NCBI RefSeq assembly: GCF_013177315.1
Contig: NZ_CP053661.1
Coordinates: 620,001 to 684,000 of the forward strand
DNA: 64,000 nucleotides
Direction of reading: 5' to 3'
Source: Thermoleptolyngbya sichuanensis A183
Lineage (GTDB): Bacteria; Cyanobacteriota; Cyanobacteriia; Elainellales; Elainellaceae
The first letter of the stretch is position 1; each line of letters starts with the position of its first letter. The position numbers and the translations under genes were made by a program. The notes beneath the pieces are model-generated. The model had not been told where the DNA came from, made no database searches, and saw nothing but the letters and a program-made list of their open reading frames with translations. Shown here in pieces: positions 1 to 64,000 of this stretch.

Positions 1-87
1 GATTTTGCCTGCATCTCTTAATCGCTAATAATTGCTAATAATCGCTAATATCGGTAATTGGTAGTGTTATTCAGTAGCAACGAAACG

Positions 88-522
88 CTAACGGCGGGAT
101 TTGGGGGTGTTTTGCCGTAGGCGATCGCGGATTTGCTCAAGCTGATCTTGGCTGCTGACGGGCGATCGCGGCGACGGCAGTTCCGTATTGGGCCACAGTT
201 CCAGATCAGAGCAGGGGCAGGAAAGTTCCTTGCGCTGTCCCAGATCCAGCATCGGCACGGGCATATTGCAGCGGGCGCAGGACTCGATCACCCAGGCGGG
301 CGAGAGCAGGTCAGCGATGCTCTGCGTCGTGCCTTCCAGATAGCACTGAGAAAGGTCATGCTGCATCAGGATCTTCCAGGCGAGGGCAAAGTCGTAGCTG
401 TAGCGATCGCCCTGCAACACGGTTTTGGGCAGCAGCGGCTCTGCGTTGCCCGGAAGAATTACGCGCTTGCCAAGCTGAAACCAGGAACCCAAATAATCTC
501 TAACCTGCTCGAGAGAAGCCAT
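88..522 (-). CDS. Conserved cyanobacterial protein of unknown function (144 aa)
   Basis: Soluble protein without a signal peptide or membrane segment. I do not recognise the family by function. A CARC motif near residue 83 and a CPCSD motif near residue 103 form a Cys-rich pair that could bind a metal; this is inference. The C-terminal 30 residues are charged and probably disordered. An in-frame ATG exists six codons upstream (540), but the start at 522 is chosen because AGGAGGG lies about seven bases in front of it. The gene is transcribed leftward, alone, with about 240 bases before cobU. Confidence 0.6.
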   Translation of the reverse strand: MASLEQVRDYLGSWFQLGKRVILPGNAEPLLPKTVLQGDRYSYDFALAWKILMQHDLSQCYLEGTTQSIADLLSPAWVIESCARCNMPVPMLDLGQRKELSCPCSDLELWPNTELPSPRSPVSSQDQLEQIRDRLRQNTPKSRR

Positions 523-758
523 AGCGCCCTCCTGGGGCAAAGTCCTTGAAACTGCGATCGCCCCGACTGGATGAAGTAGCCTGCGATTCTAATGGCCTTA
601 GTTACTAATGGCCTTAATGCACTAATGGCCTTAATGGCCTGACCTTAGTTGCCTGAATTCCATTGTCTCTATACGTCCATCCTATCGGCATCCATCAGCC
701 GACAGGAGTCGTAAAACCGAAGCGTTCCTTAAGGTTTTCGGGATGATCCTACTAACAA

Positions 759-1313
759 TCACTCGGTTGCCCCATCAGGCTCCGGCAGCCGCACCCCAAG
801 CTGCGTCAGATCTAGCGCGTAGCCGCCCGTGACCAGATAGACCGACTGGGCGATCGCCCCGATGCGGCGGGTCAGAGAACCAAGGCGATCGCGGAAGATG
901 CGCCCCAGCGGATAGGCCGGCACCACGCCCCAGCCCGTCTCTTCCGCCACCAAGATCAGCTCCGCAGGGCTGGATCGCAGCACAGCCAGCAGCGTGGCAA
1001 CCGTACTCTGCCAGGTGTCTTCGTCTTGCTCCAACACATTTGCCAGCCAGGTTCCCAGGGCATCCACCAGCCAGCACTCGCCAGCAGCGGCAGTCGCCAG
1101 CAGGGCAGCCAGATCCACGGGTTCCTCAAGGCACGTCCAGTCGGCGGGGCGACGCTGCTGATGCTGATCGATGCGGGCCTGCCACTCGGCATCGTCTGCA
1201 CGGCGCTGGGCAGTAGCAACGTAGATCACGGAACCGGCGTGCGATCGCGCTAAATGCTCTGCCCATTCGCTCTTGCCGGAGCGAGAAGGGCCCGTGATCA
1301 GCGTAATGGGCAT
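759..1313 (-). CDS. cobU: Adenosylcobinamide kinase / adenosylcobinamide-phosphate guanylyltransferase
   Basis: Cytoplasmic enzyme that phosphorylates adenosylcobinamide and transfers GMP to it, in assembly of the nucleotide loop of (pseudo)cobalamin. The P-loop GPSRSGKS is at residues 7-14, right after the start. A VVPAYPLGRIFRDRLGSL block near residue 127 matches the family's conserved C-terminal segment, and the length (184 aa) is normal. The frame is open further upstream to 1397, but MPITLITGPSRSGKS is the typical beginning, so 1313 is the start. No other cobalamin genes are nearby, and I see no cobalamin riboswitch in the short divergent gap with the next gene. Confidence 0.9.
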   Translation of the reverse strand: MPITLITGPSRSGKSEWAEHLARSHAGSVIYVATAQRRADDAEWQARIDQHQQRRPADWTCLEEPVDLAALLATAAAGECWLVDALGTWLANVLEQDEDTWQSTVATLLAVLRSSPAELILVAEETGWGVVPAYPLGRIFRDRLGSLTRRIGAIAQSVYLVTGGYALDLTQLGVRLPEPDGATE

Positions 1314-1441
1314 ATTCTCTGCGATGAGAGGACGGAAAAACGCGAGAAAAAGGGTGCAAACGTTGCGAAGAATCTTTCTAGCATATTCCGTTGCCAAAAT
1401 TCCTCGATAGAATGGCGACAGCCGCTTTCCCCCCGCCCATT

Positions 1442-2407
1442 ATGAAATCTGGACTGCAACGGATTGAAGCCACGCTGAATCAGCTCGACACGCTGCCAGA
1501 GGCAGAACCACGAGCGGATCAGCCAGGGGCGCAGTCCACGGTTTCCCCAGAAGCGGAATCGGTGGCGCAGTCTGTAGTGCAATCGGTCGCGCAATCGGTG
1601 GCGCAACCTGCGACCCAGCCCGCCGCGCCCGTGCTGCTAGAACTACCGTTTGGCGGCAAGCTTCCGTCTACATCACAGGGTGGTCACGCTGGCGTTGCGG
1701 AGCCATATCGCCCCGCCGTAGCCCCCAGCCCCCATCCTGTTGCGCCGACGGTTTCTTACACCATTTCTTCCCGCCTTTCCCAGGGACTTGCGCCCACTGT
1801 GTCCCCAAATGCCTCCTCAAGCGGGTCTGCGCCCATTTCCCCGACCCGCGCTCAAACCAGTTCATCACCCGCCGCGCCTGCTACGCCTGACCTGCCGGGT
1901 TTTCCGTTTGCGCCCCTAGCTGCGCCGCGCCACGCCACAGACCCCGCTCTGGCGCTGGGCATTTTGCGGGAGATCGAGGGCACGCTGCTGAGCTGGCAGC
2001 GAGAACTCCAGCGGCTTCAGCTTGAAATTCAAGAATTGCATATGGAGGGACCGATTATCGACGGCTGGCTAGAGTCGCAGCCCACCACCCCACCGCCGCC
2101 AGAGGCCGAGTTTATCCGCCATGCAGAAATCGACGCGCTGATGGGCTATGTGGAAACGATTTGCGACGCTGCGCCCGATGGCATGATTCACAAGTCTCCG
2201 CGAGCGGGCTATCGGCTCTGTGGGCTGGATGCAGACGGTAAGGTGTGGTCGCGGGAGTGCCCGCCGGAGCGCGTGCCCCAGGTGAGTCTGGCGATCGCCC
2301 GCTGCCAGAAGGTGCGCCAACTGGTGACCCGCAAGAACGACCTAGAGTCGCGCCTCAGCAAGCTGGCTGAGCATTTGGTATCGGTGCATAGTGAACTGAT
2401 GACTTGA
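1442..2407 (+). CDS. Conserved cyanobacterial protein of unknown function with Pro/Ser/Ala-rich middle
   Basis: About 321 aa. The N-terminal 25 residues (MKSGLQRIEATLNQLD) look helical. Residues about 30-170 are low-complexity Pro/Ser/Ala/Val, including a VAQSV-type tandem stretch, and are probably disordered. The C-terminal 150 residues form the likely folded part: a helical ILREIEGTLLSWQRELQRL segment, a segment around GYRLCGLDADGKVWSRECP, and a final coiled helix. There is no signal peptide. The start is uncertain: TTG at 1391 and ATG at 1412 are in frame, and none has a clear ribosome-binding site. It is divergent from cobU. Function not recognised. Confidence 0.6.
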   Translation: MKSGLQRIEATLNQLDTLPEAEPRADQPGAQSTVSPEAESVAQSVVQSVAQSVAQPATQPAAPVLLELPFGGKLPSTSQGGHAGVAEPYRPAVAPSPHPVAPTVSYTISSRLSQGLAPTVSPNASSSGSAPISPTRAQTSSSPAAPATPDLPGFPFAPLAAPRHATDPALALGILREIEGTLLSWQRELQRLQLEIQELHMEGPIIDGWLESQPTTPPPPEAEFIRHAEIDALMGYVETICDAAPDGMIHKSPRAGYRLCGLDADGKVWSRECPPERVPQVSLAIARCQKVRQLVTRKNDLESRLSKLAEHLVSVHSELMT

Positions 2408-2571
2408 GGCTGGTTCAATCAAAGTCAACTGTGAACCAGAGGATGAGTGGCGATCGCTGGGCTGCGGCTCTGTTTACCTACATCGTGCCCTACATGGTCA
2501 ATATCCACGGGCAACACATCAGCCGCGATCGCCCTTAGTGGTCATAGCAGTAGCCGTAGTCGCCTTTTGAG

Positions 2572-3063
2572 CTAGGCGACCCGCAGTTGCACCCGGTCAA
2601 AGCCGTGCATTCTGGGGGGTGGTGCAGACTGTGACGTGACGCGCAGTAGCCGGGGAATATCGCCGCTGTTGTAGACCCGAAACTCGCTCTCCACCGTCGC
2701 AGTGGCGGTTCGCACGGCCTGGTTTAGCACGAGGGAGCCACTGGGATCGGACACCGAGCGGTGAAACGTCCCCGGCGGAATCCGCAAAATCTCGCCGTTG
2801 GCCTCTAGCCGCACGATATGGAATGGGTAATCCCAGGAAAAGTTCACCAGATAGAACGTGCGCCCCCCCGACAGCGCCAGCAAGTTGTCTTCCTGGTTGG
2901 GATGCATGTAAAACTGCCAGTGTCCGTCGTCGCTGTTGTTGGGGCTGACGGCGGGGCCCTCATGAAACACGAGGTCGCGGGCGTTGGAATTAGCGATGGT
3001 GATGTCGAAAAACCGAACGCTGGGCGTATCGCGGAATTTTTGGTAGGAAATCAGGTCAAACAT
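2572..3063 (-). CDS. Cupin-like protein of unknown function
   Basis: A 163-residue protein built mostly of predicted beta strands. It carries HWQFYMHPNQEDNLLALSGG (residues about 47-66) followed by ILRIPPGTFHRS (about 93-104), an arrangement resembling the two cupin motifs with His and Gln/Asp ligands and a PxGxxH turn. A cupin fold, possibly metal-binding, is therefore inferred; no substrate can be named. It is transcribed divergently from the LysR-type regulator that starts at 3275. The 211-base gap holds two TTGCA-type palindromes, so the regulator may control this gene. Confidence 0.6.
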   Translation of the reverse strand: MFDLISYQKFRDTPSVRFFDITIANSNARDLVFHEGPAVSPNNSDDGHWQFYMHPNQEDNLLALSGGRTFYLVNFSWDYPFHIVRLEANGEILRIPPGTFHRSVSDPSGSLVLNQAVRTATATVESEFRVYNSGDIPRLLRVTSQSAPPPRMHGFDRVQLRVA

Positions 3064-3089
3064 GGTGGGTTAGCGATGAAGAAGGGCTG

Positions 3090-3172
3090 TTGCATTGCAA
3101 CGCTGCGTTTCGGCTACCCTAACGCAGGGCTTTTGACAGATACAAAACTTAAGGCGGGTTGCATCTATGCAA
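3090..3172. promoter_or_regulatory. Two TTGCA...TGCAA palindromes between divergent genes (candidate LysR operator)
   Basis: TTGCATTGCAA lies at 3090-3100 and TTGCATCTATGCAA at 3159-3172. Both are perfect inverted repeats with the same half site. The second fits the T-N11-A pattern of LysR-family binding sites. Their location between a LysR regulator and a divergent gene is the classic arrangement for such sites. Binding itself is inference. Confidence 0.4.
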
Positions 3173-3274
3173 AAAGCGGATGGATGTGTCAAATTTCCCG
3201 TGCTATACCATTTCACCGTGTGTCAGATTAGGGGCAGAGCGGTGGACGGTTTTCGTGAACTTTTACGAATTTTT

Positions 3275-4159
3275 ATGAACATTGACCAGTTGCGCGTGTT
3301 TGTGACCGTGGCCGAACTGGGCAGCTTTTCGACCGCAGCGCTCAAGCTGGATGTGTCGCAATCTTCTGTGAGTCGGGCGATCGCTGCGCTGGAGGAGGAA
3401 TTGGGCGTGTCGCTGCTCACCCGCGGACGGTTTGGGGCACACCCGACGCAGCTTGGTGAGCGGGTGCTGGTGCAGGCGCAGCAGATTTTGCAAGCGCGAG
3501 AACGGATTGACTATGAAGTGAACCTGGCGCGGGGGTTGCAGGGCGGGCGCGTTCGGCTGGCTTCTTTTCGCAGTGCGGCGACCCACCTGCTGCCGCCGCG
3601 AATTGCCCAGTTTTGCCAGCGCTTTCCTCAGATCGAAGTGACGCTGACGGAAGACGACCCGCTGGCGGTGGAGCAGGCCCTCCGAGAAGGTGCGGTGGAT
3701 ATTGGGCTGGTGCCACTGCCCCGGTCTGAGGAGTTCGACACCTGGGAAATCGGGCGAGATGAGTTTGTGGTGCTGCTGCCGCCTGGCCGCAGATCTGTGC
3801 CGGAGCCGATCACCTGGGAGGTGCTGTCGCGGATGTCGTTTATTTTGTACAACTACGCCGAATGTACCTCTGCCGTGCGCGATCACTGGGAGCGCTGGGG
3901 GCAGACGCTGCGGGTCGCCTACGAGGTCAAAGAAGATTCCACAATTGTCAGCATGGTGGCGCAGGGTTTGGGCGCAGCGATTTTGCCCCGACTAGCGGCG
4001 CTGCCGATTCCAGATGGCGTGCAGGTGCGATCGCTCCCGGTGCCGCTGGAGCGGGTGATCGGTGCTGCGGTCTTGGCAAACGTGCTGCATCCGCCCGCTG
4101 TGTTTGTGTTTCTGGACGCGCTCCGGGGCACGGGGCAGTTTCGCCAGTCAGCTGCGTGA
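3275..4159 (+). CDS. LysR-family transcriptional regulator
   Basis: A 294-residue regulator. The N-terminal winged helix-turn-helix covers residues about 1-60 (MNIDQLRVFVTVAELGSF, then a recognition-helix segment SQSSVSRAIAALEEELG). The periplasmic-binding-like effector domain covers residues about 90-290. The frame is open upstream to 3167, but the family always starts at this MNIDQLRVF-like position, so 3275 is used. Its last 12 bases overlap the end of the convergent transporter gene. The divergent cupin-like gene and the convergent exporter are the likely targets, by context only. The inducer is unknown. Confidence 0.9.
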   Translation: MNIDQLRVFVTVAELGSFSTAALKLDVSQSSVSRAIAALEEELGVSLLTRGRFGAHPTQLGERVLVQAQQILQARERIDYEVNLARGLQGGRVRLASFRSAATHLLPPRIAQFCQRFPQIEVTLTEDDPLAVEQALREGAVDIGLVPLPRSEEFDTWEIGRDEFVVLLPPGRRSVPEPITWEVLSRMSFILYNYAECTSAVRDHWERWGQTLRVAYEVKEDSTIVSMVAQGLGAAILPRLAALPIPDGVQVRSLPVPLERVIGAAVLANVLHPPAVFVFLDALRGTGQFRQSAA

Positions 4160-5059
4160 TTGAGACTTCAGGGCAAAATGCAGCCCCAGGATAATCAGGC
4201 TCATGCTGAACAGCATCAGGACGGTCATGGGCTGCCGAAAGAAGGCAAAGGCCAGCAGCGTTACGAAGATGGGAACGAGGCTGTAGACCGAACTGGAGGC
4301 GCGGGTGGGGCCGATGGCTTTGACGCTGAGGTTGTAGAGAAAATAGCCCAGGCCCGATGCGCCCACGCCCATGTAGCTGAGGGAGGCGATCGCCGCTGGA
4401 GAGAGCCGCGCCACCGTGGCCCAGTCTTCGCGCAGGCTCAGCAGCAATAGCCAGATCACGCCAAACCCGGCTGCATAGAAGCTGACTGTGAAGCCGGAAT
4501 AGCGCTGACTCAGCACCTTGATCAGCAGTGAGTACACAACCCAACTCAGCACCGCGCACAGCATCAGCCCGTCGCCCCGGTTGATTTGCATCTTGACCAA
4601 GTTGCCGAGGTCGCCTTTGGACAGCAGCGCCAGCACGCCCACCAGGGCGATCGCCCCGCCGAAGTAGTTTTGCAGCGTCAGCCTTTCTCGAAGGAACAGC
4701 GCCGCCGCGATGCCCGTGATGACAGGATTGAAGGCGTTGATGATGGCAGTGTTGGCGATCGCCGTATAGCGCAGGCTGAGAAAGAAGAAAAAGTGATAGC
4801 CGACCACGCCGAATAAGCCCAGCAATGCCAGTAGGAAAACATCCTTTTTTTGCACAAACAGCGATGATTGTTTGTAGTGAATCAGCAGGCTAGAGAGAAA
4901 GACTAGGGCAATCAGGTAACGCAGCAACGTTGTCAAGATGGGGCTGAGTTCAACTGTTGTAAATTTTCCAGCAATGAAGCTGCCTGCAAACAAAAGACTG
5001 GTCAGCGCGGTTAGTAAAATTGGCAGGAGGCGATCGCGCAGCATAATAACTTGATACAC
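4148..5059 (-). CDS. DMT-superfamily transporter (EamA-type, ten membrane helices)
   Basis: A 303-residue inner-membrane protein with two EamA repeats of about five hydrophobic helices each (residues about 10-145 and 160-295). The family contains exporters of amino acids, metabolites and drugs; the substrate cannot be read from sequence. A second Met at 5044 is an equally possible start, and no clear ribosome-binding site separates them. The end overlaps the convergent LysR gene by 12 bases, so the pair could be co-regulated, but this is inference. Confidence 0.87.
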   Translation of the reverse strand: MYQVIMLRDRLLPILLTALTSLLFAGSFIAGKFTTVELSPILTTLLRYLIALVFLSSLLIHYKQSSLFVQKKDVFLLALLGLFGVVGYHFFFFLSLRYTAIANTAIINAFNPVITGIAAALFLRERLTLQNYFGGAIALVGVLALLSKGDLGNLVKMQINRGDGLMLCAVLSWVVYSLLIKVLSQRYSGFTVSFYAAGFGVIWLLLLSLREDWATVARLSPAAIASLSYMGVGASGLGYFLYNLSVKAIGPTRASSSVYSLVPIFVTLLAFAFFRQPMTVLMLFSMSLIILGLHFALKSQSRS

Positions 5060-5263
5060 TACAAAAACTGAACCCAGACGTGACTCAGGGCATCCCTAAA
5101 CGCGCAATCTGTGAGCGATTGATGTAATCCAGGTAACACTTCAGGGCGATTTGGAAGGTTCTGAAGGTTAACTTGATGTTGCAGATGTTACAGCAGATGT
5201 TGCACAGAATTATGTTGCATAAGATGCGGCTAAAGAGGATATTTTGTCAAAGTTTTAGTCTGT

Positions 5264-7264
5264 ATGGTTCTAGTCCGTATTGAAGTTGTTTTTATCCCTG
5301 GCTTTTTAGAATACTTTTTTGAATTTACAGCCTGGTTGTTTCATCAAAATGCGATTCAGATGCGAAATTTAAGTTTGTTTCAAAAACTGACTTTAAGGAA
5401 GAAACCCTGGAGCGCTTCTAGGAAAATGGGTTCATGGAACGGGCGATCGCACGCCCGATCTTCTTGGCTCAAAACTGGGATGCAAGCGCTTAGCATCTTG
5501 CTTCTAACGCTGCTTTGGGCTGCTGCTCCCAGTTTGCTGGCTGGTAGTTTGCTAACTAGTAGTCCGCTGGCGAGTAGTCCGCTGGCTGATAGTCAGGTTG
5601 CGCCTGTTCATCTGATTCATGCATCGAGCCATGCGCTGGAGATTGATGGTCTAGAAATCTTTGCGCCCAGATCAGAGCCGAAAGCAGAGGAACCTGCGGA
5701 CGAGCCGCAGACTGGGCAACAGGATGCGTCTAGAGTGCCTCAGGGTGCAGCCGTGACCTTGGGCGGCAAAACCCTGTTTAACGTGGAAGCCTCGATCGGC
5801 ACAAAATCCCGCGCGGAACGAGCCGCCGAAGCCTCCAGAGCAATTCGGTCGGCGGCAACGAATTCTCAGATTCCGCTAGAAGATTTTCGGTTGAATGATC
5901 TACCCAATAATGGAGTGACGCAAATTCTGGCAGGCGAAGATTTGCTGATAGCTGTTACCCAAGCAGATGCAAATGTTGCTGAGATGTCGCGAGAAGCCCT
6001 AGCGCGACAGCATCTTGAAGAAATTAAAGACGGCGTGATTGAGTATCGCAACACGCGATCGCCCCAAAAGCTATTAGCAGGACTCGGCAAAACGGCGATC
6101 GCCACGCTCATCTTCGCGCTGCTGTTCTCTCTGATTAATCGTCTATTTAAGGGGATTGATCAAAAGATAGAATCTTCCGATCGATTTCGCATTCGCACTC
6201 TGCACTTGGGCAGGCGAGAAGTTCTATCTGCACAGCAGTTAACCAACTATCTAATTCGGTTCTCTGGGCTGCTTAAAATCATAGTGCTGCTGACGCTAAT
6301 CTCGATTTTTGTCAATACGGTTCTCTCGTTTTTTCCGGCAACGCAATCTGTTTCGATCGGCATTTTCTCGTCTATTTTTTCGGTTTTCAGTCAACTATTT
6401 TTTGGCTTTCTGGGATACCTGCCCAAGCTGATTTTTCTGGTCATCTTAGGATATGCCGCTATCTACTTAATGCGGTTCTCCAGATTTGTTTTCTCTGAAA
6501 TAGACAAGGGCGATCTCAGCATTCCAGGCTTTGATCGAGATTGGGCGATTCCCACCGAGCGCATTGCCCAAATTCTGATTCTGGCGCTGTTTGCAGTCAT
6601 TGCATTTCCCTACTTGCCAGGAGCGGGCAGCGATGCCTTTCAGGGCATTTCAATCTTCTTGGGTATTCTGATTTCGCTGGGTTCTAGTTCAGCAATTGCT
6701 AACATCATCGCAGGCATCTTGTTGACCTATACTCGCGCCTTCAAGCTCGGTGATGAAGTGGAAATTGGTGACGTGGCGGGGACAGTGGTTGAAAAGGGGC
6801 TATTGGTGACTCGAATCCTCACTGACAAAAACTATTACGCCAGTATTCCCAATGCAGAAGTTCTGGGTACGACGGTGACCAATTTTCGCCAAGGCGGTTC
6901 GATGAGAAACGAAGAAGACGAGCCGCCAATGGTGTTTGTAGAAGTTGGTTTCCGATATGATGTGCCCTGGCAAATAGCCTACGAAATTTTGGTTGAGGCA
7001 GCCAAAGAGACGAAGGACGTGTTGCCCGAACCAGAGCCGTTTGTGCGGAACATTGAGTTCGCAGAGCAGTGTGTGATTTACGAAATTAACGTGTTCACAA
7101 ACAACTTTCGGGATGACGAAATCATCGAGTCCGATCTGCGGCGAAATATTCAAGGCAAGTGCTATGAACGCGGCATTGAGCTTGCGCCCTTGCAGCAATT
7201 TACCGTGGTGCGCCGCAACGGCAAATCGACATCGACCATGCCGCGCAGCTTAGAGCAGAACTAG
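5264..7264 (+). CDS. Mechanosensitive ion channel, MscS family, with long N-terminal domain
   Basis: A 666-residue membrane protein. A hydrophobic segment at residues about 73-95 looks like a signal peptide or first helix, followed by a probable periplasmic domain (about 100-265). Several membrane helices then follow (about 270-460). The pore helix and beta domain follow from about residue 465 (GSSSAIANIIAGILLTYTRAF, then KLGDEVEIGDVAGTV), which is the MscS signature. The family releases solutes at high membrane tension. The start is uncertain: Met codons at 5264, 5360 and in front of the hydrophobic segment are all possible. The last 44 bases of the gene are part of a tandem duplication. Confidence 0.85.
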   Translation: MVLVRIEVVFIPGFLEYFFEFTAWLFHQNAIQMRNLSLFQKLTLRKKPWSASRKMGSWNGRSHARSSWLKTGMQALSILLLTLLWAAAPSLLAGSLLTSSPLASSPLADSQVAPVHLIHASSHALEIDGLEIFAPRSEPKAEEPADEPQTGQQDASRVPQGAAVTLGGKTLFNVEASIGTKSRAERAAEASRAIRSAATNSQIPLEDFRLNDLPNNGVTQILAGEDLLIAVTQADANVAEMSREALARQHLEEIKDGVIEYRNTRSPQKLLAGLGKTAIATLIFALLFSLINRLFKGIDQKIESSDRFRIRTLHLGRREVLSAQQLTNYLIRFSGLLKIIVLLTLISIFVNTVLSFFPATQSVSIGIFSSIFSVFSQLFFGFLGYLPKLIFLVILGYAAIYLMRFSRFVFSEIDKGDLSIPGFDRDWAIPTERIAQILILALFAVIAFPYLPGAGSDAFQGISIFLGILISLGSSSAIANIIAGILLTYTRAFKLGDEVEIGDVAGTVVEKGLLVTRILTDKNYYASIPNAEVLGTTVTNFRQGGSMRNEEDEPPMVFVEVGFRYDVPWQIAYEILVEAAKETKDVLPEPEPFVRNIEFAEQCVIYEINVFTNNFRDDEIIESDLRRNIQGKCYERGIELAPLQQFTVVRRNGKSTSTMPRSLEQN

Positions 7265-7327
7265 CCGGAGTCTGGCAATCGACATCGACCATGCCGCGCA
7301 GCCTGAAGCAGAACTAGCCGGAGTCTG
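7221..7327 (+). repeat. 54/53 bp tandem duplication across the stop codon of the MscS gene
   Basis: Copy 1 is at 7221-7274 and copy 2 at 7275-7327. They differ by one deleted base and a few substitutions (AGCTTAGAG versus AGCCTGAAG). The first copy contains the last coding bases and the TAG stop; the second lies downstream. Confidence 0.9.
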
Positions 7328-7350
7328 CTGCAAATCGTAAATCTACCTTG

Positions 7351-10300
7351 CTACCAGGGACTGCCGATCATCGTAAAGGCGGCCCAATAGTAGGGATGAG
7401 ACAGGGCTTGCCCACGCAGTTCGCTAATGCTGCTGGCGGGTAAGATCAGGTCGCCGACTCTGCCCAGTCCGCGCAGGCGACCCGCTTCGTCGATGCCCAC
7501 TTCGCCCCGCGCCATCGCGACCTGGGCTTGGCGTAGCGCCTCTGCCTTGATCGGCGAGGTGGCCAGGTTTTCATAAAAGCGGGTCATCAGGGCAGTCGTG
7601 GCAGCATCGCTGACGTACCACAGGCTGGCGACGACGGTCTTTACGCCCGTTTGCACGGCCAGTCCGGCAAAGCCCAGTTCGGCTTGTTCATTGCCCAACG
7701 CGGTGCGGCAGGCGCTCAGCACCAGCATTTCGACGGGTGGGTCGTTCCAGCCAAGTTGTTTCACCTGATCCAGCCCCAGCCGCTCATCCCAGAACTGAAT
7801 GTAGGACGCGCTGATGTTGCCTGCCACAAAGTCGGCGTGGGTGGCGAGGTGAATGATGCCGAAGGGCTGCTGCTGGCGGGCGGCGCGGAGGTTGGCTAGG
7901 GTGCTGCGCTCGTCTAGAAAAATCTGCCCGCGCCAAAGCTTTAGCACCAGCGCGTTTAGCTCGACTGGCACCGACGGCAGGGGGGCCTGACCCTGCGTGC
8001 TTTTGGACACGCCCATTGCCAGCATTTGGGTGTTGCGAATATCGACGTAGCGTGTGTCGGTGAGGCTGAGGCTGGGCATGAGGCCGACGCTGTATTGCTC
8101 CACTAGGAACTGTTCGCCGTCGTGGAGTGCGGCATAGGGCAAGGCTCTCAGACCGGCCGGCGGCAAGAATACGAGGTTTTCGACTTCGCGCTCGTCTAGC
8201 TCGGCTTTGATGGGCGCGACAAACCATTGGTATAGCTGCTGGGACGACCGCAGGTAGCGGGTGTTCAGCACGTTTGCGGGATTGGTGACTTCGTTGCGAA
8301 ATTCCTGGGCGATCGCCATCACTTGGGCCCGGGTTGCGCCCTCGACGCGCTTGCGAATCAGGTTATTTTGGGACGTGACGACCACTAGCTCAAGCTGATC
8401 GGTGTCTTGGGGTGGCACGCTTTCGCGCAAAAGCCCCGACTGGGGTGGCACAAAGCTGATATAAACGAAACCAGGGCGGACTCCGGTGGCCTGTTCGATG
8501 GCATAGGCGATCGCCCGTCCATCGGCCAGCGACAGCGGCCGCGTCGCCTCTAGTCCCAGAAATTCAATAAACTCGCTGCTGAATTCATCCTCAAAGTAGT
8601 AGATATCGGGTTCGATGCTAGGAAACCAGGGTTCCCCAATCACGCCGATGTCCTCAAAGCCGTCCCCAAAGTCGTCCTCGCCCTCGTTGAATTCATTGTC
8701 AGTGCTGTTGCGCTGAGGCGGACGTACCGTACCGCCGCCATTACCGCCGCCGTTACCGCCGCCGTTACCACCACCATTACCGCCATTATTCGGCCTGGGT
8801 TGGACACTAACCTGCACCGGGCGAGCGGGGGAGCGACTGAGGACACCGCCCTGGCCATTGGGGTCGGTTGCGACGACGCTAAACACATCTAGCAAAAAAG
8901 TCAGATCCGTGCCCGTGTTGGGCAGCGTCACGTCTAGACTGTCGCTGGGGCTGATCACGGTTCCCACGCCAACGGGCGACCCGTCGCGGGTGATGCTGAC
9001 TCCGGGGGCGATCGCCGCAATTTGAAAACCAATCGTATCTCGGTCAGCATCGCTCCCCGACAATCCTAAGTTACTGACCAAAATCTGAATCGTTTGCCCT
9101 TGCTGCCCCGCCCCTTGGTTGGAATTGATAATGTCAAGGTTGGGGGCGCTGTTGACAGAATTAATAGTGATTCCAGGCGTGGTTGTGTTGATGCTGCCGT
9201 TGAACTCGACTGGAAACTGGCTGCTGCTGATGCTGCTGTTCCCGGTCGAGAGGCTACCGCGAGTGCCGTTGGGGGTTCCCGCCACGCCCACCACAAAATC
9301 GAAATTGTCGGGGCCGCCTGCGTGGGTGATTGTGATCGTGCCGTTATTCAGCGGGTTGCTGCCCTGGGTGGCGATACTGGTTGCTTCGGACAGGCTCTCG
9401 TCTGCAATAATGCCTGTCACCTGGACGCGATCGCCCCTCAGCGTGACATTCCCGCCTGCGCCCTCCGCAGACGGAATTTCGGGCCCTGGGATGCTGCGAG
9501 TATCAATCGACTCGACCGTGACATTGCCCAACTCGCTGATGACGTTTACTGGGCCCGCGCCAAAGCCCAGCGAGTTCTGCGTACTCAGCCGTGCTACGGT
9601 AATGTCGCCTGATGCCCGGAGGCTGATTTGACCTGTAGTCTCAAAGAGAAATCCGCCCGTGTCGAGATTTCCGGCCCGAATCGATGCACCAGAAATCAGC
9701 AAGTTGCGTCCCCCTGTTGTCAGGGTATTGCTGGTGCCCATGCTAAAGCTGCCTGCGCCATTGTTATCTGCATCGGCAACAAACTGAATCGTGCCGGTGC
9801 CCGGCGTATCGTCGAGGAACAAATCCAGCCCGTCGATGAGGGTGATATCGTTGGTGGCTTGCAGGATAATATCGCCGCCAAAACTAAGCAGAGAATCGGC
9901 TGAGACGTTGATGGTTTGGTTTGGAAACTCGTTGGCAAAAATGTCTGGCAGGGCAGCGTCGACCCCCGGAGAGTTGGGCAGGTCGCTGATGATGATGTTC
10001 AAGGGATCGAGCAGCAGCGTCCCCGCTCGCCCGTTGGGCGCACTGGCATCCACCGTGCCGTCAAATCCCAGGCTGAGCTTGCCCGACACTTCTACCAAAC
10101 CGCCGTTGCCGCTCTGACTGCCGCCTCTACTGCGGATGGTTCCTGAAAAGGCGGTGGCCTCGTCTGACCAGATGACGACCGGGCCGCCGTTGCCTGTGGC
10201 GATCGCATCGGCATTCAGGCTGGAGTCTGCGCTGACATAGGTGCGGCGGGCGTTGGGCACGCTTCCCCGTCCCTGATAGCCGCCGCCCACCTGGATTGGC

Positions 10301-11508
10301 CCGCCGCCCGTCGCGCCGCTGGTGTTGATTTCGGCATTGACGACCGCGAGGCGATCGCCCAGCACATTCACCGCGCCGCCCGTGCCACGGGGGGAACTGG
10401 CATCTAGTCGCCCGCTGGCGATCGTTGTGCCCGGATCGGCGGGCAGCGCTAGCCCCGAACCCGTCAGCGACACCGTGCCGTCTGGGTTGACCGTTAGCCC
10501 GGTGGCGTGGGTCACGTTGCCGCCCGTCAGCAGCGCAGGCAGGCTGGCGGGGGTCAAGGGCAGCGGGTTGGGGCCGTTGCGAAAGGCACTGGGCTGAATC
10601 TCCAGGCTGAGCAGGCTGCCCGCTTGACTAATCCGCACGCGGTTTTGGCCAGGTACGCTGGAGAGCGTTACCATGCCCCCCGGCGCGGAGGCGGTGCCTG
10701 TATTGACCACAGTGCCGCCCAGCAGAGTCAGGTGGTTGCCCGGTGCAACGGCCAGGTCGCCTGCATTCACAATGGCCCCCGGCTGGGCCATGGCAAAGGC
10801 AAAGTTTTGTGGACTCCCCACTAGCGCATCGTAGTTCGCGTCGCCCACAGCGCTAAACCAGCCGTTGGCAAAGCCAATGCCGCTGGCGGTAGTGGCGGTA
10901 AAGGAACCCGCCAGATCCAGCCGCGCATTGCGTCCAAAAATTACGCCTGCCGGATTCATCAGGTACAGGTTGGCATTGCTGCCCGATACGCGCAAAATGC
11001 CGTCGATCAGCGAGGCGCTGCCGCCATTGACGCGGGCGAGGATGTTGCGAACCTCCCGCGTAGAGAGGAAATTGGCAATTTCGCCCTGGCTCAGCCCAAA
11101 CTGGCGGAAGGTGTGGAACAGGTTGCGACCATCGCGCGATCGCCGCCCGCCGGAGATATCCAGCCGATTGCCCTGGCGCGTGACGCGGGTGTTCCGAGCA
11201 GGCTGCACGGACTGGGAGACTGATTGGGCTAGCACGACCTGGTTAATACCTGACCCCACCAGCAAGAGCGTGGCCAGCGTTGCCGCTGCGGTTCTAGCTG
11301 CCGCCGCGCCGCCGTAGACCGCCGTCCTACGTCCCTGCTGAGCCTGTGCTGCACACCCCTGGGCGCTCTCCAGCGAGATGCCGGTCGATCTGTCATCCCG
11401 CACCAGCCGTTCAAAATCGGGGGCGGCTGGCTGATGCACGGGGGCGATCGCCCTGGTTAAATGGCGATCGCCGTCATCGCAAGGCAAAACCACAGAGGGG
11501 CGGGGCAT
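7351..11508 (-). CDS. Secreted haemagglutinin-type (TPS domain) protein with C-terminal CHAT protease domain
   Basis: A 1385-residue protein. Order: a long N-terminal leader with an Ala-rich hydrophobic stretch at about 68-95; the two-partner-secretion (filamentous haemagglutinin N-terminal) domain at about 105-330 (YLMNPAGVIFGRNARLDLAG, motifs NPAG and FGxxA); a repetitive beta-helix-like region to about 780; an Ig- or cadherin-like stretch at about 790-895; a GGNGGGNGGG linker near 910-925; and a C-terminal CHAT domain from about 1100. The presumed CHAT catalytic pair is present: His1224 in IIHLATHAD and Cys1267 in LSACRTALG. The TPS domain implies export through an outer-membrane TpsB partner, which is not in this window. 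The role is unknown; a protease at the cell surface is the inference. There are no TPR repeats, unlike classical CHAT proteins. Confidence 0.85.
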   Translation of the reverse strand: MPRPSVVLPCDDGDRHLTRAIAPVHQPAAPDFERLVRDDRSTGISLESAQGCAAQAQQGRRTAVYGGAAAARTAAATLATLLLVGSGINQVVLAQSVSQSVQPARNTRVTRQGNRLDISGGRRSRDGRNLFHTFRQFGLSQGEIANFLSTREVRNILARVNGGSASLIDGILRVSGSNANLYLMNPAGVIFGRNARLDLAGSFTATTASGIGFANGWFSAVGDANYDALVGSPQNFAFAMAQPGAIVNAGDLAVAPGNHLTLLGGTVVNTGTASAPGGMVTLSSVPGQNRVRISQAGSLLSLEIQPSAFRNGPNPLPLTPASLPALLTGGNVTHATGLTVNPDGTVSLTGSGLALPADPGTTIASGRLDASSPRGTGGAVNVLGDRLAVVNAEINTSGATGGGPIQVGGGYQGRGSVPNARRTYVSADSSLNADAIATGNGGPVVIWSDEATAFSGTIRSRGGSQSGNGGLVEVSGKLSLGFDGTVDASAPNGRAGTLLLDPLNIIISDLPNSPGVDAALPDIFANEFPNQTINVSADSLLSFGGDIILQATNDITLIDGLDLFLDDTPGTGTIQFVADADNNGAGSFSMGTSNTLTTGGRNLLISGASIRAGNLDTGGFLFETTGQISLRASGDITVARLSTQNSLGFGAGPVNVISELGNVTVESIDTRSIPGPEIPSAEGAGGNVTLRGDRVQVTGIIADESLSEATSIATQGSNPLNNGTITITHAGGPDNFDFVVGVAGTPNGTRGSLSTGNSSISSSQFPVEFNGSINTTTPGITINSVNSAPNLDIINSNQGAGQQGQTIQILVSNLGLSGSDADRDTIGFQIAAIAPGVSITRDGSPVGVGTVISPSDSLDVTLPNTGTDLTFLLDVFSVVATDPNGQGGVLSRSPARPVQVSVQPRPNNGGNGGGNGGGNGGGNGGGTVRPPQRNSTDNEFNEGEDDFGDGFEDIGVIGEPWFPSIEPDIYYFEDEFSSEFIEFLGLEATRPLSLADGRAIAYAIEQATGVRPGFVYISFVPPQSGLLRESVPPQDTDQLELVVVTSQNNLIRKRVEGATRAQVMAIAQEFRNEVTNPANVLNTRYLRSSQQLYQWFVAPIKAELDEREVENLVFLPPAGLRALPYAALHDGEQFLVEQYSVGLMPSLSLTDTRYVDIRNTQMLAMGVSKSTQGQAPLPSVPVELNALVLKLWRGQIFLDERSTLANLRAARQQQPFGIIHLATHADFVAGNISASYIQFWDERLGLDQVKQLGWNDPPVEMLVLSACRTALGNEQAELGFAGLAVQTGVKTVVASLWYVSDAATTALMTRFYENLATSPIKAEALRQAQVAMARGEVGIDEAGRLRGLGRVGDLILPASSISELRGQALSHPYYWAAFTMIGSPW

Positions 11509-11919
11509 AGGGCAATTGCCTCAAATGCTTGGGTGAATGCTGGGTGAACTGCTGAATCCAGGCTTGAAGCCAAGCTTTAATCCAGGCTGTCCACACGTTA
11601 CGCCAGGGTTTTGCTGGATGACTATGGGCGATCGCAAAACTTAACCCAGGGATTGAAGAACCCAGGGATTGAAGACAGGCAGTTGAACCTTGTCCCTGAC
11701 CCAGCGCGTCCATCACTATCGTCAACTATCGTCAGCAATCCAAAACCCAGAATCCAAAACCCAAAATCAAAACCCAAAACCCAAAACCTAAAAACTTCCG
11801 TGGATCAACAAAACTCTTAGAGCAATTCTGGTAGGTTTGGAGTCAAATTTGGCGTTGCATCGGCCCAACGCAGTCAAAACTATCCGACTGGCATACTTTT
11901 GGAACCCTTCTGAACCCCT
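11509..11919. other. Intergenic region with an A/C-rich degenerate short repeat
   Basis: No gene is supported here. At about 11739-11800 the sequence is a run of imperfect repeats of AAAACCCA/AATCC-type units. It lies between the leftward CHAT gene and the rightward nucleoside hydrolase, so promoters of both must be here, but none is clear enough to place. Confidence 0.6.
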
Positions 11920-12903
11920 ATGGCAACCTCCACCCCCAAGCTGATTCTAGACACCGACCCCGGCGGCGACGACAGCCTCGCGTTTCTCTGGCTGCTGAGC
12001 CTGGTTAAACAGGGACTCGCAGAACTGGTGGCTGTGACCGCAGTAGATGGCAACGTCCACGCACGGCTGACCTTTGCGGCGGCGGCGAAACTGCTGGCGC
12101 TGTGCGGCTATGAATCGGTCGAGGTGGCGCGGGGCGTGATTGGCGGTTCGGAGGGCGATGCCGAAGATGCGGGCGATATCCACGGCGCAGACGGCATGGG
12201 CAACCTCTCGCATACGCTGCCGGAACCTGCCCAGAGCTATGAAGCGGCCCGCTATTCGGACGAGGTGCTAATTGAAAAACTGAAGCAGGCTCCAGGAGAA
12301 ATCACGATCATCGCCATTGGCCCACTCACCAACTTGGCCGCCGCCGAGAAAAAGTCGCCCGGTGTGCTAAGGCTGGCAAAAGAAATCGTCATCATGGGCG
12401 GCGCGTTTGCGGCTCCAGGTAACATCACGCCGGAAGCCGAGTTCAATATTGCCTACGATCCAGAGGCGGCGCAGTTGGTCTTTGCGACCTGCGATAATCT
12501 GATCGTGCTGCCGCTGGACGTGACGCGCCATGTGGTGTTTACGCCAGCGATGGCAGAGCAGGTGATGGAGGTCGCGCCGACCAGCCCGATTTCTAAATTT
12601 GTGATGGGCTTGTGCAAATTCATGGTGGGCACGGCGCTGGCGTTTCGCGAAACCGAGGGGCAGCAGGGCTTTTTGGTGCATGATGCCTCGACGCTGGCGT
12701 ATTTGTTCTATCCCGAAACGCTGCGCTTTCGCAGGGGGCAGGTAGAAATCGAAATCCTGGGACAATGGACACGGGGCAAGACGCTGCTAGACAATCGCCA
12801 TAAGGTGAAACCGGGCGCGAACGCTTGGGTGGCGACAGAGATTGACAGCGTGAATTTGCTGGCGCTGATGATTGAGGATTTGAAAGTCTTGGTTAAGGAT
12901 TGA
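11920..12903 (+). CDS. Inosine/uridine-preferring nucleoside hydrolase family protein
   Basis: A 327-residue cytoplasmic enzyme that hydrolyses the N-glycosidic bond of ribonucleosides for purine/pyrimidine salvage. The calcium-binding DTDPGGDD motif is at residues about 10-17, followed later by IIAIGPLTNLA (about 130) and EIVIMGGAF (about 156), all family hallmarks. A late aspartate-containing HDASTLAYL segment (about 254) supplies the last ligand. Length is normal. Base specificity cannot be judged. The gene stands alone; it converges on a leftward glycosyltransferase. Confidence 0.9.
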   Translation: MATSTPKLILDTDPGGDDSLAFLWLLSLVKQGLAELVAVTAVDGNVHARLTFAAAAKLLALCGYESVEVARGVIGGSEGDAEDAGDIHGADGMGNLSHTLPEPAQSYEAARYSDEVLIEKLKQAPGEITIIAIGPLTNLAAAEKKSPGVLRLAKEIVIMGGAFAAPGNITPEAEFNIAYDPEAAQLVFATCDNLIVLPLDVTRHVVFTPAMAEQVMEVAPTSPISKFVMGLCKFMVGTALAFRETEGQQGFLVHDASTLAYLFYPETLRFRRGQVEIEILGQWTRGKTLLDNRHKVKPGANAWVATEIDSVNLLALMIEDLKVLVKD

Positions 12904-13038
12904 CGCTGCGGATCGTCGCCACTAGGAGTCGCTATCAGGATGCACGGTTGCTCCTGCGGCGGATACTTGCAGCGGATAGTTGCGGCGAATACTTGCGGCT
13001 GATGTCGGGGGTTTGCAGTCTGCGGACTTGCAGTCTGC
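12904..13038. other. Short convergent gap with degenerate TACTTGCGGC-type repeats
   Basis: Between two convergent genes. GGATACTTGCAGC, GGATAGTTGCGGC and GAATACTTGCGGC follow each other at about 12961-13001, then GTTTGCAGTCTGCGG and CTTGCAGTCTGC. No clear terminator stem with a T run is seen. Confidence 0.5.
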
Positions 13039-14040
13039 TTAGCACTTCCGGGCGAGGGATGGGGAAGGGAGGCTGCTGCTGAGCAAATCTCGCAGTCCGC
13101 GCAGGGGTGCAACCAAGCGTCGGCTCAGGGCTGGCGGGCAGAGCAGTAGCGCTCCCTGTGCTAGCCCCTTGAGCGAGAGTCGGTTGCGCCAGCCGTAGCC
13201 TGCTGAGCAATAGACCTGCAAGGCAGAAAGGCGATCGCCCAAGGAGAGCCAGCAGTTAACCGCTGGGGTAGCGTATTTTTGCAACTGCACCAGGCGGACT
13301 GGCTCCAGTTCTCTCGGCAGGCTTACCCGCCGCAGCAGGTCAAAGGTGAGGTGCGTATAGTTTTGGGTGGCGGTGATGGATTCGTCCGTGGCGCGATAGC
13401 TGGCTGTGTATTCATCTAGAAAATAGAACGCTTCGGACGCTGCCGCCAGCCGCAGCCCAAAGTCGAGGTCGCAGGCGCTGCCCACCTCGGCCCGATCCCG
13501 ATAGCCGACCTGACGGGCGATCGCCGTTTTCACCATAAACCCGTCATTGGGAAACTGTGCCACCAGCGCCGACTCCATCGGGCAAGATTGCCGCCCCGCC
13601 CGCGCCGCGACTCGGCGATATTTTGCGTTTAGCGCCAAGGAGGCTGAAAGGTCTACACGCCCTTGGTGATCCATCCAATACTGCTTGCCAAAAGCCGCGC
13701 TGATGGACGGATCGGCCTCGAAGCAGGCCGCAAGTTTGGCGATCGCCCCCGGCACGAGCAAATCATCATCATGCAGCAAGATCAGCAGGTCGCCTGTGGC
13801 CAGATGAAAGAGCTGGTTGACGTTCCTGGCCTGGCGGAGCGCGGGCTTGTTGCGGACGTAGCGCACCTTTTGGTTGGCAATCCAGTCTGCCAGCGCTTTC
13901 TCCGTCAGGTCGTCAGGAGAATCATCGCTCACCCAAACTTCCAGGTTGGGATACCCTTGCTCCAGCGCAGACCTCACCGCTTCGCACACCAGATCGGGGC
14001 GGCGATAGGTGGGAATGCAGACAGAAACAGAAGAGGGCAT
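13039..14040 (-). CDS. Glycosyltransferase family 2 protein
   Basis: A 333-residue protein with a GT-A fold at its N-terminus: SVSVCIPTYRRPDLVCEAV (residues about 4-22), VWVSDDSPDD (about 35-44) with the nucleotide-sugar-binding aspartates, and LILLHDDDLLVPGAI (about 90-104) with the metal-binding DDD. No membrane helices are evident, so it probably acts at the cytoplasmic face on polysaccharide or glycolipid precursors. Donor and acceptor are unknown. It is not in an operon; the neighbours are unrelated. Confidence 0.85.
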   Translation of the reverse strand: MPSSVSVCIPTYRRPDLVCEAVRSALEQGYPNLEVWVSDDSPDDLTEKALADWIANQKVRYVRNKPALRQARNVNQLFHLATGDLLILLHDDDLLVPGAIAKLAACFEADPSISAAFGKQYWMDHQGRVDLSASLALNAKYRRVAARAGRQSCPMESALVAQFPNDGFMVKTAIARQVGYRDRAEVGSACDLDFGLRLAAASEAFYFLDEYTASYRATDESITATQNYTHLTFDLLRRVSLPRELEPVRLVQLQKYATPAVNCWLSLGDRLSALQVYCSAGYGWRNRLSLKGLAQGALLLCPPALSRRLVAPLRGLRDLLSSSLPSPSLARKC

Positions 14041-14333
14041 AGTGGGCAGATGTCCCTGCTGATGTAGTGTTGCCGCTGGTGTCGAGTGCTACCATGCAAA
14101 TCCTGATAAGAGTTTAATGGAAACTTGCCCGATGGGATAGTTCGCTAAAGTATGGTTTTGGCATTGGGGCGATCGCCCATGCAGCGCCAACTTGCGGTAC
14201 GCAGTGATCCGGTATTTGCAGGGCGTTTGGGACTAGAATTTTACCTGGGGTAACGTTAGCCCGTGTTTATCTGGGGCTTAGTATCCAGGATTTAGCGATC
14301 CAGCGCGATCCAGCTTAGTAATTGAACTCTTAG

Positions 14334-14495
14334 AGGATGTTTGAAAAGTCCTACTGTTTGTAGCAAAGCGTGCAAGATCCCCCTAAATCCCCCTTAAAAA
14401 GGGGGACTTTAAGGCGGTTTTCCCCCTTTTTAAGGGGGGCTAAGGGGTGATCTCTGAGTGCTTAACCTTACAGGCGATACCTTTTCAAACACCCT
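14334..14495. mobile_element. MITE-like element, family 1, copy 1, with 5 bp target duplication
   Basis: A 162 bp element bounded by imperfect terminal inverted repeats (AGGATGTTTGAAAAG at the left, CTTTTCAAACACCCT at the right) and flanked by CTTAG at 14329-14333 and again at 14496-14500. The interior holds an inverted repeat of CCCCCTTAAAAAGGGGG type. It has no coding capacity. A close second copy is at 43555-43715. It sits about 40 bases in front of the methyltransferase start. Confidence 0.8.
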
Positions 14496-14532
14496 CTTAG
14501 TCATCTCATTGGGAATATCACAGGTTTAGTCC

Positions 14533-15534
14533 ATGACTGCTGCTCTTCCTTCACAATCTGCCCCGCTGCCGCTGACTTCACGGTTGGTCAATGTGATTTT
14601 GTCAATCAAGCCCCTGGCGCTGTTGGCCAAGCACAACGCCCGCAACATGATGATTAAGCGGGCAGAGGCAATCGGCGTGTACTGGCGGCAGGAGGTGCAG
14701 GCGCTGCGGGCGCGGGGGGAGGGCACGACCTTTTCGCCAGCCTGGGAAGAAGACCTAGCGGCGGTGCAAAATCCCGACTTGGTGTATCCCGACTACTACT
14801 GCTGTTCTTTCCATGCCTACGAAGAGGGCAACTTGGGCTGGGAGCCTGCGATGGAGGTGGAAGTAGCAGCCCACGCGGTTCATGCCCGCATCTGGCCCGA
14901 TGGCGGCGCAGAGGGCGATACGCGGCTCCGCCAGAGCTTTTTGGACATTTTGAAAGAGCAAGGCCCGGAAGATCCCCAAGCCATTCTGGATCTGGGATGC
15001 AGCGTGGGCATGAGCACCTTTGCGCTGCAATCGCTCTATCCGCAGGCGGCGTTGACGGGGGTGGATCTGTCGCCCTACTTTTTGGCGATCGCCCGCCACC
15101 GGGCCCGCACGGGTCGCCAGCCCAACAGTCTGCACACGCTGCAAGTCATGGGGCCAAAACCCGACGCGCCTGCGCCCCGCTGGCTGCACGCCGCCGCAGA
15201 AGAGACGGGCTTGCCGGATGCCTCCTTTGATCTGGTGTCCGCGTTTTTGATTTTCCACGAACTGCCCCAGTCTGCGGCAGTGCAGATTTTGCAGGAGGCG
15301 CGGCGCGTGCTGCGGCCCGGCGGCACGTTTGCCCTGATGGACATGAACCCCCGCTCGGAAATCTACGCCAAGATGCCGCCCTACATTTTGACCTTGCTGA
15401 AAAGCACCGAGCCATACCTGGATCAATACTTTTCGCTTGATCTGGAGCAAGCCCTAGTCGAAGCAGGCTTCGAGCCGCCCACCATCACCTGCAACACGCC
15501 GCGCCACCGCACGGTGATCGCCCGCGCCCGCTAG
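14533..15534 (+). CDS. Class I SAM-dependent methyltransferase
   Basis: A 333-residue protein. Its Rossmann-fold methyltransferase domain covers residues about 145-300: ILDLGCSVGMSTFAL (about 151) is motif I binding S-adenosylmethionine, ALTGVDLSPYFLAIA (about 175) is motif II, and an ARRVLRPGGTFALMDMNP segment (about 256) is the usual post-motif. The N-terminal 130 residues are helical and family-specific. It resembles the ubiquinone/menaquinone- and sterol-type C-methyltransferases, but the substrate is unknown. A MITE-like element lies directly upstream and may carry or displace its promoter. Confidence 0.85.
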   Translation: MTAALPSQSAPLPLTSRLVNVILSIKPLALLAKHNARNMMIKRAEAIGVYWRQEVQALRARGEGTTFSPAWEEDLAAVQNPDLVYPDYYCCSFHAYEEGNLGWEPAMEVEVAAHAVHARIWPDGGAEGDTRLRQSFLDILKEQGPEDPQAILDLGCSVGMSTFALQSLYPQAALTGVDLSPYFLAIARHRARTGRQPNSLHTLQVMGPKPDAPAPRWLHAAAEETGLPDASFDLVSAFLIFHELPQSAAVQILQEARRVLRPGGTFALMDMNPRSEIYAKMPPYILTLLKSTEPYLDQYFSLDLEQALVEAGFEPPTITCNTPRHRTVIARAR

Positions 15535-15785
15535 GTCTTCAGCCTCAGGTTTAGGATCGTCGAGGTGAATTGGCTGAATTTCTGCCTTTTGTGAGAGCGC
15601 GGTCAGCCCTTGATGTATCGTCGGGTCGAGGAAAAATCAGAATCGCCCAAGCATACTGAAATTGGGCATACTGGTGAGTAGCGCTGGTGCATCAGGCAAG
15701 CCATAGGCTGGTTGCGCTGGATTAGCGGTTCGCGAGTCTGCCCAAAATTTTGGAACCATGAGCGATCGCCCAATGGGGGCTTCTG

Positions 15786-16775
15786 ATGACAAAACCTAAC
15801 GCTTCTGCAAAATTGGCTGAGGTGCCCAAATCGCCCGAAGAAATTCAGCGCGAAAAACAGCGGATGTACGACGTGCTGTTCCTTCTGGAGCAGTTGTTTC
15901 ATCGGGAAGAGGCGACCGTCAAGCTGGTTCTGGGCTGTCTGTATGACGTGGGCGCAGTGAACCTGATCAATCAGAAGCTGACCTTTCGCCCGCTGAACCG
16001 TTTGGGCAAGGGCACGGCGCGATTGTCGAAACCGCTCTTTACGGCGATCGCCATCCGCTGGTTTCACAAAAATGTCCCCCAGCTTTTGACGAAATGGCTG
16101 CACAGAAAGGTTCAATTTGAGCCAGAGGAGCCGGCGAAACCCGTAGCCGAAGCGGCCAAGGCAGAGATGCAAGAGACTGTAACGGCGGCAAACGCTGAGT
16201 TGGTGCAGCCTGCTGCGGTGGCTCCGGATCAAACGGCCCTGCTGTCCGAAGGCTCTGCGCCGCTGCTCCAGCCCATCTCGCCTAGTGAGCCAACCTACAG
16301 CTCCGTGGCGCTGGAGTTACAGCCTAGGGAGTTGCAGACGAACAAAACGAACCAGACGAACGGTAAAGCGGCGATCGCCCAATCTGCCCAGCCAATTACG
16401 CCGATGACTCAGAACGGCACGCTGCACCTGGTAGCCGATGCGTCCCCTATCACCCGCCCGGTTGAGCATTCCACCGTTGTTGCTTCCGTTGCGCCTGTAG
16501 CGCCTGTTGTAGCGGCTTCCTCGATCTCGCTCCAGGAGTCCGAAATGATGCCCCGCACGGCGGCACTGGCGGTGATGGAGGACTATCGTCAGGAGATTGC
16601 CCGACTGCGATCGCGCGTGAATTATTTGGCGATCGCCCTGATCAGCGTCAGCGGCATCCTCACGAGTGCCCTCCTGTGGGTTGCCACAAATCCCCCTGGC
16701 AATACGGTCGAAGCGGAAACCCGCCCGCAGCCTGTGCTGACCCAGCCCGCCATTAGCAGCGGCGCAGCAGAGTAG
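15786..16775 (+). CDS. Conserved cyanobacterial protein of unknown function with C-terminal membrane anchor
   Basis: 329 aa. Residues about 15-115 form a conserved basic/helical domain (MYDVLFLLEQLFHREEATVK, then LINQKLTFRPLNRLGKGTAR). Residues about 120-265 are Ala/Pro/Gln-rich and probably disordered. A short coiled helix (about 266-282) leads into a single membrane helix, YLAIALISVSGILTSALLWV (about 284-303), with a short tail. The topology suggests an N-terminal cytoplasmic domain tethered to the membrane. I do not recognise a function. It converges on the QueD-like gene, 20 bases apart. Confidence 0.6.
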   Translation: MTKPNASAKLAEVPKSPEEIQREKQRMYDVLFLLEQLFHREEATVKLVLGCLYDVGAVNLINQKLTFRPLNRLGKGTARLSKPLFTAIAIRWFHKNVPQLLTKWLHRKVQFEPEEPAKPVAEAAKAEMQETVTAANAELVQPAAVAPDQTALLSEGSAPLLQPISPSEPTYSSVALELQPRELQTNKTNQTNGKAAIAQSAQPITPMTQNGTLHLVADASPITRPVEHSTVVASVAPVAPVVAASSISLQESEMMPRTAALAVMEDYRQEIARLRSRVNYLAIALISVSGILTSALLWVATNPPGNTVEAETRPQPVLTQPAISSGAAE

Positions 16776-16795
16776 GAAATAAGAGTCAAGGAGAG

Positions 16796-17665
16796 CTACA
16801 CCTTCGCCAGCGCTGGCTCCTCTACCTGCGATAACCCGCTCTGCTGCACAGGCAGCCCGTAGACCTCGGCGGAGTTGTTCGGGCTTTCGATTAGCTTGAC
16901 TTTGTGCAGCTTTGCGCCGATTGCCCGAATCGGGTCTTCCAGCAGGTCGCGGATGTGGACAGCGATGTTCTCCGCTGTAGGCACGACCTTTGCAAAATAG
17001 GGAATGTCGTGGTTCAAAAACGTGTGATCAAACGGTTCCACAACATGTTCATCGACCGCCTTCTGAAAGGCAACCAGATCAGCGATCATGCCCGTGCGCG
17101 GATCAATCTCGCCCTTAATCGTCACTTCTAGGTGATAGTTGTGGCCGTGGCCGTGAATTCGGGCGCACTTGCCGTAGATTTCTGAGTTCTGCTCTAGGGT
17201 AAGGTGCGGCAGCGCCAGACGGTGTGCCGCGCTGAAGTGGGTGCTAATCGTGAGGTAGGCTTCCATGTCGTTTCCTGTGTAATCGGCCCAGAGTTCAGGA
17301 TGTTCAAAAAGCTGAATGTTGATGATGGGCAAGTGGGGCGCGAGGCGATGCCAGATGACCCGTGCAATATGTTCCGTCGTGGGCAAGGTCTGCTGAAACT
17401 CGTCCCACACGTCGTTGAGATAGGCAAAGTTAAGCTGGCTCGTCACTTCTCGCTTAATCACCTGCTTCACGTCCGACAGGTTTAGTACCATGCCATAGTC
17501 ATCTAGCTCGCCCTCCATTGCTACGTAGAGCACGTAGTTGTGCCCGTGTCCTGGGGCCTGGGCGCATAGCCCAAACTGTTGTCGATTCTCGTCTTCGCTT
17601 AGCTCTGGTAGCCAATAGCGATGGCTAGCCGAAAACTCAGCCCGACGATTGATGATGCATTTCAT
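16796..17665 (-). CDS. 6-pyruvoyl-tetrahydropterin synthase / QueD-like protein with two fused domains
   Basis: A 289-residue protein made of two tandem PTPS/QueD domains (residues about 1-125 and 133-275). Each carries its own zinc-binding His set: FSASH near residue 15 with GHGHN near 40 in the first; FSAAH near 148 with HGHGHN near 171 in the second. A Cys precedes each HGH block (GLCAQAPGHGH and GKCARIHGHGH), as expected for the catalytic Cys. Bacterial members make 6-carboxy-tetrahydropterin for queuosine or a pterin for tetrahydrobiopterin-like cofactors; which applies here cannot be told. The usual family length is about 120-150 residues, so this is a duplication-fusion, a form known in cyanobacteria. 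Confidence 0.85.
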   Translation of the reverse strand: MKCIINRRAEFSASHRYWLPELSEDENRQQFGLCAQAPGHGHNYVLYVAMEGELDDYGMVLNLSDVKQVIKREVTSQLNFAYLNDVWDEFQQTLPTTEHIARVIWHRLAPHLPIINIQLFEHPELWADYTGNDMEAYLTISTHFSAAHRLALPHLTLEQNSEIYGKCARIHGHGHNYHLEVTIKGEIDPRTGMIADLVAFQKAVDEHVVEPFDHTFLNHDIPYFAKVVPTAENIAVHIRDLLEDPIRAIGAKLHKVKLIESPNNSAEVYGLPVQQSGLSQVEEPALAKV

Positions 17666-17793
17666 AGAAAAGCTGCTGGTAGAAAAGCCGCTGGACAGTT
17701 GTAACGTTCTGTAAAGATACTAGCGTTTCGCCTGGGCGGATGGGGGCAGGGGAGCGGCGTTAAAACGCTGAACCCTGTGTCTGGAGCGTTCCG

Positions 17794-19257
17794 CTACCCT
17801 TCTTCCAGCCAAAGCTCGTCGCTGGCATGATGCACCGTTTTTACCCACTTCAGGCGCTTGGGACGAATGGACATGCGGAGGGTGGTGCTGGCCACGATCG
17901 CCAGCCAGTGGAGCATGTAAATCGCGCCGCGCAGGGTTTGCAGCAGGAGTGAAAAACCGGGGTAGGTGCGGCCGCGGCGCACGTCTTCCAGTTCTGCCTT
18001 GGCTTCGGTGCGGGTCTGGAAGCGACGCAGGCCGATCATCATGCCCACCATCGACATGATCAGCGTGAACCCGGTAAGCGGGCCAAAGATGGGAAGACGA
18101 CTGCGGGCGATCGCCATCAGCAGATCCGGCAGCGCTGCCGTTGGCATGATGTACTGAAACATGAAGAACGTCAGCAGATCCATCGTCTTGCGAGTGCCCA
18201 TGCGGTTGCGAACGATCCAGCGCCAGTAGTCGAGGTAGCGCTGATAGCCGCCCTCTGCCCAGCGGTTGCGCTGATGCCACAGCCCGCCCAAGCGCGTTAC
18301 GCCTTGCTCTTGCACCGCAGGCATTGGCAAAAAGTCGATGTCCCATCCGTCTAGGTGTAGGCGAATGGTCAGATCCAGGTCATCGGTAATGGTTTCTTCG
18401 TTCCACGCGCCGCAGCGTTCTAGCGCCGCCCGCCGCACAAACTGACCGTTGCCGCGCAGTTCGCCAATGCCGCCTACCGCAATTCGCTGCTGCTGGTAAT
18501 ACGCATCTAGCGCCATTTCAGCAACCTGGCCCTGAATCCAGAAATTCCCCGAATCGGGATGGTTGGTGGCCTGGGCGATCGCCTTTCGCACCTGCACTGC
18601 GCCTACCCGCGCCGATTGGAACAAGGGCAGCACCCGCCGCAGCAGATCCGCAGGCACGTCCGCATCAGCATCAAACACGCCAAAGATTTCGCCCTTTGCC
18701 AGCGCACAGACTTGGTTTAATGCGCCCGACTTGCCACCACTGGCCTCGGCTCCGCGCCGCAGCACTTTCAGTTGGGGATACTCACTTTTCAATTTGTCCA
18801 GCACTTGGGGCGTGCGATCGGTGCTGTGGTCATCCACCACCCAGAGTTCATAGCGACTGACTGGATAGTCGATTTCACACAGCGCCCGCACCAAGGGACC
18901 AATCACGCCCTCCTCGTTCTTGGCTGCCACCATCAGCGATACGAAGGGCAGATCCGCCGAGTTGTCGCTGGTCAGCGGGTGGGGCAGAGGGCGGGGACGG
19001 GCCGCCATCAGCCGCAAGATGTGAACCCCCATCAATGCCGTTAGACCATACACCACCCACGCCCCCCAGGAAACGAGATGGAGGGCGATCGTGCTGCTCC
19101 ACACAATCGTCATTGCTAGGGCTGCCTTGCCCCTGCGTCCCGCTAGCCCGCGATAAAACTGCGACTGCGGATCGTCTGCATCGGACAAATCAGACACGAT
19201 GGCATGAACCGGCTCTAGCTCATCGTATTCGTCGTCATACCAGGACTGCTGCGGCAT
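17794..19257 (-). CDS. mgdA: Membrane glycosyltransferase family 2, probable beta-monoglucosyldiacylglycerol synthase
   Basis: A 487-residue protein with membrane helices at about 48-85 and three to four near 345-455. The catalytic domain between them has VSLMVAAKNEEGVIGPLV (about 107), VVDDHSTDRTP (about 140), VFDADADVPADLL (about 194), ITDDLDLTIRLHLDGW (about 290) and the processive-type QRNRWAEGG motif (about 329). This layout and length fit the cyanobacterial enzyme that transfers glucose from UDP-glucose to diacylglycerol, the first step of galactolipid synthesis, acting at the thylakoid or plasma membrane. The assignment is by recognition of family and architecture; another cellulose-synthase-like transferase is possible. 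Confidence 0.75.
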   Translation of the reverse strand: MPQQSWYDDEYDELEPVHAIVSDLSDADDPQSQFYRGLAGRRGKAALAMTIVWSSTIALHLVSWGAWVVYGLTALMGVHILRLMAARPRPLPHPLTSDNSADLPFVSLMVAAKNEEGVIGPLVRALCEIDYPVSRYELWVVDDHSTDRTPQVLDKLKSEYPQLKVLRRGAEASGGKSGALNQVCALAKGEIFGVFDADADVPADLLRRVLPLFQSARVGAVQVRKAIAQATNHPDSGNFWIQGQVAEMALDAYYQQQRIAVGGIGELRGNGQFVRRAALERCGAWNEETITDDLDLTIRLHLDGWDIDFLPMPAVQEQGVTRLGGLWHQRNRWAEGGYQRYLDYWRWIVRNRMGTRKTMDLLTFFMFQYIMPTAALPDLLMAIARSRLPIFGPLTGFTLIMSMVGMMIGLRRFQTRTEAKAELEDVRRGRTYPGFSLLLQTLRGAIYMLHWLAIVASTTLRMSIRPKRLKWVKTVHHASDELWLEEG

Positions 19258-19957
19258 AGGTTCACCCTTTGACGGCTTCCGTCATGATGCAGAGGTCTAA
19301 ATCGGTCAAATCTAAATCTGGGAAGTTCTAGATTTGAGAAGAATCTGAGAAGAATTTAGATCCGTCAAACCAAAAGGAATCGAATGAAAAATAGCGCGAT
19401 GTGCAACGTTCACGCTGCCCTCATCCCCCAACCCCATTCTCCCAAGTCGGGAGAATGAGAGAAAGAGAGGCTCGAAATCCCTCTCCCGCTCTGGGAGAGG
19501 GATTAAAGCCTTCGGCATACCAGAAAAGGGTGAGAGGAATCGGCAAAGTTGCACATCTCGTAAAAATATGGACTGTAGATATGAATTTGTCTAAGATGTC
19601 TCGGTCTAAAGTCGCGGTTTGGGAAACCTGTCGAGCGGACATTGCGCCGCCAATCTCCATCCTAACCAGGACGAATGGACGATTTGAAAATCCTTCAGGA
19701 CACTTTTGGTACAGGACTCTTTCAGCAGTAGTCTACCAATCATTAAGCAATCCTAAAACTGAAATTGGCAAACCATCGTTAGATTGCCCGAAATTCAAGC
19801 CTTTCCATCATGCGCTAGGTTGTGAGGCGATCGCTCGACTCAGCGGTGTGGCTTCCCGTCTCACCCGCTGGGCTTCTCAAACCGCTGACCCTGCATAACC
19901 TGACCCAGACACACCAGGCTGATATTCTGATGAAGGTTCTTAGAGGCGAATGGTTTT
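19258..19957. other. 700 bp intergenic region carrying one repeat element, no supported gene
   Basis: It separates the leftward mgdA-like gene from the rightward rph, so both promoters lie here. A repeat element occupies 19398-19557. The rest has only open frames without similarity, ribosome-binding sites or plausible composition. Confidence 0.6.
19398..19557. repeat. MITE-like element, family 3, copy with GATGTGCAAC ends
   Basis: About 160 bp. The ends GATGTGCAACGTT (left) and AAAGTTGCACATC (right) are inverted repeats. Inside are CCCTCATCCCCCAACCCC, then inverted CTCTCCCGCTCTGGGAGAG and TTCTCCCAAGTCGGGAGAA stems. The interior resembles the element at 39625-39758. No coding capacity and no clear target duplication. 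Confidence 0.6.
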
Positions 19958-20680
19958 ATGGCGTGGACACGGCCCAGCGGGCGGCAGGCAGATGAGCTGC
20001 GTCCGGTTCGATTTGAGCGGCGATTCACCCGATTTGCGGCGGGGTCGGTGCTGGCGCACTGCGGCGAAACCCAGGTGTTGTGTACGGTGACGGTGCAGCC
20101 CGGTGTGCCGAAGTTTTTGGAAGGCAGCGGCCAGGGCTGGCTGACGGCGGAATATCGAATGCTGCCCAGCGCCACACCCCAGCGACAGGCACGGGAATTT
20201 ATGAAACTGTCGGGGCGGACGCAGGAGATTCAGCGGCTGATTGGGCGCAGTTTGCGGGCGGCGCTGGATATGAAGGCGCTGGGGGAACGGACGCTGACGG
20301 TGGATGCGGACGTGCTGCAAGCGGATGCGGGAACCCGCACCACGGCAATTACCGGAGGATATGTGGCCCTGTGTGATGCGATCGCCTATCTCCTGTCCAC
20401 GGGTGAACTGGAGGCTTCACCCCTGCGGCATCAGATCGCGGCGGTGTCTGTGGGGCTTTTGCACGGCGAAGCCTTTCTGGATTTGGACTATCCCGAAGAT
20501 GTGGCGGCGGAGATTGATTTCAATGTTGTGATGACGGAAGAATTGGCCCTGATCGAGCTACAAGGCACGGCCGAAGAAGGCAGCTTTAGTCGGACTCAGC
20601 TTAACCAGCTTTTGGATATTGCCGAAACGGGCATTGGCGAGTTGCTCAAGCTTCAGCAGCAGGCATTGCGAAGCAGCTAA
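19958..20680 (+). CDS. rph: Ribonuclease PH
   Basis: A 240-residue phosphorolytic 3'-to-5' exoribonuclease that trims tRNA precursors; it forms a hexameric ring in the cytoplasm. The start [17 protein letters not shown] is the family opening. [17 protein letters not shown] (about 28), [14 protein letters not shown] (about 61), [15 protein letters not shown] (about 87) and the active-site region [19 protein letters not shown] (about 120) are all present. Length is typical and the gene appears intact. It is followed after about 145 bases by cysE. Confidence 0.95.
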
Positions 20681-20824
20681 GCAAGACCCTGGACGGGCGA
20701 TCGCCCCCCTTTTATCGGCTCAAAATCCTTCCCAAGAATCCCCCGTCTGGGGCTTATCAAAGCTTTACCCCAGAACGTTAAGATAAGGGATGAACATTCC
20801 GAAAAGGATCGGAGTTAATTTCTA

Positions 20825-21637
20825 GTGCTAGAGACACTCATCGCCGACTTTCGCGTCATCTTTGAGCGAGATCCTGCCGCTCGAAACTGGTTAGAAGTTC
20901 TCTTTTGCTATCCCGGTCTACAAGCCCTGTTGATGCACCGTTTTGCCCATCGTTTGTATCAGATGCGGCTGCCCTTCTTGCCGCGTTTGATTTCCCATCT
21001 GGCCCGCTTTTTGACGGGCATCGAGATTCACCCAGGCGCACAGATTGGCAGCGGCGTGTTTATCGACCACGGCATGGGGGTGGTCATTGGCGAAACGGCG
21101 ATCGTGGGTAACTACGCGCTAATTTACCAGGGCGTGACCCTGGGCGGCACGGGCAAAGAAAGCGGCAAGCGCCACCCGACGCTGGGCGAAAACGTGGTCG
21201 TCGGCGCGGGCGCAAAGGTGTTGGGCAACCTGAACATTGGCGATAACGTGCGAATTGGTGCGGGGTCTGTGGTGCTGCGCGACGTGCCCGCCGATTGCAC
21301 GGTGGTTGGTGTGCCTGGACGGGTGGTGTATCGCGGTGGTGAACGGGTCGATCCGCTGGAACACAACCGCCTGCCTGACTCGGAAGCTGAGGTGATTCGT
21401 GCCCTGCTGGATCGCATCGAAGGGTTGGAACAGCAGATGGAAAGCCTGAAACGGGAACGGGCGCAAACGCCGCATCTGTCCGTTCCCGCAGTGGAGCATC
21501 GCCCGCTGGTTGCTGCCTTCGTCGTGCCGTCTGATGCAGAAGCCGAACCGCAACAAGCGCCAGCCGTTGAGGTCAAATCCAAGTGTCGCTTGAGCGATCG
21601 CGTGATTGAAGAATTTCTGAACGGCGCAGGTATCTAA
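20825..21637 (+). CDS. cysE: Serine O-acetyltransferase
   Basis: A 270-residue enzyme making O-acetylserine from serine and acetyl-CoA, the first step of cysteine synthesis. The N-terminal helical part (about 1-60) is followed by a left-handed beta-helix of hexapeptide repeats (about 62-180: [37 protein letters not shown]). The catalytic His lies in the [11 protein letters not shown] and GKRHPTLG blocks. The start codon is GTG at 20825, with AAGGATCGGAG about 11-21 bases in front. The C-terminal tail beyond about 190 is longer than in enterobacterial CysE and lacks a recognisable regulatory end. Confidence 0.93.
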
Positions 21638-21679
21638 CGGCCTGCTTTGATGGTTTCTATTTGATGGTTTCTACAAGAT

Positions 21680-21731
21680 CGCCTCTACCCGCAGCCGGAA
21701 GTCCCACGACCTCCGGCTGCGGGTAGAGGCG
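21680..21731. repeat. Perfect 20 bp inverted repeat with 12-base loop
   Basis: CGCCTCTACCCGCAGCCGGA (21680-21699) pairs exactly with 21712-21731. It lies 43 bases after cysE. There is no T run behind it on either strand, so it is either an unusual terminator or a dispersed palindromic repeat. Confidence 0.7.
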
Positions 21732-21850
21732 CATCAATCCTGGGTATTAGTCCAACCGATGTAACAACCTGTAAATCGCCTCTGGGTTGGATCACGCCAT
21801 TCCCTACAATGAGCCTATAGCCTGCTTTTAGCCGTTCCTCAAACTGTTCC

Positions 21851-21940
21851 AGGACTTACGCACTTGCGATAAGTTTTCTGGATTTTGGAGGATTTCTCGC
21901 GGGCGCAGCCCGCGAGAAATCCTCCAACTTCGTAAGTCCT
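21851..21940. repeat. Family 2 repeat (AGGACTTACGCA ends), copy A
   Basis: 90 bp. The left end is AGGACTTACGCA and the right end CGTAAGTCCT. The interior TTTCTCGCGGGC/GCCCGCGAGAAA palindrome is perfect. Copies B and C are at 24078-24167 and 36552-36641. It ends 21 bases before the ATG of the CBS gene, so it replaces or forms most of that gene's leader. Confidence 0.8.
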
Positions 21941-21961
21941 ATGTTCTTTTAATTTGCCGAT

Positions 21962-22426
21962 ATGACTGTAACCGTTGCTGATGTGATGACTCCCGACCCG
22001 ATCGTGGTGCATCCCGAAACGCCCCTGAATGAGGCCATCAAGCTGATTGCCGAGCGGCGGATTAGCGGGCTGCCTGTGGTCGATGCCGATGGCAAGCTGG
22101 TGGGGGTTCTCTCAGAAGCCGACCTGATGTGGCGCGAAACAGGACCTACGCCGCCGCCCTACATCATGATTTTGGACAGCGTAATTTATCTGGAAAACCC
22201 CGGCAAGCATGAGCGAGAGCTGCACAAGGCTCTAGGGCAGACCGTTGGCGAAGTCATGACGGGCAAAAAGGAAATCGTCACCACAAAACCGAGCCAAACG
22301 CTGCAAAGCGCCGCCAAGCTGATGCACGACCGAGACACGACGCGCCTGCCCGTCCTCGACGACAGCGGCAAGGTGATTGGCATTTTGACACGCGGCGATA
22401 TCGTGCGGCATTTGGCAGTGGAATAG
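21962..22426 (+). CDS. Two-CBS-domain protein
   Basis: A 154-residue protein made of two CBS motifs and little else: VADVMTPDPIVVHPETPLNE to ADGKLVGVLSEADLM (residues about 5-60), and VGEVMTGKKEIVTTKPSQTL to SGKVIGILTRGDIVRHL (about 95-152). Paired CBS domains form a Bateman module that usually senses adenine nucleotides. The partner is not evident. It is followed after 49 bases by the nblB-like gene on the same strand, so co-transcription is possible. Confidence 0.88.
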   Translation: MTVTVADVMTPDPIVVHPETPLNEAIKLIAERRISGLPVVDADGKLVGVLSEADLMWRETGPTPPPYIMILDSVIYLENPGKHERELHKALGQTVGEVMTGKKEIVTTKPSQTLQSAAKLMHDRDTTRLPVLDDSGKVIGILTRGDIVRHLAVE

Positions 22427-22475
22427 TGTTCGGCTGAATCAATTCCAGTCTTTTAGGAATCCCAAGTTTAAGAAG

Positions 22476-23129
22476 ATGACGATTACTCCTGAATCTGTGA
22501 AAGCCCTGCTGGAGTCTGGGGATTTTGGCGATCGCCTCCGTGCGGTGAACCAAATGCGGCAGCTTGATCCGGCGATCGCCTTCGATCTCATCCAAATTGC
22601 CGCCACGGATTCCAGCGTTCGGGTGCGCTACGCCGCCGTCAGCCAGCTTGCCAGCCTGGGCAGCCAGAATCCCGACATGGCGCTGGATCTGCTGCAAGCC
22701 AGCCTGCGAGATGCCGAACCCGACGTGCAGGCGGTCGCAGCCGACTCGATTGGGGCGCTGAAGCTGACGGCGGCCTACGAAGACCTAAAGGCGCTCTATC
22801 ACCGCAGCACAGAATGGCTGGTGCAGTTCAGCATTATCGCAGCGTTGGGCGAACTGGGCGATCCGTCGAGCTTTGACCTGCTGCAAGAGGCCCTCGGCTC
22901 CACCAATGAACTGGTGCGGACGGCGGCGATCGGCTCCCTAGGCGAACTGGGCGACCCCCGCGCCATTCCCCTGTTGACGGCCTACGCCACGCACCCCGAC
23001 TGGCAAATTCGCCATCGCGTGGTGCAGGCATTGGGACATTTCCAAACCCCAGAGGCGCGTACTGTGTTGGAGACTATGGTGAGCGATGACAACAGTGCTG
23101 TGTCCCAAGAGGCAAAGCTTTATCTGTAG
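22476..23129 (+). CDS. nblB: HEAT-repeat protein, NblB-like (phycobilisome degradation)
   Basis: 217 aa composed of five to six HEAT-like helical repeats (RLRAVNQMRQLDPAIAFDLI; VRVRYAAVSQLASLG; PDVQAVAADSIGALK; LVQFSIIAALGELGDPSSFDLL; LVRTAAIGSLGELGDPRAIPLL; WQIRHRVVQALGHF). Length and N-terminus (TPESVKALLESGDFGDRLRAVNQ) match cyanobacterial NblB homologues, related to phycobilin lyases of the CpcE/F type and involved in phycobilisome breakdown under nutrient stress. Cyanobacteria often carry several paralogues with differing roles, so the exact function is less sure than the family. Allophycocyanin genes elsewhere in the window fit the pigment context. Confidence 0.72.
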   Translation: MTITPESVKALLESGDFGDRLRAVNQMRQLDPAIAFDLIQIAATDSSVRVRYAAVSQLASLGSQNPDMALDLLQASLRDAEPDVQAVAADSIGALKLTAAYEDLKALYHRSTEWLVQFSIIAALGELGDPSSFDLLQEALGSTNELVRTAAIGSLGELGDPRAIPLLTAYATHPDWQIRHRVVQALGHFQTPEARTVLETMVSDDNSAVSQEAKLYL

Positions 23130-23365
23130 GGAGAAATGGGTCGGTATCTACGGTTTTTACACAACAGATGCATCAGATGCATCTATTCGCAAATCGGGCG
23201 ATCGCCCTTTTCAGTCCCCTCTTAGATTCCTAATTCCTTCTTAAGATTCCTGCCGCAACTGCCGAGATAGAATGATGAAAGTGGCTAATCCCGCTCGGAA
23301 TACTGTACTTTGTGGGATGATGTAGATACCCTCAAATTGTTACTCTTACTACAGGAATTCTTTCT

Positions 23366-24001
23366 ATGGCACTCCGACTTGGTGATACCGTTCCCAACTT
23401 CACCCAAAAGTCCACCGAAGGCGATATCAATTTCTACGAGTGGGCTGGCGATAGCTGGGTGGTTCTCTTTTCCCACCCCAAGGACTTTACCCCCGTTTGC
23501 ACGACTGAACTAGGCCGCGTGGCAAACCTCAAGCCCGAATTTGACAAGCGCAACGTGAAAGTCATCGCCCTCAGCGTCGATGATGTGGATTCTCATGCAG
23601 GCTGGGTGGGCGACATCGAAGAAACCCAAAACACGAAGCTGAACTATCCCATCCTGGCTGATCCCGATCATGTCGTATCTGACCTGTACGACATGATCCA
23701 CCCCAACGCCAACGCCATGCTGACGGTTCGCACTGTGTTTGTGATCGACCCTGCCAAGAAATTGCGGCTGTCTTTGACCTATCCCCCCAGCACGGGCCGC
23801 AACTTTGACGAAATTCTGCGCGTGATCGACTCGCTGCAACTGACCGACAACTATGGTGTGGCTACGCCCGCCGACTGGAAGGACGGCGATGACGTAGTGG
23901 TTGTGCCCTCGATCCCTACCGAAGAGGCAAAGCAGAAGTTCCCCAAAGGCGTAAACGAAATTCGCCCCTATCTGCGGATGACCCCCCAGCCCAACAAGTA
24001 G
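23366..24001 (+). CDS. 1-Cys peroxiredoxin (Prx6 family)
   Basis: A 211-residue thiol peroxidase that reduces hydrogen peroxide and alkyl hydroperoxides. The peroxidatic Cys is in DFTPVCTTELGR (residue about 45). The later resolving Cys of 2-Cys enzymes is absent, and the C-terminal extension (about 155-211, RPYLRMTPQP) is typical of the 1-Cys/Prx6 group. ACAGGAA provides a ribosome-binding site about 11 bases upstream. A hairpin with T run follows at 24032. Confidence 0.93.
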   Translation: MALRLGDTVPNFTQKSTEGDINFYEWAGDSWVVLFSHPKDFTPVCTTELGRVANLKPEFDKRNVKVIALSVDDVDSHAGWVGDIEETQNTKLNYPILADPDHVVSDLYDMIHPNANAMLTVRTVFVIDPAKKLRLSLTYPPSTGRNFDEILRVIDSLQLTDNYGVATPADWKDGDDVVVVPSIPTEEAKQKFPKGVNEIRPYLRMTPQPNK

Positions 24002-24031
24002 GCGCTGTGTGAGGTTGTCAAAGCTTGATAG

Positions 24032-24064
24032 AAAAAGGCAGGTACGGCGTATCTGTCCTTTTTG
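24032..24064 (+). terminator. Rho-independent terminator after the peroxiredoxin gene
   Basis: AAAAAGGCAG pairs with CTGTCCTTTTT around a GTACGGCGTAT loop, with one bulged base, ending in five T. It lies 31 bases after the stop codon. Confidence 0.65.
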
Positions 24065-24077
24065 TTGCGGCTTTCTT

Positions 24078-24167
24078 AGGACTTACGCAGTTGGACGATT
24101 TCTTGCGGGCGCAGCCCACGAGAAATCATCCAAAATCCAGAAAACCTGTCGCAAGTGCGTAAGTCCT
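24078..24167. repeat. Family 2 repeat (AGGACTTACGCA ends), copy B
   Basis: 90 bp in the opposite orientation to copy A: AGGACTTACGCA at the left and TGCGTAAGTCCT at the right, with a TTTCTTGCGGGC/GCCCACGAGAAA interior that has lost perfect pairing. Two copies of a 14-mer, TATTTCTTAAGTGC, follow at 24167-24194. Confidence 0.8.
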
Positions 24168-24341
24168 ATTTCTTAAGTGCTATTTCTTAAGTGCTATTTC
24201 TATAGTTCGTCTAAAGTTCGGGTCAGTTCCGAAAATGCCTCCCTAAGATAGAGGGTGAAATCCGGGGGCGATCGCCCGCTTCCCTCGCCAACGCAGCAGG
24301 GCGATCGCCACACCTCCGGGAGCGTTTTGCAGGAGAATCTC

Positions 24342-25415
24342 ATGTCTGAAGGCGATCCCATGCTGGATTTAAGCCACAAGCTGGCCCTCGACCGCGACTG
24401 CATGACCCTATCGCGGCACGTCCTCAAGCAGTTTCAAGACTTTTCGCCCGAAGCGCAAGACCTCAGCGCCCTGATGAGCCGCATTGCCCTGGCCGCCAAG
24501 TTGATTGCCCGTCGCCTCACTCGGGCTGGACTGATGGACGATGCCCTCGGCTTCACTGGGCAAACCAACGTCCAGGGCGAAGCCGTCAAAAAAATGGATG
24601 TATACGCCAACCAGGTGTTTATCTCCGTATTTGAACAAAGCGGACTGGTCTGCCGCCTTGCGTCCGAAGAAATGGAGAAGCCCTACCACATTCCCGAAAA
24701 CTGCCCCATCGGTCGCTACACCCTGCTCTATGACCCGATCGACGGCTCCTCGAATCTAGACGTGAATATTAACGTCGGGTCAATCTTTGCGATTCGACGA
24801 CAGAGCGACCCAGATATAGACGAAACCGGGCAAGACTTGCTGCAAAGCGGGCGCGGGCAAATTGCCGCAGGCTATGTCCTCTATGGCCCCAGCACCATGC
24901 TGATTTACTCCATTGGCACAGGGGTTCACGCCTTTACGCTCGACCCGACCCTGGGCGAATTTGTCCTGTCGAACGAAAACATCCGTGTGCCGGAGCATGG
25001 CCCCATCTACAGCGTCAACGAGGGCAACTTCTGGCAGTGGGACGAGTCGATTCGAGACTACATCCGCTATGTGCATCGCCATGAGGGCTACACCGCCCGC
25101 TACGGTGGGGCGCTGGTGGGCGACTTTCACCGCATTCTGTTTCAGGGCGGCGTGTTCCTCTATCCCGGCACGGTGAAAAAGCCCGAAGGCAAGCTGCGAT
25201 TGCTCTACGAATCTGCGCCGCTAGCATTCCTCATCGAACAGGCCGGTGGTCGCGCCAGCAACGGCACTCAGGACATTCTGGACGTAGTGCCCGATCAGGT
25301 TCACGCCCGCACGCCGCTGATTATCGGCAGCACCGAGGACGTGGCGCTGGTGGAATCCTTCATCCGTGAGCGGCAGCGTGAACAGCAAAATCCTGTGATC
25401 TCCGTGCGGTCTTAG
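24342..25415 (+). CDS. fbp: Fructose-1,6-bisphosphatase, class I
   Basis: A 357-residue enzyme that converts fructose-1,6-bisphosphate to fructose-6-phosphate for the Calvin cycle and gluconeogenesis. The metal/phosphate site [20 protein letters not shown] is at residues about 131-150. LASEEMEKP (about 107) and [19 protein letters not shown] (about 248) are further family blocks. The start at 24342 is set by AGGAG ten bases upstream; the frame is open to 24255. It heads the cluster fbp-zwf-opcA, a known cyanobacterial arrangement linking carbon fixation with the oxidative pentose phosphate pathway. Confidence 0.93.
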
Positions 25416-25783
25416 TGGGCGGCAACCGGCCATTCCTAAAGCCCACATTAAGGTTTGCTGGGTTGTCAAACAGAAAACCAAGTTGAACTGGAAGAAGGTG
25501 GTGTGATAAGGAATGGCTTTCGTTGTTTCACGAGGTTTGCGGTCTAGAGCCTGCTGATGGAATCTGCGAAATCTCATCTGGAGCGCAGGGCAGATTCAGA
25601 AACGCCCGTCAGGATCGAAGGTCAAGGGTGAGCGCGTCCTGCGGGCTGGCATCTAGAAACAATATCTGGAAACAACATCTGGAAATAACATCTGGGCGAT
25701 CGCCCCTCAAAGCTGCTTCCACTCCTCCTCAACCTCTCATCCACCCAAATCTACGCACACTCTACGCACTCCTAACCTTGTCT
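25416..25783. other. Gap between fbp and zwf with a 3 x 13 bp tandem repeat
   Basis: No gene is supported. Three imperfect 13-mers of the form AACAACATCTGGA follow each other at 25658-25696, then a HIP1 site. The length suggests that zwf has its own promoter, but none is plain. Confidence 0.55.
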
Positions 25784-27313
25784 ATGGTCACGCTTCTAGA
25801 AAACCCCCTCCGCGTTGGTCTTCAGCAAGACCGCATTCCCGAACCCCAAATCCTAGTCATCTTTGGTGCCAGCGGCGACCTCACCCAGCGCAAGCTGATC
25901 CCTGCGATCTACCAAATGAAACTGGAGCGTCGTCTGCCGCCCGAGCTCACCATCGTCGGCGTAGCCCGACGGGATTGGAGCAACGACTATTTCCGAGAGC
26001 AGATGCGGATTGGGGTCGAAGAGTTTGGCGGTGGGCTAGGCAAACAAGAAGTCTGGGACGACTTTGCTCGCGGGCTGTACTATTTTCCCGCCGACATGGA
26101 CGATCCGGTTAGCTATCAGAGTTTGAAGAACTTCCTGGCAAACCTGGATGACACCCGTGGCACCCGTGGCAACCGAGTGTTCTACTTGGCGGTGGCCCCC
26201 CGCTTCTTCTCTGGGGCGATCGAGCAACTGGGCGCAGCCGGAATGTTGCAAGATCCCGAAAAGCATCGCCTAGTGATTGAAAAACCCTTTGGCAAAGACC
26301 TGATTTCTGCTCAGGCGCTCAACCAGGTCGTGCAGCATGTGTGCAACGAAAACCAGGTCTACCGCATCGACCACTACCTCGGCAAAGAAACAGTCCAAAA
26401 CCTGATGGTGTTTCGCTTTGCCAATGCCATCTTTGAGCCGCTGTGGAACCGTCAATACGTAGACCATGTGCAAATCACGGTGGCCGAGCGCGTTGGACTA
26501 GAGGGACGAGCTGGCTACTACGAAACGGCTGGAGCTTTGCGGGATATGGTGCAGAACCATCTCATGCAGCTCTTTTGTCTGACGGCGATGGAGCCGCCCA
26601 ACTCGCTCGATGCTGACAGCATCCGCAACGAAAAAGTAAAAGTGCTACAAGCGACTCACCTGGCTGAAGAGATTGAAATCGGCAAGGGTGCGATTCGGGG
26701 ACAATACTCCGCGGGCTGGCAAGACGGAAAGGCAATTCCTGGCTATCGTGAAGAAGAAGGGGCCAGCCCGACTTCGACAACCCCGACCTACGCCGCCATC
26801 AAGCTCAACATCGATAACTGGCGCTGGAAGGGTGTTCCCTTCTTTCTCCGAACCGGCAAGCGGATGCCCAAAAAGGTGTCGGAAATCGCCATCCAGTTTA
26901 AGGAAGTGCCATACCTGATGTTCCAGTCGGCATCGCGCCAAGCCAACCCCAACGTGCTGGCAATGCGGATTCAGCCAGACGAGGGAATTTCACTCCGATT
27001 TGAAGTGAAAACGCCTGGAACCTCTCTGCGAACCCGCTCGGTAGACATGGATTTTCGTTACGACACGGCCTTTGGTAGCGCCAATACCGACGCTTACAGC
27101 CGACTTTTGGTTGACTGTATGTTGGGTGACCAAACCCTGTTTACGCGGGGTGATGAGGTAGAAGCCTCCTGGCGCATTCTCACGCCGCTGCTGCGAGTCT
27201 GGGATGCCCCTGCTGATCCCGATGCGATTCCGCTGTATGAGGCAGGCACCTGGGGGCCGATCGAAGCGGAACTGCTGCTCAATCGGGATGGACGACGCTG
27301 GCGGAGGCTGTAG
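25784..27313 (+). CDS. zwf: Glucose-6-phosphate 1-dehydrogenase
   Basis: A 509-residue enzyme oxidising glucose-6-phosphate with NADP+, the entry to the oxidative pentose phosphate pathway that supplies reductant in the dark. [20 protein letters not shown] (residues about 24-43) is the nucleotide-binding site. [14 protein letters not shown] (about 195) holds the substrate-binding and catalytic His-Tyr region. RTGKRMPKK (about 362) is a further conserved block. The frame is open upstream to 25523, but homologues start at [13 protein letters not shown], so 25784 is taken. Next to opcA, whose product assembles and activates this enzyme. Confidence 0.95.
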
Positions 27314-27434
27314 AAAGAGCTTGGGTCGAATACAAGCTCGAAGAATACAAGCTCGAAGAACAGCATTGAGACTCGAACTGGCTTGAATCTTACTTGAATC
27401 CTAGTTTTCTCAACCTTTCTCCACGACATTACCC

Positions 27435-28766
27435 ATGACTACTACACCGCTCGTTACCTTACAGCAACCGAAGGATATTTCCCTCAGCGAGATTGAGGCG
27501 GAGTTGAGTCAGATTTGGCGGATGCAGAGTGGCGCAAAGGGAATGCCAGCACCGACTCGTGCGGCGACCTTTAGCATCGTGGTATACGCGCCAGAGGAAT
27601 TTCAACAACTGCTGGCGATTCTGGGGTTCTACACTGAGGAGATTGACAGCTATTTTGGCCCAAGTACCAAAAAGGCAGTGCTGGCAGCCCAAAAAGCGCT
27701 GGGGCTGCGGATGACGGGGCGCTTTGACCCAGAAACGCTGGCGCGGCTGCGGGAAGAGGTGGCTAAGCTGCCACCGGAAAAGCGCGTGTTTCAAAATCGA
27801 GACGATCGTGGTTCAACGATCAGCGATGCGATCGCCGTTCAAAATCCCTGCCGCGTGGTCACCCTGGCTCCTACGCTGGGCGAAGATACGGGCGTGACGG
27901 CGCAGGTGTCGGCCTATTGCCCGATTCAAAAGGGCGGCAACGCAGCGTCGATTTGCGGCGAATATATCACGATGAAGGGCACCAAAGAGGCGCTGAACCG
28001 GGTGGGTGACTTGGTGGCAACGCTGATGATCCCCAGCCTGCCGAAGTTTGTCTGGTGGAAGGCAACGCCAAACCCAGAGCATGAGCTATTTCGCAAGCTG
28101 GCGGCGGCTTGCAACTGCTTGATTCTCGATTCGTCCTATTTCACCGACCCGGCCATGGAATTCCTGAAGATGCAGGAACTGATCGAGTCAGATACGTATA
28201 TTGCTGACCTCAACTGGCATCGGCTGTCGGTGTGGCAAGAGTTGGCTGCGGCTGCGTTTGACCCCCCAGAGCGGCGCGTTGCCTTGGCAGAGGTAGACAA
28301 AATCACCATCGACTACGAAAAAGGCAATCCGGCGCAGGCTTATATGTATCTGGGCTGGTTTGCGAGCCGTCTAGGCTGGAAGCCGGTGTCTATTACCGAA
28401 ACACCTGGCGACTATGACATTACAACGGTGATGTTCAAAGGGCCGAATGGGCAGGATATTCATGCCGAGCTAGCGGGTGTGCCGATTGCTGATGCGGGCG
28501 AGATTATCGGCGACCTGATTGGACTGCGCCTGAGTTCGAGCAACGCCAACGCCAACTGCTGTACGATTCTCTGCTCGGAAACGACGGGCTGTATGCGGAT
28601 GGAGGCTGGCGGCAGCGCTCAGAACTGCCGGACGGAGCAGGTGACGGCGATAAACGATCAGAAGGCGGAGTTTCTGGTGAGCCAGCAGCTTCAGCGCTGG
28701 GGACGCGACGTGCTGTACGAAGAAAGTCTGGCGATGACGACCAGCATTTTGCGGCTGAAGGCGTAG
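27435..28766 (+). CDS. opcA: Glucose-6-phosphate dehydrogenase assembly protein OpcA
   Basis: 443 aa. OpcA is an allosteric effector needed for oligomerisation and activity of cyanobacterial G6PDH. The start TTPLVTLQQPKDISLSEIEA is typical. Residues about 50-110 (LLAILGFYTEEIDSYFGPST to LGLRMTGRFDPETLARL) resemble a peptidoglycan-binding type 1 fold, as in other cyanobacterial OpcA proteins. The rest (about 135-440) is the OpcA domain, with Cys-containing blocks near CNCLILDSSYF and NANCCTILCSETTGC, which fits redox (thioredoxin) control; that link is established for the family, not shown here. Confidence 0.93.
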   Translation: MTTTPLVTLQQPKDISLSEIEAELSQIWRMQSGAKGMPAPTRAATFSIVVYAPEEFQQLLAILGFYTEEIDSYFGPSTKKAVLAAQKALGLRMTGRFDPETLARLREEVAKLPPEKRVFQNRDDRGSTISDAIAVQNPCRVVTLAPTLGEDTGVTAQVSAYCPIQKGGNAASICGEYITMKGTKEALNRVGDLVATLMIPSLPKFVWWKATPNPEHELFRKLAAACNCLILDSSYFTDPAMEFLKMQELIESDTYIADLNWHRLSVWQELAAAAFDPPERRVALAEVDKITIDYEKGNPAQAYMYLGWFASRLGWKPVSITETPGDYDITTVMFKGPNGQDIHAELAGVPIADAGEIIGDLIGLRLSSSNANANCCTILCSETTGCMRMEAGGSAQNCRTEQVTAINDQKAEFLVSQQLQRWGRDVLYEESLAMTTSILRLKA

Positions 28767-28822
28767 ATCTAGATCAGTTGGCTGGATTTGTCTTTTAGCG
28801 CGGTTCGCCTTGGCGGTTTGCC

Positions 28823-30970
28823 TTACAGATCAGCGGCGATCGCCTCTTCTAGGGGGGGAGCTGGGGGCGCAACTGGAGGGGCGATCGCCCGTGCCGCATT
28901 CACCAGCGTCAGCAGCGGCCCGCTTTGCTCTTGCCCGCTCGTAGACAGGTCGCTGTGGCAGAGGAATACGCGCTCGTCGGCGCGATAGAGCAAATCCCGA
29001 ATTTGGCGCTCCAGCCGGTTCTGGTCTGCCGTTAGCGCATCGGCCGCCGTCCACCGCTGCCCCGACCAATCGCTGAGAAACAGCGGCGCTGCGAACAGCC
29101 CGCCGCCCCCCGTCAGCCAGAGCGGAGAACCCGCATCCAGCCAAAACTGCCAGCGGTGGGCAGAGCGATTGGCCCGGTACTGGAAGATGGTGGCCAGCAT
29201 CACCGCCGGACGGGTGATCAGCGGACGCACGGGATAGGGATCGGCAGTAATCGTGCCGCCGCGCAATAGCTCGATAAAGTCCTGCACGCTTTCCGATAGC
29301 GGTGCGGCGTTTCGTAGCGCATCCATTTGTCGCAGGCGAGACTCCACCTCCCAAAAGTGCTGTGCCGTTTCCATGAGTTCACGCAGCGCCGCCAGCCGAT
29401 CGTAGGGCAAGGTGCTGCCGCCATAGAGAAACTGCTGAATGGCGCGGTCGAGCAGCGTGGCAGGGCTGGGAATCAACCGCTGCTGCTGCTGCGCTTGCTG
29501 CGTCTCAATCCACAGGCGAATCGATTCATAGGCCTGGGTGGCCCGATAGCCCAGCCGATCCCACCGAGGGAAAGCCGTCGCAGGCAACAGATGCGGGCGA
29601 TCGGGGTCGGGCACAAAGCAGTGATCGACAATCAGCCCAGCGCGAACCGGATCGATTGCGGGCGCGGGTTCGGGAGTGGCAGGAGGTTGGAGGTTGGAGG
29701 CTGGAGATTGAATTGGGGACTGGCTGAGGACAATCAGGAGTTCGGCGATCGCCTCTCGGTTGATCAGTCGCCCCAGCCCCGGATAGACCAGCGCCAACAG
29801 GGTCAGCAGGGCGCGAATCATGGGCGAGGCGGCGAGGGGCTGCTGATCGTTCAGCGCTTCTACGGCAATGCCCCGGCGGTTGAGGATTTCGCGCAGGGTG
29901 TAGCGGGCGATCGCATCCAGCCCCGGCCCGATAATCGCCACCTCATCAGGACGCACCCGCCCGCTGTGGATTGCCTGGGCCACCTGCTCTGCCGTTTCTC
30001 GCAGCAGTTGTGCCCGCGAGATGGTTTGGATGGATTGCATCGTGTCTGGCAGGTCTGGCAGCAGCACGGGTTCCCGCACCCAGCCCGCCAGCGCATCGGC
30101 CCAGTCGGTGCCCAGGGTTCCGGCAGGCGGGTCGAGGGGGTCTATGCTGCAACGTTCTGCCAGGGTTGCCAGCCGCGCCGGGTCGGCTCCCAACCCCCAG
30201 CGCACGGATCCCTGGGGGTTGTAGGTGAAAAATCCGGGCAGCCCCATGTCCAGGAGATGGGAAAACAGCGTGTAGGCGATCGCCGGATATTCGTCCACGT
30301 CATCCGCCAGCAGCGCACTGAAGCGATCGCCCAGTCGAGCCTGGTAGGTGGCATCGGGCAGCAGATAGCGGGCGTATAGATCCGTGGCAACGCCGTAGGT
30401 CAGCAGCCCCCGCTCCAGGCACCAGTCCCGCCACTGGGCGATCGCCCCACCGATGTGCAGCCACAAATCGGGCTGTGTTTCCGGCGGGGCCAGCCCTTGC
30501 TGGAGCAGCGGCGCAATGTCTTCTGGGGGAACCTCTGCCAGCGCCGCCAGTTGCAGCAGATCCAGCATCCGCCGCACCAAAAAATAATCCGCCACACCCG
30601 GCAGCGTCAGTGTGCCTTCGTCTAGCCCAGGCTGCCAGAGGCGCGTGGCCAGGGCTTGCTCGGTTTCGGGGCGCAGTCGCAGCGGAAACTGAGTGCCCAC
30701 TATGCCCCGTTCTACCAGCAGCGGATAAAACAGCACCACCTCGCTGAGGAAAAATCCGGCCGGCGTGGCGGTTTCCACGGGATATTGCGCCTGCTGCGCC
30801 GCCAGCCGATCGGAGAGGTTGAGACGATTGTCGCCGATGGCGGCAAAGGCGATCGCCGGGGCCTTTGCCGAAGCGTTTTCCAGCGAACTCACCCATTCGC
30901 CAAAATGCTGCACCAATCGCTCTGTTTTGCCACTGCGAGACGGGCCCGTGATCCAGATCGACGGCTGCAT
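28823..30970 (-). CDS. AddB/RecB-like UvrD-type ATPase family protein (putative recombination protein)
   Basis: 715 aa. A P-loop GPSRSGKT is at residues about 8-15. The remainder resembles the superfamily-I helicase fold of AddB/RecC-type subunits: LLADDVDEYPAIAYTLFSH near 222 in the position of the Walker B motif, and DEVAIIGPGLDAIARYTLREIL with a PMIRALLTLLALVYPG segment near 340-400 in the second half. I see no C-terminal four-Cys iron-sulphur cluster of true AddB and no RecB nuclease motif. It probably has a role in DNA repair or recombination, by family resemblance. A stretch near 410-435 rich in Pro/Ser/Gln looks like a linker. It stands alone, convergent with opcA. Confidence 0.55.
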   Translation of the reverse strand: MQPSIWITGPSRSGKTERLVQHFGEWVSSLENASAKAPAIAFAAIGDNRLNLSDRLAAQQAQYPVETATPAGFFLSEVVLFYPLLVERGIVGTQFPLRLRPETEQALATRLWQPGLDEGTLTLPGVADYFLVRRMLDLLQLAALAEVPPEDIAPLLQQGLAPPETQPDLWLHIGGAIAQWRDWCLERGLLTYGVATDLYARYLLPDATYQARLGDRFSALLADDVDEYPAIAYTLFSHLLDMGLPGFFTYNPQGSVRWGLGADPARLATLAERCSIDPLDPPAGTLGTDWADALAGWVREPVLLPDLPDTMQSIQTISRAQLLRETAEQVAQAIHSGRVRPDEVAIIGPGLDAIARYTLREILNRRGIAVEALNDQQPLAASPMIRALLTLLALVYPGLGRLINREAIAELLIVLSQSPIQSPASNLQPPATPEPAPAIDPVRAGLIVDHCFVPDPDRPHLLPATAFPRWDRLGYRATQAYESIRLWIETQQAQQQQRLIPSPATLLDRAIQQFLYGGSTLPYDRLAALRELMETAQHFWEVESRLRQMDALRNAAPLSESVQDFIELLRGGTITADPYPVRPLITRPAVMLATIFQYRANRSAHRWQFWLDAGSPLWLTGGGGLFAAPLFLSDWSGQRWTAADALTADQNRLERQIRDLLYRADERVFLCHSDLSTSGQEQSGPLLTLVNAARAIAPPVAPPAPPLEEAIAADL

Positions 30971-31168
30971 TGGAACGCCCCTCCTCGTGAAAAAATTAGA
31001 ATTTGCTACGATACTATACTTCTGGCTCTATACTTCTGGCTTTGAATGTTGTGGCTCTGATGGCTCTTGTGGATCTGATTGTGAACCAGCTTGTGGCTGA
31101 TTGCTGAAATAGGGCAGACTTACGACTCGACGCATTCTATCCCGCTTCGCAGCGCCCATCTCCACCCC

Positions 31169-31200
31169 CGCTGTGAAGATTAATCGCTGTGAAGATTAAT
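31169..31200 (+). repeat. Tandem 16-mer upstream of pcxA
   Basis: CGCTGTGAAGATTAAT occurs twice in direct succession (31169-31184 and 31185-31200), 28 bases before the pcxA start. It could be a regulatory repeat or a replication slip. Confidence 0.6.
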
Positions 31201-31228
31201 CTGTGTGCATAGGCAATGACAATCCCAA

Positions 31229-32560
31229 ATGACAAACCCAATTGTTTCTGGTGTCCAGGCGTATCTTCGCTTTAGTCGGCGATGGCTGATGGGCACCCCA
31301 GAGCGTGCCCTAGATGATGCTTACGAAGCAGCGCTCCGCATCAAGGCGCTGGAAGATACCTACTTTGGGGGCGATCGCATCTCGTTTCAGCAGGGCAACT
31401 ATAGCAGCAGCGCCCGCGCCTATTTTCAGACCGAATTGCGGAAGTATCTCAATATTGCCAAGCTGCGGCTGGCCGAGTTTCGCACCAGTAGCTCGATTTT
31501 GCAGAGCGATCGCCCCCCCACCGAAGTCCACATCGACGGGCAACCGCCAGATGCCTACGAAATCGACATTCTAGACCGCAGTTCGCTGATTCCTAAAAAG
31601 CTGGCTTTTGTAGACAGCATGATAGCTCGCTACGCCGATGGCATTATGCCCGTATCTTCCCTGGCAGCTCGCCCAGAGGTCGATCCGGAGCGCGGCAGAA
31701 TGCAGCCCTTTGACTCTGGTGCAAGGCGATCGCCCAAGCGCCCAGCCGATCTCGAATCTATTGCCGACAAAACAGGCGTGCTGCCCCGCTCTATCCTCCG
31801 CACAGCCGACCGTATCAAGCGCGAGCTAGACCCCAACGCCGAACAGGAGGTGATAGAGGATTTCTACATCTCCAGACGGCGCACGTTTATCGCGGTGCGG
31901 CTGGTGCTGCTGCTGATGATTCTGCCGCTGCTGACCCAGCAGGTGACGAAAAATTTCCTGATCAGCCCCATAGTGGATCACTACCGCACGCCCGAAACCA
32001 CAGGTGCATTCCTCAATGTAGACATTGAAGACGAAGCCTTTGACGAACTGCGGCGCTTTGAAGAACGGCTGCGGTTTTCCAGTTTAGTTGGTGCGACACC
32101 ACCCCTAACCGAACCCGAAATCAACACCCGGCTCCAGGAAAAAGCTCGAGAACTCCAGCTTGAGGCTATGGCCAAAAGCAACAACGCCGTCAAAAACGTA
32201 TTTGCAGATATCTTCTCAGCGCTGGTTTTTGGTGCAGTCTTGCTGAGCAGCCGTCGTGAAATTGAGGTGCTGAAGTCCTTTATGGATGAAATCGTCTATG
32301 GGCTGAGCGACAGCGCCAAAGCGTTTATTATTATATTGCTGACGGATATTTTCGTAGGGTTCCACTCGCCCCACGGGTGGGAGGTTTTGCTAGAGGGCGT
32401 TTCCCGGCATTTTGGCATTCCCGAAAGCCGCGACTTTATCTTCCTCTTCATTGCGACCTTCCCTGTCATCCTCGACACCATTTTCAAATACTGGATTTTC
32501 CGCTATCTCAATCGCATCTCGCCCTCTGCCGTGGCCACCTACCGCAACATGAACGAGTAA
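31229..32560 (+). CDS. pcxA: Proton extrusion protein PcxA (CemA family)
   Basis: A 443-residue cytoplasmic-membrane protein for light-induced, sodium-dependent proton extrusion, homologous to chloroplast CemA. A soluble N-terminal part (about 1-210) contains the conserved opening YLRFSRRWLMGTPERALDDA. Membrane helices follow at about 214-236, 330-350, 370-388 and 405-430. The C-terminal signature (SFMDEIVYGLSDSAKAF, FVGFHSPHGWE, FPVILDTIFKYWIFRYLNR) is intact. Length is typical for the cyanobacterial form. The gene is monocistronic as far as can be seen. Confidence 0.93.
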   Translation: MTNPIVSGVQAYLRFSRRWLMGTPERALDDAYEAALRIKALEDTYFGGDRISFQQGNYSSSARAYFQTELRKYLNIAKLRLAEFRTSSSILQSDRPPTEVHIDGQPPDAYEIDILDRSSLIPKKLAFVDSMIARYADGIMPVSSLAARPEVDPERGRMQPFDSGARRSPKRPADLESIADKTGVLPRSILRTADRIKRELDPNAEQEVIEDFYISRRRTFIAVRLVLLLMILPLLTQQVTKNFLISPIVDHYRTPETTGAFLNVDIEDEAFDELRRFEERLRFSSLVGATPPLTEPEINTRLQEKARELQLEAMAKSNNAVKNVFADIFSALVFGAVLLSSRREIEVLKSFMDEIVYGLSDSAKAFIIILLTDIFVGFHSPHGWEVLLEGVSRHFGIPESRDFIFLFIATFPVILDTIFKYWIFRYLNRISPSAVATYRNMNE

Positions 32561-32736
32561 TTTGAACGAGTAACTTTTCGAGTAACTTTCAAGGGTGAAT
32601 GGCTGGACACTCGTGCAGGAAAAATTCGCTGCGGCAATCCTCGCGACCCTCCTACTCCCGTACTTTGCCGGATGGCAGAACTCTGGCGATAAACCAAGAA
32701 TTGTAGTACGTACTGGTGTTGCCCTCTTTTACCGCC

Positions 32737-33393
32737 ATGCAATCCCTCAATCCAGCGTCCCCATCCGGCTTGCCCAATCTGCCCTCCTCCACGTTGCCGA
32801 CAGTTGAAATCCTGGAACTCCGGACGGACTATCGTTCTTGCCACATTGTTCTACCCGACTCGAACGAACGCACAGCGGCGATCGCCCTCGCTGGAGAATA
32901 CTACAGCTTCTTTCGCGTTGAAAAGTCCGAAGCCCGCGCTCAATCAATCTGCGCCAAACTGATGCAACGAGGACACCGACCCGTTATCACACGAGTCCCC
33001 AAAGGATTTGTCGTGTGGACGCTGGAACCCAACGCCCAGCTTGCGACCCAAGCCACTTCAGCCAGATTGTCCGACACCAGTTCGTCTCTAAATTCCTCAA
33101 CTGGCGCTCCTTCAGAAAAGGCTGCAACAGATGCACCCGTTGCGCCGTACCGAATTTTGGTTTCTCCCGATCAGTACAAGTTCTGCAACATTCGCGTCCC
33201 CGATCTGGACAAGCGGCTGATGGCCATTTGTGTAGATGGGTTGTTTTACAGCCTGTTCAAAACCCTTGAAGACGTGCAGCAGGCGGTTCAGATCGTGAAA
33301 AAGCTTAACTATCGCGGCAACGAAACGATTATTACCAAAAACGCCAAGGGCTATAGCCTGTGGGTGCTGGAACCCGATGCCCGCATGGATTGA
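32737..33393 (+). CDS. Unknown protein with two tandem copies of one domain
   Basis: 218 aa. Residues about 24-100 and 140-216 are two copies of the same domain. Aligned blocks are CHIVLPDSNERTAAIALAGE / CNIRVPDLDKRLMAICVDG, then YYSFFRV / FYSLFKT, an Ala/Gln helix, and GFVVWTLEPNA / GYSLWVLEPDA. The linker between is Ser/Thr/Ala-rich. I do not recognise a function; there is no signal peptide or membrane helix. The start at 32737 (MQSLNPASP) is chosen over 32716 without strong evidence. It lies between pcxA and the convergent apcF. Confidence 0.65.
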   Translation: MQSLNPASPSGLPNLPSSTLPTVEILELRTDYRSCHIVLPDSNERTAAIALAGEYYSFFRVEKSEARAQSICAKLMQRGHRPVITRVPKGFVVWTLEPNAQLATQATSARLSDTSSSLNSSTGAPSEKAATDAPVAPYRILVSPDQYKFCNIRVPDLDKRLMAICVDGLFYSLFKTLEDVQQAVQIVKKLNYRGNETIITKNAKGYSLWVLEPDARMD

Positions 33394-33731
33394 TCGCCAT
33401 GAACCCGTTGCCAGTTCTGTGAGTTCTGTGAGTGCTTGTTTTTGTGGGCATTTGGGGGAACAGGGCGTTTTTGTGACCAGTAGGGGCGATCGCCCGCTCT
33501 CAAACAAATTGTCCTCTCTCGGGCAAACGGCAAAACAGCAGCAAAAAGCGGGATGAAGCAACGCCTTACCCCGCTCAATGGTCAATAACAACTTTTAGTC
33601 GATAGCTTTGATCAACCACTCCGAATCAATCACTCTATCCACACGCTCTATTGACTGACAGAACCCAAAAACCTGTGGATAACGCTTCAAAGCAGATAAA
33701 GTCCCAAAAACAAAACACTTAGAGGTTGGTT
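33394..33731. other. Convergent gap, no feature recognised
   Basis: Between the two-domain unknown and the leftward apcF. It contains one HIP1 site and short direct repeats (AGTTCTGTG twice; GAGGTTGGTTTTA / GAGGCTGGTTTC near the apcF end). No gene or convincing terminator is seen. Confidence 0.5.
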
Positions 33732-34241
33732 TTAGAGGCTGGTTTCGCTCAGTTCGCGAATCATGTAATCAAAGGGCTGATCTAGGAAACCTGTGTCGGT
33801 AATGCCGGCCTCAGCAACCTGCGCTGCCACCATTTCCTTGAGAATCTGAATTCCGCGCACCGTCGGCCCAATCGGCACACCCAGGGAGTTATAGGTTTCC
33901 CGAAGTCCTTCTAGCACTCGCTCATCCAGCAGGTTTGTATTGCCGGCCACCAGCGCATAGCTAGCATAGCGAAGATAGTAGTCCATGTCGCGCAGGCAAG
34001 CCGCATAGCGCCGCGTCGTATAAGCATTGCCGCCGGGGCGAATCAGTTCAGGCACCTCTTCAAACAAGCGCGACCCAGCCTGCCTGACGATACCCGCAGC
34101 ATTTGAATTAATCACAGCCGCCGCTTGCACTCGGGAAACCCCGGTGCTGAAGTAGGACTTCAGCGTGTCTAGCGCATCGCGATCGAGGTAGCGGCCTTTC
34201 AGATCGTAGTTTTCAATCAGGCTTGTGACAGCGTCCCGCAT
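33732..34241 (-). CDS. apcF: Allophycocyanin beta-18 core subunit
   Basis: A 169-residue phycobiliprotein that replaces one ApcB in the terminal-emitter trimer of the phycobilisome core, next to ApcE. MRDAVTSLIENYDLKGRYLD is the beta-type N-terminus. [23 protein letters not shown] (residues about 70-92) carries the bilin-binding Cys near 82 and the Asn that is methylated in beta subunits. The C-terminus is longer than in ApcB (169 versus 161), typical of ApcF. The frame is open 23 codons upstream, but the conserved start is at 34241. It stands alone, far from apcABC, as is usual. Confidence 0.93.
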   Translation of the reverse strand: MRDAVTSLIENYDLKGRYLDRDALDTLKSYFSTGVSRVQAAAVINSNAAGIVRQAGSRLFEEVPELIRPGGNAYTTRRYAACLRDMDYYLRYASYALVAGNTNLLDERVLEGLRETYNSLGVPIGPTVRGIQILKEMVAAQVAEAGITDTGFLDQPFDYMIRELSETSL

Positions 34242-35035
34242 GAAACAAAATCTCCCAACACGACCAAAATCCAGGTTTTTGCCAACACAGAGTGCAACGC
34301 TTTGAAACAAGCCAAAGCTGCAACACAGTCCTGATTTAGGAGCCTGAAATGAGCGCTAAAACAGCACTCGAGATACCCCTGCTCAGGCTGAAACGTGCTT
34401 TGACTATGGCGTTTCAAAACGTGCTTATTAAATTGCTTATGGTAAAGTCTATCACGCAAGATTGGGCCCTACTTCGCCCCACTGCTCTGGATAGTCTGGG
34501 TTTGCGATTAAGTTTTGTATCGCTATTTTGTATCACCCTTCGGATCATCCGCTGTCTCAAGCTTCGGGTCTAAGAAGACTGCTATTCAGGACTTTATCGC
34601 AGTGGCAATCTGTTCCAATCCGTTCCAATCTGTTCCAAATCGTACAAAGCTGATTTCCAGGGTTAAGCCCCGCTTTTGTTGCCTATTATACAAAAACCGC
34701 CTACGCCTCTCCTTAGGATGATTCAGGTGTAATCAAGGCCTGGACTCTAACACCTCTGACTGCTGATAAACTCCTGCTGTTGATCAGCATTAGAGATGTA
34801 TAACTCCATTTATTGAAGACTGCATTAAGACTGCATTTTGTATGACGCTGCTCTAAGTGTTGAATGTAGTCTAGGCGGCACTTCTAGCTGAACTGGCTAG
34901 AGGATAGAGACCTCTGAGGGATGCTTCCCCCTTATGCCCAGGCAAGCAGGTGTCAGGCGCTTGGCGATCGCACACCAGTCTCACTGCTAAACAACATCCG
35001 AGTCAAGATGGCTCAAATCACTGAAGGAGTAGTTC
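34242..35035. other. Divergent promoter region of apcF and glnA
   Basis: A 794 bp region without a supported gene. It must hold the promoters of both genes. A strict NtcA site (GTA-N8-TAC) expected in front of glnA was looked for and not found in the expected region; degenerate GTA-containing sites exist (e.g. near 34796 and 34840) but are not convincing. Confidence 0.5.
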
Positions 35036-36454
35036 ATGACGACCCCGCAAGAAGTCTTAAGCCTAATCAAAGACCAGGGCATTAAGCTGATTGACCTCAA
35101 GTTTATCGACCTGCCCGGCATCTGGCAGCACTTGACCGTATACGAGAACCAGATCGACGAAAGCAGCTTTACCGATGGGGTCGCCTTCGACGGTTCCAGC
35201 ATCCGGGGTTGGAAGGCGATCAACGAGTCGGATATGAGCATGGTGCTCGATCCCAACACCGCATGGATCGACCCCTTCATGGCAGAGCCAACGCTGAGCG
35301 TCATTTGCAGCATCAAGGAGCCTCGCACAGGCGAACCCTATTCTCGTTGCCCCCGCGTCATTGCTCAGAAAGCGATTGACTATCTGGCTTCCACGGGCAT
35401 TGGCGACACTGCCTTCTTTGGCCCAGAGGCAGAGTTCTTTATTTTCGATGATGTGCGCTTTGACCAGAACCAGCACGAAGGCTACTACTACGTAGACTCG
35501 ATCGAAGGCCGCTGGAACTCGGGCCGCAAAGAGGAGGGCGGCAACCTGGGCTACAAGCCCCGCTACAAGGAAGGCTACTTCCCCGTTGCGCCCACCGACA
35601 CTTCGCAGGATATGCGGAGCGAAATGCTGCTGACGATGGCCAAGTGCGGCGTGCCCATCGAAAAGCATCACCACGAAGTGGCGACAGGCGGACAGTGCGA
35701 ACTGGGCATTCGCTTTGACACCTTGGTTCAGTCGGCCGACAACCTGATGATTTACAAGTACGTCATCAAGAACGTCGCTCGGAAGTATGGCAAGACCGTC
35801 ACCTTCATGCCCAAGCCCGTGTTTAACGACAATGGCTCTGGGATGCACACCCACCAGTCCATCTGGAAAGACGGGCAACCCCTGTTTGCAGGCGACGGCT
35901 ATGCGGGGCTGAGCCAGATGGCGCTGTGGTATATCGGCGGCATTCTGAAGCACGCTCCAGCGCTGCTAGCCTTCACCAACCCGACGACGAACTCCTACAA
36001 GCGTCTGGTGCCCGGTTTCGAGGCTCCGGTGAACCTGGCCTACTCCCAGGGCAACCGTTCCGCGTCGGTGCGGATTCCGCTGTCTGGTTCCAATCCGAAG
36101 GCAAAGCGTTTAGAGTTCCGCTGCCCCGACGCGACCTCTAACCCCTACCTTGCCTTTGCGGCGATGCTCTGCGCGGGCATCGACGGCATCAAGAACCAGA
36201 TTGATCCGGGTGAGCCGCTGGATGTGGACATCTACGACCTCAGCCCGGAAGAACTGGCGAAGATTCCTTCGACCCCTGGCTCGCTGGAAGATGCGCTGGA
36301 GTGCTTAGAGAAAGATCACGAGTTCCTGACGGCGGGTGGTGTCTTCACCGAAGACCTGATTAACACCTGGATTCAGTACAAGCTGGACAACGAGGTGAAC
36401 CCGATGCGTCTGCGTCCGCACCCCTACGAGTTCTCGCTCTACTACGATTGCTAG
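35036..36454 (+). CDS. glnA: Glutamine synthetase, type I
   Basis: 472 aa, the full length of dodecameric GSI. It joins ammonium to glutamate, the main nitrogen-assimilation step. The N-terminal beta-grasp domain (about 15-100, [11 protein letters not shown] and [12 protein letters not shown]) precedes the catalytic domain, which has [11 protein letters not shown] (about 129), [15 protein letters not shown] (about 210), [15 protein letters not shown] (about 265) and [19 protein letters not shown] (about 340). AAGGAG lies about eleven bases before the start. In cyanobacteria GSI is controlled by NtcA and by small inactivating proteins, none of which is in this window. Confidence 0.96.
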
Positions 36455-36551
36455 GGTGGAGCTTTAGGCAACAGGAGCCGTGCTTAAAAGCAGCTTACGG
36501 TTTGGGTTGGCTGCATTCTGGTTGCTCTTGATGTTTTGAGCCGATGAGTCC

Positions 36552-36641
36552 AAGACTTACACACTTACGATAAGCTCTCTGGGTTTTGAATAATTTCTCG
36601 CGGGCTGCGTCCGCGAGAAATTATTTAAATGCGTAAATCCT
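36552..36641. repeat. Family 2 repeat (AGGACTTACGCA ends), copy C, diverged
   Basis: 90 bp with ends AAGACTTACACA and TGCGTAAATCCT, and a perfect TTTCTCGCGG/CCGCGAGAAA inner stem. It is more diverged than copies A and B, so probably older. It lies 98 bases after glnA. Confidence 0.7.
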
Positions 36642-36653
36642 AAAGTCAATAAG

Positions 36654-36690
36654 GCGCTGCGTAACCATCGGGGTTATGCAGCGCTTCTAT
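36654..36690 (+). terminator. Hairpin terminator, probably of the glnA transcript
   Basis: GCGCTGCGTAACC pairs with GGTTATGCAGCGC (one mismatch in 13) around ATCGG and is followed by the T-rich TTCTATTTCTT. It lies 200 bases after the glnA stop, beyond a repeat element that may have been inserted between gene and terminator. Confidence 0.55.
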
Positions 36691-36753
36691 TTCTTCTGCC
36701 CTTCAGATTTTTTGCCTTGATTTTTTGCCCTTTGGAGACTTCATCCCTCACTT

Positions 36754-39378
36754 TCACTTTGTGGTCATGGTGTGAGCGCCGTCCCAGTTTTCGGCGGGTG
36801 GGGTGAGCAGAAACTCGCGGGCCCGCTCTAGATGCACCTGAACAGCGCGATCGCCCGGCTTGATGTCCTGTGCCCGTTCAAAGTGCTGCAACGCTTCATA
36901 AAACCGCAGATGGTTGTACGCAGTGCGTCCGGCGGCGTAGTGGTTCAAAAAGGCAGCGGTTTCTGGGGGAAGGGGCTGCGTGCGATCGCCAATTAGCTCG
37001 TAGATATTGATTGGAATCGTTTTGCCCTTGACGCGAATACGGTCGAGTTCCCGCACCCACACCTGATCGCGGCAGAGCTTGTAGGTATACTCGCTGAGGA
37101 TAATATCGCAGCCGTATTCTTTGGTCACGCCTTCCAGTCGGGCGCTAATGTCCACACCATCGCCAATCACGGTATAGTCCATCCGCTTTTGAGAGCCGAT
37201 GTTGCCGGAAACCACCTCGCCAGAGCTAATGCCGATGCCAATGCGGATGATGGGCTGGTTTGCCAGACGGCGGTGTTCGTTAAATTCCTTCAGCCGTCGC
37301 CGCATGTCCAGTGCCGATTGCACCGCCATCCAGGGGTGATTAGGCAGCGGCAGGGGCGCACCAAACACGGCCATCAGCGCGTCGCCAATGAACTTGTCCA
37401 GCGTGCCCTCGTAGGTAAACACCGCCTCTACCATCGTCTCAAAATAGTCGTTGAGCAGCGTCACCACGTCCGCCGCTTCCATCTTTTCGGTGAGCGAGGT
37501 GTAGCCGCGAATGTCGGAAAACAGAATCGTCACGTCCTTGCGTTCGCCCACCATCAGCGCATCGTCGCCCAGCGCCATGACTCGTTCCGCCACGCCCGGT
37601 GTCATGTAGCGATACATGGTGGCCTTCATCCGCTTTTCCTGGCTAATGTCTTCTAGCACCACCAGTCCCCCCAGCACCTTGCCATCGGGATTGGTGAGTG
37701 GGTTCACCGTCAGGTTGACGCTGTGTTCGATGGGGCGGATCGAGGGCACCACGCCGAGTCCTGCGGCCACGGGTGTGAGCGGAGTGGCGGGATCGTTCCA
37801 CAGCAGGTATTGGTCTGGGGTTTGGCGATCGCCCACCACCAGGGCATGGGTGAGGCGCGGCGACAGCGAAAGTGCGGGAGAAACCGTCGGGTCTAGCGGC
37901 GAATGCTCAGGCAGTTCCAGTAGACCCACTTCCAGGCTTTGTTCGGGGACATAGTGGCGAGCGCCGCACTGCAAGCTGTCTTGCAGGCGCAATTGCAGAT
38001 TGTCGATGGGAATTACCTCCCACACGGGGCGATGCAGCAGATGCTCGCGCCATAGATCTGCCTCAGCACTGGTATCGCCAATTGGGCATCCCAACAGCGC
38101 CAGTGCTGCGTCGTTAATGGTCACAACATTGCCCTGCAAGTCCGTGGAGATCACCGCGTTGGACAGGCTTTGCAGGATGTCTTTTTGGTATTGCTTTTCC
38201 AGCAGCACTCGCTCAAACAGTTGGGCATTTTCTAGCGCAATGCCAGCCTGGGTGTTGAAGGCCTGCATGAATTCTTCATCGGAGCGGGTAAAGCTGCCTT
38301 GGTATTTGTTGATAAGCTGCGTTACGCCGATCAGTTTTCCCGCCGAGTTGAATACAGGCATCGAGAGGATGGTGCGGGTCTTGTACCCGGTCTGGCGATC
38401 GGTGGTGGGGTCAAAGCGCGGGTCTTCGTAGGCATTCTCAACGTTGACGACCTGCCCGGTGCTGGCAACAAAGCCGACAATGCCTCGGTTCATGGGAATG
38501 CGAATTTCGAGCAGTTGCTTGCGGTCGGCAGTAGGCACTTTGGACCACAGCTCGTGGCGATCGCGATCGAGCAAAAACAGCGTGCTACGGTCGGCCCGCA
38601 TGAGCTTACGGGCTTCGTCCATCACTGCCTGGAGGGTTTTTTCCAGATCTAGGCTTTGGGCCAGCAGCGTGGTGGCGTTCAGCAGGGCCGTTGCGCCGCG
38701 CTGGTTTCGCGCCGCCATGTAGAACGAATTGCAGCTTTCCAGAATCACCCCAATGGAGTGAGCAAAGTTGCGAAAGTGGGCTTCATCCTGCGGGTCGAAG
38801 GGCTGAGTGCCTCGCTTATTCAGCAATTGGGCGATCGCCACTACCTGATCCTGCGTGTCAAAAATCGGCATACACAGGATGTTGCGTGTGCGATAGCCTG
38901 TCTGCCGATCGATGCTGGGGTTGAACAGCGGATGCTGGTAAGCATCGGAAATATTCAGACTCTTGCCCGTGGTGGCAACATAGCCCGCGATGCCCTCGTT
39001 CAGCGGCAGGCGAATTTCGATCGTGCGATCGCCCTCTGAGTTCGCCTGGAAACAGTCGCCTTGGGCGACCTTGGACCAGAGTTGCGCCTTCTCTACGTCC
39101 ACCAGAAAAATTGTGGTGCGCTCCGCCTGCAACACCTGCCCCACCTTCAAGGTGATCGCTTCTAGGACTTGTTCCAGCAGCGTTTCGAGGGCATCGTTGT
39201 TGATCAGGGCGATCGCCCGCAGGTAGTGCTGAAACTCTTGCGTTAGCTGCTGGAGCAGTTGGGTAAACTGGTCGTCTGACAGAGATTCGACGTGGCGCGT
39301 CAAGTCAGGTTGAATCAGGCGGGCCAGCAGACTATCAGAAGGGGAGACAGATGAGGAGAAATCCGCCATAGACTTCAA
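36754..39378 (-). CDS. Adenylate cyclase with tandem GAF, PAS and class III catalytic domains (CyaB1/CyaB2 type)
   Basis: 874 aa. Order: GAF-A (about 60-215) and GAF-B (about 235-392), each with an NK-(9-12)-DE motif of the cAMP-binding kind (NKRGTQPFDPQDE; NKYQGSFTRSDEE); a PAS region (about 400-590); cyclase (about 610-800); and a TPR-like tail (FYEALQHFERAQDIKPGDRA). The catalytic domain has FSDIRGYTSL with a metal Asp, TLDKFIGDALMAVFG with the adenine-specifying Lys, and Thr in DYTVIGD, the class IIIb pattern known for bicarbonate response. The residue normally Asn as transition-state stabiliser (VIGDxVN) is Asp743 here. In Anabaena the same architecture makes cAMP with GAF feedback. Confidence 0.88.
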   Translation of the reverse strand: MKSMADFSSSVSPSDSLLARLIQPDLTRHVESLSDDQFTQLLQQLTQEFQHYLRAIALINNDALETLLEQVLEAITLKVGQVLQAERTTIFLVDVEKAQLWSKVAQGDCFQANSEGDRTIEIRLPLNEGIAGYVATTGKSLNISDAYQHPLFNPSIDRQTGYRTRNILCMPIFDTQDQVVAIAQLLNKRGTQPFDPQDEAHFRNFAHSIGVILESCNSFYMAARNQRGATALLNATTLLAQSLDLEKTLQAVMDEARKLMRADRSTLFLLDRDRHELWSKVPTADRKQLLEIRIPMNRGIVGFVASTGQVVNVENAYEDPRFDPTTDRQTGYKTRTILSMPVFNSAGKLIGVTQLINKYQGSFTRSDEEFMQAFNTQAGIALENAQLFERVLLEKQYQKDILQSLSNAVISTDLQGNVVTINDAALALLGCPIGDTSAEADLWREHLLHRPVWEVIPIDNLQLRLQDSLQCGARHYVPEQSLEVGLLELPEHSPLDPTVSPALSLSPRLTHALVVGDRQTPDQYLLWNDPATPLTPVAAGLGVVPSIRPIEHSVNLTVNPLTNPDGKVLGGLVVLEDISQEKRMKATMYRYMTPGVAERVMALGDDALMVGERKDVTILFSDIRGYTSLTEKMEAADVVTLLNDYFETMVEAVFTYEGTLDKFIGDALMAVFGAPLPLPNHPWMAVQSALDMRRRLKEFNEHRRLANQPIIRIGIGISSGEVVSGNIGSQKRMDYTVIGDGVDISARLEGVTKEYGCDIILSEYTYKLCRDQVWVRELDRIRVKGKTIPINIYELIGDRTQPLPPETAAFLNHYAAGRTAYNHLRFYEALQHFERAQDIKPGDRAVQVHLERAREFLLTPPAENWDGAHTMTTK

Positions 39379-40527
39379 TGCTTAGGGGCAACGCATTTGT
39401 AAAAGCCGTCTGGGAAAGCTGCCCTGGGCAAAGTAGCTCAGGGTCTCCCTTAGGACTGGTCAGACATGGATCAAATCAACGGTAAACGCATGAGATGCCC
39501 CTTTTTCAGCCTAACCGATCCCCTTGCAGATTGCAGGTGGGCAATACCCACAGATGCTTGCCCCCAAAGGGATTGCATCAGGAATGGCACCTTTTGTCAG
39601 CAAATCGGCAAACTGTGTCTGAAAGGGTGCATCCCACTTTTGCAACCCTCACCCTAAATCCTGCTCCCAAAGCGGGAGAGGGACTTCTAATCCGGCTCCC
39701 CCTTTTTGGGAGAAGGGGCTGGGGGATGAGGGCAAACTTGCAGAATTGGGATGCACCCGAAGAGGCTGGGGGATGAGGGCATACGCAGTCCGGCAATGTC
39801 CGGTGGGGTGTAGCGACTCGACTTGCGATCGCAGCTTTTGTCATTTTGTAACTACGTCTGGCGAAAATGACGTTTTATAAATCCTTGATTCCGTAATCAT
39901 ACGGAACCATTTCAGAGTCTTTCAGACAGAAATAGCCGAACAAAAAAATGTCTAAAAATCGTATTTCTTAATGAAAAGTGATTTTATTTTTGCTTACTCA
40001 AGCTCTTTTTTAGTCCTGTCCTAACGCTGCATTTAGGCCATTAATCCTGACCGAGTCAACCATTGAAAAGAATCGATGTTTCAGCCCAGAGAGGAACCTT
40101 TAAGACAAAGCTTCATATTTGAAGAGCAGCCCACAGAAATGCTGGAATCGACCTGCTGAAGGAGATTAAGCTACTTTAGCGATCGCCCTTTCCTGATATT
40201 TTGCGATCGCTTGTTAGTTATGAACATTGGCTGGGAACGATAGAACCATCTCGACCTAGTGCAAGGCTGAAAGCTATTCAGCTCCTGCGCTGGGTTAGAA
40301 ATTCTGTCTGATGAAGGGTCTTCCGGAGTCACTTCGATTGGGCTGGAGCAGAACTTTGCCGCATCAAAAATGCGGACTGAAAATCCAAACACTTTCCGCA
40401 ATTTTGCTGGGAGCGTTTCAATTTTCACTCTCTATGCTGTACGAAGAAACCGATGCCTCCGTCCCGCATTTGGGGAAAACAGGCAGATTCAATTCTCATC
40501 CACTCAAGTATCTGTAGGTGACTAATC
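39379..40527. other. Long intergenic region upstream of gvpA
   Basis: 1149 bp with one repeat element (39625-39758) and a partial copy of its right end just after it. From about 39850 to 40100 the sequence is clearly more AT-rich than the surroundings. No gene is supported. The gvpA promoter should lie in the last few hundred bases. Confidence 0.55.
39625..39758. repeat. MITE-like element, family 3, copy with GGGTGCATCCC ends
   Basis: 134 bp. GGGTGCATCCCACTTTTGCA at the left is matched by its inverted form at the right (TGCAGAATTGGGATGCACCC). The interior has CCCTCACCCTAAATCC and inverted GCTCCCAAAGCGGGAG and CTCCCCCTTTTTGGGAG stems. The interior resembles the element at 19398-19557. No coding capacity. 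Confidence 0.6.
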
Positions 40528-40746
40528 ATGGCAGTTGAAAAAGTGAATTCTTCCTCTAGCTTGGCAGAAGTGGTCGATCGCATCCTGGACAAAGGGATCG
40601 TGGTTGATGCTTGGGTTCGCGTGTCTTTGGTGGGTATCGAACTGCTGGCGGTCGAAGCCCGCGTGGTGATCGCCTCCGTCGAAACCTACCTGAAGTACGC
40701 CGAAGCCGTGGGTCTGACCACCCAAGCCGCCGTCCCCGCTGCCTAG
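40528..40746 (+). CDS. gvpA: Gas vesicle structural protein GvpA
   Basis: A 72-residue rib protein that assembles the gas-vesicle shell. The sequence [20 protein letters not shown] (residues about 9-28), then [20 protein letters not shown], is the highly conserved helix-strand-strand-helix core. It is first in the cluster gvpA-gvpC-gvpN-gvpJ and separated by 147 bases from gvpC, so strong expression of gvpA alone with read-through is possible, as is common in cyanobacteria. Only one gvpA copy is present here, unlike species with tandem copies. Confidence 0.96.
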
Positions 40747-40893
40747 AGGCTGATCTTTGTCCCTGCTGGGTGTGTCTATTCCAACTCCTGTGGCGGGCAA
40801 GTTCGCAAAGGCTTGCGCTTCCACCTAGTAGGAGATGTTGGGGGAGTCTCGTGGCTCCCCGCTTCTCTTTCCGCATCACTTGGAGGTTATCTT

Positions 40894-42153
40894 GTGGTTG
40901 CTCTGAAAGACCAATGGGAGGCCGGGAGGCAGCAGCGCCAACAAGCGGTTGAGCATCTGCTGGACACCTTTCGCCACCTGCGTCAGACCGTTTCTGCCCA
41001 ACTTCGTCGCGATCGCGCTGAGTTTCACCAACAGCTTCAGCAGGTGACTCAGGCCCAGCTTGCCGACCTCGCTCAGCGGCGCCAGCTTCAGGCTGCAGAG
41101 CAAATGGCGCAGTTGGCTGCGTTTCGACAACAGTTGCAGACGCAAACCGCTCAATTTCTCGACATTACCGCCGTAGAGCGATCGCTCTTGTCGCAGCAGA
41201 TTTTCCAAGAGCTAGACCAGTTTCATCACGAGCTCCGCGAATCGGTCGCCGCGCTGCGGGCCATCCATCAGCAAGACCTGGGCGCACTGGCGACAGATGT
41301 AGCCATGCTGCGGGCCGAAGCACGGGCAGACTTGCAATCAATGCACGCTGAGCGGGTAGCAACATTGACCGAATTTGTCGAAACCCTGCAAGCGGATGTG
41401 CAGCAATATTTGGGTGATCTGGCGCAGGAACGTCAGGAGCGGGCCCAGGACGTGCAAGCCTTGCTGAACGAAAGCCGTGCCAAGCGCCGATCCGAATCCG
41501 CAGATCTGATGCAGCGGTTGGGCATATTTCGGGCTGAGTTGCGCCAGTTTCGGGCCCAGCTGCAGCAGCAAGTTTGGGGCAAATCCGCCGCCGCAACTCC
41601 CGCAGCCCCGGCCGCATCGGCCGCCTCAGCAAAGCCCGCTGTCAAATCGATTCCCCCGGTAACGCCTGCTGCGGCAACGCCTGCGCCCGCTCCGACCGCA
41701 AAAGCATCTGCCGCCCGCCCGCGCACGGTGGCCCGCCTCAAATCGTCGCCTGCCAAGTCAGCTAAACTACCTGCGAGTAGACCGCCCGCCCGTGGTTTCA
41801 AGCCCTCGGCGGCCCCCGTGGCCGAACCCGTCGCCTCCGTCGCGGTTGACAGTCAGCCTGCTGTGCCAGCACTCGTGCCAGTAGCGCCTGTGCCAGTAGC
41901 GCCCGTGCCAGTGGTGACGGCTGCATCGGATGTCGCTACTCGCAACGGTAGCCAGTTCCCTGCAAGGGATGCAGTTTCTCTGGAACAGGCCACCTATGAC
42001 TATGTGAAGTCGTCCAACGGGGCCAAGCTGATGGACATTGAATCTGCCCTCGGCATGAACCGATTCCAGGCGGTCGATACGCTGCGATCGCTCATCAAGC
42101 AAGGGCTGATCGTGCAGCGCGATCGCCTCTACCTGGCGCAAGATCAAGCCTGA
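40894..42153 (+). CDS. gvpC: Gas vesicle protein GvpC with extra C-terminal winged-helix-like domain
   Basis: 419 aa from a GTG start at 40894; GGAGG lies seven bases in front, and [20 protein letters not shown] is the familiar cyanobacterial opening. The frame is open to 40813, but the upstream codons lack such support. Residues about 10-225 form a long helix with degenerate 33-residue-type repeats ([40 protein letters not shown]), which in GvpC clamp the outside of the GvpA shell. Residues about 230-355 are an Ala/Pro/Val linker. Residues about 360-419 form a compact domain ([38 protein letters not shown]) resembling a winged helix and clearly similar to the end of GvpN. Classical GvpC proteins are about 160-200 residues and lack it. 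Confidence 0.8.
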
Positions 42154-42220
42154 CTCCCAGCCCCTCAGCGAGCCTATTTCATCGCCCTTTTCATATTTTC
42201 ATATCAGAGGAAAGCCACCC

Positions 42221-43507
42221 GTGACTACCGTTCTTCGTGCCAGCCCCCGCCGATTTGTCAGTACGCCCGCGGTCGAACGGATCGCCACCCGCGCCTTGCG
42301 CTATTTGCAATCGGGCTTTTCTGTCCATCTGCGCGGCCCGGCGGGCACGGGCAAAACCACCTTGGCGCTGCACTTGGCAGACATGATTGCGCGACCGATC
42401 ATGCTGCTGTTTGGTGACGATGAGTTCAAAACCTCTGACCTGATTGGCAACCAGTCTGGCTATACCCGCAAAAAAGTTGTGGACAACTTCATCCACAGCG
42501 TGGTGAAGGTAGAAGACGAACTCCGGCAGAACTGGGTGGATGCCCGCCTGACGCTGGCCTGCCGGGAAGGATTTACGCTGGTCTATGACGAGTTCAACCG
42601 ATCGCGCCCAGAGGTCAACAACGTGCTGCTGTCGGCGCTGGAGGAAAAGTTGCTGGTGTTGCCGCCTAGCCACAACCGCACGGAATACATCCGCGTGCAT
42701 CCCCAGTTTCGCGCCATTTTTACCTCAAATCCAGAGGAGTATTGCGGCGTTCACGCGACGCAGGACGCGCTGCTGGATCGCCTAGTGACGATCAACATGC
42801 CGGAGCCGGATGAACTGACGCAGCAGGAAATCGCGGTGCAGAAAACGGGCATCGATCGCGAAAGCGCCAGCATCATCGTGCAACTGGTGCGGATGTTTCG
42901 TACCAAGACGGGCGCAGAAACCGCGTCGGGGCTGCGGTCTTGCCTGATTTTGGCGAAGATCTGCCAGGAGCATGAAATTATTGCCACGCCAGAAAACGCG
43001 GAGTTTCGCGACATTTGCCAGGACGTGCTGCTGTCTCGCGCGGGGCGATCGCTCTCCGAAGCCACCCAAATCCTCTGGGATACTTTCAACGAAATGATTC
43101 GGTTGAATACGGATGCTGCCCGCTCCTCTGTCGATCTGCGCGTCACTGAGGTTGAGCTAGAATCCCAACCAACTCCCCAGCCAGCCCCGCAAGCGGCGAT
43201 CGCCCCCCAACCCGAAGCCCAAGTCCGGCTGCCGCTCAACACCCTGCCCCTCTCCTCCACTGACGCAGCGGCAGACGAACCCGAAGAAGAGCCTGAGTCT
43301 CCTGCGGTTCCCTACGAGCGCGACATCTTCGAGTATCTCCAGCGCCATCCCGACGTGCGCCCCTCGGAAATCGAAACCGCCCTCGGCATCACCCGCTTCC
43401 AGACCATCAACGCCCTCAACGCCCTGCGCGACAAGGGTCTAGTCACCAATCGAGGCGGCGCTGGTCGGGCCAATACCTATCGCGTCTGCGAGGGAGAACG
43501 CGCTTAG
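42221..43507 (+). CDS. gvpN: Gas vesicle AAA+ ATPase GvpN with C-terminal winged-helix-like domain
   Basis: 428 aa from a GTG start at 42221 (AGAGGAAAG lies 11-19 bases before). GvpN is a MoxR-type AAA+ ATPase that enlarges gas vesicles. Walker [10 protein letters not shown] is at residues about 40-48, Walker [10 protein letters not shown] near 120, and sensor region [14 protein letters not shown] near 165. After an acidic, Pro-rich linker (about 305-360) comes a domain ([44 protein letters not shown]) homologous to the GvpC C-terminus. Sixty-seven bases after gvpC; a MITE-like element separates it from gvpJ. Confidence 0.92.
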
Positions 43508-43554
43508 CTCAGAGTTTGGGTTAGGAATTGCACCGTTGGATCAATCCCCCTTGG

Positions 43555-43715
43555 AGGATGTTTGAAAAGTCCTACTGTTTGTAGCAAAGCGTGCAAGATC
43601 CCCCTAAATCTCCCTTAACAAGGGGGACCTTAAGGCGGTTTCCCCCCTTGTTAAGGGGGGCTAGGGGGGATCTCTGAGTGCTTAACATTACAGGCGATAC
43701 CTTTTCAAACACCCC
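43555..43715. mobile_element. MITE-like element, family 1, copy 2, inside the gvp cluster
   Basis: 161 bp, nearly identical to 14334-14495. Ends are AGGATGTTTGAAAAG and CTTTTCAAACACCCC; the interior inverted repeat is CCCTTAACAAGGGGG type. Flanking bases (CTTGG, CTGAA) do not form a clear target duplication. It lies between gvpN and gvpJ and its strong hairpin could reduce transcription into gvpJ. Confidence 0.8.
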
Positions 43716-43824
43716 CTGAATGCTCCCTAAATAACTCCCTGAATCACTGCCTGAATACGGGAGACTGTCGATCCAAACCTGACCCCTTGCCGACACCTGC
43801 CCCTTTCCCTTCCAACCCCCAACT

Positions 43825-44160
43825 ATGCCCTACTCAACCGCTCAACCAACCCGCCCCGTTCCTACTGTTACCCAAGGCTCGACGCTGGCAGATGTGCTAG
43901 AGCGCGTGCTGGACAAAGGCATCGTGATTGCAGGCGACATCTCAGTTTCCGTGGGTTCTACGGAACTGCTCAGCATTCGCATTCGCCTGCTGATTTCCTC
44001 GGTGGATAAGGCAAAGGAAATTGGCATCAACTGGTGGGAGAGCGATCCGTTCCTCAGCAGCCAGTCGCAAAAACTGCTGGAAACGAATCAGCAGCTCGAA
44101 GCCCGGATTGCGAGCTTGGAGTCTGAACTGCGGTCGCTCCGGTCTGCCAGCACAGTCTAG
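43825..44160 (+). CDS. gvpJ: Gas vesicle protein GvpJ
   Basis: A 111-residue GvpA-family minor protein thought to help nucleate vesicles. The core STLADVLERVLDKGIVIAGD (residues about 19-38), then ISVSVGSTELLSIRIRLLIS, matches GvpA/J. The C-terminal coiled-coil helix (about 78-108, LLETNQQLEARIASLESEL) distinguishes GvpJ from GvpA. It is the last gvp gene in the window: the next gene, msrP, is on the opposite strand 52 bases away. The usual following genes gvpK, gvpF/L, gvpG and gvpV/W are not here. Confidence 0.9.
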   Translation: MPYSTAQPTRPVPTVTQGSTLADVLERVLDKGIVIAGDISVSVGSTELLSIRIRLLISSVDKAKEIGINWWESDPFLSSQSQKLLETNQQLEARIASLESELRSLRSASTV

Positions 44161-44212
44161 TCCAGCGAGCGGAAGCCATCCTCCTAGAACTTGCCAGCGT
44201 TTTCGCCGGGGG

Positions 44213-45193
44213 CTAGGCGTAGAGATCGGCCACAAACTCGCCATAGCCGTTGTAAAGCAGCGTCGGCACTTCTTCCCAGGAATACTGATTGCCAGGGCCG
44301 ATTAGCCGCTCTTTGGCCTGCGACCAGCGGGGATGGGGCACGTCTGGCTCCACGTTCGCTTCAAACTTGTATTCGTTGGGGCTGAGGGTGTTCCAGTATG
44401 TGGCGGGCTGCGTGTCCAAAAACTCGATTTTGACGAGGGATTTTGCACCCTTGAAACCATATTTCCACGGGATGACCATGCGGATGGGTGCGCCGTGCTG
44501 CTTGGGCAGTGTGTGCCCGTAGATGCCGACGGCAAAGAAGGCGAGGTCGTTGGCCATTTCCTCGATCCGAAGCCCTTCGGTGTAGGGAAAGGGCAGGAAG
44601 CGGGCGGGCGGAAAGCTGGGGCCTTTGGTTACGGCAGGGTCGAAATAGGACGTAAAGCGGACAAATTTTGCCGAAGATTTGGGGTCTACGTCTCGCAGCA
44701 GGGCGTTCATGGGAAAACCCAGCCATGGGACAACCATTGCCCAGGCTTCGACGCAGCGAAATCGGTAGATGCGTTCTTCTAGGGGAAAGCGGGTGAGCAG
44801 GTCATCTAGGTTATAGGTTTTGGGATTGTTGACCAGACCCGTGACTTCTAGCGTCCAAGGATCGGTGGGCAGGACCTGGGCGGCTTGCCAGATGTTTTTG
44901 GAACTGCCGAACTCGTAGAAGTTGTTGTAAGTGGCGGCCAGCACTTCGCCTGTGACGGGGCGGCCTGCATCTTGAAAGGCGGGATTGGCGATCGCCCTCA
45001 GTGCCTTTGTACCCGTCAGTTCCTCTGCGATGGGGGCCTGGGCGGTTTGGCAGCCTGCCAGCGGCAGGGTCGCCATTGCAAGGCCGCCGCCGATCATCGT
45101 TTTTAGAAATCGTCGTCGGTTCAGAAACACCGATTCAGCCGTCACTGCGTTTTCGGACAGCCGCCAAGTGGGGGGCACATGCAGAAATGCCAT
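44213..45193 (-). CDS. msrP: Protein-methionine-sulfoxide reductase, molybdopterin catalytic subunit
   Basis: A 326-residue periplasmic enzyme (YedY type) that repairs oxidised methionines in exported proteins. The twin-arginine signal is RRRFLKT near residues 27-33, followed by a hydrophobic stretch and AGCQ. The molybdenum-ligating Cys147 is in YRFRCVEAWAMVVPW. PKTYNLDDLL and GAPIRMVIPWKYGFK are further family blocks. The membrane haem partner msrQ, often adjacent in proteobacteria, is not in the window, so the electron donor is unknown. Convergent with gvpJ. Confidence 0.92.
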   Translation of the reverse strand: MAFLHVPPTWRLSENAVTAESVFLNRRRFLKTMIGGGLAMATLPLAGCQTAQAPIAEELTGTKALRAIANPAFQDAGRPVTGEVLAATYNNFYEFGSSKNIWQAAQVLPTDPWTLEVTGLVNNPKTYNLDDLLTRFPLEERIYRFRCVEAWAMVVPWLGFPMNALLRDVDPKSSAKFVRFTSYFDPAVTKGPSFPPARFLPFPYTEGLRIEEMANDLAFFAVGIYGHTLPKQHGAPIRMVIPWKYGFKGAKSLVKIEFLDTQPATYWNTLSPNEYKFEANVEPDVPHPRWSQAKERLIGPGNQYSWEEVPTLLYNGYGEFVADLYA

Positions 45194-45331
45194 AGGATCG
45201 TGCTAAAAAAACAGATTCAGACTGTGTTCAGAAAGCTGAGTAGACTTAACAGTTCTTAACCTGTCTGTATTTTGGCATGAATCGGGATTTTGGCATGAAT
45301 TGGGGCTTGAGTTGAATCTGGATGATTGTAG

Positions 45332-45607
45332 CTACTCCGGCTCGAAGGGCGATCGCCCGTTGAACGAGGGTGGTACATAGTTGGGGCGGGCTAGAGTTTC
45401 CGCTAATTCATCCAGCAGTTGGGCGATCGCCCGATCATCGCGGGCCAGGCTGCTGCGGAGGTTGATCCACAAACTGCACGACCGCTGGTTCGCCGTCACC
45501 ACGACCGCCTCGCGCTGGGCAAGACGGCAGGCAAAGTGATAAAGCCGCGATCGCTGCTGAGCATCGACCGTTTGCAGGCGGTAGTACAACTCGCTGCGAT
45601 AGTACAT
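45332..45607 (-). CDS. Small conserved hypothetical protein
   Basis: 91 aa if begun at MYYRSELYYRLQTVDAQQRS; the frame is open to 45700, but the extra 31 residues look unlike conserved coding sequence. Mixed helical/strand protein with no signal or membrane segment. Residues about 20-60 (YHFACRLAQREAVVVTANQR) suggest an alternating alpha/beta unit. Function not recognised. It stands 138 bases downstream of the msrP start, on the same strand, so it is the gene transcribed before msrP. Confidence 0.45.
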   Translation of the reverse strand: MYYRSELYYRLQTVDAQQRSRLYHFACRLAQREAVVVTANQRSCSLWINLRSSLARDDRAIAQLLDELAETLARPNYVPPSFNGRSPFEPE

Positions 45608-46227
45608 CCCGTCTTGAATGCTGTCCCTAAACCAAAACTTGAACGGAAAGAAATTTCCTTCATCAATAACTGGCGGCAACACGGCGACACTCGCTCTCAA
45701 GCATTCTGTATAGGGCGTTATATGAGGACGAGCCTAGTGACACCCCATCCCTAGTATGGGCAGATTTCCGAAAAAACTCTCAGAAAACCATAGCTCTAGA
45801 AGCGCTGCTTGGCCGAAGTTTGAGATTTGCCCCTAGAGGTTTACGCAGTCTTCATATATCCGTCAGGAACATTTGAAAAAAGTTTGTGGTCATGGCAAAC
45901 AAATAGCGGCGACGGCCGTATGCACCCGGTGCAAGCAATAGACAGAAACAGTTCCAGTGATTTTTTGGGAAACCTGACTCTGTGCTGCGCTGGGGTGCTG
46001 CCTGCTGGTGCATCCGCTATTTCTAGCCGTTGAGGATTTTAGCAGCGCGTTTGGCTGCCTCCCAGCCCTGAGCTAACAGGCTGGTCGAGCATAGCCCCGC
46101 GCAACAGGGAATCTCCTAACGCTCGCGATCGCCCTTTATTTTGCCAGTCGGTTTCTCGATTGCAAGATGGCGATCGCCGGGCCAATTCCGTTCGTTCACC
46201 TTTACTAAATTCCAAAGGAATTTCACG
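45608..46227. other. 620 bp intergenic region, nothing recognised
   Basis: Between a leftward small gene and the rightward exported protein. Two HIP1-like sites occur near 46125 and 46170. Short open frames present here lack ribosome-binding sites and similarity to known proteins. Promoters of both neighbours must lie here. Confidence 0.45.
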
Positions 46228-47928
46228 ATGACGAAACCAGTCAAGCCTTATCTCTCGCTACCGGCGCTGGCGCTGACTCGCGGATCTGCCCGCAGGCTGG
46301 CGATCGCCCTACTGTCGGCCATGCTGATGGTAAGCGGGCACGCTCCCTTGCTGCACGCCCAAACCCGTTCCGATGCGCCAGTGCGCGTGAGCCAGCGCCA
46401 GCAGGGATGGGAGGCAGCCCTGACGGTTGCTCGCGTGTTGGACAGCCGACAGGATCTGGCAGGGATTGTCTTGCAGCTAGACGTGCTGGACAAGCCCGTG
46501 ACCACCTACGCCAACGTGGTGTATCAAATCTTTGCGCGGGTCAACGGCCGCTGGCAGCAGGTCTACACCACGCGAGGCGCACGGCTAATTGCTAGCCCCA
46601 GCGGCCGGCTGACCCTGCCGCCAGAGTTTATCCGCTGGAGCGATTTGCAAGCTCAGATTGGGCGATCGGTCAACCTGAACACGCTGGAATTCCGCTCCAT
46701 TGCGCGAGTCAGCTACGACGTGCAAAGCCGCCGCAACCAGCAGGTTTCCTGGGAATCGACCCAGACCTACGCCTCGCTGCCCCAGACGACTGTGACCCAA
46801 GTGGAAAGCGGTCAGGTCGTGATTGTCCGCGAGACGGTGATTACCGAAACCGTTAACGACCGCGGCCCGGGCCGCCCCCGCCCCACGCCGCCGAGCCGCC
46901 GCCCAGATCCACGGGAAGCTAGAGGTCCGCGCCCCCGTCCTACACCGGGTCATGGTCGTCGCCATGAGCATGGCAACTTTAGTTTGGCGATTTTGCAATC
47001 TCAGGTCACGTATCCAGAGGTGATTGCGCGGCTGTCGGTGAAGTCGAGAACGCGGCGCGGCTATCGGGAGGAGCGGCTGCTAGGGGATTTCCGCTATCGC
47101 ATGAACCAGCGGGCCCAGTTTATGCGCGGGCTGCGGCGGGGCGATCGCGTCGTGGTGCGCCTCTACACGCCGCAAAACCAGTTCATTGGCTATAGCGAGT
47201 TTGAACTGCTGTCGGATTTTACAGCCGTCAGCCTGGTGCTGCCGAGCCAGCGGTCAGAGGTGCGGATTGTGCGGACGGTTTATGGAATTGATGGCGATCG
47301 CAACGGGTCTATCGATCAGGGCGCAACAGTGTATGACTACTTTACGCGAATCAGCAGCAGCCGCTACGAGGAAAGCCGCGTCACCTTCTTGCCTAGCACC
47401 CAGGGAATCGACACGCGCTTGTTTGCAGTGCGCGGGCTGCCCAACCCGCCTGTGACCTGCACCTACACTAGCTCGTTCCAAACGGGCAATTTCTCCTTGG
47501 TCAGCCGCACAATTTCCGTATTCCGCTCGGCGCTGGCTCCTGCTCTCATCTCTTTTCCAGGCAGCAGCTTTAGGGTTGTTGATGTCAGTACCACAACGGT
47601 TTACGAAGTGGCCCAACTGATCCGCGAATACGAGCGCATCGGTACGTCGAGCGGCTCCATTATGCTGATTGGCTCCGATGGCAACTATAGCTACTGTAGT
47701 GCTGCCTGCGACGACGATGATGACGATGATGACTGGAGCTATGACTGGGACGATGATGACGACGATGATGATGACGACGACGATGATGATGACGATCGTC
47801 GAGGTCGTCGCCGCAGCAATTGCAATCAGGGCATTGGCAATGGGCCAGAGGGCTGCGACCCTGGAAACTCGCGTCCTCGCGGCGGCAGCAACGATGAAGG
47901 GGGTCGCCGCCCCGGCCGCCGTCGATAG
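46228..47928 (+). CDS. Exported protein of unknown function with poly-aspartate runs and Cys/Gly-rich tail
   Basis: 566 aa. A signal peptide (about 1-45, ALLSAMLMVSGHAPLLHAQ) is followed by a beta-rich domain (about 50-200), a Pro/Arg/His-rich linker (about 212-250, GRPRPTPPSRRPDPREARG) and a second beta-rich domain (about 252-490). Then come runs of 8 and 16 consecutive Asp (codons mixed GAC and GAT) split by WSYDW, followed by RRGRRR and a tail CNQGIGNGPEGCDPGNSRP that resembles a short motif found at the ends of other exported bacterial proteins. The start at 46228 is supported by AAAGGAA about 10 bases upstream. Calcium binding by the Asp runs is inference. Confidence 0.65.
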   Translation: MTKPVKPYLSLPALALTRGSARRLAIALLSAMLMVSGHAPLLHAQTRSDAPVRVSQRQQGWEAALTVARVLDSRQDLAGIVLQLDVLDKPVTTYANVVYQIFARVNGRWQQVYTTRGARLIASPSGRLTLPPEFIRWSDLQAQIGRSVNLNTLEFRSIARVSYDVQSRRNQQVSWESTQTYASLPQTTVTQVESGQVVIVRETVITETVNDRGPGRPRPTPPSRRPDPREARGPRPRPTPGHGRRHEHGNFSLAILQSQVTYPEVIARLSVKSRTRRGYREERLLGDFRYRMNQRAQFMRGLRRGDRVVVRLYTPQNQFIGYSEFELLSDFTAVSLVLPSQRSEVRIVRTVYGIDGDRNGSIDQGATVYDYFTRISSSRYEESRVTFLPSTQGIDTRLFAVRGLPNPPVTCTYTSSFQTGNFSLVSRTISVFRSALAPALISFPGSSFRVVDVSTTTVYEVAQLIREYERIGTSSGSIMLIGSDGNYSYCSAACDDDDDDDDWSYDWDDDDDDDDDDDDDDDDRRGRRRSNCNQGIGNGPEGCDPGNSRPRGGSNDEGGRRPGRRR

Positions 47929-48020
47929 GCTGTAGCCTTAACCCAGGAAAAAGGGCGATCGCGCTTGGTCTACCTGCTCTAGGCTGGCTGGTTTAGGCGG
48001 GGCGATCGCTCCTTTCAAGC

Positions 48021-48065
48021 AAAATCCCCTGCTTCTGGCACCGTTCCAAGAGGCAGGGGATTTTT
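48021..48065. terminator. Bidirectional terminator between two convergent genes
   Basis: AAAATCCCCTGC (48021-48032) pairs with GCAGGGGATTTT (48053-48064), followed by T. The A and T runs at the ends suit termination from both sides. It serves the exported-protein gene and the leftward chlH. Confidence 0.7.
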
Positions 48066-48155
48066 AGGTTACGCCGTATCTAGGTTACGCCGCGTTTACA
48101 TGCCGCATTTATATAACGCCTGTATAACGCCGCAAGCAAAGCGCCGGAGAACGGA

Positions 48156-51100
48156 CTACTCAATTCCTTCAATCCGGTCTTCTACTTCTTGATAAAGCTG
48201 GCGCAGGCGCTCTAGGTTTTCTTCGCTGGTTTCCCAATAGCCGCGGCCGTTGACCTCCAGCAGCGTGCCGACGATCTTGCGGAAGGAGTTGGGGTTCAGG
48301 TTCAGCAGGCGCTTCTGCATTTCCTCGTCTTCGATAAACGTGGTGTTCACGTCTTCGTAGACCCAGTTATCCACTGCGCCCGCCGTTGCCGACCATCCCA
48401 TCGTGTTCACGAGTCGCTTCGACAGTTCCCGCACGCCCTCATAGCCGTGGGACAGCATTCCCTCGTACCACTTGGGATTCAGCAGCTTGGTGCGGGCATC
48501 CAGCCGGACGGTTTCCGACAGGGTTCGCACTTGAGCGTTGGCCGTGGTGGTGTCGGCAATGTAGGCGGCGGGCTGCTTACCGTCTTTCCGCAGACGAGAC
48601 ACGACCTTCGTCGGGTCCGAGTCGAAGTAGTGGGACACGTCCGTCAGCGAGATTTCCGAAGAATCCAGATTTTGGAACGTCACATCTACTGTCTTCAGCG
48701 CGGTTTCAAAAATCTGGCGCGAATCGTCCATTACGCCCGGATTGTCGGAATTGAACGAGAAGCCCTTGCGCGACAGGTACATATCCTGAAGCTCGGCCTC
48801 GCTTTCCCAGGTGCTATTTTCCACCGCCAGATTCACGTTGGAGGAATAGGAACCGGATGCGTTGGAGAACACGCGAGTTGCAGCCTGACGCACGTCTACG
48901 CCCAACTCTTTGGCCTGCTCGATGGCGTGCTTACGCACGTAGTTCATCTCGACTGGTTCATCCGCTTCGGCCGCCATTTTAATCGCGCGATCCAGCAGAT
49001 TCATCTGGTTGATGAACAGGTCACGGAACACGCCAGAGCAATTCACCACCACGTCTATACGGGGGCGGCCCAGTTCCTCCAGCGGAATCAGTTCCAGCTT
49101 GTTCACCCGGCCCAGCGCATCGGGAACCGGACGCACGCCCACCAGCAGCATCACCTGGGCCAGCGACTCGCCATAGGTCTTGATGTTGTCTGTGCCCCAG
49201 AGAACGAAGGCGATGGTTTCGGGATAAGTGCCTGTCTCCGCTTTTTGCCGGGCCAACAGGCGATCGACCACAATCTGGGCCGACTGCACTGCTGCCAGGG
49301 TAGGAATTGACTGCGGATCGAGGGCGTGGATGTTTTTACCGGTAGGCAGCACATCGGGGTTGCGAATCGGGTCGCCGCCGGGGCCAGGCAGGACGTACTC
49401 GCCCTCCAGCGCTTGCAGCAGTGCGCCCAGTTCGTTGTCCGCCACAACCTGCTTCAGGCAGAATTCCAGATATTCAAACAGCGGCTTGATATCGTCGGCG
49501 TTGACCTTGGGATAGCCCGCCTCTGCCAGCGCTTCGATCCAGGGTTCTTTCTTACCCAGGTTAAAGAAGTTGAGCTTGGTGACGAGAGACACGCGCCCGT
49601 CCGCGTCGATTTGCTCCTGCACCATTGCAGCGACGGCTTTGCGAACCGCCTGGGTGATGTCGTAGAGCAACTGCACGTCGGTCAAAACGCCGCGATCGCT
49701 CCCTTTGTACACCTCGTCGATATCGCGCCCCAGGCTCTCGGCGATAATCCGCTGGAGACTCTTGATGCCGTCTTCGGGGCGATCGAGTCCTGCGATGTTG
49801 ACCAGCGTGGCGATCGCCTCTTCTGCGGTCGGGGGCTTGCCGATGACGTGCAGACCGCAGGGCAACAGGCGCGACTCAATCTCCATGAGCTTGATGTAGA
49901 CCTTGCCGATCAGCGTGTCGCGGTCTTCTGCCGACAGGTCGCCAGCGTCGCCATCTGGCAACACGATGTCCTTATCTAGATTGACCTGGCGACACTTTTC
50001 CACCACTGCGTTGACGATGGATGCGCCGCGTCCCGAATCCTTCAGGGTTTGGTAAGACGCGATCAGTTCGCTGAGTTCCTTCAGGCCTTTATATAGCCCC
50101 GCATTCTCCGCTGGCGGAGTCAGGTAGCTGATGGTTTCGGCATAGCCGCGACGCTTGGCGATTGTCGCCTCCGACGGATTATTCGCCGCGTAGTAATAGA
50201 GGTTGGGAATCGTGCCAATCAGGCTGTCGGGATAGCACTCGCTGGACATGCCCATTTGCTTACCAGGCATAAATTCCAGGGACCCGTGGGTGCCAAAGTG
50301 CAGCACCGCATCGGCTTTCCAGATTTTTTCCAGGTAGGTGTAGTAGGCAGCAAAGCCGTGGTGCGGGCTGGCAGAACGGGAGAACAGCAGCCGCATGGGG
50401 TCGCCTTCATAGCCAAAGGTGGGCTGCACGCCGATAAACACATTACCAAAGGACTTGCCAAATACCAGCAGGTTTTGACCGTCGGTGTTCAGATGTCCGG
50501 GCGGCGGACCCCAGCTTGCTTCCAGACGGGTGGAATAGGGCGTGAGCTGCTCATACTCCGGAACCGACATGCGGTAGGCAATGTTCAGTTCTGGGCTGGC
50601 GTATTGCGCCTGGGCATCGTGAATCACGGCTTGCATCAGCGCTTCAGCAGACTCCGGCAGTTCCTCAACGTCATAGCCGTTGGTCTTCAGCGCCTTCATC
50701 ACCTCATAGATGGAGCCGAATACGTCCAGATAAGCTGCCGTGCCCACGTTGCCCTTATCCGGCGGGAAGCTGAACACAGTGATGGCGACCCGCTTTTGCA
50801 GACGGGGCTTGCGGCGGAGGTTTGCCCACTTCATGGCTCGTTGGGCGATCGCCTCTATCCGGTCTTGCAGGGCGATCGCCTTACCCGTTGCGCCATCGCG
50901 ACCCGATACAATAATCGGCTCGATTGCGCCGTCCAGTTCAGGAATCGCAATTTGCAGCGCCACCTGGATGGGATGCAGTCCTAGGTCGCTGTCCTGCCAT
51001 TCTTCCGTTGTCTGGAACACCAGCGGCAGCGCCACCATGTAGGGACGATTCAGCCGCTTCAGCGAGTCGATTGCCTTGGGGTGATCCTGCCGCGCCGGGC

Positions 51101-52133
51101 CGCCCACCAGCGCAAAGCCCGTCAGCGACACCACCACGTCCACAATGGGCTGCTTCGTCAGCGGGTCATAGAAGTAGCTGTCCACAGGTTTTGAGAAGTC
51201 CAACCCGCCCGCAAACACGGAAATTACCCGTGCGCCCATGCTTTCGAGTTCCTGCACCATGGCCACATAGTGTGCGTCGTCGCCCGTCACCAGGTGCGTC
51301 CGTTGCAGCACCAGCCCCACCGTCGGCGCGAGGGGATCTTTCATATCTGCGCCAATGTCTCGCCGAGAGCCATGCCAGTTGAGGTATTCTTTGAGATCCT
51401 CAAACATCTGGGGTGCGAGCGGGTGCCAGATGCCCATGTCGGGATAGGTGACCGGATCGCGATATTGCAGCGTCGCAGATTTCAGCGCCTGCACGTCGCA
51501 ATAGCGGTCGATTAGCATCAACAGGAAGTTTTCCAGGTTTTCGGATGAGCCGCCCAGCCAGTATTGAAAGCTGAGCATAAAGTTCCGCGCGTCCTGCGCC
51601 TTGTCCATCGGCAGATACTTCAGCACCTTGGGCAGGGTGTTTAGCAGCTTTAGCATCGCGTCTTCAAAGCCCGCGCCCTGCTTCTGGCGGCGCTTCTTCA
51701 TGAATTCACCGATGACGCTTTTGGACTGCCCCAGTTGCGACATGGAGAAGCTGCCCAGCTTGTTCAGGCGCATCACCTGGGGCATGGAGGGAAAAACAAT
51801 GGCGGCATCGAGGCGATCGCGCACGGGCTGTACCGCAGCCACCACCTTTTCTGCTAGCTCCTCTATGAAAATTAGCGAGCCGATAAAGATATTCGCTTCT
51901 GAAACGTCTTTTTGCAGGGCTTCGTAGTTCTCAGTGCTACGTAACTCTTCTAGCAAGTAGCCGCTAATCTCGATTGCCACGTCGGGATTGCTCTCATTAA
52001 TCGAACGTACCGCCGCAGACAGGGCGCTTTGATATTGCGGCTCTAGCACGACATAGACCACCTTGATCAGCGCACGCCCGTTGAGATTGTCGGGAACAAT
52101 GTGTCTGACCGTGGGCTTGACGTGAGTGAACAT
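48156..52133 (-). CDS. chlH: Magnesium chelatase subunit H
   Basis: A 1325-residue protoporphyrin-binding subunit that, with ChlI and ChlD, inserts magnesium at the first committed step of chlorophyll synthesis. Length is full. Family blocks include [17 protein letters not shown] (about residue 615), an [20 protein letters not shown] stretch (about 590) and [20 protein letters not shown] (about 935). It has no signal peptide and acts in the stroma-like cytoplasm or at membranes. It is monocistronic here; the gunA/gun4, chlI and chlD genes are elsewhere. The terminator at 48021 is shared with the convergent gene. Confidence 0.97.
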
Positions 52134-52788
52134 GCAGGTCGGCTCCTCTCAAACAGGTTTTGCAATCAGCTTTGGCTATGGGCGGAACAGGGTAGGCTCC
52201 GAAACTCTGGACAAGACAGAACAGCAGACAGCAGTACTAGGCTGCCGCAGTGGGACAGGAGAGCGCCAAACCGTGACCGCTTAAAAAGTGTTACATCTGT
52301 CGTTTTACCAGAAAACGCTTGTCAAATGGAGGCTTCACGCTGCAAGTGATACAAATTGATAAACAAGCTGAGATATTTATTTACGATCAGTAGCATCAAA
52401 AAAAGTATATGCTCACAATTTGGTAAATAAATGTAAAACAATTTGCTGATGCACCTAATAGGAAAAACTTATGAATCGCAAACCCCCAGGTTCTACTGAA
52501 TCATGAATCGAGTCAGGTTTAAGCCGGACATGATCACCCTCAATGTCCAGAGCCCGGTTTCTAGCCCCATTTTCTAATTTTATAAAAGTTTCTAAACAGT
52601 GCGATCGCCCCGCTTGTTTGATCGGATTCACCCAGATCCACGAATGCCAACTGAAGGACTGAAATGGGTTTGACAGCAAAAATAAATTCAAAAATCGGTT
52701 TCTTTGCTGATAGATAATCCATCAATTCTTCGGTCTAGAATTCAGGATTCTAGTCTTTTTATTTTTGATAAAAACCTGATAAAGAGTT
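52134..52788. other. 655 bp AT-rich region upstream of chlH
   Basis: It contains the chlH leader (52134-52400 is AT-rich from about 52330) and the space to the end of the GT39 gene. No gene or RNA structure is recognised. A strong promoter is expected but could not be placed. Confidence 0.5.
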
Positions 52789-54426
52789 TCACTCTTCAAG
52801 TTTCCAAAGATACCAACCCACTTCGTTCAAAGGTTTTCCGAGAGATTGTTGGATCTGATTTCGCTCAGCTTCTGGCATGTAAAACACGAAGATGTCGGAG
52901 CCATCAGGAAACTGCTCTGGCGGTACGTTTGCTTCGGCTTCGTGGCTTAGCAAGTAGAACTGGACAGTCTCGTTTGTGCGATAGCTGAGGGCGATCAGGT
53001 TGCCGATATTGATCCCAAAGTCATCGCTAATCACGATGGGTTGATTCGCCTCGTTCAGCGTTTGGGCGATCGCCGGAATGTGGTAGCTAATCCCCTTATT
53101 CCACCAGGTTTCTGCCTGGGAGCTAATGATATTGGACAGGAAGCCTAGGAAGAATAGCAAGAGGGCGATCGCCTGCCAGAATTTGCGGTTTTTTGCCCCA
53201 AAAACCTCAATTTTCATTGTTAGAAGATAGCCCGCTGCCAGGTGCAGTCCTAGAAAACTGGGCACAAGATATCGCCCGACAATCGAGCGCTGTCCACCCA
53301 AAATTAGATCCGGCAGCGCCAAAATCAACACAGGAATCAGAGCCAGCGTCCACACAAAGGTCCAAACATGGCGCGGCGCATTTTGCTGGATAAATAGCAG
53401 CGCAAATATTTCTAAAATCAGCAGCGGAATACAGAGCCACCAGAGCGCAAAGGTGTCAGGATTCCAGTCAAAGTCCATGAAAATACGGCTGAAGTTGAGC
53501 GCCGATGCTTTCACCATCACCCACAGCGGCAGCGACTCTCTTGCCCATCCCGTGGTGTTGCTTAAAACGTCACGATATTTCACTAGGAAATAGAGCCAGG
53601 GCGCAAAGGCAGCGATCGCCACACACGACCATCCCAGGTATGCGGTGCCAGCACGAGTCATGCGCCATTTTTCCCACTTGCGCGAGATGCCGCCATTCAG
53701 CAGCACGTATACGCCGTGGGCAATGCCCACCAAACCCGTGAACAAAAACGTGTAGAGTCCTGCTGTGAGGCTCAGCGCATAGAGCGCCCAGTGGGGCCAG
53801 GTGCCCAGCCGCAGCGCCCGCAGCAGCAGCGCACTGGAGGTCAGAATTAGCGCCGCCCACAGGCTGTATTCTCGCGATTCTTGGGCATAGAGGACATGGT
53901 AGGGCGAGATGGCCAGCAGGCCGACCGTCATCAGGGCGATCGCCGGAGCCTGAAATAGCTCCATGCACAGCCAGTAGGCGCAGACCAGCATCAGTAATCC
54001 AAAGACAACCGCCAGACTCCGCAGCGCCAGCACCGAATCGCCAAATAGCCGCACCCAAAATCGCCCAAGAATGTAGTACAGGGGCGGATGTTGGGGGTCT
54101 TCTTGTCCCAGGGAAGTTAACAGTTGCCCCAAGCCGCGCTCTGGGCGAAACCGCTGAAAGGCTTGCAGCTCATCGCGGGTGACGATGCGCCCGGTAAAGA
54201 GTTGCTCGACGACCTCCGAGCGCCGCTGGGCGGTCATTTCCATTGAGGTATATGCTTCGTCGTGCCAATATACCTTTTTGTCAATGTTGATGACGCGGAA
54301 GAGAAGCCCCAGCATCAGCGCCACCAGCACTAGGGTCAGCAGTCTGGGGGTAAGTGCGGTAGGGCGGATGGCGCGACGGTTCACAGGCAATCTCCTCTCG
54401 ATCAATCCGAAGATGCATGAATGCAA
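52789..54426 (-). CDS. Glycosyltransferase family 39 (ArnT/PMT-like) membrane protein
   Basis: A 545-residue membrane protein with about eleven hydrophobic helices (first at about 28-46). The first loop has the GT-C signature VYWHDEAYTSMEM (about 52-64), where Asp-Glu is the catalytic/metal pair. EDPQHPPLYYILGRFWVRLFG (about 108-128) follows, with the HPPLYY motif of the family. These enzymes use lipid-linked sugars at the periplasmic side to modify lipids or proteins; the acceptor is unknown. The soluble C-terminal part (about 440-545) is typical. No neighbours relate to it. Confidence 0.85.
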   Translation of the reverse strand: MHSCIFGLIERRLPVNRRAIRPTALTPRLLTLVLVALMLGLLFRVINIDKKVYWHDEAYTSMEMTAQRRSEVVEQLFTGRIVTRDELQAFQRFRPERGLGQLLTSLGQEDPQHPPLYYILGRFWVRLFGDSVLALRSLAVVFGLLMLVCAYWLCMELFQAPAIALMTVGLLAISPYHVLYAQESREYSLWAALILTSSALLLRALRLGTWPHWALYALSLTAGLYTFLFTGLVGIAHGVYVLLNGGISRKWEKWRMTRAGTAYLGWSCVAIAAFAPWLYFLVKYRDVLSNTTGWARESLPLWVMVKASALNFSRIFMDFDWNPDTFALWWLCIPLLILEIFALLFIQQNAPRHVWTFVWTLALIPVLILALPDLILGGQRSIVGRYLVPSFLGLHLAAGYLLTMKIEVFGAKNRKFWQAIALLLFFLGFLSNIISSQAETWWNKGISYHIPAIAQTLNEANQPIVISDDFGINIGNLIALSYRTNETVQFYLLSHEAEANVPPEQFPDGSDIFVFYMPEAERNQIQQSLGKPLNEVGWYLWKLEE

Positions 54427-54512
54427 ACGGCAAGCTATCTAGCATAGCAAAGCGGGCTGTCGGTTACCGTCTGGCCAGAGAAGGATTGCAAAGGGCGATC
54501 GCCGCTAGAGAT

Positions 54513-54540
54513 TTAGCAATCTCCTCCATTAGAGTGCTAA
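54513..54540 (+). promoter_or_regulatory. CIRCE-like HrcA operator in front of groEL
   Basis: TTAGCAATC (54513-54521) and GAGTGCTAA (54532-54540) match the CIRCE half-sites TTAGCACTC and GAGTGCTAA, with one mismatch in the left half. The spacer is 10 bases instead of the usual 9. The site lies 33 bases before the groEL start, so HrcA repression is likely but perhaps weaker. Confidence 0.7.
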
Positions 54541-54573
54541 ATTCTGGAAGGAGCGCTTAACGAAAACAAAGGT

Positions 54574-56226
54574 ATGTCTAAGATCATTGTGTTTGAGGAA
54601 GAGTCTCGGCAGGCGCTGGAGCGCGGTGTGAATGCGATCGCCAATGCGGTGCGCGTGACGCTCGGGCCGAAGGGACGCAACGTGCTGCTGGAGAAAAAGT
54701 TTGGTGCGCCGCAGATTGTCAACGACGGCATCACGATTGCCAAAGAGATCGAGCTAGAAGATCCGCTAGAAAACACGGGGGCGCAGTTGATTCGTGAAGT
54801 TGCCTCCAAAACAAAAGATTTGGCGGGTGATGGCACGACCACTGCCACGGTGCTGGCCCAGGCCATCATCCACGAAGGGCTGAAGAATGTGGCGGCTGGG
54901 ACGAACCCCATTAGTCTGCGTCGCGGCATTGAAAAAGCAGTGGCCAAACTGGTGGATGAGATCGAAGCCGTCGCCCAGCCTATCGAAGGAAATGCGATCG
55001 CCCAGGTGGCCACGGTTTCCGCAGGTAGTGATGAAGAGGTTGGCGCAATTATTGCCGAAGCCGTTGAGAAAGTCGGCCGCGATGGCGTGATCACCGTGGA
55101 GGAATCCAAGTCTCTGACCACAGAACTGGAAGTTGTGGAAGGGATGCAGTTCGATCGCGGCTACATCTCGCCCTACTTTGTCACCGATGCGGAGCGGATG
55201 ATCTGCGAGATGGAGAATGTTGCGATTCTAATCACCACGCAGAAAATCGGCTCGATTGGTGAACTGGTGCCCGTTCTGGAAAAGATTGCCCGGGCCGGAC
55301 AGCCGCTGCTGATCATCGCTGAAGATATCGAAGGCGAAGCTCTGGCAACGCTGGTGGTCAACCGTCTGCGAGGCGTGCTGAACGTGGTTGCGGTGAAGGC
55401 TCCGAGCTTTGGCGATCGCCGCAAAGCCGTGCTGCAAGATATTGCCGTGCTGACGGGCGGCCAGATGATTGCGGAGGAAATTGGCCTCAGCCTGGACACC
55501 GCCACGCTGGAAATGCTGGGCAACGCCCGCAAGGTTACCATTACTAAAGACACCACCACACTGGTTGCCGAAGCCCCCGATAAGGTGGCTCTGGACAAGC
55601 GCATCGCTCAAATCCGCAAGGAGCTTAGCGAAACGGATTCAGAATACGACTCCGAGAAACTGCAAGAGCGCCTGGCCAAGCTGACGGGCGGTGTGGCTGT
55701 GATTAAGGTCGGTGCAGCCACCGAGACGGAACTGAAGGACAAAAAGCTGCGGATCGAAGACGCACTGAACGCGACGAAAGCCGCGCTGGCGGAAGGCATT
55801 GTGCCCGGTGGCGGTTCTACGCTGCTGCACCTGAGCAAAAAGCTGGCTGACTTCAAAAACACGCTCTCGGCAGAGGAGCAAATCGGAGCCAACATCATCA
55901 TGAAAGCGTTGGAAGCCCCGTTGCGCCAGATTGCCGACAATGCCGGAGTCGAAGGCTCGGTCGTGGTGGAACGAGTGCGAGCGATGGAGTTTGGCAAGGG
56001 CTACAACGCGCTCACCGATGCCTATGAAGACCTAATCGCGGCGGGGATTCTCGATCCGGCGAAGGTCGTGCGCTCTGGCTTGCAGGACGCGGCCTCGGTG
56101 GCGGCGATGGTGCTGACGACGGAAGCACTGGTGGTCGAAAAGCCTGAACCTGCGGCTCCCGCTCCCGGCGGCGACATGGGCGGCATGGGCGGCATGGGCG
56201 GTATGGGCGGCATGGGCATGATGTAG
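54574..56226 (+). CDS. groEL: Chaperonin GroEL, monocistronic (GroEL2-type position)
   Basis: A 550-residue 60-kDa chaperonin that folds proteins in an ATP-driven double ring. [20 protein letters not shown] (about 29-48), [15 protein letters not shown] (about 86) and the C-terminal GGM repeats ([15 protein letters not shown]) are intact. No groES precedes it, so this is the lone groEL copy that many cyanobacteria carry beside groESL. The N-terminus [20 protein letters not shown] resembles cyanobacterial GroEL2. A CIRCE-like operator precedes it and a terminator follows at 56274. Confidence 0.94.
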
Positions 56227-56673
56227 AAGGTAACAATCCTGAGATTGGGAACTGAAACCCTGCCATACTGCAAAAAATCTCTGCTTGATTCAATTCGATT
56301 CAGGCAGAGATTTTAAGTTTTGATGGAGTGTGGAACAGGTTGCTCTCAGTAATGTCTCTGAAAGTAGCGTCTCTGAAAGTAATGTCTCTGAACGTTTCTG
56401 AAGGAGGGCGATCGCCCTCAGTGCAAGTTCAGCTAGTTCAAATAGTCTTAAAAATCGCCCAAAGTCCTCTCAAAATAAGGGAAAAATCTGCAATAAGAAC
56501 CGCCTGAACACGGATGCCCAGGCGGAGTGTGGTGTGAGGAGTGAACGGAAACATGCGTCTCCGCTACGTCTATTGTAAAGGACTGGACTGGAGGATATGG
56601 GGCGATCGCCCCATCTAGGGGAAAAATTTATCAGATTGTTACTTGACGAATAGGTTTATCTACCCATCTGGGC
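56227..56673. other. Gap after groEL: terminator and short direct repeats
   Basis: Holds the terminator at 56274-56314 and, around 56350-56400, three copies of a short unit (AGTAATGTCTCTGA, AGTAGCGTCTCTGA, AGTAATGTCTCTGA). No gene is supported; it converges on the leftward guaB3 gene. Confidence 0.55.
56274..56314. terminator. Hairpin terminator after groEL
   Basis: AAAATCTCTGCTTGA pairs with TCAGGCAGAGATTTT across an 11-base loop, with a G-T pair in the stem. It lies 47 bases after the groEL stop; A and T runs at the two ends would allow use on both strands. Confidence 0.75.
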
Positions 56674-57837
56674 TTATTTACCCATGCCAAGCTGTTGAGC
56701 CTTCTGATAGACCTTGCCCTCCGTAAGCAGCGACGGCGCGATAATCACCTCGACCTGCTGCATCTCCCGAATGTCCTTTGCACCCAGTGTGCCCATGCTG
56801 GTTTGCAGCGCACCCAAAAAATTGTGTGTACCGTCATCCAGCTTTGCCGGCCCGCGCAAAATCTCGCGCAGTGTCCCCGTCGTCCCCACGCGAATGCGGG
56901 TTCCGCGAGGCAGCACAGGACTGGGCGTTGCCATGCCCCAGTGATAGCCACGACCGGGCGCTTCGGCCGCACGAGCGAAGGGCGACCCAATCATTACGCC
57001 ATCTGCACCACAGGCGATGCACTTGCAGATATCGCCACCCGTAATCAGACCTCCATCCGCAATGATTGGCACATAGTTTCCGGTTTCCCGATGATAGTCG
57101 TCGCGGGCAGCCGCGCAGTCGGCGATCGCCGTCGCCTGGGGCACACCCACCCCCAACACCCCACGAGAGGTACAGGCTGCGCCCGGCCCAATGCCCACTA
57201 GCACGCCCGATGCGCCCGCCTTCATCAAATTCAGCGCCACATCGTAGGTCACGCAATTCCCCAAAATCACAGGAATCGGCATTTCCTGACAAAAGTCTGC
57301 CAAATCTAGCGGCGTGATCGACTCCGGCGACAGATGCGCCGTAGACACCACCGTCGCCTGCACAAAAAACAGATCTGCGCCGGCCTTGGCCACGGTCTGC
57401 CCAAACCGAGACGCACCTGCCGGAGTCGCGCTCACCGCCGCAATCCCACCCTGCTGCTTAATTTCCTGAATCCGCTGCTCAATTAGCGCTGGTTTAATCG
57501 GCTCTGCGTATAGCTCCTGCATCAGCGGCACAAACTCGTGCTTTTCCACCGATGCAATTCGATCTAGGACGGCATTTGGATCGTCGTAGCGCGTCTGCAC
57601 GCCCTCCAGGTTCAACACGCCTAGCGCGCCCAGTTCGCTCAGCGCTACCGCCATCCGCACATCCACTACCCCGTCCATTGCGCTGGCAATAATCGGAATT
57701 TCCCGCTCGATGCCGCCGATCGTCCAGCGGGTATCGGCGAGAGATGGGTCGAGCGTGCGCGAACCTGGAACCAGTGCAATTTCGTCGATACCGTAGGCTC
57801 TGCGGGCAGATTTACCCTTACCAATTTGGATGTCCAC
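56674..57837 (-). CDS. guaB3: GuaB3-family IMP dehydrogenase-related protein
   Basis: 387 aa. IMPDH/GMPR-fold TIM-barrel enzyme. The catalytic-Cys loop GPGAACTSRGVLGVGVPQAT is at about residues 218-237. The IMP-binding segment IIADGGLITGGDICKCIACG (about 260-279) and GAD-GVMIGSPFARA follow. The CBS module of ordinary IMP dehydrogenase is missing. This is the GuaB3 branch, which cyanobacteria carry beside guaB. The role in guanine-nucleotide synthesis is best supported as an IMP dehydrogenase-like activity; the exact role is less settled. The neighbours, groEL and apcA, are unrelated. Confidence 0.85.
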   Translation of the reverse strand: MDIQIGKGKSARRAYGIDEIALVPGSRTLDPSLADTRWTIGGIEREIPIIASAMDGVVDVRMAVALSELGALGVLNLEGVQTRYDDPNAVLDRIASVEKHEFVPLMQELYAEPIKPALIEQRIQEIKQQGGIAAVSATPAGASRFGQTVAKAGADLFFVQATVVSTAHLSPESITPLDLADFCQEMPIPVILGNCVTYDVALNLMKAGASGVLVGIGPGAACTSRGVLGVGVPQATAIADCAAARDDYHRETGNYVPIIADGGLITGGDICKCIACGADGVMIGSPFARAAEAPGRGYHWGMATPSPVLPRGTRIRVGTTGTLREILRGPAKLDDGTHNFLGALQTSMGTLGAKDIREMQQVEVIIAPSLLTEGKVYQKAQQLGMGK

Positions 57838-58422
57838 TATTCACCCTCTGCTTGACCCAACATCGAGGCTGAAATCGGTAGGCACTACAACCCCAAATCA
57901 CGCAAGCGAGAATTCACTCACGACTTAGAATGCAAGCTACTTTTTTCAACCCAATAAGGAACTAGACTACCAAAAATTGGGCGTGATCTGTTGCCTATTT
58001 AACCAAACGATGGCGCAAGACCCAAACAGCAGAATGGCGGTACTTCTGTCAATCCTGAGGAAGAAGATTACAAAATGTTGCGACAAAACTAAGAATGACA
58101 ACCTGATGCCGCAAAATGTTTGCGGAAGGTAGCTGAGCCTCAACCCTTATGTACTTCTGGTCACACTCGTGTGGAGGGGTATCGCTAGGGGTAGAGTATG
58201 GAAAGTTACTATGCCAGTCCGCAAAAGACTCAACTGTATGAATTTGATGAGTTCAGTTGAGTTTGTTTAGCGAGCCTTCTCAGAGACTTTCTCATGGGTT
58301 TTCCTGCATAGGGTTTCCTGTGCGGCGCTCTGGAGGTTACCTGGCTAGCGGCTCAGTCGTTCAGACATGAACGCCAGTTTAGACACATCTGGTTACATTT
58401 TGCTTTTCGGAGGAATCCATCA
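57838..58422. other. Upstream region of the apcABC operon
   Basis: 585 bp between the leftward guaB3 and the rightward apcA, without a supported gene. It holds the strong apc promoter and long leader; apcE does not precede apcA. GGAGG in front of apcA (58410-58414) is the ribosome-binding site. Confidence 0.55.
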
Positions 58423-58908
58423 ATGAGTATTGTCACGAAGTCAATCGTGAATGCCGATGCTGAGGCTCGCTATCTCAGCCCGGGTGAACTAGACCGGATC
58501 AAAGGCTTTGTCACCTCTGGTGAAAAGCGTCTGCGGATTGCCCAAGTGCTGACCGACTCTCGCGAGCGGATTGTGAAGCAAGCGGGTGACCAACTGTTCC
58601 AAAAGCGTCCCGACGTGGTTTCTCCCGGTGGTAACGCTTATGGCGAAGAAATGACGGCTACTTGCCTGCGTGACCTCGACTACTACCTGCGTCTGGTGAC
58701 CTACGGTGTGGTTGCAGGCGATGTCACTCCCATCGAAGAAATCGGCATCGTGGGTGTACGTGAGATGTACAAGTCTCTGGGTACTCCCATCGAAGCAGTG
58801 GCAGAAGGCGTTCGCGCAATGAAGAACGTGGCAACGTCCATGATGTCTGGCGAAGATGCGGCTGAAGCTGGCGCTTACTTCGACTACGTTATCGGCGCAA
58901 TGCAGTAG
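58423..58908 (+). CDS. apcA: Allophycocyanin alpha subunit
   Basis: A 161-residue core phycobiliprotein that funnels excitation to chlorophyll. [20 protein letters not shown] is the typical N-terminus. [20 protein letters not shown] (about 79-98) contains the phycocyanobilin-binding Cys near residue 81. It pairs with ApcB to form the core trimer. The start is backed by GGAGG eight bases upstream. First gene of apcABC. Confidence 0.97.
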
Positions 58909-58968
58909 GGTTTTGCCCTCAACTGTTGCCTGAATGCATCAAGATTCACTTTTTAAGGAAGCGAGACC

Positions 58969-59454
58969 ATGCAAGACGCAATTACTTCTGTTATTAATTC
59001 TTCTGACGTTCAGGGCAAATACCTGGATACCGCCGCTCTGGAAAAGCTGAAGGGCTACTTCTCCACGGGTGAACTGCGCGTCCGCGCCGCCACCACCATC
59101 AGCGCCAACGCTGCTGCCATCGTGAAGGAAGCGGTTGCCAAGTCCCTCCTGTATTCGGACATCACCCGTCCCGGCGGCAACATGTACACCACCCGTCGCT
59201 ATGCAGCTTGCATCCGCGACCTCGACTACTACCTCCGCTATGCCACCTACGCCATGCTGGCTGGTGACCCTTCTATCCTGGATGAGCGCGTGCTCAACGG
59301 TTTGAAGGAAACCTACAATTCGCTGGGCGTGCCTGTAGCTGCGACGGTGCAAGCGATCCAAGCCATGAAAGAAGTGACTGCCAGCTTGGTGGGTGCTGAC
59401 GCTGGCAAGGAAATGGGCGTGTACTTCGACTACATCTGCTCCGGCTTGAGCTAG
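58969..59454 (+). CDS. apcB: Allophycocyanin beta subunit
   Basis: A 161-residue partner of Apc[21 protein letters not shown] is the family start. [20 protein letters not shown] (about 70-89) has the methylated Asn position near 71 and the bilin-binding Cys near 81. It is 60 bases after apcA, with AAGGA as ribosome-binding site. ApcF at 33732-34241 is its paralogue in the core. Confidence 0.97.
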
Positions 59455-59760
59455 GCTCCAAGGATGAAAGCGGAAACAAGAAGTCTGAATTGAAAGGGTT
59501 CGAGCTTCACGGTTTACGCTTTTGAATTTGGTAACTTTTGGCTGGGAGTTCTGGTGTTGGTCTCAGGCGATCGCAGGCTTTTTCTCTCAAGAAGTGGCTC
59601 CGAGGGTTTGAGATTAACGCTAGGCTTCCAGCATTTAAGAATTTTTGGGTTGATATCAATCGACTTTTTTCCTCAACGTTCTGCCTGCTCAGAACGGGCA
59701 CTTTGAAACAGGTGCGGCTAATCTATTTCGTTGCTTCTTTCCGGTTAGGAGATGTAACCC
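59455..59760. other. apcB-apcC spacer
   Basis: 306 bp. No gene is supported. No strong hairpin with a T run is visible, though a TTTTTGGG/TTTTTTCC stretch occurs near 59640-59675. Its role, if any, in setting the apcC level is unknown. Confidence 0.5.
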
Positions 59761-59964
59761 ATGCGGATGTTCAAGATTACGGCTTGCGTTCCCAGCCAGA
59801 CCCGGATTCGCACCCAGCGCGAACTGCAAAATACCTATTTCACCAAGCTGGTTCCCTACGATAGCTGGTTCCGGGAGCAGCAGCGCATTCAGAAAATGGG
59901 CGGCAAGATTGTGAAGGTTGAGCTGGCAACGGGTAAGCCTGGCTCGAATACTGGACTGGCCTAG
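59761..59964 (+). CDS. apcC: Phycobilisome core linker, 7.8 kDa (ApcC)
   Basis: A 67-residue linker that caps the allophycocyanin core cylinders. MRMFKITACVPSQTRIRTQR is the family opening and the whole protein is a single CpcD-like domain. AGGAG lies about ten bases before the start. The 306-base gap after apcB is long for this operon and could host processing or partial termination, which would lower apcC relative to apcAB as is usual. Followed by the terminator at 60109. Confidence 0.95.
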   Translation: MRMFKITACVPSQTRIRTQRELQNTYFTKLVPYDSWFREQQRIQKMGGKIVKVELATGKPGSNTGLA

Positions 59965-60414
59965 GGGCGATCGCCCTCCCCAGCTAGCTTTTAGGTTTTG
60001 GCTATGGAAATCGCTATAGAAGTGAGGCTATTGGTCGGGTTGTAACCCATTGCCCGCCAGCATGATCAAGCTTTTGGTTTCCGAGTTGAAGACTCTACTG
60101 AGGTAAACGAGACCATTATGGTCTCTTTTTTTTGCCGAAATTTATTTCCATCGGCGAACTACAGACTTTCACAGGCGGGCGACTTCTCGCGGGCGCAAGG
60201 CATGAGCAATCATGAAAACAGCATCCTAGCCTACCTGAAGAACCAGAAGTTCCGAGCCGATTGCCCAGGATGGTTGTAGGATTTTCGATCCAGTCCACCA
60301 CTTCTGCTTCGGCAATTCTCATCTGATTATCAGCTTTGCTTCGGCGATGCCTGCCAAGATGGGGGCGATCGCTGTTTGAGAAAGGTGCTGAGAACTTTGC
60401 TTGGAGGAGGGTTG
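59965..60414. other. Gap after apcC holding the operon terminator
   Basis: It contains the terminator at 60109-60133. The rest, to the DM13 lipoprotein, contains a TTCTCGCGGGCGCA fragment near 60184 that resembles the interior of the family 2 repeat, without its ends. Confidence 0.5.
60109..60133 (+). terminator. Strong rho-independent terminator of apcABC
   Basis: GAGACCA-TTA-TGGTCTC followed by eight T: a perfect 7 bp stem and a T run. It lies 145 bases after apcC. Confidence 0.9.
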
Positions 60415-60939
60415 ATGAACCTGTATCGAGCTTGTTTGGGTTTGACGATGCTAACTGGGATTGGCTGTGCTGCTCAGGTGGCCGTGGAACCGCCCGCTGA
60501 GCCATCTGTCGCGGCGACTTCGGAGGTCGTTGCTGCTTCACCGCAATCTTCTCCGGCTGCATCTCCTGGGGCGATCGCCGCAAGTCCGAGTATTGTGAAG
60601 TCTGGAACCTTTGTGAGCGGCGAACATCCAACGCAAGGGGCGGCCCAAATCGTGACTGAAAATGGGCAACGGTTTCTAGAATTGGGCAACGACTTCCGCA
60701 CGAATAGCGGTCCCGATCTGACGGTAATTCTGCATCGCAGCGGGAATGTGATTGGTTCCACCACTCCGCCTGCCCATGCCATCCGGGAGGGCGATTATGT
60801 GGTGCTAGCAGAATTGCAGCGAACCCAGGGGGCACAGCGCTACGCAATTCCCAATAGCGTAAATCTGGACGAGTTTAACTCAGCAGCCGTGTGGTGCCGA
60901 CGGTTTAACGCAACCTTTGGCGCGGCGGAACTGCTGTAA
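60415..60939 (+). CDS. DM13-domain lipoprotein
   Basis: A 174-residue probable lipoprotein: N-terminal signal with lipobox TGIGC near residues 14-18, then an Ala/Ser/Pro spacer (about 20-57). The DM13 domain (about 60-174) has SGTFVSGEHPTQGAAQIV, FRTNSGPDLTVILHR and the ending WCRRFNATFGAAELL with the single conserved Cys. DM13 is thought to be an electron-transfer or redox domain, and its function in bacteria is not settled. The start at 60415 is supported by GGAGG about eight bases upstream. Confidence 0.85.
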   Translation: MNLYRACLGLTMLTGIGCAAQVAVEPPAEPSVAATSEVVAASPQSSPAASPGAIAASPSIVKSGTFVSGEHPTQGAAQIVTENGQRFLELGNDFRTNSGPDLTVILHRSGNVIGSTTPPAHAIREGDYVVLAELQRTQGAQRYAIPNSVNLDEFNSAAVWCRRFNATFGAAELL

Positions 60940-60986
60940 GCAGTCAGCCAGTGTAAACAGTCAGCCAGTGTAAACAGTCAGCCAGG
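60936..60986 (+). repeat. Three tandem 17-mers after the DM13 gene
   Basis: GTAAACAGTCAGCCAGT is repeated three times in a row (60936-60952, 60953-60969, 60970-60986) with one base change in the first copy and one in the last. The first copy begins inside the stop codon of the DM13 gene; the last ends just before thrB. Confidence 0.9.
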
Positions 60987-60989
60987 CGG

Positions 60990-61916
60990 CTAGACCTGAA
61001 CCGAAACCCCCGTTGGGTCGAGGTGCAGCGCCTGAGCTTGGACTGAAATTCCCTGATCTTCCCAGGCGGCTTTCATGGCTTCCGCAACCAGGGGCGCGAT
61101 ATCGGCGTGGGCCAGGGCCAGCAGGGTTGGGCCGGCACCGCTGATCACCAGCCCGTAGGCTCCCGCAGCAACGGCGGCGGCTTCTACGGCATCAAAGCCG
61201 AGAATGAGCGATCGCCGATAGGGTTGATGGATGCGGTCTTGCAGTGCGGCGCGGAGCCAGTCGGAGTGAGCAGTGTCCAATCCCCGCAGCAGTAGCCCCA
61301 GATGCCCCATGTTGAACACTGCATCGGGTCGGCTGTATGCGGCAGGCAGAACGCGGCGGGCTTCGGCGGTAGATAGTTCAAAATCAGGAATCGCAACAAC
61401 AGGGACGATTTCGGAATGCCAGGGCACAGGGGCGATCGCCCATTCTCCGTTCAGATCGGTTGCTGCCAGCCGACAGCCACCCAGCATCGCAGGCACAACG
61501 TTATCCGGGTGGCCTTCCATGTCTACGGCGATTGCCACCAGTTCGGCTTCGCTTAGCGGCGACCCAGCCAGCACATTTGCACCCACCAGCCCGCCGACGA
61601 TGGCCGTGGCAGAACTGCCCAACCCCCGCGCCAAAGGCACGCCCAAGCGAATCTCTAGCTTAATCAGCGGCGGCGACTGCTTGAGATGCTGAAATAATTT
61701 GGCAAAGGCCTGATAGGCCAGATTCGTTTCGTTGGTTTTGACCCGCGCTGCTTCCAGTCCTGAAACCGAGATCTGAACCGGCTCGATGCTTTGGTCTAGG
61801 CGGGTAAAGGTGAAGTGATTTCTGAGCGACAGCGCTGCGCCCAGACAATCGAACCCTGGCCCGATGTTGGTCGTCGTTGCGGGTACAGAAACAATGGCGT
61901 GGTCGGGCAGGGTCAT
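60990..61916 (-). CDS. thrB: Homoserine kinase
   Basis: A 308-residue GHMP kinase that makes O-phosphohomoserine for threonine synthesis. VSVPATTTNIGPGFDCLGAA (about 9-28) is the substrate loop, and the ATP-binding GHMP motif is PLARGLGSSATAIVGGLVGA (about 94-113). AYGLVISGAGPTLLALA (about 253) is the C-terminal block. It follows ccmK4 by 58 bases on the same strand, so it might be read from the ccmK transcript. No function links them. Confidence 0.93.
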   Translation of the reverse strand: MTLPDHAIVSVPATTTNIGPGFDCLGAALSLRNHFTFTRLDQSIEPVQISVSGLEAARVKTNETNLAYQAFAKLFQHLKQSPPLIKLEIRLGVPLARGLGSSATAIVGGLVGANVLAGSPLSEAELVAIAVDMEGHPDNVVPAMLGGCRLAATDLNGEWAIAPVPWHSEIVPVVAIPDFELSTAEARRVLPAAYSRPDAVFNMGHLGLLLRGLDTAHSDWLRAALQDRIHQPYRRSLILGFDAVEAAAVAAGAYGLVISGAGPTLLALAHADIAPLVAEAMKAAWEDQGISVQAQALHLDPTGVSVQV

Positions 61917-61974
61917 GGTGCAAGGTTGGCGATCGCTCGATTAAACTATTGCCCCTAAACTATTACCCCGTCGG

Positions 61975-62331
61975 CTATTGCCCAGCGCCATTCCCACGAC
62001 CCGGCAGACGCGGCACACCGATAGCGTCTTGAAACTGCTCGACCTCCGGGGTAAAGGCGATGGGCAGCACCACTTCTACGTTTTCATGGGGGCGGGGAAT
62101 AATCACCCAGGTTTCCAGCGTGCCGCCGGGGGTGTTTTGCGCCGCCTCGATGCCCGCGTCCATTGCCTGCTTCACTTCCGACACGTCGCCGCGAATCATG
62201 ATCGTAAAGCGGGCGCTTCCGGCGCGAATGTAGCCCACCAGGGTTACGCGACCCGCTTTCACCATCGCATCTGCTGCTGCCAACACGGCAGGAAAACCTT
62301 TCGTTTCTAGTGCGCCAACTGCAACCGGCAT
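61975..62331 (-). CDS. ccmK4: Carboxysome shell protein CcmK4
   Basis: A 118-residue BMC-domain protein forming hexameric facets of the carboxysome shell. AVGALETKGFPAVLAAADAM (about 4-23) and GRVTLVGYIRAGSARFTIMI (about 28-47) match CcmK4, including GYIRAGSARF for the pore-region segment. TWVIIPRPHENVEVVLPI (about 75) is the usual end of the fold. The tail after about 95 is longer than in CcmK1/2. It forms the satellite pair with ccmK3, away from the main ccmKLMN operon, as in other cyanobacteria. Confidence 0.9.
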   Translation of the reverse strand: MPVAVGALETKGFPAVLAAADAMVKAGRVTLVGYIRAGSARFTIMIRGDVSEVKQAMDAGIEAAQNTPGGTLETWVIIPRPHENVEVVLPIAFTPEVEQFQDAIGVPRLPGRGNGAGQ

Positions 62332-62400
62332 GATTCTCTCCAGAGGCGATCGCTCGCCCGATACTCAACTCGCGGGTAAAAATCGAACCCAATCCAACCC

Positions 62401-62411
62401 ACATTGTACGG
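62401..62411 (-). promoter_or_regulatory. Shared 11-mer CCGTACAATGT in front of ccmK4 (candidate -10)
   Basis: Read on the minus strand the sequence is CCGTACAATGT, containing TACAAT, a good -10-like hexamer, 70 bases before the ccmK4 start. The identical 11-mer stands before ccmK3 at 62978-62988. No good -35 was identified. Confidence 0.45.
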
Positions 62412-62621
62412 TCAAGTGATGCCCCATCGAAAAAAATCGATGGCTTTCCCTACGCTTCGAGTCATATCTACAAAAATGCTTAATGCACAGAAATAGGCGT
62501 TAATCAGCGCGATTGATAAGCATCTATTACCGCTGCAATTGGGTTTTTGTAAGGGACTTGGCAAAGTCATCGGAGGAAGTCCAAATGGGCGATCGCCCAT
62601 TACGCCAACCCCACAACTCCA

Positions 62622-62927
62622 TTACATGAACTGCTGAACTTTGGTGGTGTACTTAATCGGCAGCACTACTTCCAGGTTTTCCGGTGGGTTGGGGATGATG
62701 TAGTAGTCCACCAGTTCCGCGCCATAGACCTGATTCACCGCTTCTACCCCAGCCTCAATAGCGGGCTTGACCTCCGAGGTGCTGCCGCGAATCGCCACCA
62801 GGAACTCCGCCCGCTCCGCCAGTCCGTAATACACCAGCGTCACCCGGCCCGCCTTCACCATCGCATCTGCCGCCGCCAAAATCCCTGGAAACCCGACGGT
62901 CTGAATCACTCCCACGGCTGCTGGCAT
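62622..62927 (-). CDS. ccmK3: Carboxysome shell protein CcmK3
   Basis: A 101-residue BMC-domain protein. AVGVIQTVGFPGILAAADAM (about 4-23) and GRVTLVYYGLAERAEFLVAI (about 28-47) match CcmK3, which has YYGLAERAEF in place of the GYIRAGSARF pore segment of CcmK4. CcmK3 is known to join CcmK4 in mixed hexamers and is thought to alter shell permeability. It lies upstream of ccmK4, 290 bases apart, with a promoter-like 11-mer of its own. Confidence 0.9.
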   Translation of the reverse strand: MPAAVGVIQTVGFPGILAAADAMVKAGRVTLVYYGLAERAEFLVAIRGSTSEVKPAIEAGVEAVNQVYGAELVDYYIIPNPPENLEVVLPIKYTTKVQQFM

Positions 62928-62977
62928 ACTGGCGCTCCCGGCTCACATTGAAAATCTCAGCATTCTATCTCAAGACT

Positions 62978-62988
62978 ACATTGTACGG
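62978..62988 (-). promoter_or_regulatory. Shared 11-mer CCGTACAATGT in front of ccmK3 (candidate -10)
   Basis: Minus-strand CCGTACAATGT with TACAAT, 51 bases before the ccmK3 start. Identical to the 11-mer before ccmK4. No clear -35 is seen. Confidence 0.45.
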
Positions 62989-63152
62989 AGTTTGCTGCGC
63001 GGGCGCATGGGTGCGGACGAATGGTTTGTGGGATGAAAGGGTTATAGGGCAAACGGAGGGCGATCGCCTTATCTATAAAGCCTGTCCATTCATCGGACAT
63101 ACATTCCTACACTAGGATGTAGAAATCTAGACTTGCCGCAACCTTGCCCTCT

Positions 63153-63401
63153 ATGTTGAAATCTGGTGCAACCGTTAGCCGCGAAAGCATTAAGCAAGAA
63201 ATTGAGTAGCTCACGACCGAAGAGCTTCAACAGGTTGCCGACTTTATTGCGTTTCTAAGATTTCGCAACAAGCGCCGTCGAATGCTCGATGCCGAGCAGC
63301 TCGCGCTTCTCAATACTGAATTTGCAGAAGCCGATCGAGCGCTTGCCGAAGCAGGGATGGAAGACTACGCATCGTTGCTGCGCGAAGAGGATCAATTATG
63401 A
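63153..63401 (+). pseudogene. Decayed antitoxin-like gene with in-frame stop
   Basis: The frame begins ATG TTG AAA and reads through ATVSRESIKQEIE, then a TAG stop at 63207-63209, then LTTEELQQVADFIAFLRFRN and on to a TGA at 63399-63401, with no other stop. The protein pattern (EIE-x-LTTEELQQVADFIAFL) resembles small toxin-antitoxin antitoxins of the DUF2281-like type. A CAG or AAG to TAG change would explain the break. Whether the second half is translated from an internal start is unknown. Confidence 0.6.
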
Positions 63402-63454
63402 GCTATGAGGGGCGATCGCCCATCGCCTCCCCTTCCCTAGTCGGCACTCTGTAG
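63398..63454 (+). pseudogene. Truncated remnant of a downstream toxin gene
   Basis: The ATGA overlap at 63398 starts a new frame, MSYEGRSPIASPSLVGTL, ended by TAG at 63452. The overlap with the antitoxin-like frame is typical of toxin-antitoxin pairs. Only the first four codons look like a toxin start; a HIP1 site follows immediately. The body of the toxin is absent. Confidence 0.35.
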
Positions 63455-63500
63455 AATATGAAGTGTCGTCAACTCAAGTGACTTGCTCACTAAAACTGGC

Positions 63501-64000
63501 ATGGCTCCCGCAGTTCTAATCGAAAACCTACAGAAGCGCTACGGCAGCGTAGAAGCGGTCAAAGACGTGTCGCTTCAGATCGAGCCAGGAGAAATCTTTG
63601 GGCTGCTGGGGCCCAACGGCGCAGGCAAAACGACGACGATTCGCTGCCTCTGCACGCTGTCTACGCCTGATGCGGGACGGATCGAGGTGTCGGGCGACTC
63701 GGTGCTAGAAAATCCCCGACTGGCGCGGCAGCGGCTTGGCTACGTCGCCCAGGAAGTGGCGCTGGATAAGGTGCTGACGGGGCGGGAACTGCTGGAACTG
63801 CAAGCGGCGCTGTATCATCTGCCCAAGGCAACGATTGGCGATCGCATTTCTCATGTAATCACGCTGTTGGGACTGACCGACTACGCCGACAAAAAAACAG
63901 GCACCTACTCCGGCGGCATCCGCAAGCGACTAGACCTAGCAGCGGGGCTGCTGCATCAGCCGGACGTGCTGGTGCTGGACGAGCCGACCGTGGGGCTAGA
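63501..64000 (+). CDS. ABC transporter ATP-binding protein, N-terminal part (runs off the end)
   Basis: About 166 codons are present; the gene continues past 64000. Walker A is GLLGPNGAGKTT (residues about 35-46). The Q-loop AQEVALDKVL is near 81, the signature YSGGIRKRLDLAAG is near 136, and Walker B VLVLDEPTVGL is near 155. The sequence resembles daunorubicin-resistance (DrrA)-type and similar export ATPases, so the next gene is probably its membrane partner. The substrate is unknown. The start at ATG 63501 gives the usual N-terminus just ahead of the first strand (VLIENLQKRYGS). Confidence 0.9.
   Translation, partial: MAPAVLIENLQKRYGSVEAVKDVSLQIEPGEIFGLLGPNGAGKTTTIRCLCTLSTPDAGRIEVSGDSVLENPRLARQRLGYVAQEVALDKVLTGRELLELQAALYHLPKATIGDRISHVITLLGLTDYADKKTGTYSGGIRKRLDLAAGLLHQPDVLVLDEPTVGL

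Follow-up and report, generated by a model that had tools for sequence, protein, structure and literature searches.

Results

Organization of the gvpA-gvpC-gvpN locus

The window, i.e., the whole stretch of 64,000 nucleotides of Thermoleptolyngbya sichuanensis A183 DNA analyzed here, contains a series of gas-vesicle genes on the plus strand. The gene of the shell protein GvpA (40528..40746, 72 amino acids) matched Pfam PF00741 (2.7e-16) and NCBIfam NF006874 (137 bits, cut-off of 100). It is followed by gvpC (40894..42153, 419 amino acids) and gvpN (42221..43507, 428 amino acids), both with a GTG start. The position of the former between gvpA and gvpN (starts at 40528, 40894, and 42221) agrees with its identity as gvpC, and the latter is assigned by its score of 395 bits with TIGR02640, over the equivalog cut-off of 266.8. 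The next gvp gene downstream of gvpN is a gvpJ-like gene of the GvpA family (43825..44160, plus strand; PF00741, 1.3e-15), whose best NCBIfam model was that of the halo GvpJ (61.8 bits, under the cut-off of 125). The intergenic stretch downstream of gvpN (43550-43723) contains a palindromic CCCCCTTAACAAGGGGG-like sequence with matches in Kovacikia and Nostoc plasmids and is probably a dispersed repeat. Further gvp genes of the same genome, which we name GvpK-like, GvpF-like, and GvpG-like from their sequences and general knowledge, are located ~141 kb off (L091:5356-7195:+, about 805-807 kb). In this distant cluster, the GvpK-like protein is fused to a GvpA-like domain with a PF00741 match; a similar K-A fusion has been described in A. 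flos-aquae (PMC10903477).

GvpC consists of a helical repeat region closing in an 11-residue motif (40894..41580), an Ala/Pro-rich linker delimited by composition (41581..41979; 37 Ala and 25 Pro among the 126 residues taken as linker), and a putative winged helix (41980..42138). The latter includes a third helix of 13 residues in the place of the DNA recognition helix (42061..42099), whose limits were taken from the AlphaFold2 model together with the conservation in 95 GvpC domains, and a short wing with a QRDRxY motif (42109..42138), delimited likewise by model and conservation. The Pfam search gave no PF01304 match for the window GvpC up to an E value of 1, and its helical region was connected by BLASTP to a classical GvpC with 33-residue repeats (L061, five PF01304 repeats; 41% over 74 amino acids, E value of 3e-9). 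The GvpC of L086, which bears the same winged helix, scored 20.3 bits with PF01304, just under the cut-off of 21. In GvpN, the AAA+ core (amino acids 12-273, 42254..43039, TIGR02640 match) is followed by the core end and a Pro/Glu/Ala-rich linker, judged by composition (43040..43315), and by a putative winged helix (43316..43486), the third helix of which spans 13 residues (43394..43432; limits from the AlphaFold2 model and conservation). The low-complexity linkers originally noted before both tails are present.

Sequence similarity of the two tails

The original prediction was that the ends of GvpC and GvpN can be aligned without gaps while the two proteins are otherwise unrelated, and both parts were upheld. 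Between the GvpC tail (last 61 residues, 41968-42150) and the GvpN tail (last 68 residues, 43301-43504), BLASTP aligned 51 residues gaplessly with 17 identical and 31 positive positions (E value of 6e-12). The local score of 87 compares with a mean of 20.2, a standard deviation of 3.7, and a maximum of 40 in 5000 shuffles; without the tails, the two proteins scored 47, which is within the shuffled range (top of 50 shuffles, 62). A profile of 14 GvpC tails matched a profile of 26 GvpN tails with a probability of 99.8% and an E value of 1.6e-30. At the level of sequence, common ancestry of the two tails is shown here. When the domain model was searched against the genome of the window, GvpC (2.1e-26) and GvpN (2.1e-20) were found, and the next match had an E value of 0.46.

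No gas-vesicle model in Pfam or NCBIfam covers the tail of GvpC or that of GvpN, the latter searched as part of the whole protein. The MarR_2 model (cut-off of 27) gave 29.7 bits with GvpN as a whole protein, 25.6 bits with GvpN in the genome search, and 14.8 bits with the GvpC tail. A sequence search of the PDB with the GvpN tail returned 14 matches up to an E value of 10, the best at 0.023.

Predicted fold

The two tails were modeled separately by AlphaFold2, and both adopted an H-b-H-H-E-E arrangement, three helices followed by a β-hairpin wing (pLDDT of 92.4 and pTM of 0.77 for GvpC; pLDDT of 87.6 and pTM of 0.74 for GvpN). The winged-helix-like fold proposed from the sequence thus holds as a prediction, and according to the models the two tails are the same winged helix. 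Among the 50 VIA-align matches listed for each domain, the Z scores were 9.7-11.8 and the rmsd values 0.9-2.9, with 55-68 residues aligned. These matches include MecR2, MarR, ArsR-type, and Zalpha domains, and also ScpB, ESCRT-II, and RPA32C, in which the fold serves protein contacts. Foldseek alone found three chains for the GvpN domain and none for the GvpC domain at an E value of ≤0.001; its first row for the GvpC domain was the O-methyltransferase 3mcz (E value of 0.0034), whose winged helix we take to be a dimerization domain. The winged helices of MarR_2, TrmB, and ArsR share the fold and a weak sequence similarity with the domains described here, which differ in ending two gas-vesicle proteins and in having mostly V-D/N-A at positions 36-38 in the third helix.

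Distribution in cyanobacteria

Genome surveys showed that the domain is widespread across cyanobacteria. Across 386 genomes sampled evenly from the phylum, GvpN over the equivalog cut-off was present in 55 (57 copies), and 26 of the 57 copies bear the winged helix. The gvpN-adjacent GvpC bears it in 14 cases, and four more genomes (G123, G276, G332, and G374) have a second domain match 5 to 6 kb away from gvpN, which in G123 is a GvpC-like protein of 242 amino acids. In a sample of 388 genomes of the class (domain match at E ≤ 1e-4, gvpN at E ≤ 1e-60), the domain was found in 120 genomes and gvpN in 171. gvpN occurs in 117 of the 120 domain-bearing genomes versus 54 of the 268 genomes without the domain. 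The remaining three (G114, G181, and G581) had weak matches (3e-5 to 5e-5) to regulator-like proteins, which by their sequences look like ordinary SufR- and MarR-like regulators. Because of this association, the regulator-like nature of the three weak matches, and the restriction of the matches in the genome of the window to GvpC and GvpN, the domain is gas-vesicle-specific.

The GvpC profile was also used to scan 84,980 species genomes by one conserved peptide pattern, a procedure that finds close relatives only, and gave 56 loci, all with cyanobacterial titles. gvpN lies in the same locus in 55 of them (L284 ends before gvpN), and 46 of the 56 have the domain on both proteins, including those of Leptolyngbya sp. 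PCC 6406, Nodosilinea nodulosa PCC 7104, and Planktothrix sp. PCC 11201. Two of the other nine loci with gvpN, L301 and L316, are split among several reading frames. In L301 (1861-3187, plus strand), a GvpN without the domain is closely followed by a 51-amino-acid ORF bearing it, probably because of a recent frame break or an assembly error. In L197:2344-4599:+ and L198:2286-4571:+, the linker that precedes the GvpN winged helix reaches ~400 residues and abounds in Glu, Ala, Pro, and Val. No domain match was found in four non-cyanobacterial GvpN proteins (Methylosinus, Spartinivicinus, Octadecabacter, and Halobacterium) or in GvpC and GvpO of Halobacterium.

Within the phylum sample, a GvpC copy always came with a GvpN copy (the 14 adjacent cases and the four away from gvpN). 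This rule failed in the wider sample, in which the domain is confined to GvpC in G435 and in 12 genomes from the window's own family.

Origin and loss

The GvpN-core tree was built from 148 cores, with four distant non-cyanobacterial GvpNs as the root, and has many weak forks. Its earliest cyanobacterial branches (L049/L050, L052-L054, and L036/L088) have neither copy. The next clade (136 rows, support of 86) has both copies in most of its basal rows, and its later forks are weak. Within the limits of this weakly resolved tree, a joint origin of the GvpC and GvpN copies followed by repeated loss is suggested; given the clade support of 86 and the weak subsequent forks, the joint origin is the simplest reading rather than a proof. 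In the tree of the domain itself (194 rows, 60 columns), the C/N label changes six times, compared with 64.8 times in shuffles. The well-supported branches force only one change, and the tree is compatible with a single split.

The states of both proteins are known in 140 GvpN rows, of which 85 have both copies, 13 GvpC only, 11 GvpN only, and 31 neither; these counts are not frequencies, as many rows were chosen as domain carriers, and in some rows the absence on GvpC refers to the gvp locus and not to the whole genome. The domain is on both proteins in 85 of the 109 carrier rows. The genome of L073, a GvpN-only row, has a second gvp cluster with both copies. The independent-pairs tests of joint presence comprised 3 and 7 pairs (median p of 0.5), too few to have power.

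Repeated loss of the domain is shown here. A Nostocales-type clade of 26 rows has the domain on GvpC in none, and its GvpN lost the domain at least five times. In N. sphaeroides, the one named Nostoc examined, GvpN keeps the domain. The losses of the GvpN copy amount to 5 in 2.24 branch-length units in this clade versus 10 in 18.24 units elsewhere, an approximately four-fold difference (p of 0.018), in a comparison that uses a distant outgroup and weak forks and counts L043, L046, and L051 (non-Nostocales rows that are also without the GvpC copy) as "elsewhere." Among 44 domain-less copies, remnants were detected 3' of gvpN in L064 (5.5e-9), L070 (2.3e-7), and L065 (1.9e-4); those in L085, L084, and L074 were weak (8e-4 to 0.01). 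We take the rows of the loss clade and of the remnant set to be of the Anabaena/Dolichospermum and Microcystis kind, on the basis of their sequences and general knowledge.

The GvpCs of two early-branching lineages (L049:5896-6948:-, L050:5896-6933:-, L052:3837-4958:+, L053:5819-6982:-, and L054:3985-4968:+) have another conserved C-terminal stretch of ~50 residues after a linker (in L053, ...VNDRDTVRDLLAQGANTLKVDPSDILNTLLQMA...). These C-terminal ends had no match to the winged-helix domain, and Pfam gave no match for the L053 GvpC and none in the C-terminal stretch of the L049 GvpC. The GvpNs of the same five loci have a short tail only.

Conservation of the third helix and wing

Conservation was counted in 95 GvpC copies, many of them closely related, and 100 GvpN copies. 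Nearly invariant positions of the GvpC domain are Arg32, Gln34, and Arg40, and Asp52, Arg53, and Tyr55 in the wing; Arg32 is present in 94, Gln34 in 88, Val36 in 91, and Tyr55 in 94 of the 95 copies. Arg32 is also present in 95 of the 100 GvpN copies. Positions 36-38 are V-D-A in the GvpC copies and mostly V-N/D-A in the GvpN copies. Position 36 is Val or Ile in 93/95 GvpC and 83/100 GvpN copies, and position 37 is acidic in 92/95 (Asp in 86, Glu in 6) and 43/100, respectively. In the genome of the window, four regulators could be aligned with the third helix (L240, L241, L242, and L259), and these have RR, SK, SH, and SQ at positions 36-37; the MarR-like match of G581 (L228), aligned by eye, has Ser-Asp. 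Net charge was considered as a sign of DNA binding and discarded as uninformative: that of the domain is about -1, and those of six control sequences overlap with it (-1 to +3).

The co-variation of the two copies was analyzed in 74 pairs after removing the distances of the GvpN core and of the GvpC helical region, and no correlation was found (partial r of 0.05, permutation p of 0.21).

Discussion

Comparison with known gas-vesicle proteins

The domain had been thought undescribed for classical GvpC and the best-studied GvpN. This stands in that no gas-vesicle family model covers the tails, but the similarity of the ends is already known from Planktothrix: in the GvpC40 of benthic strains, a 28-residue C-terminal stretch matches Planktothrix GvpN at 64% identity, and the C terminus matches 60 residues of a Geitlerinema GvpC at 78% similarity (Sci Rep 2017, PMC5259702). 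In its accessible text, that paper names no fold, no function, and no spread beyond Planktothrix and Geitlerinema. Here, the domain was found on both GvpC and GvpN of PCC 11201 (L319) and P. paucivesiculata PCC 9631 (L315). Searches of the open-access literature, mostly at the level of listings, did not find an earlier account of the fold, its breadth, its gas-vesicle specificity, the lineage losses, or the haloarchaeal parallel described below. In the open-access literature, which excludes most subscription journals and bioRxiv preprints, neither a gas-vesicle GvpC with a winged helix nor a GvpN with MarR was found, and the matches for GvpN with helix-turn-helix were unrelated as judged by title and abstract. 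Here, known proteins have a new domain arrangement, which does not amount to a new kind of system.

Planktothrix is a natural experiment on the GvpC domain. The calculated GvpC mass of L055, 39.5 kDa, equals the published value of three non-planktic species, and that of L056, 28.6 kDa, equals the value reported for P. agardhii PCC 7805 and for one P. mougeotii strain (PMC5259702); from this we infer that both loci are from Planktothrix. The longer GvpC has the winged helix, the shorter one does not, and both clusters keep the GvpN copy. As far as the accessible text of the same paper reports, the abundance and size of aerotopes are alike in benthic PCC 11201 and planktic PCC 7805; therefore, any effect of the domain may be subtle.

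Classical cyanobacterial GvpC (33-residue repeats, PF01304) has a homologous helical region and a similar closing motif and ends there, whereas the window GvpC adds the linker and the winged helix. Haloarchaeal GvpC (PF05465) likewise consists of repeats, a linker, and a small C-terminal domain; the latter also belongs to a DNA-binding family but is a Ros/MucR-type zinc finger unrelated to the winged helix. The C terminus of Halobacterium GvpC (L211:1667-2815:+) matched PF05443 with 28.3 bits (cut-off of 25.4), adding a second example of a GvpC that ends in a domain from a DNA-binding family. The Halobacterium GvpN examined does not match the winged-helix domain. The C-terminal domain of Halobacterium GvpC is reported to associate with itself and with GvpN and GvpO, and pull-downs with GvpN or GvpO yielded the GvpC monomer, not the dimer (accessible text of PMC9372576). 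The parallel between cyanobacterial and haloarchaeal GvpC is functional, not ancestral.

Proposed mechanism and alternatives

Here, we propose a mechanism based on the homology and predicted fold of the two copies, their restriction to gas-vesicle genomes, the trees, the conservation, and the haloarchaeal parallel. A gas-vesicle-specific winged helix would have been captured once in cyanobacteria, copied between the neighbors gvpC and gvpN, in each case at the end of a flexible linker, and repurposed to bind protein instead of DNA. GvpC, whose helical repeats clamp it along the shell ribs, would display winged helices on the vesicle surface that bind one another. GvpN would dock its AAA+ ring on the GvpC coat through its own winged helix, and this copy would compete with the GvpC-GvpC contacts where new GvpA goes in. 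Protein binding, GvpC and GvpN as the partners, and the competition step are inferred. The GvpC-GvpC and GvpN-GvpC contacts are favored because of the third-helix residues and the behavior of Halobacterium GvpC. The faster loss of the GvpN copy per branch length in the Nostocales-type clade, where GvpC is without the domain (p of 0.018), also counts for this mechanism. The pair is not obligatory (13 GvpC only and 11 GvpN only among 140 rows) and the distances of the two copies are not correlated (partial r of 0.05), which count against it. Taken as a whole, the mechanism is put forward tentatively and falls somewhat short of being probable.

The same observations bear on a related explanation, in which both copies bind the same third partner, for instance a cell structure, a protein of the GvpF/L type, GvpJ, or the outer face of GvpA; the coat and the ATPase would then be recruited together with no mutual contact via the domain. 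The genomes with the domain on one protein only, which occur in both directions, the third helix conserved alike in both copies (Arg32 in 94/95 and 95/100), and the lack of co-variation are in line with a shared partner. A shared partner would not predict the faster loss of the GvpN copy in the clade without the GvpC copy, and we regard this explanation as possible though doubtful.

DNA binding by the domains, envisaged originally beside a GvpN-GvpC tether and a common partner, could tether vesicles to the nucleoid or feed the vesicle state back on transcription. The fold is indeed that of MarR/ArsR regulators (VIA-align Z scores of 9.7-11.8), and GvpN exceeds the MarR_2 cut-off as a whole protein, though not in the genome search. 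Protein binding is favored because the third helix is conserved and yet mostly acidic where the four regulators of the same genome, polar at both positions 36 and 37, have Arg, Lys, His, or Gln. The aliphatic residue at position 36 in most copies, the very short GvpC wing, and the protein contacts made by the same fold in ScpB, ESCRT-II, and RPA32C also speak against DNA. As Asp also occupies position 37 in the MarR-like protein of G581, the acidic residue alone is insufficient, and the third-helix residues would favor a protein partner over DNA without deciding the matter. On this balance, DNA binding appears improbable. It is very improbable that the domain is a dispensable leftover with little present function, kept by inertia: the many losses, the decayed remnants after several truncated gvpN genes, and the like aerotopes of one Planktothrix strain with the GvpC domain and one without it (PMC5259702, accessible text) would agree with this, but the 95 GvpC copies, closely related as many of them are, share near-invariant positions that would hardly have been kept in the absence of selection.

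Implications for gas-vesicle assembly

Clusters of the Anabaena flos-aquae type are the usual sources of engineered gas vesicles, and the losses described here suggest that they are reduced versions. The domain, seemingly lost in the best-studied types, may bring the ATPase and the coat together. Returning to the mechanism proposed above, its broadest form would be a winged-helix docking code ancestral to the gas vesicles of most cyanobacteria, by which the ATPase docks on the GvpC coat and locally opens it at the growth seam; the code would have been lost in the textbook types, and haloarchaea would have arrived at it independently with a zinc finger. This generalization is speculative and rather unlikely; if true, the mechanism would have been missed because the textbook types lost the domain. 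The elongation of gas vesicles requires GvpN, whose mechanism a review of 2024 regards as an open challenge (PMC10903477, accessible text), and a module common to GvpN and the outer coat is a concrete, mutable handle on this mechanism.
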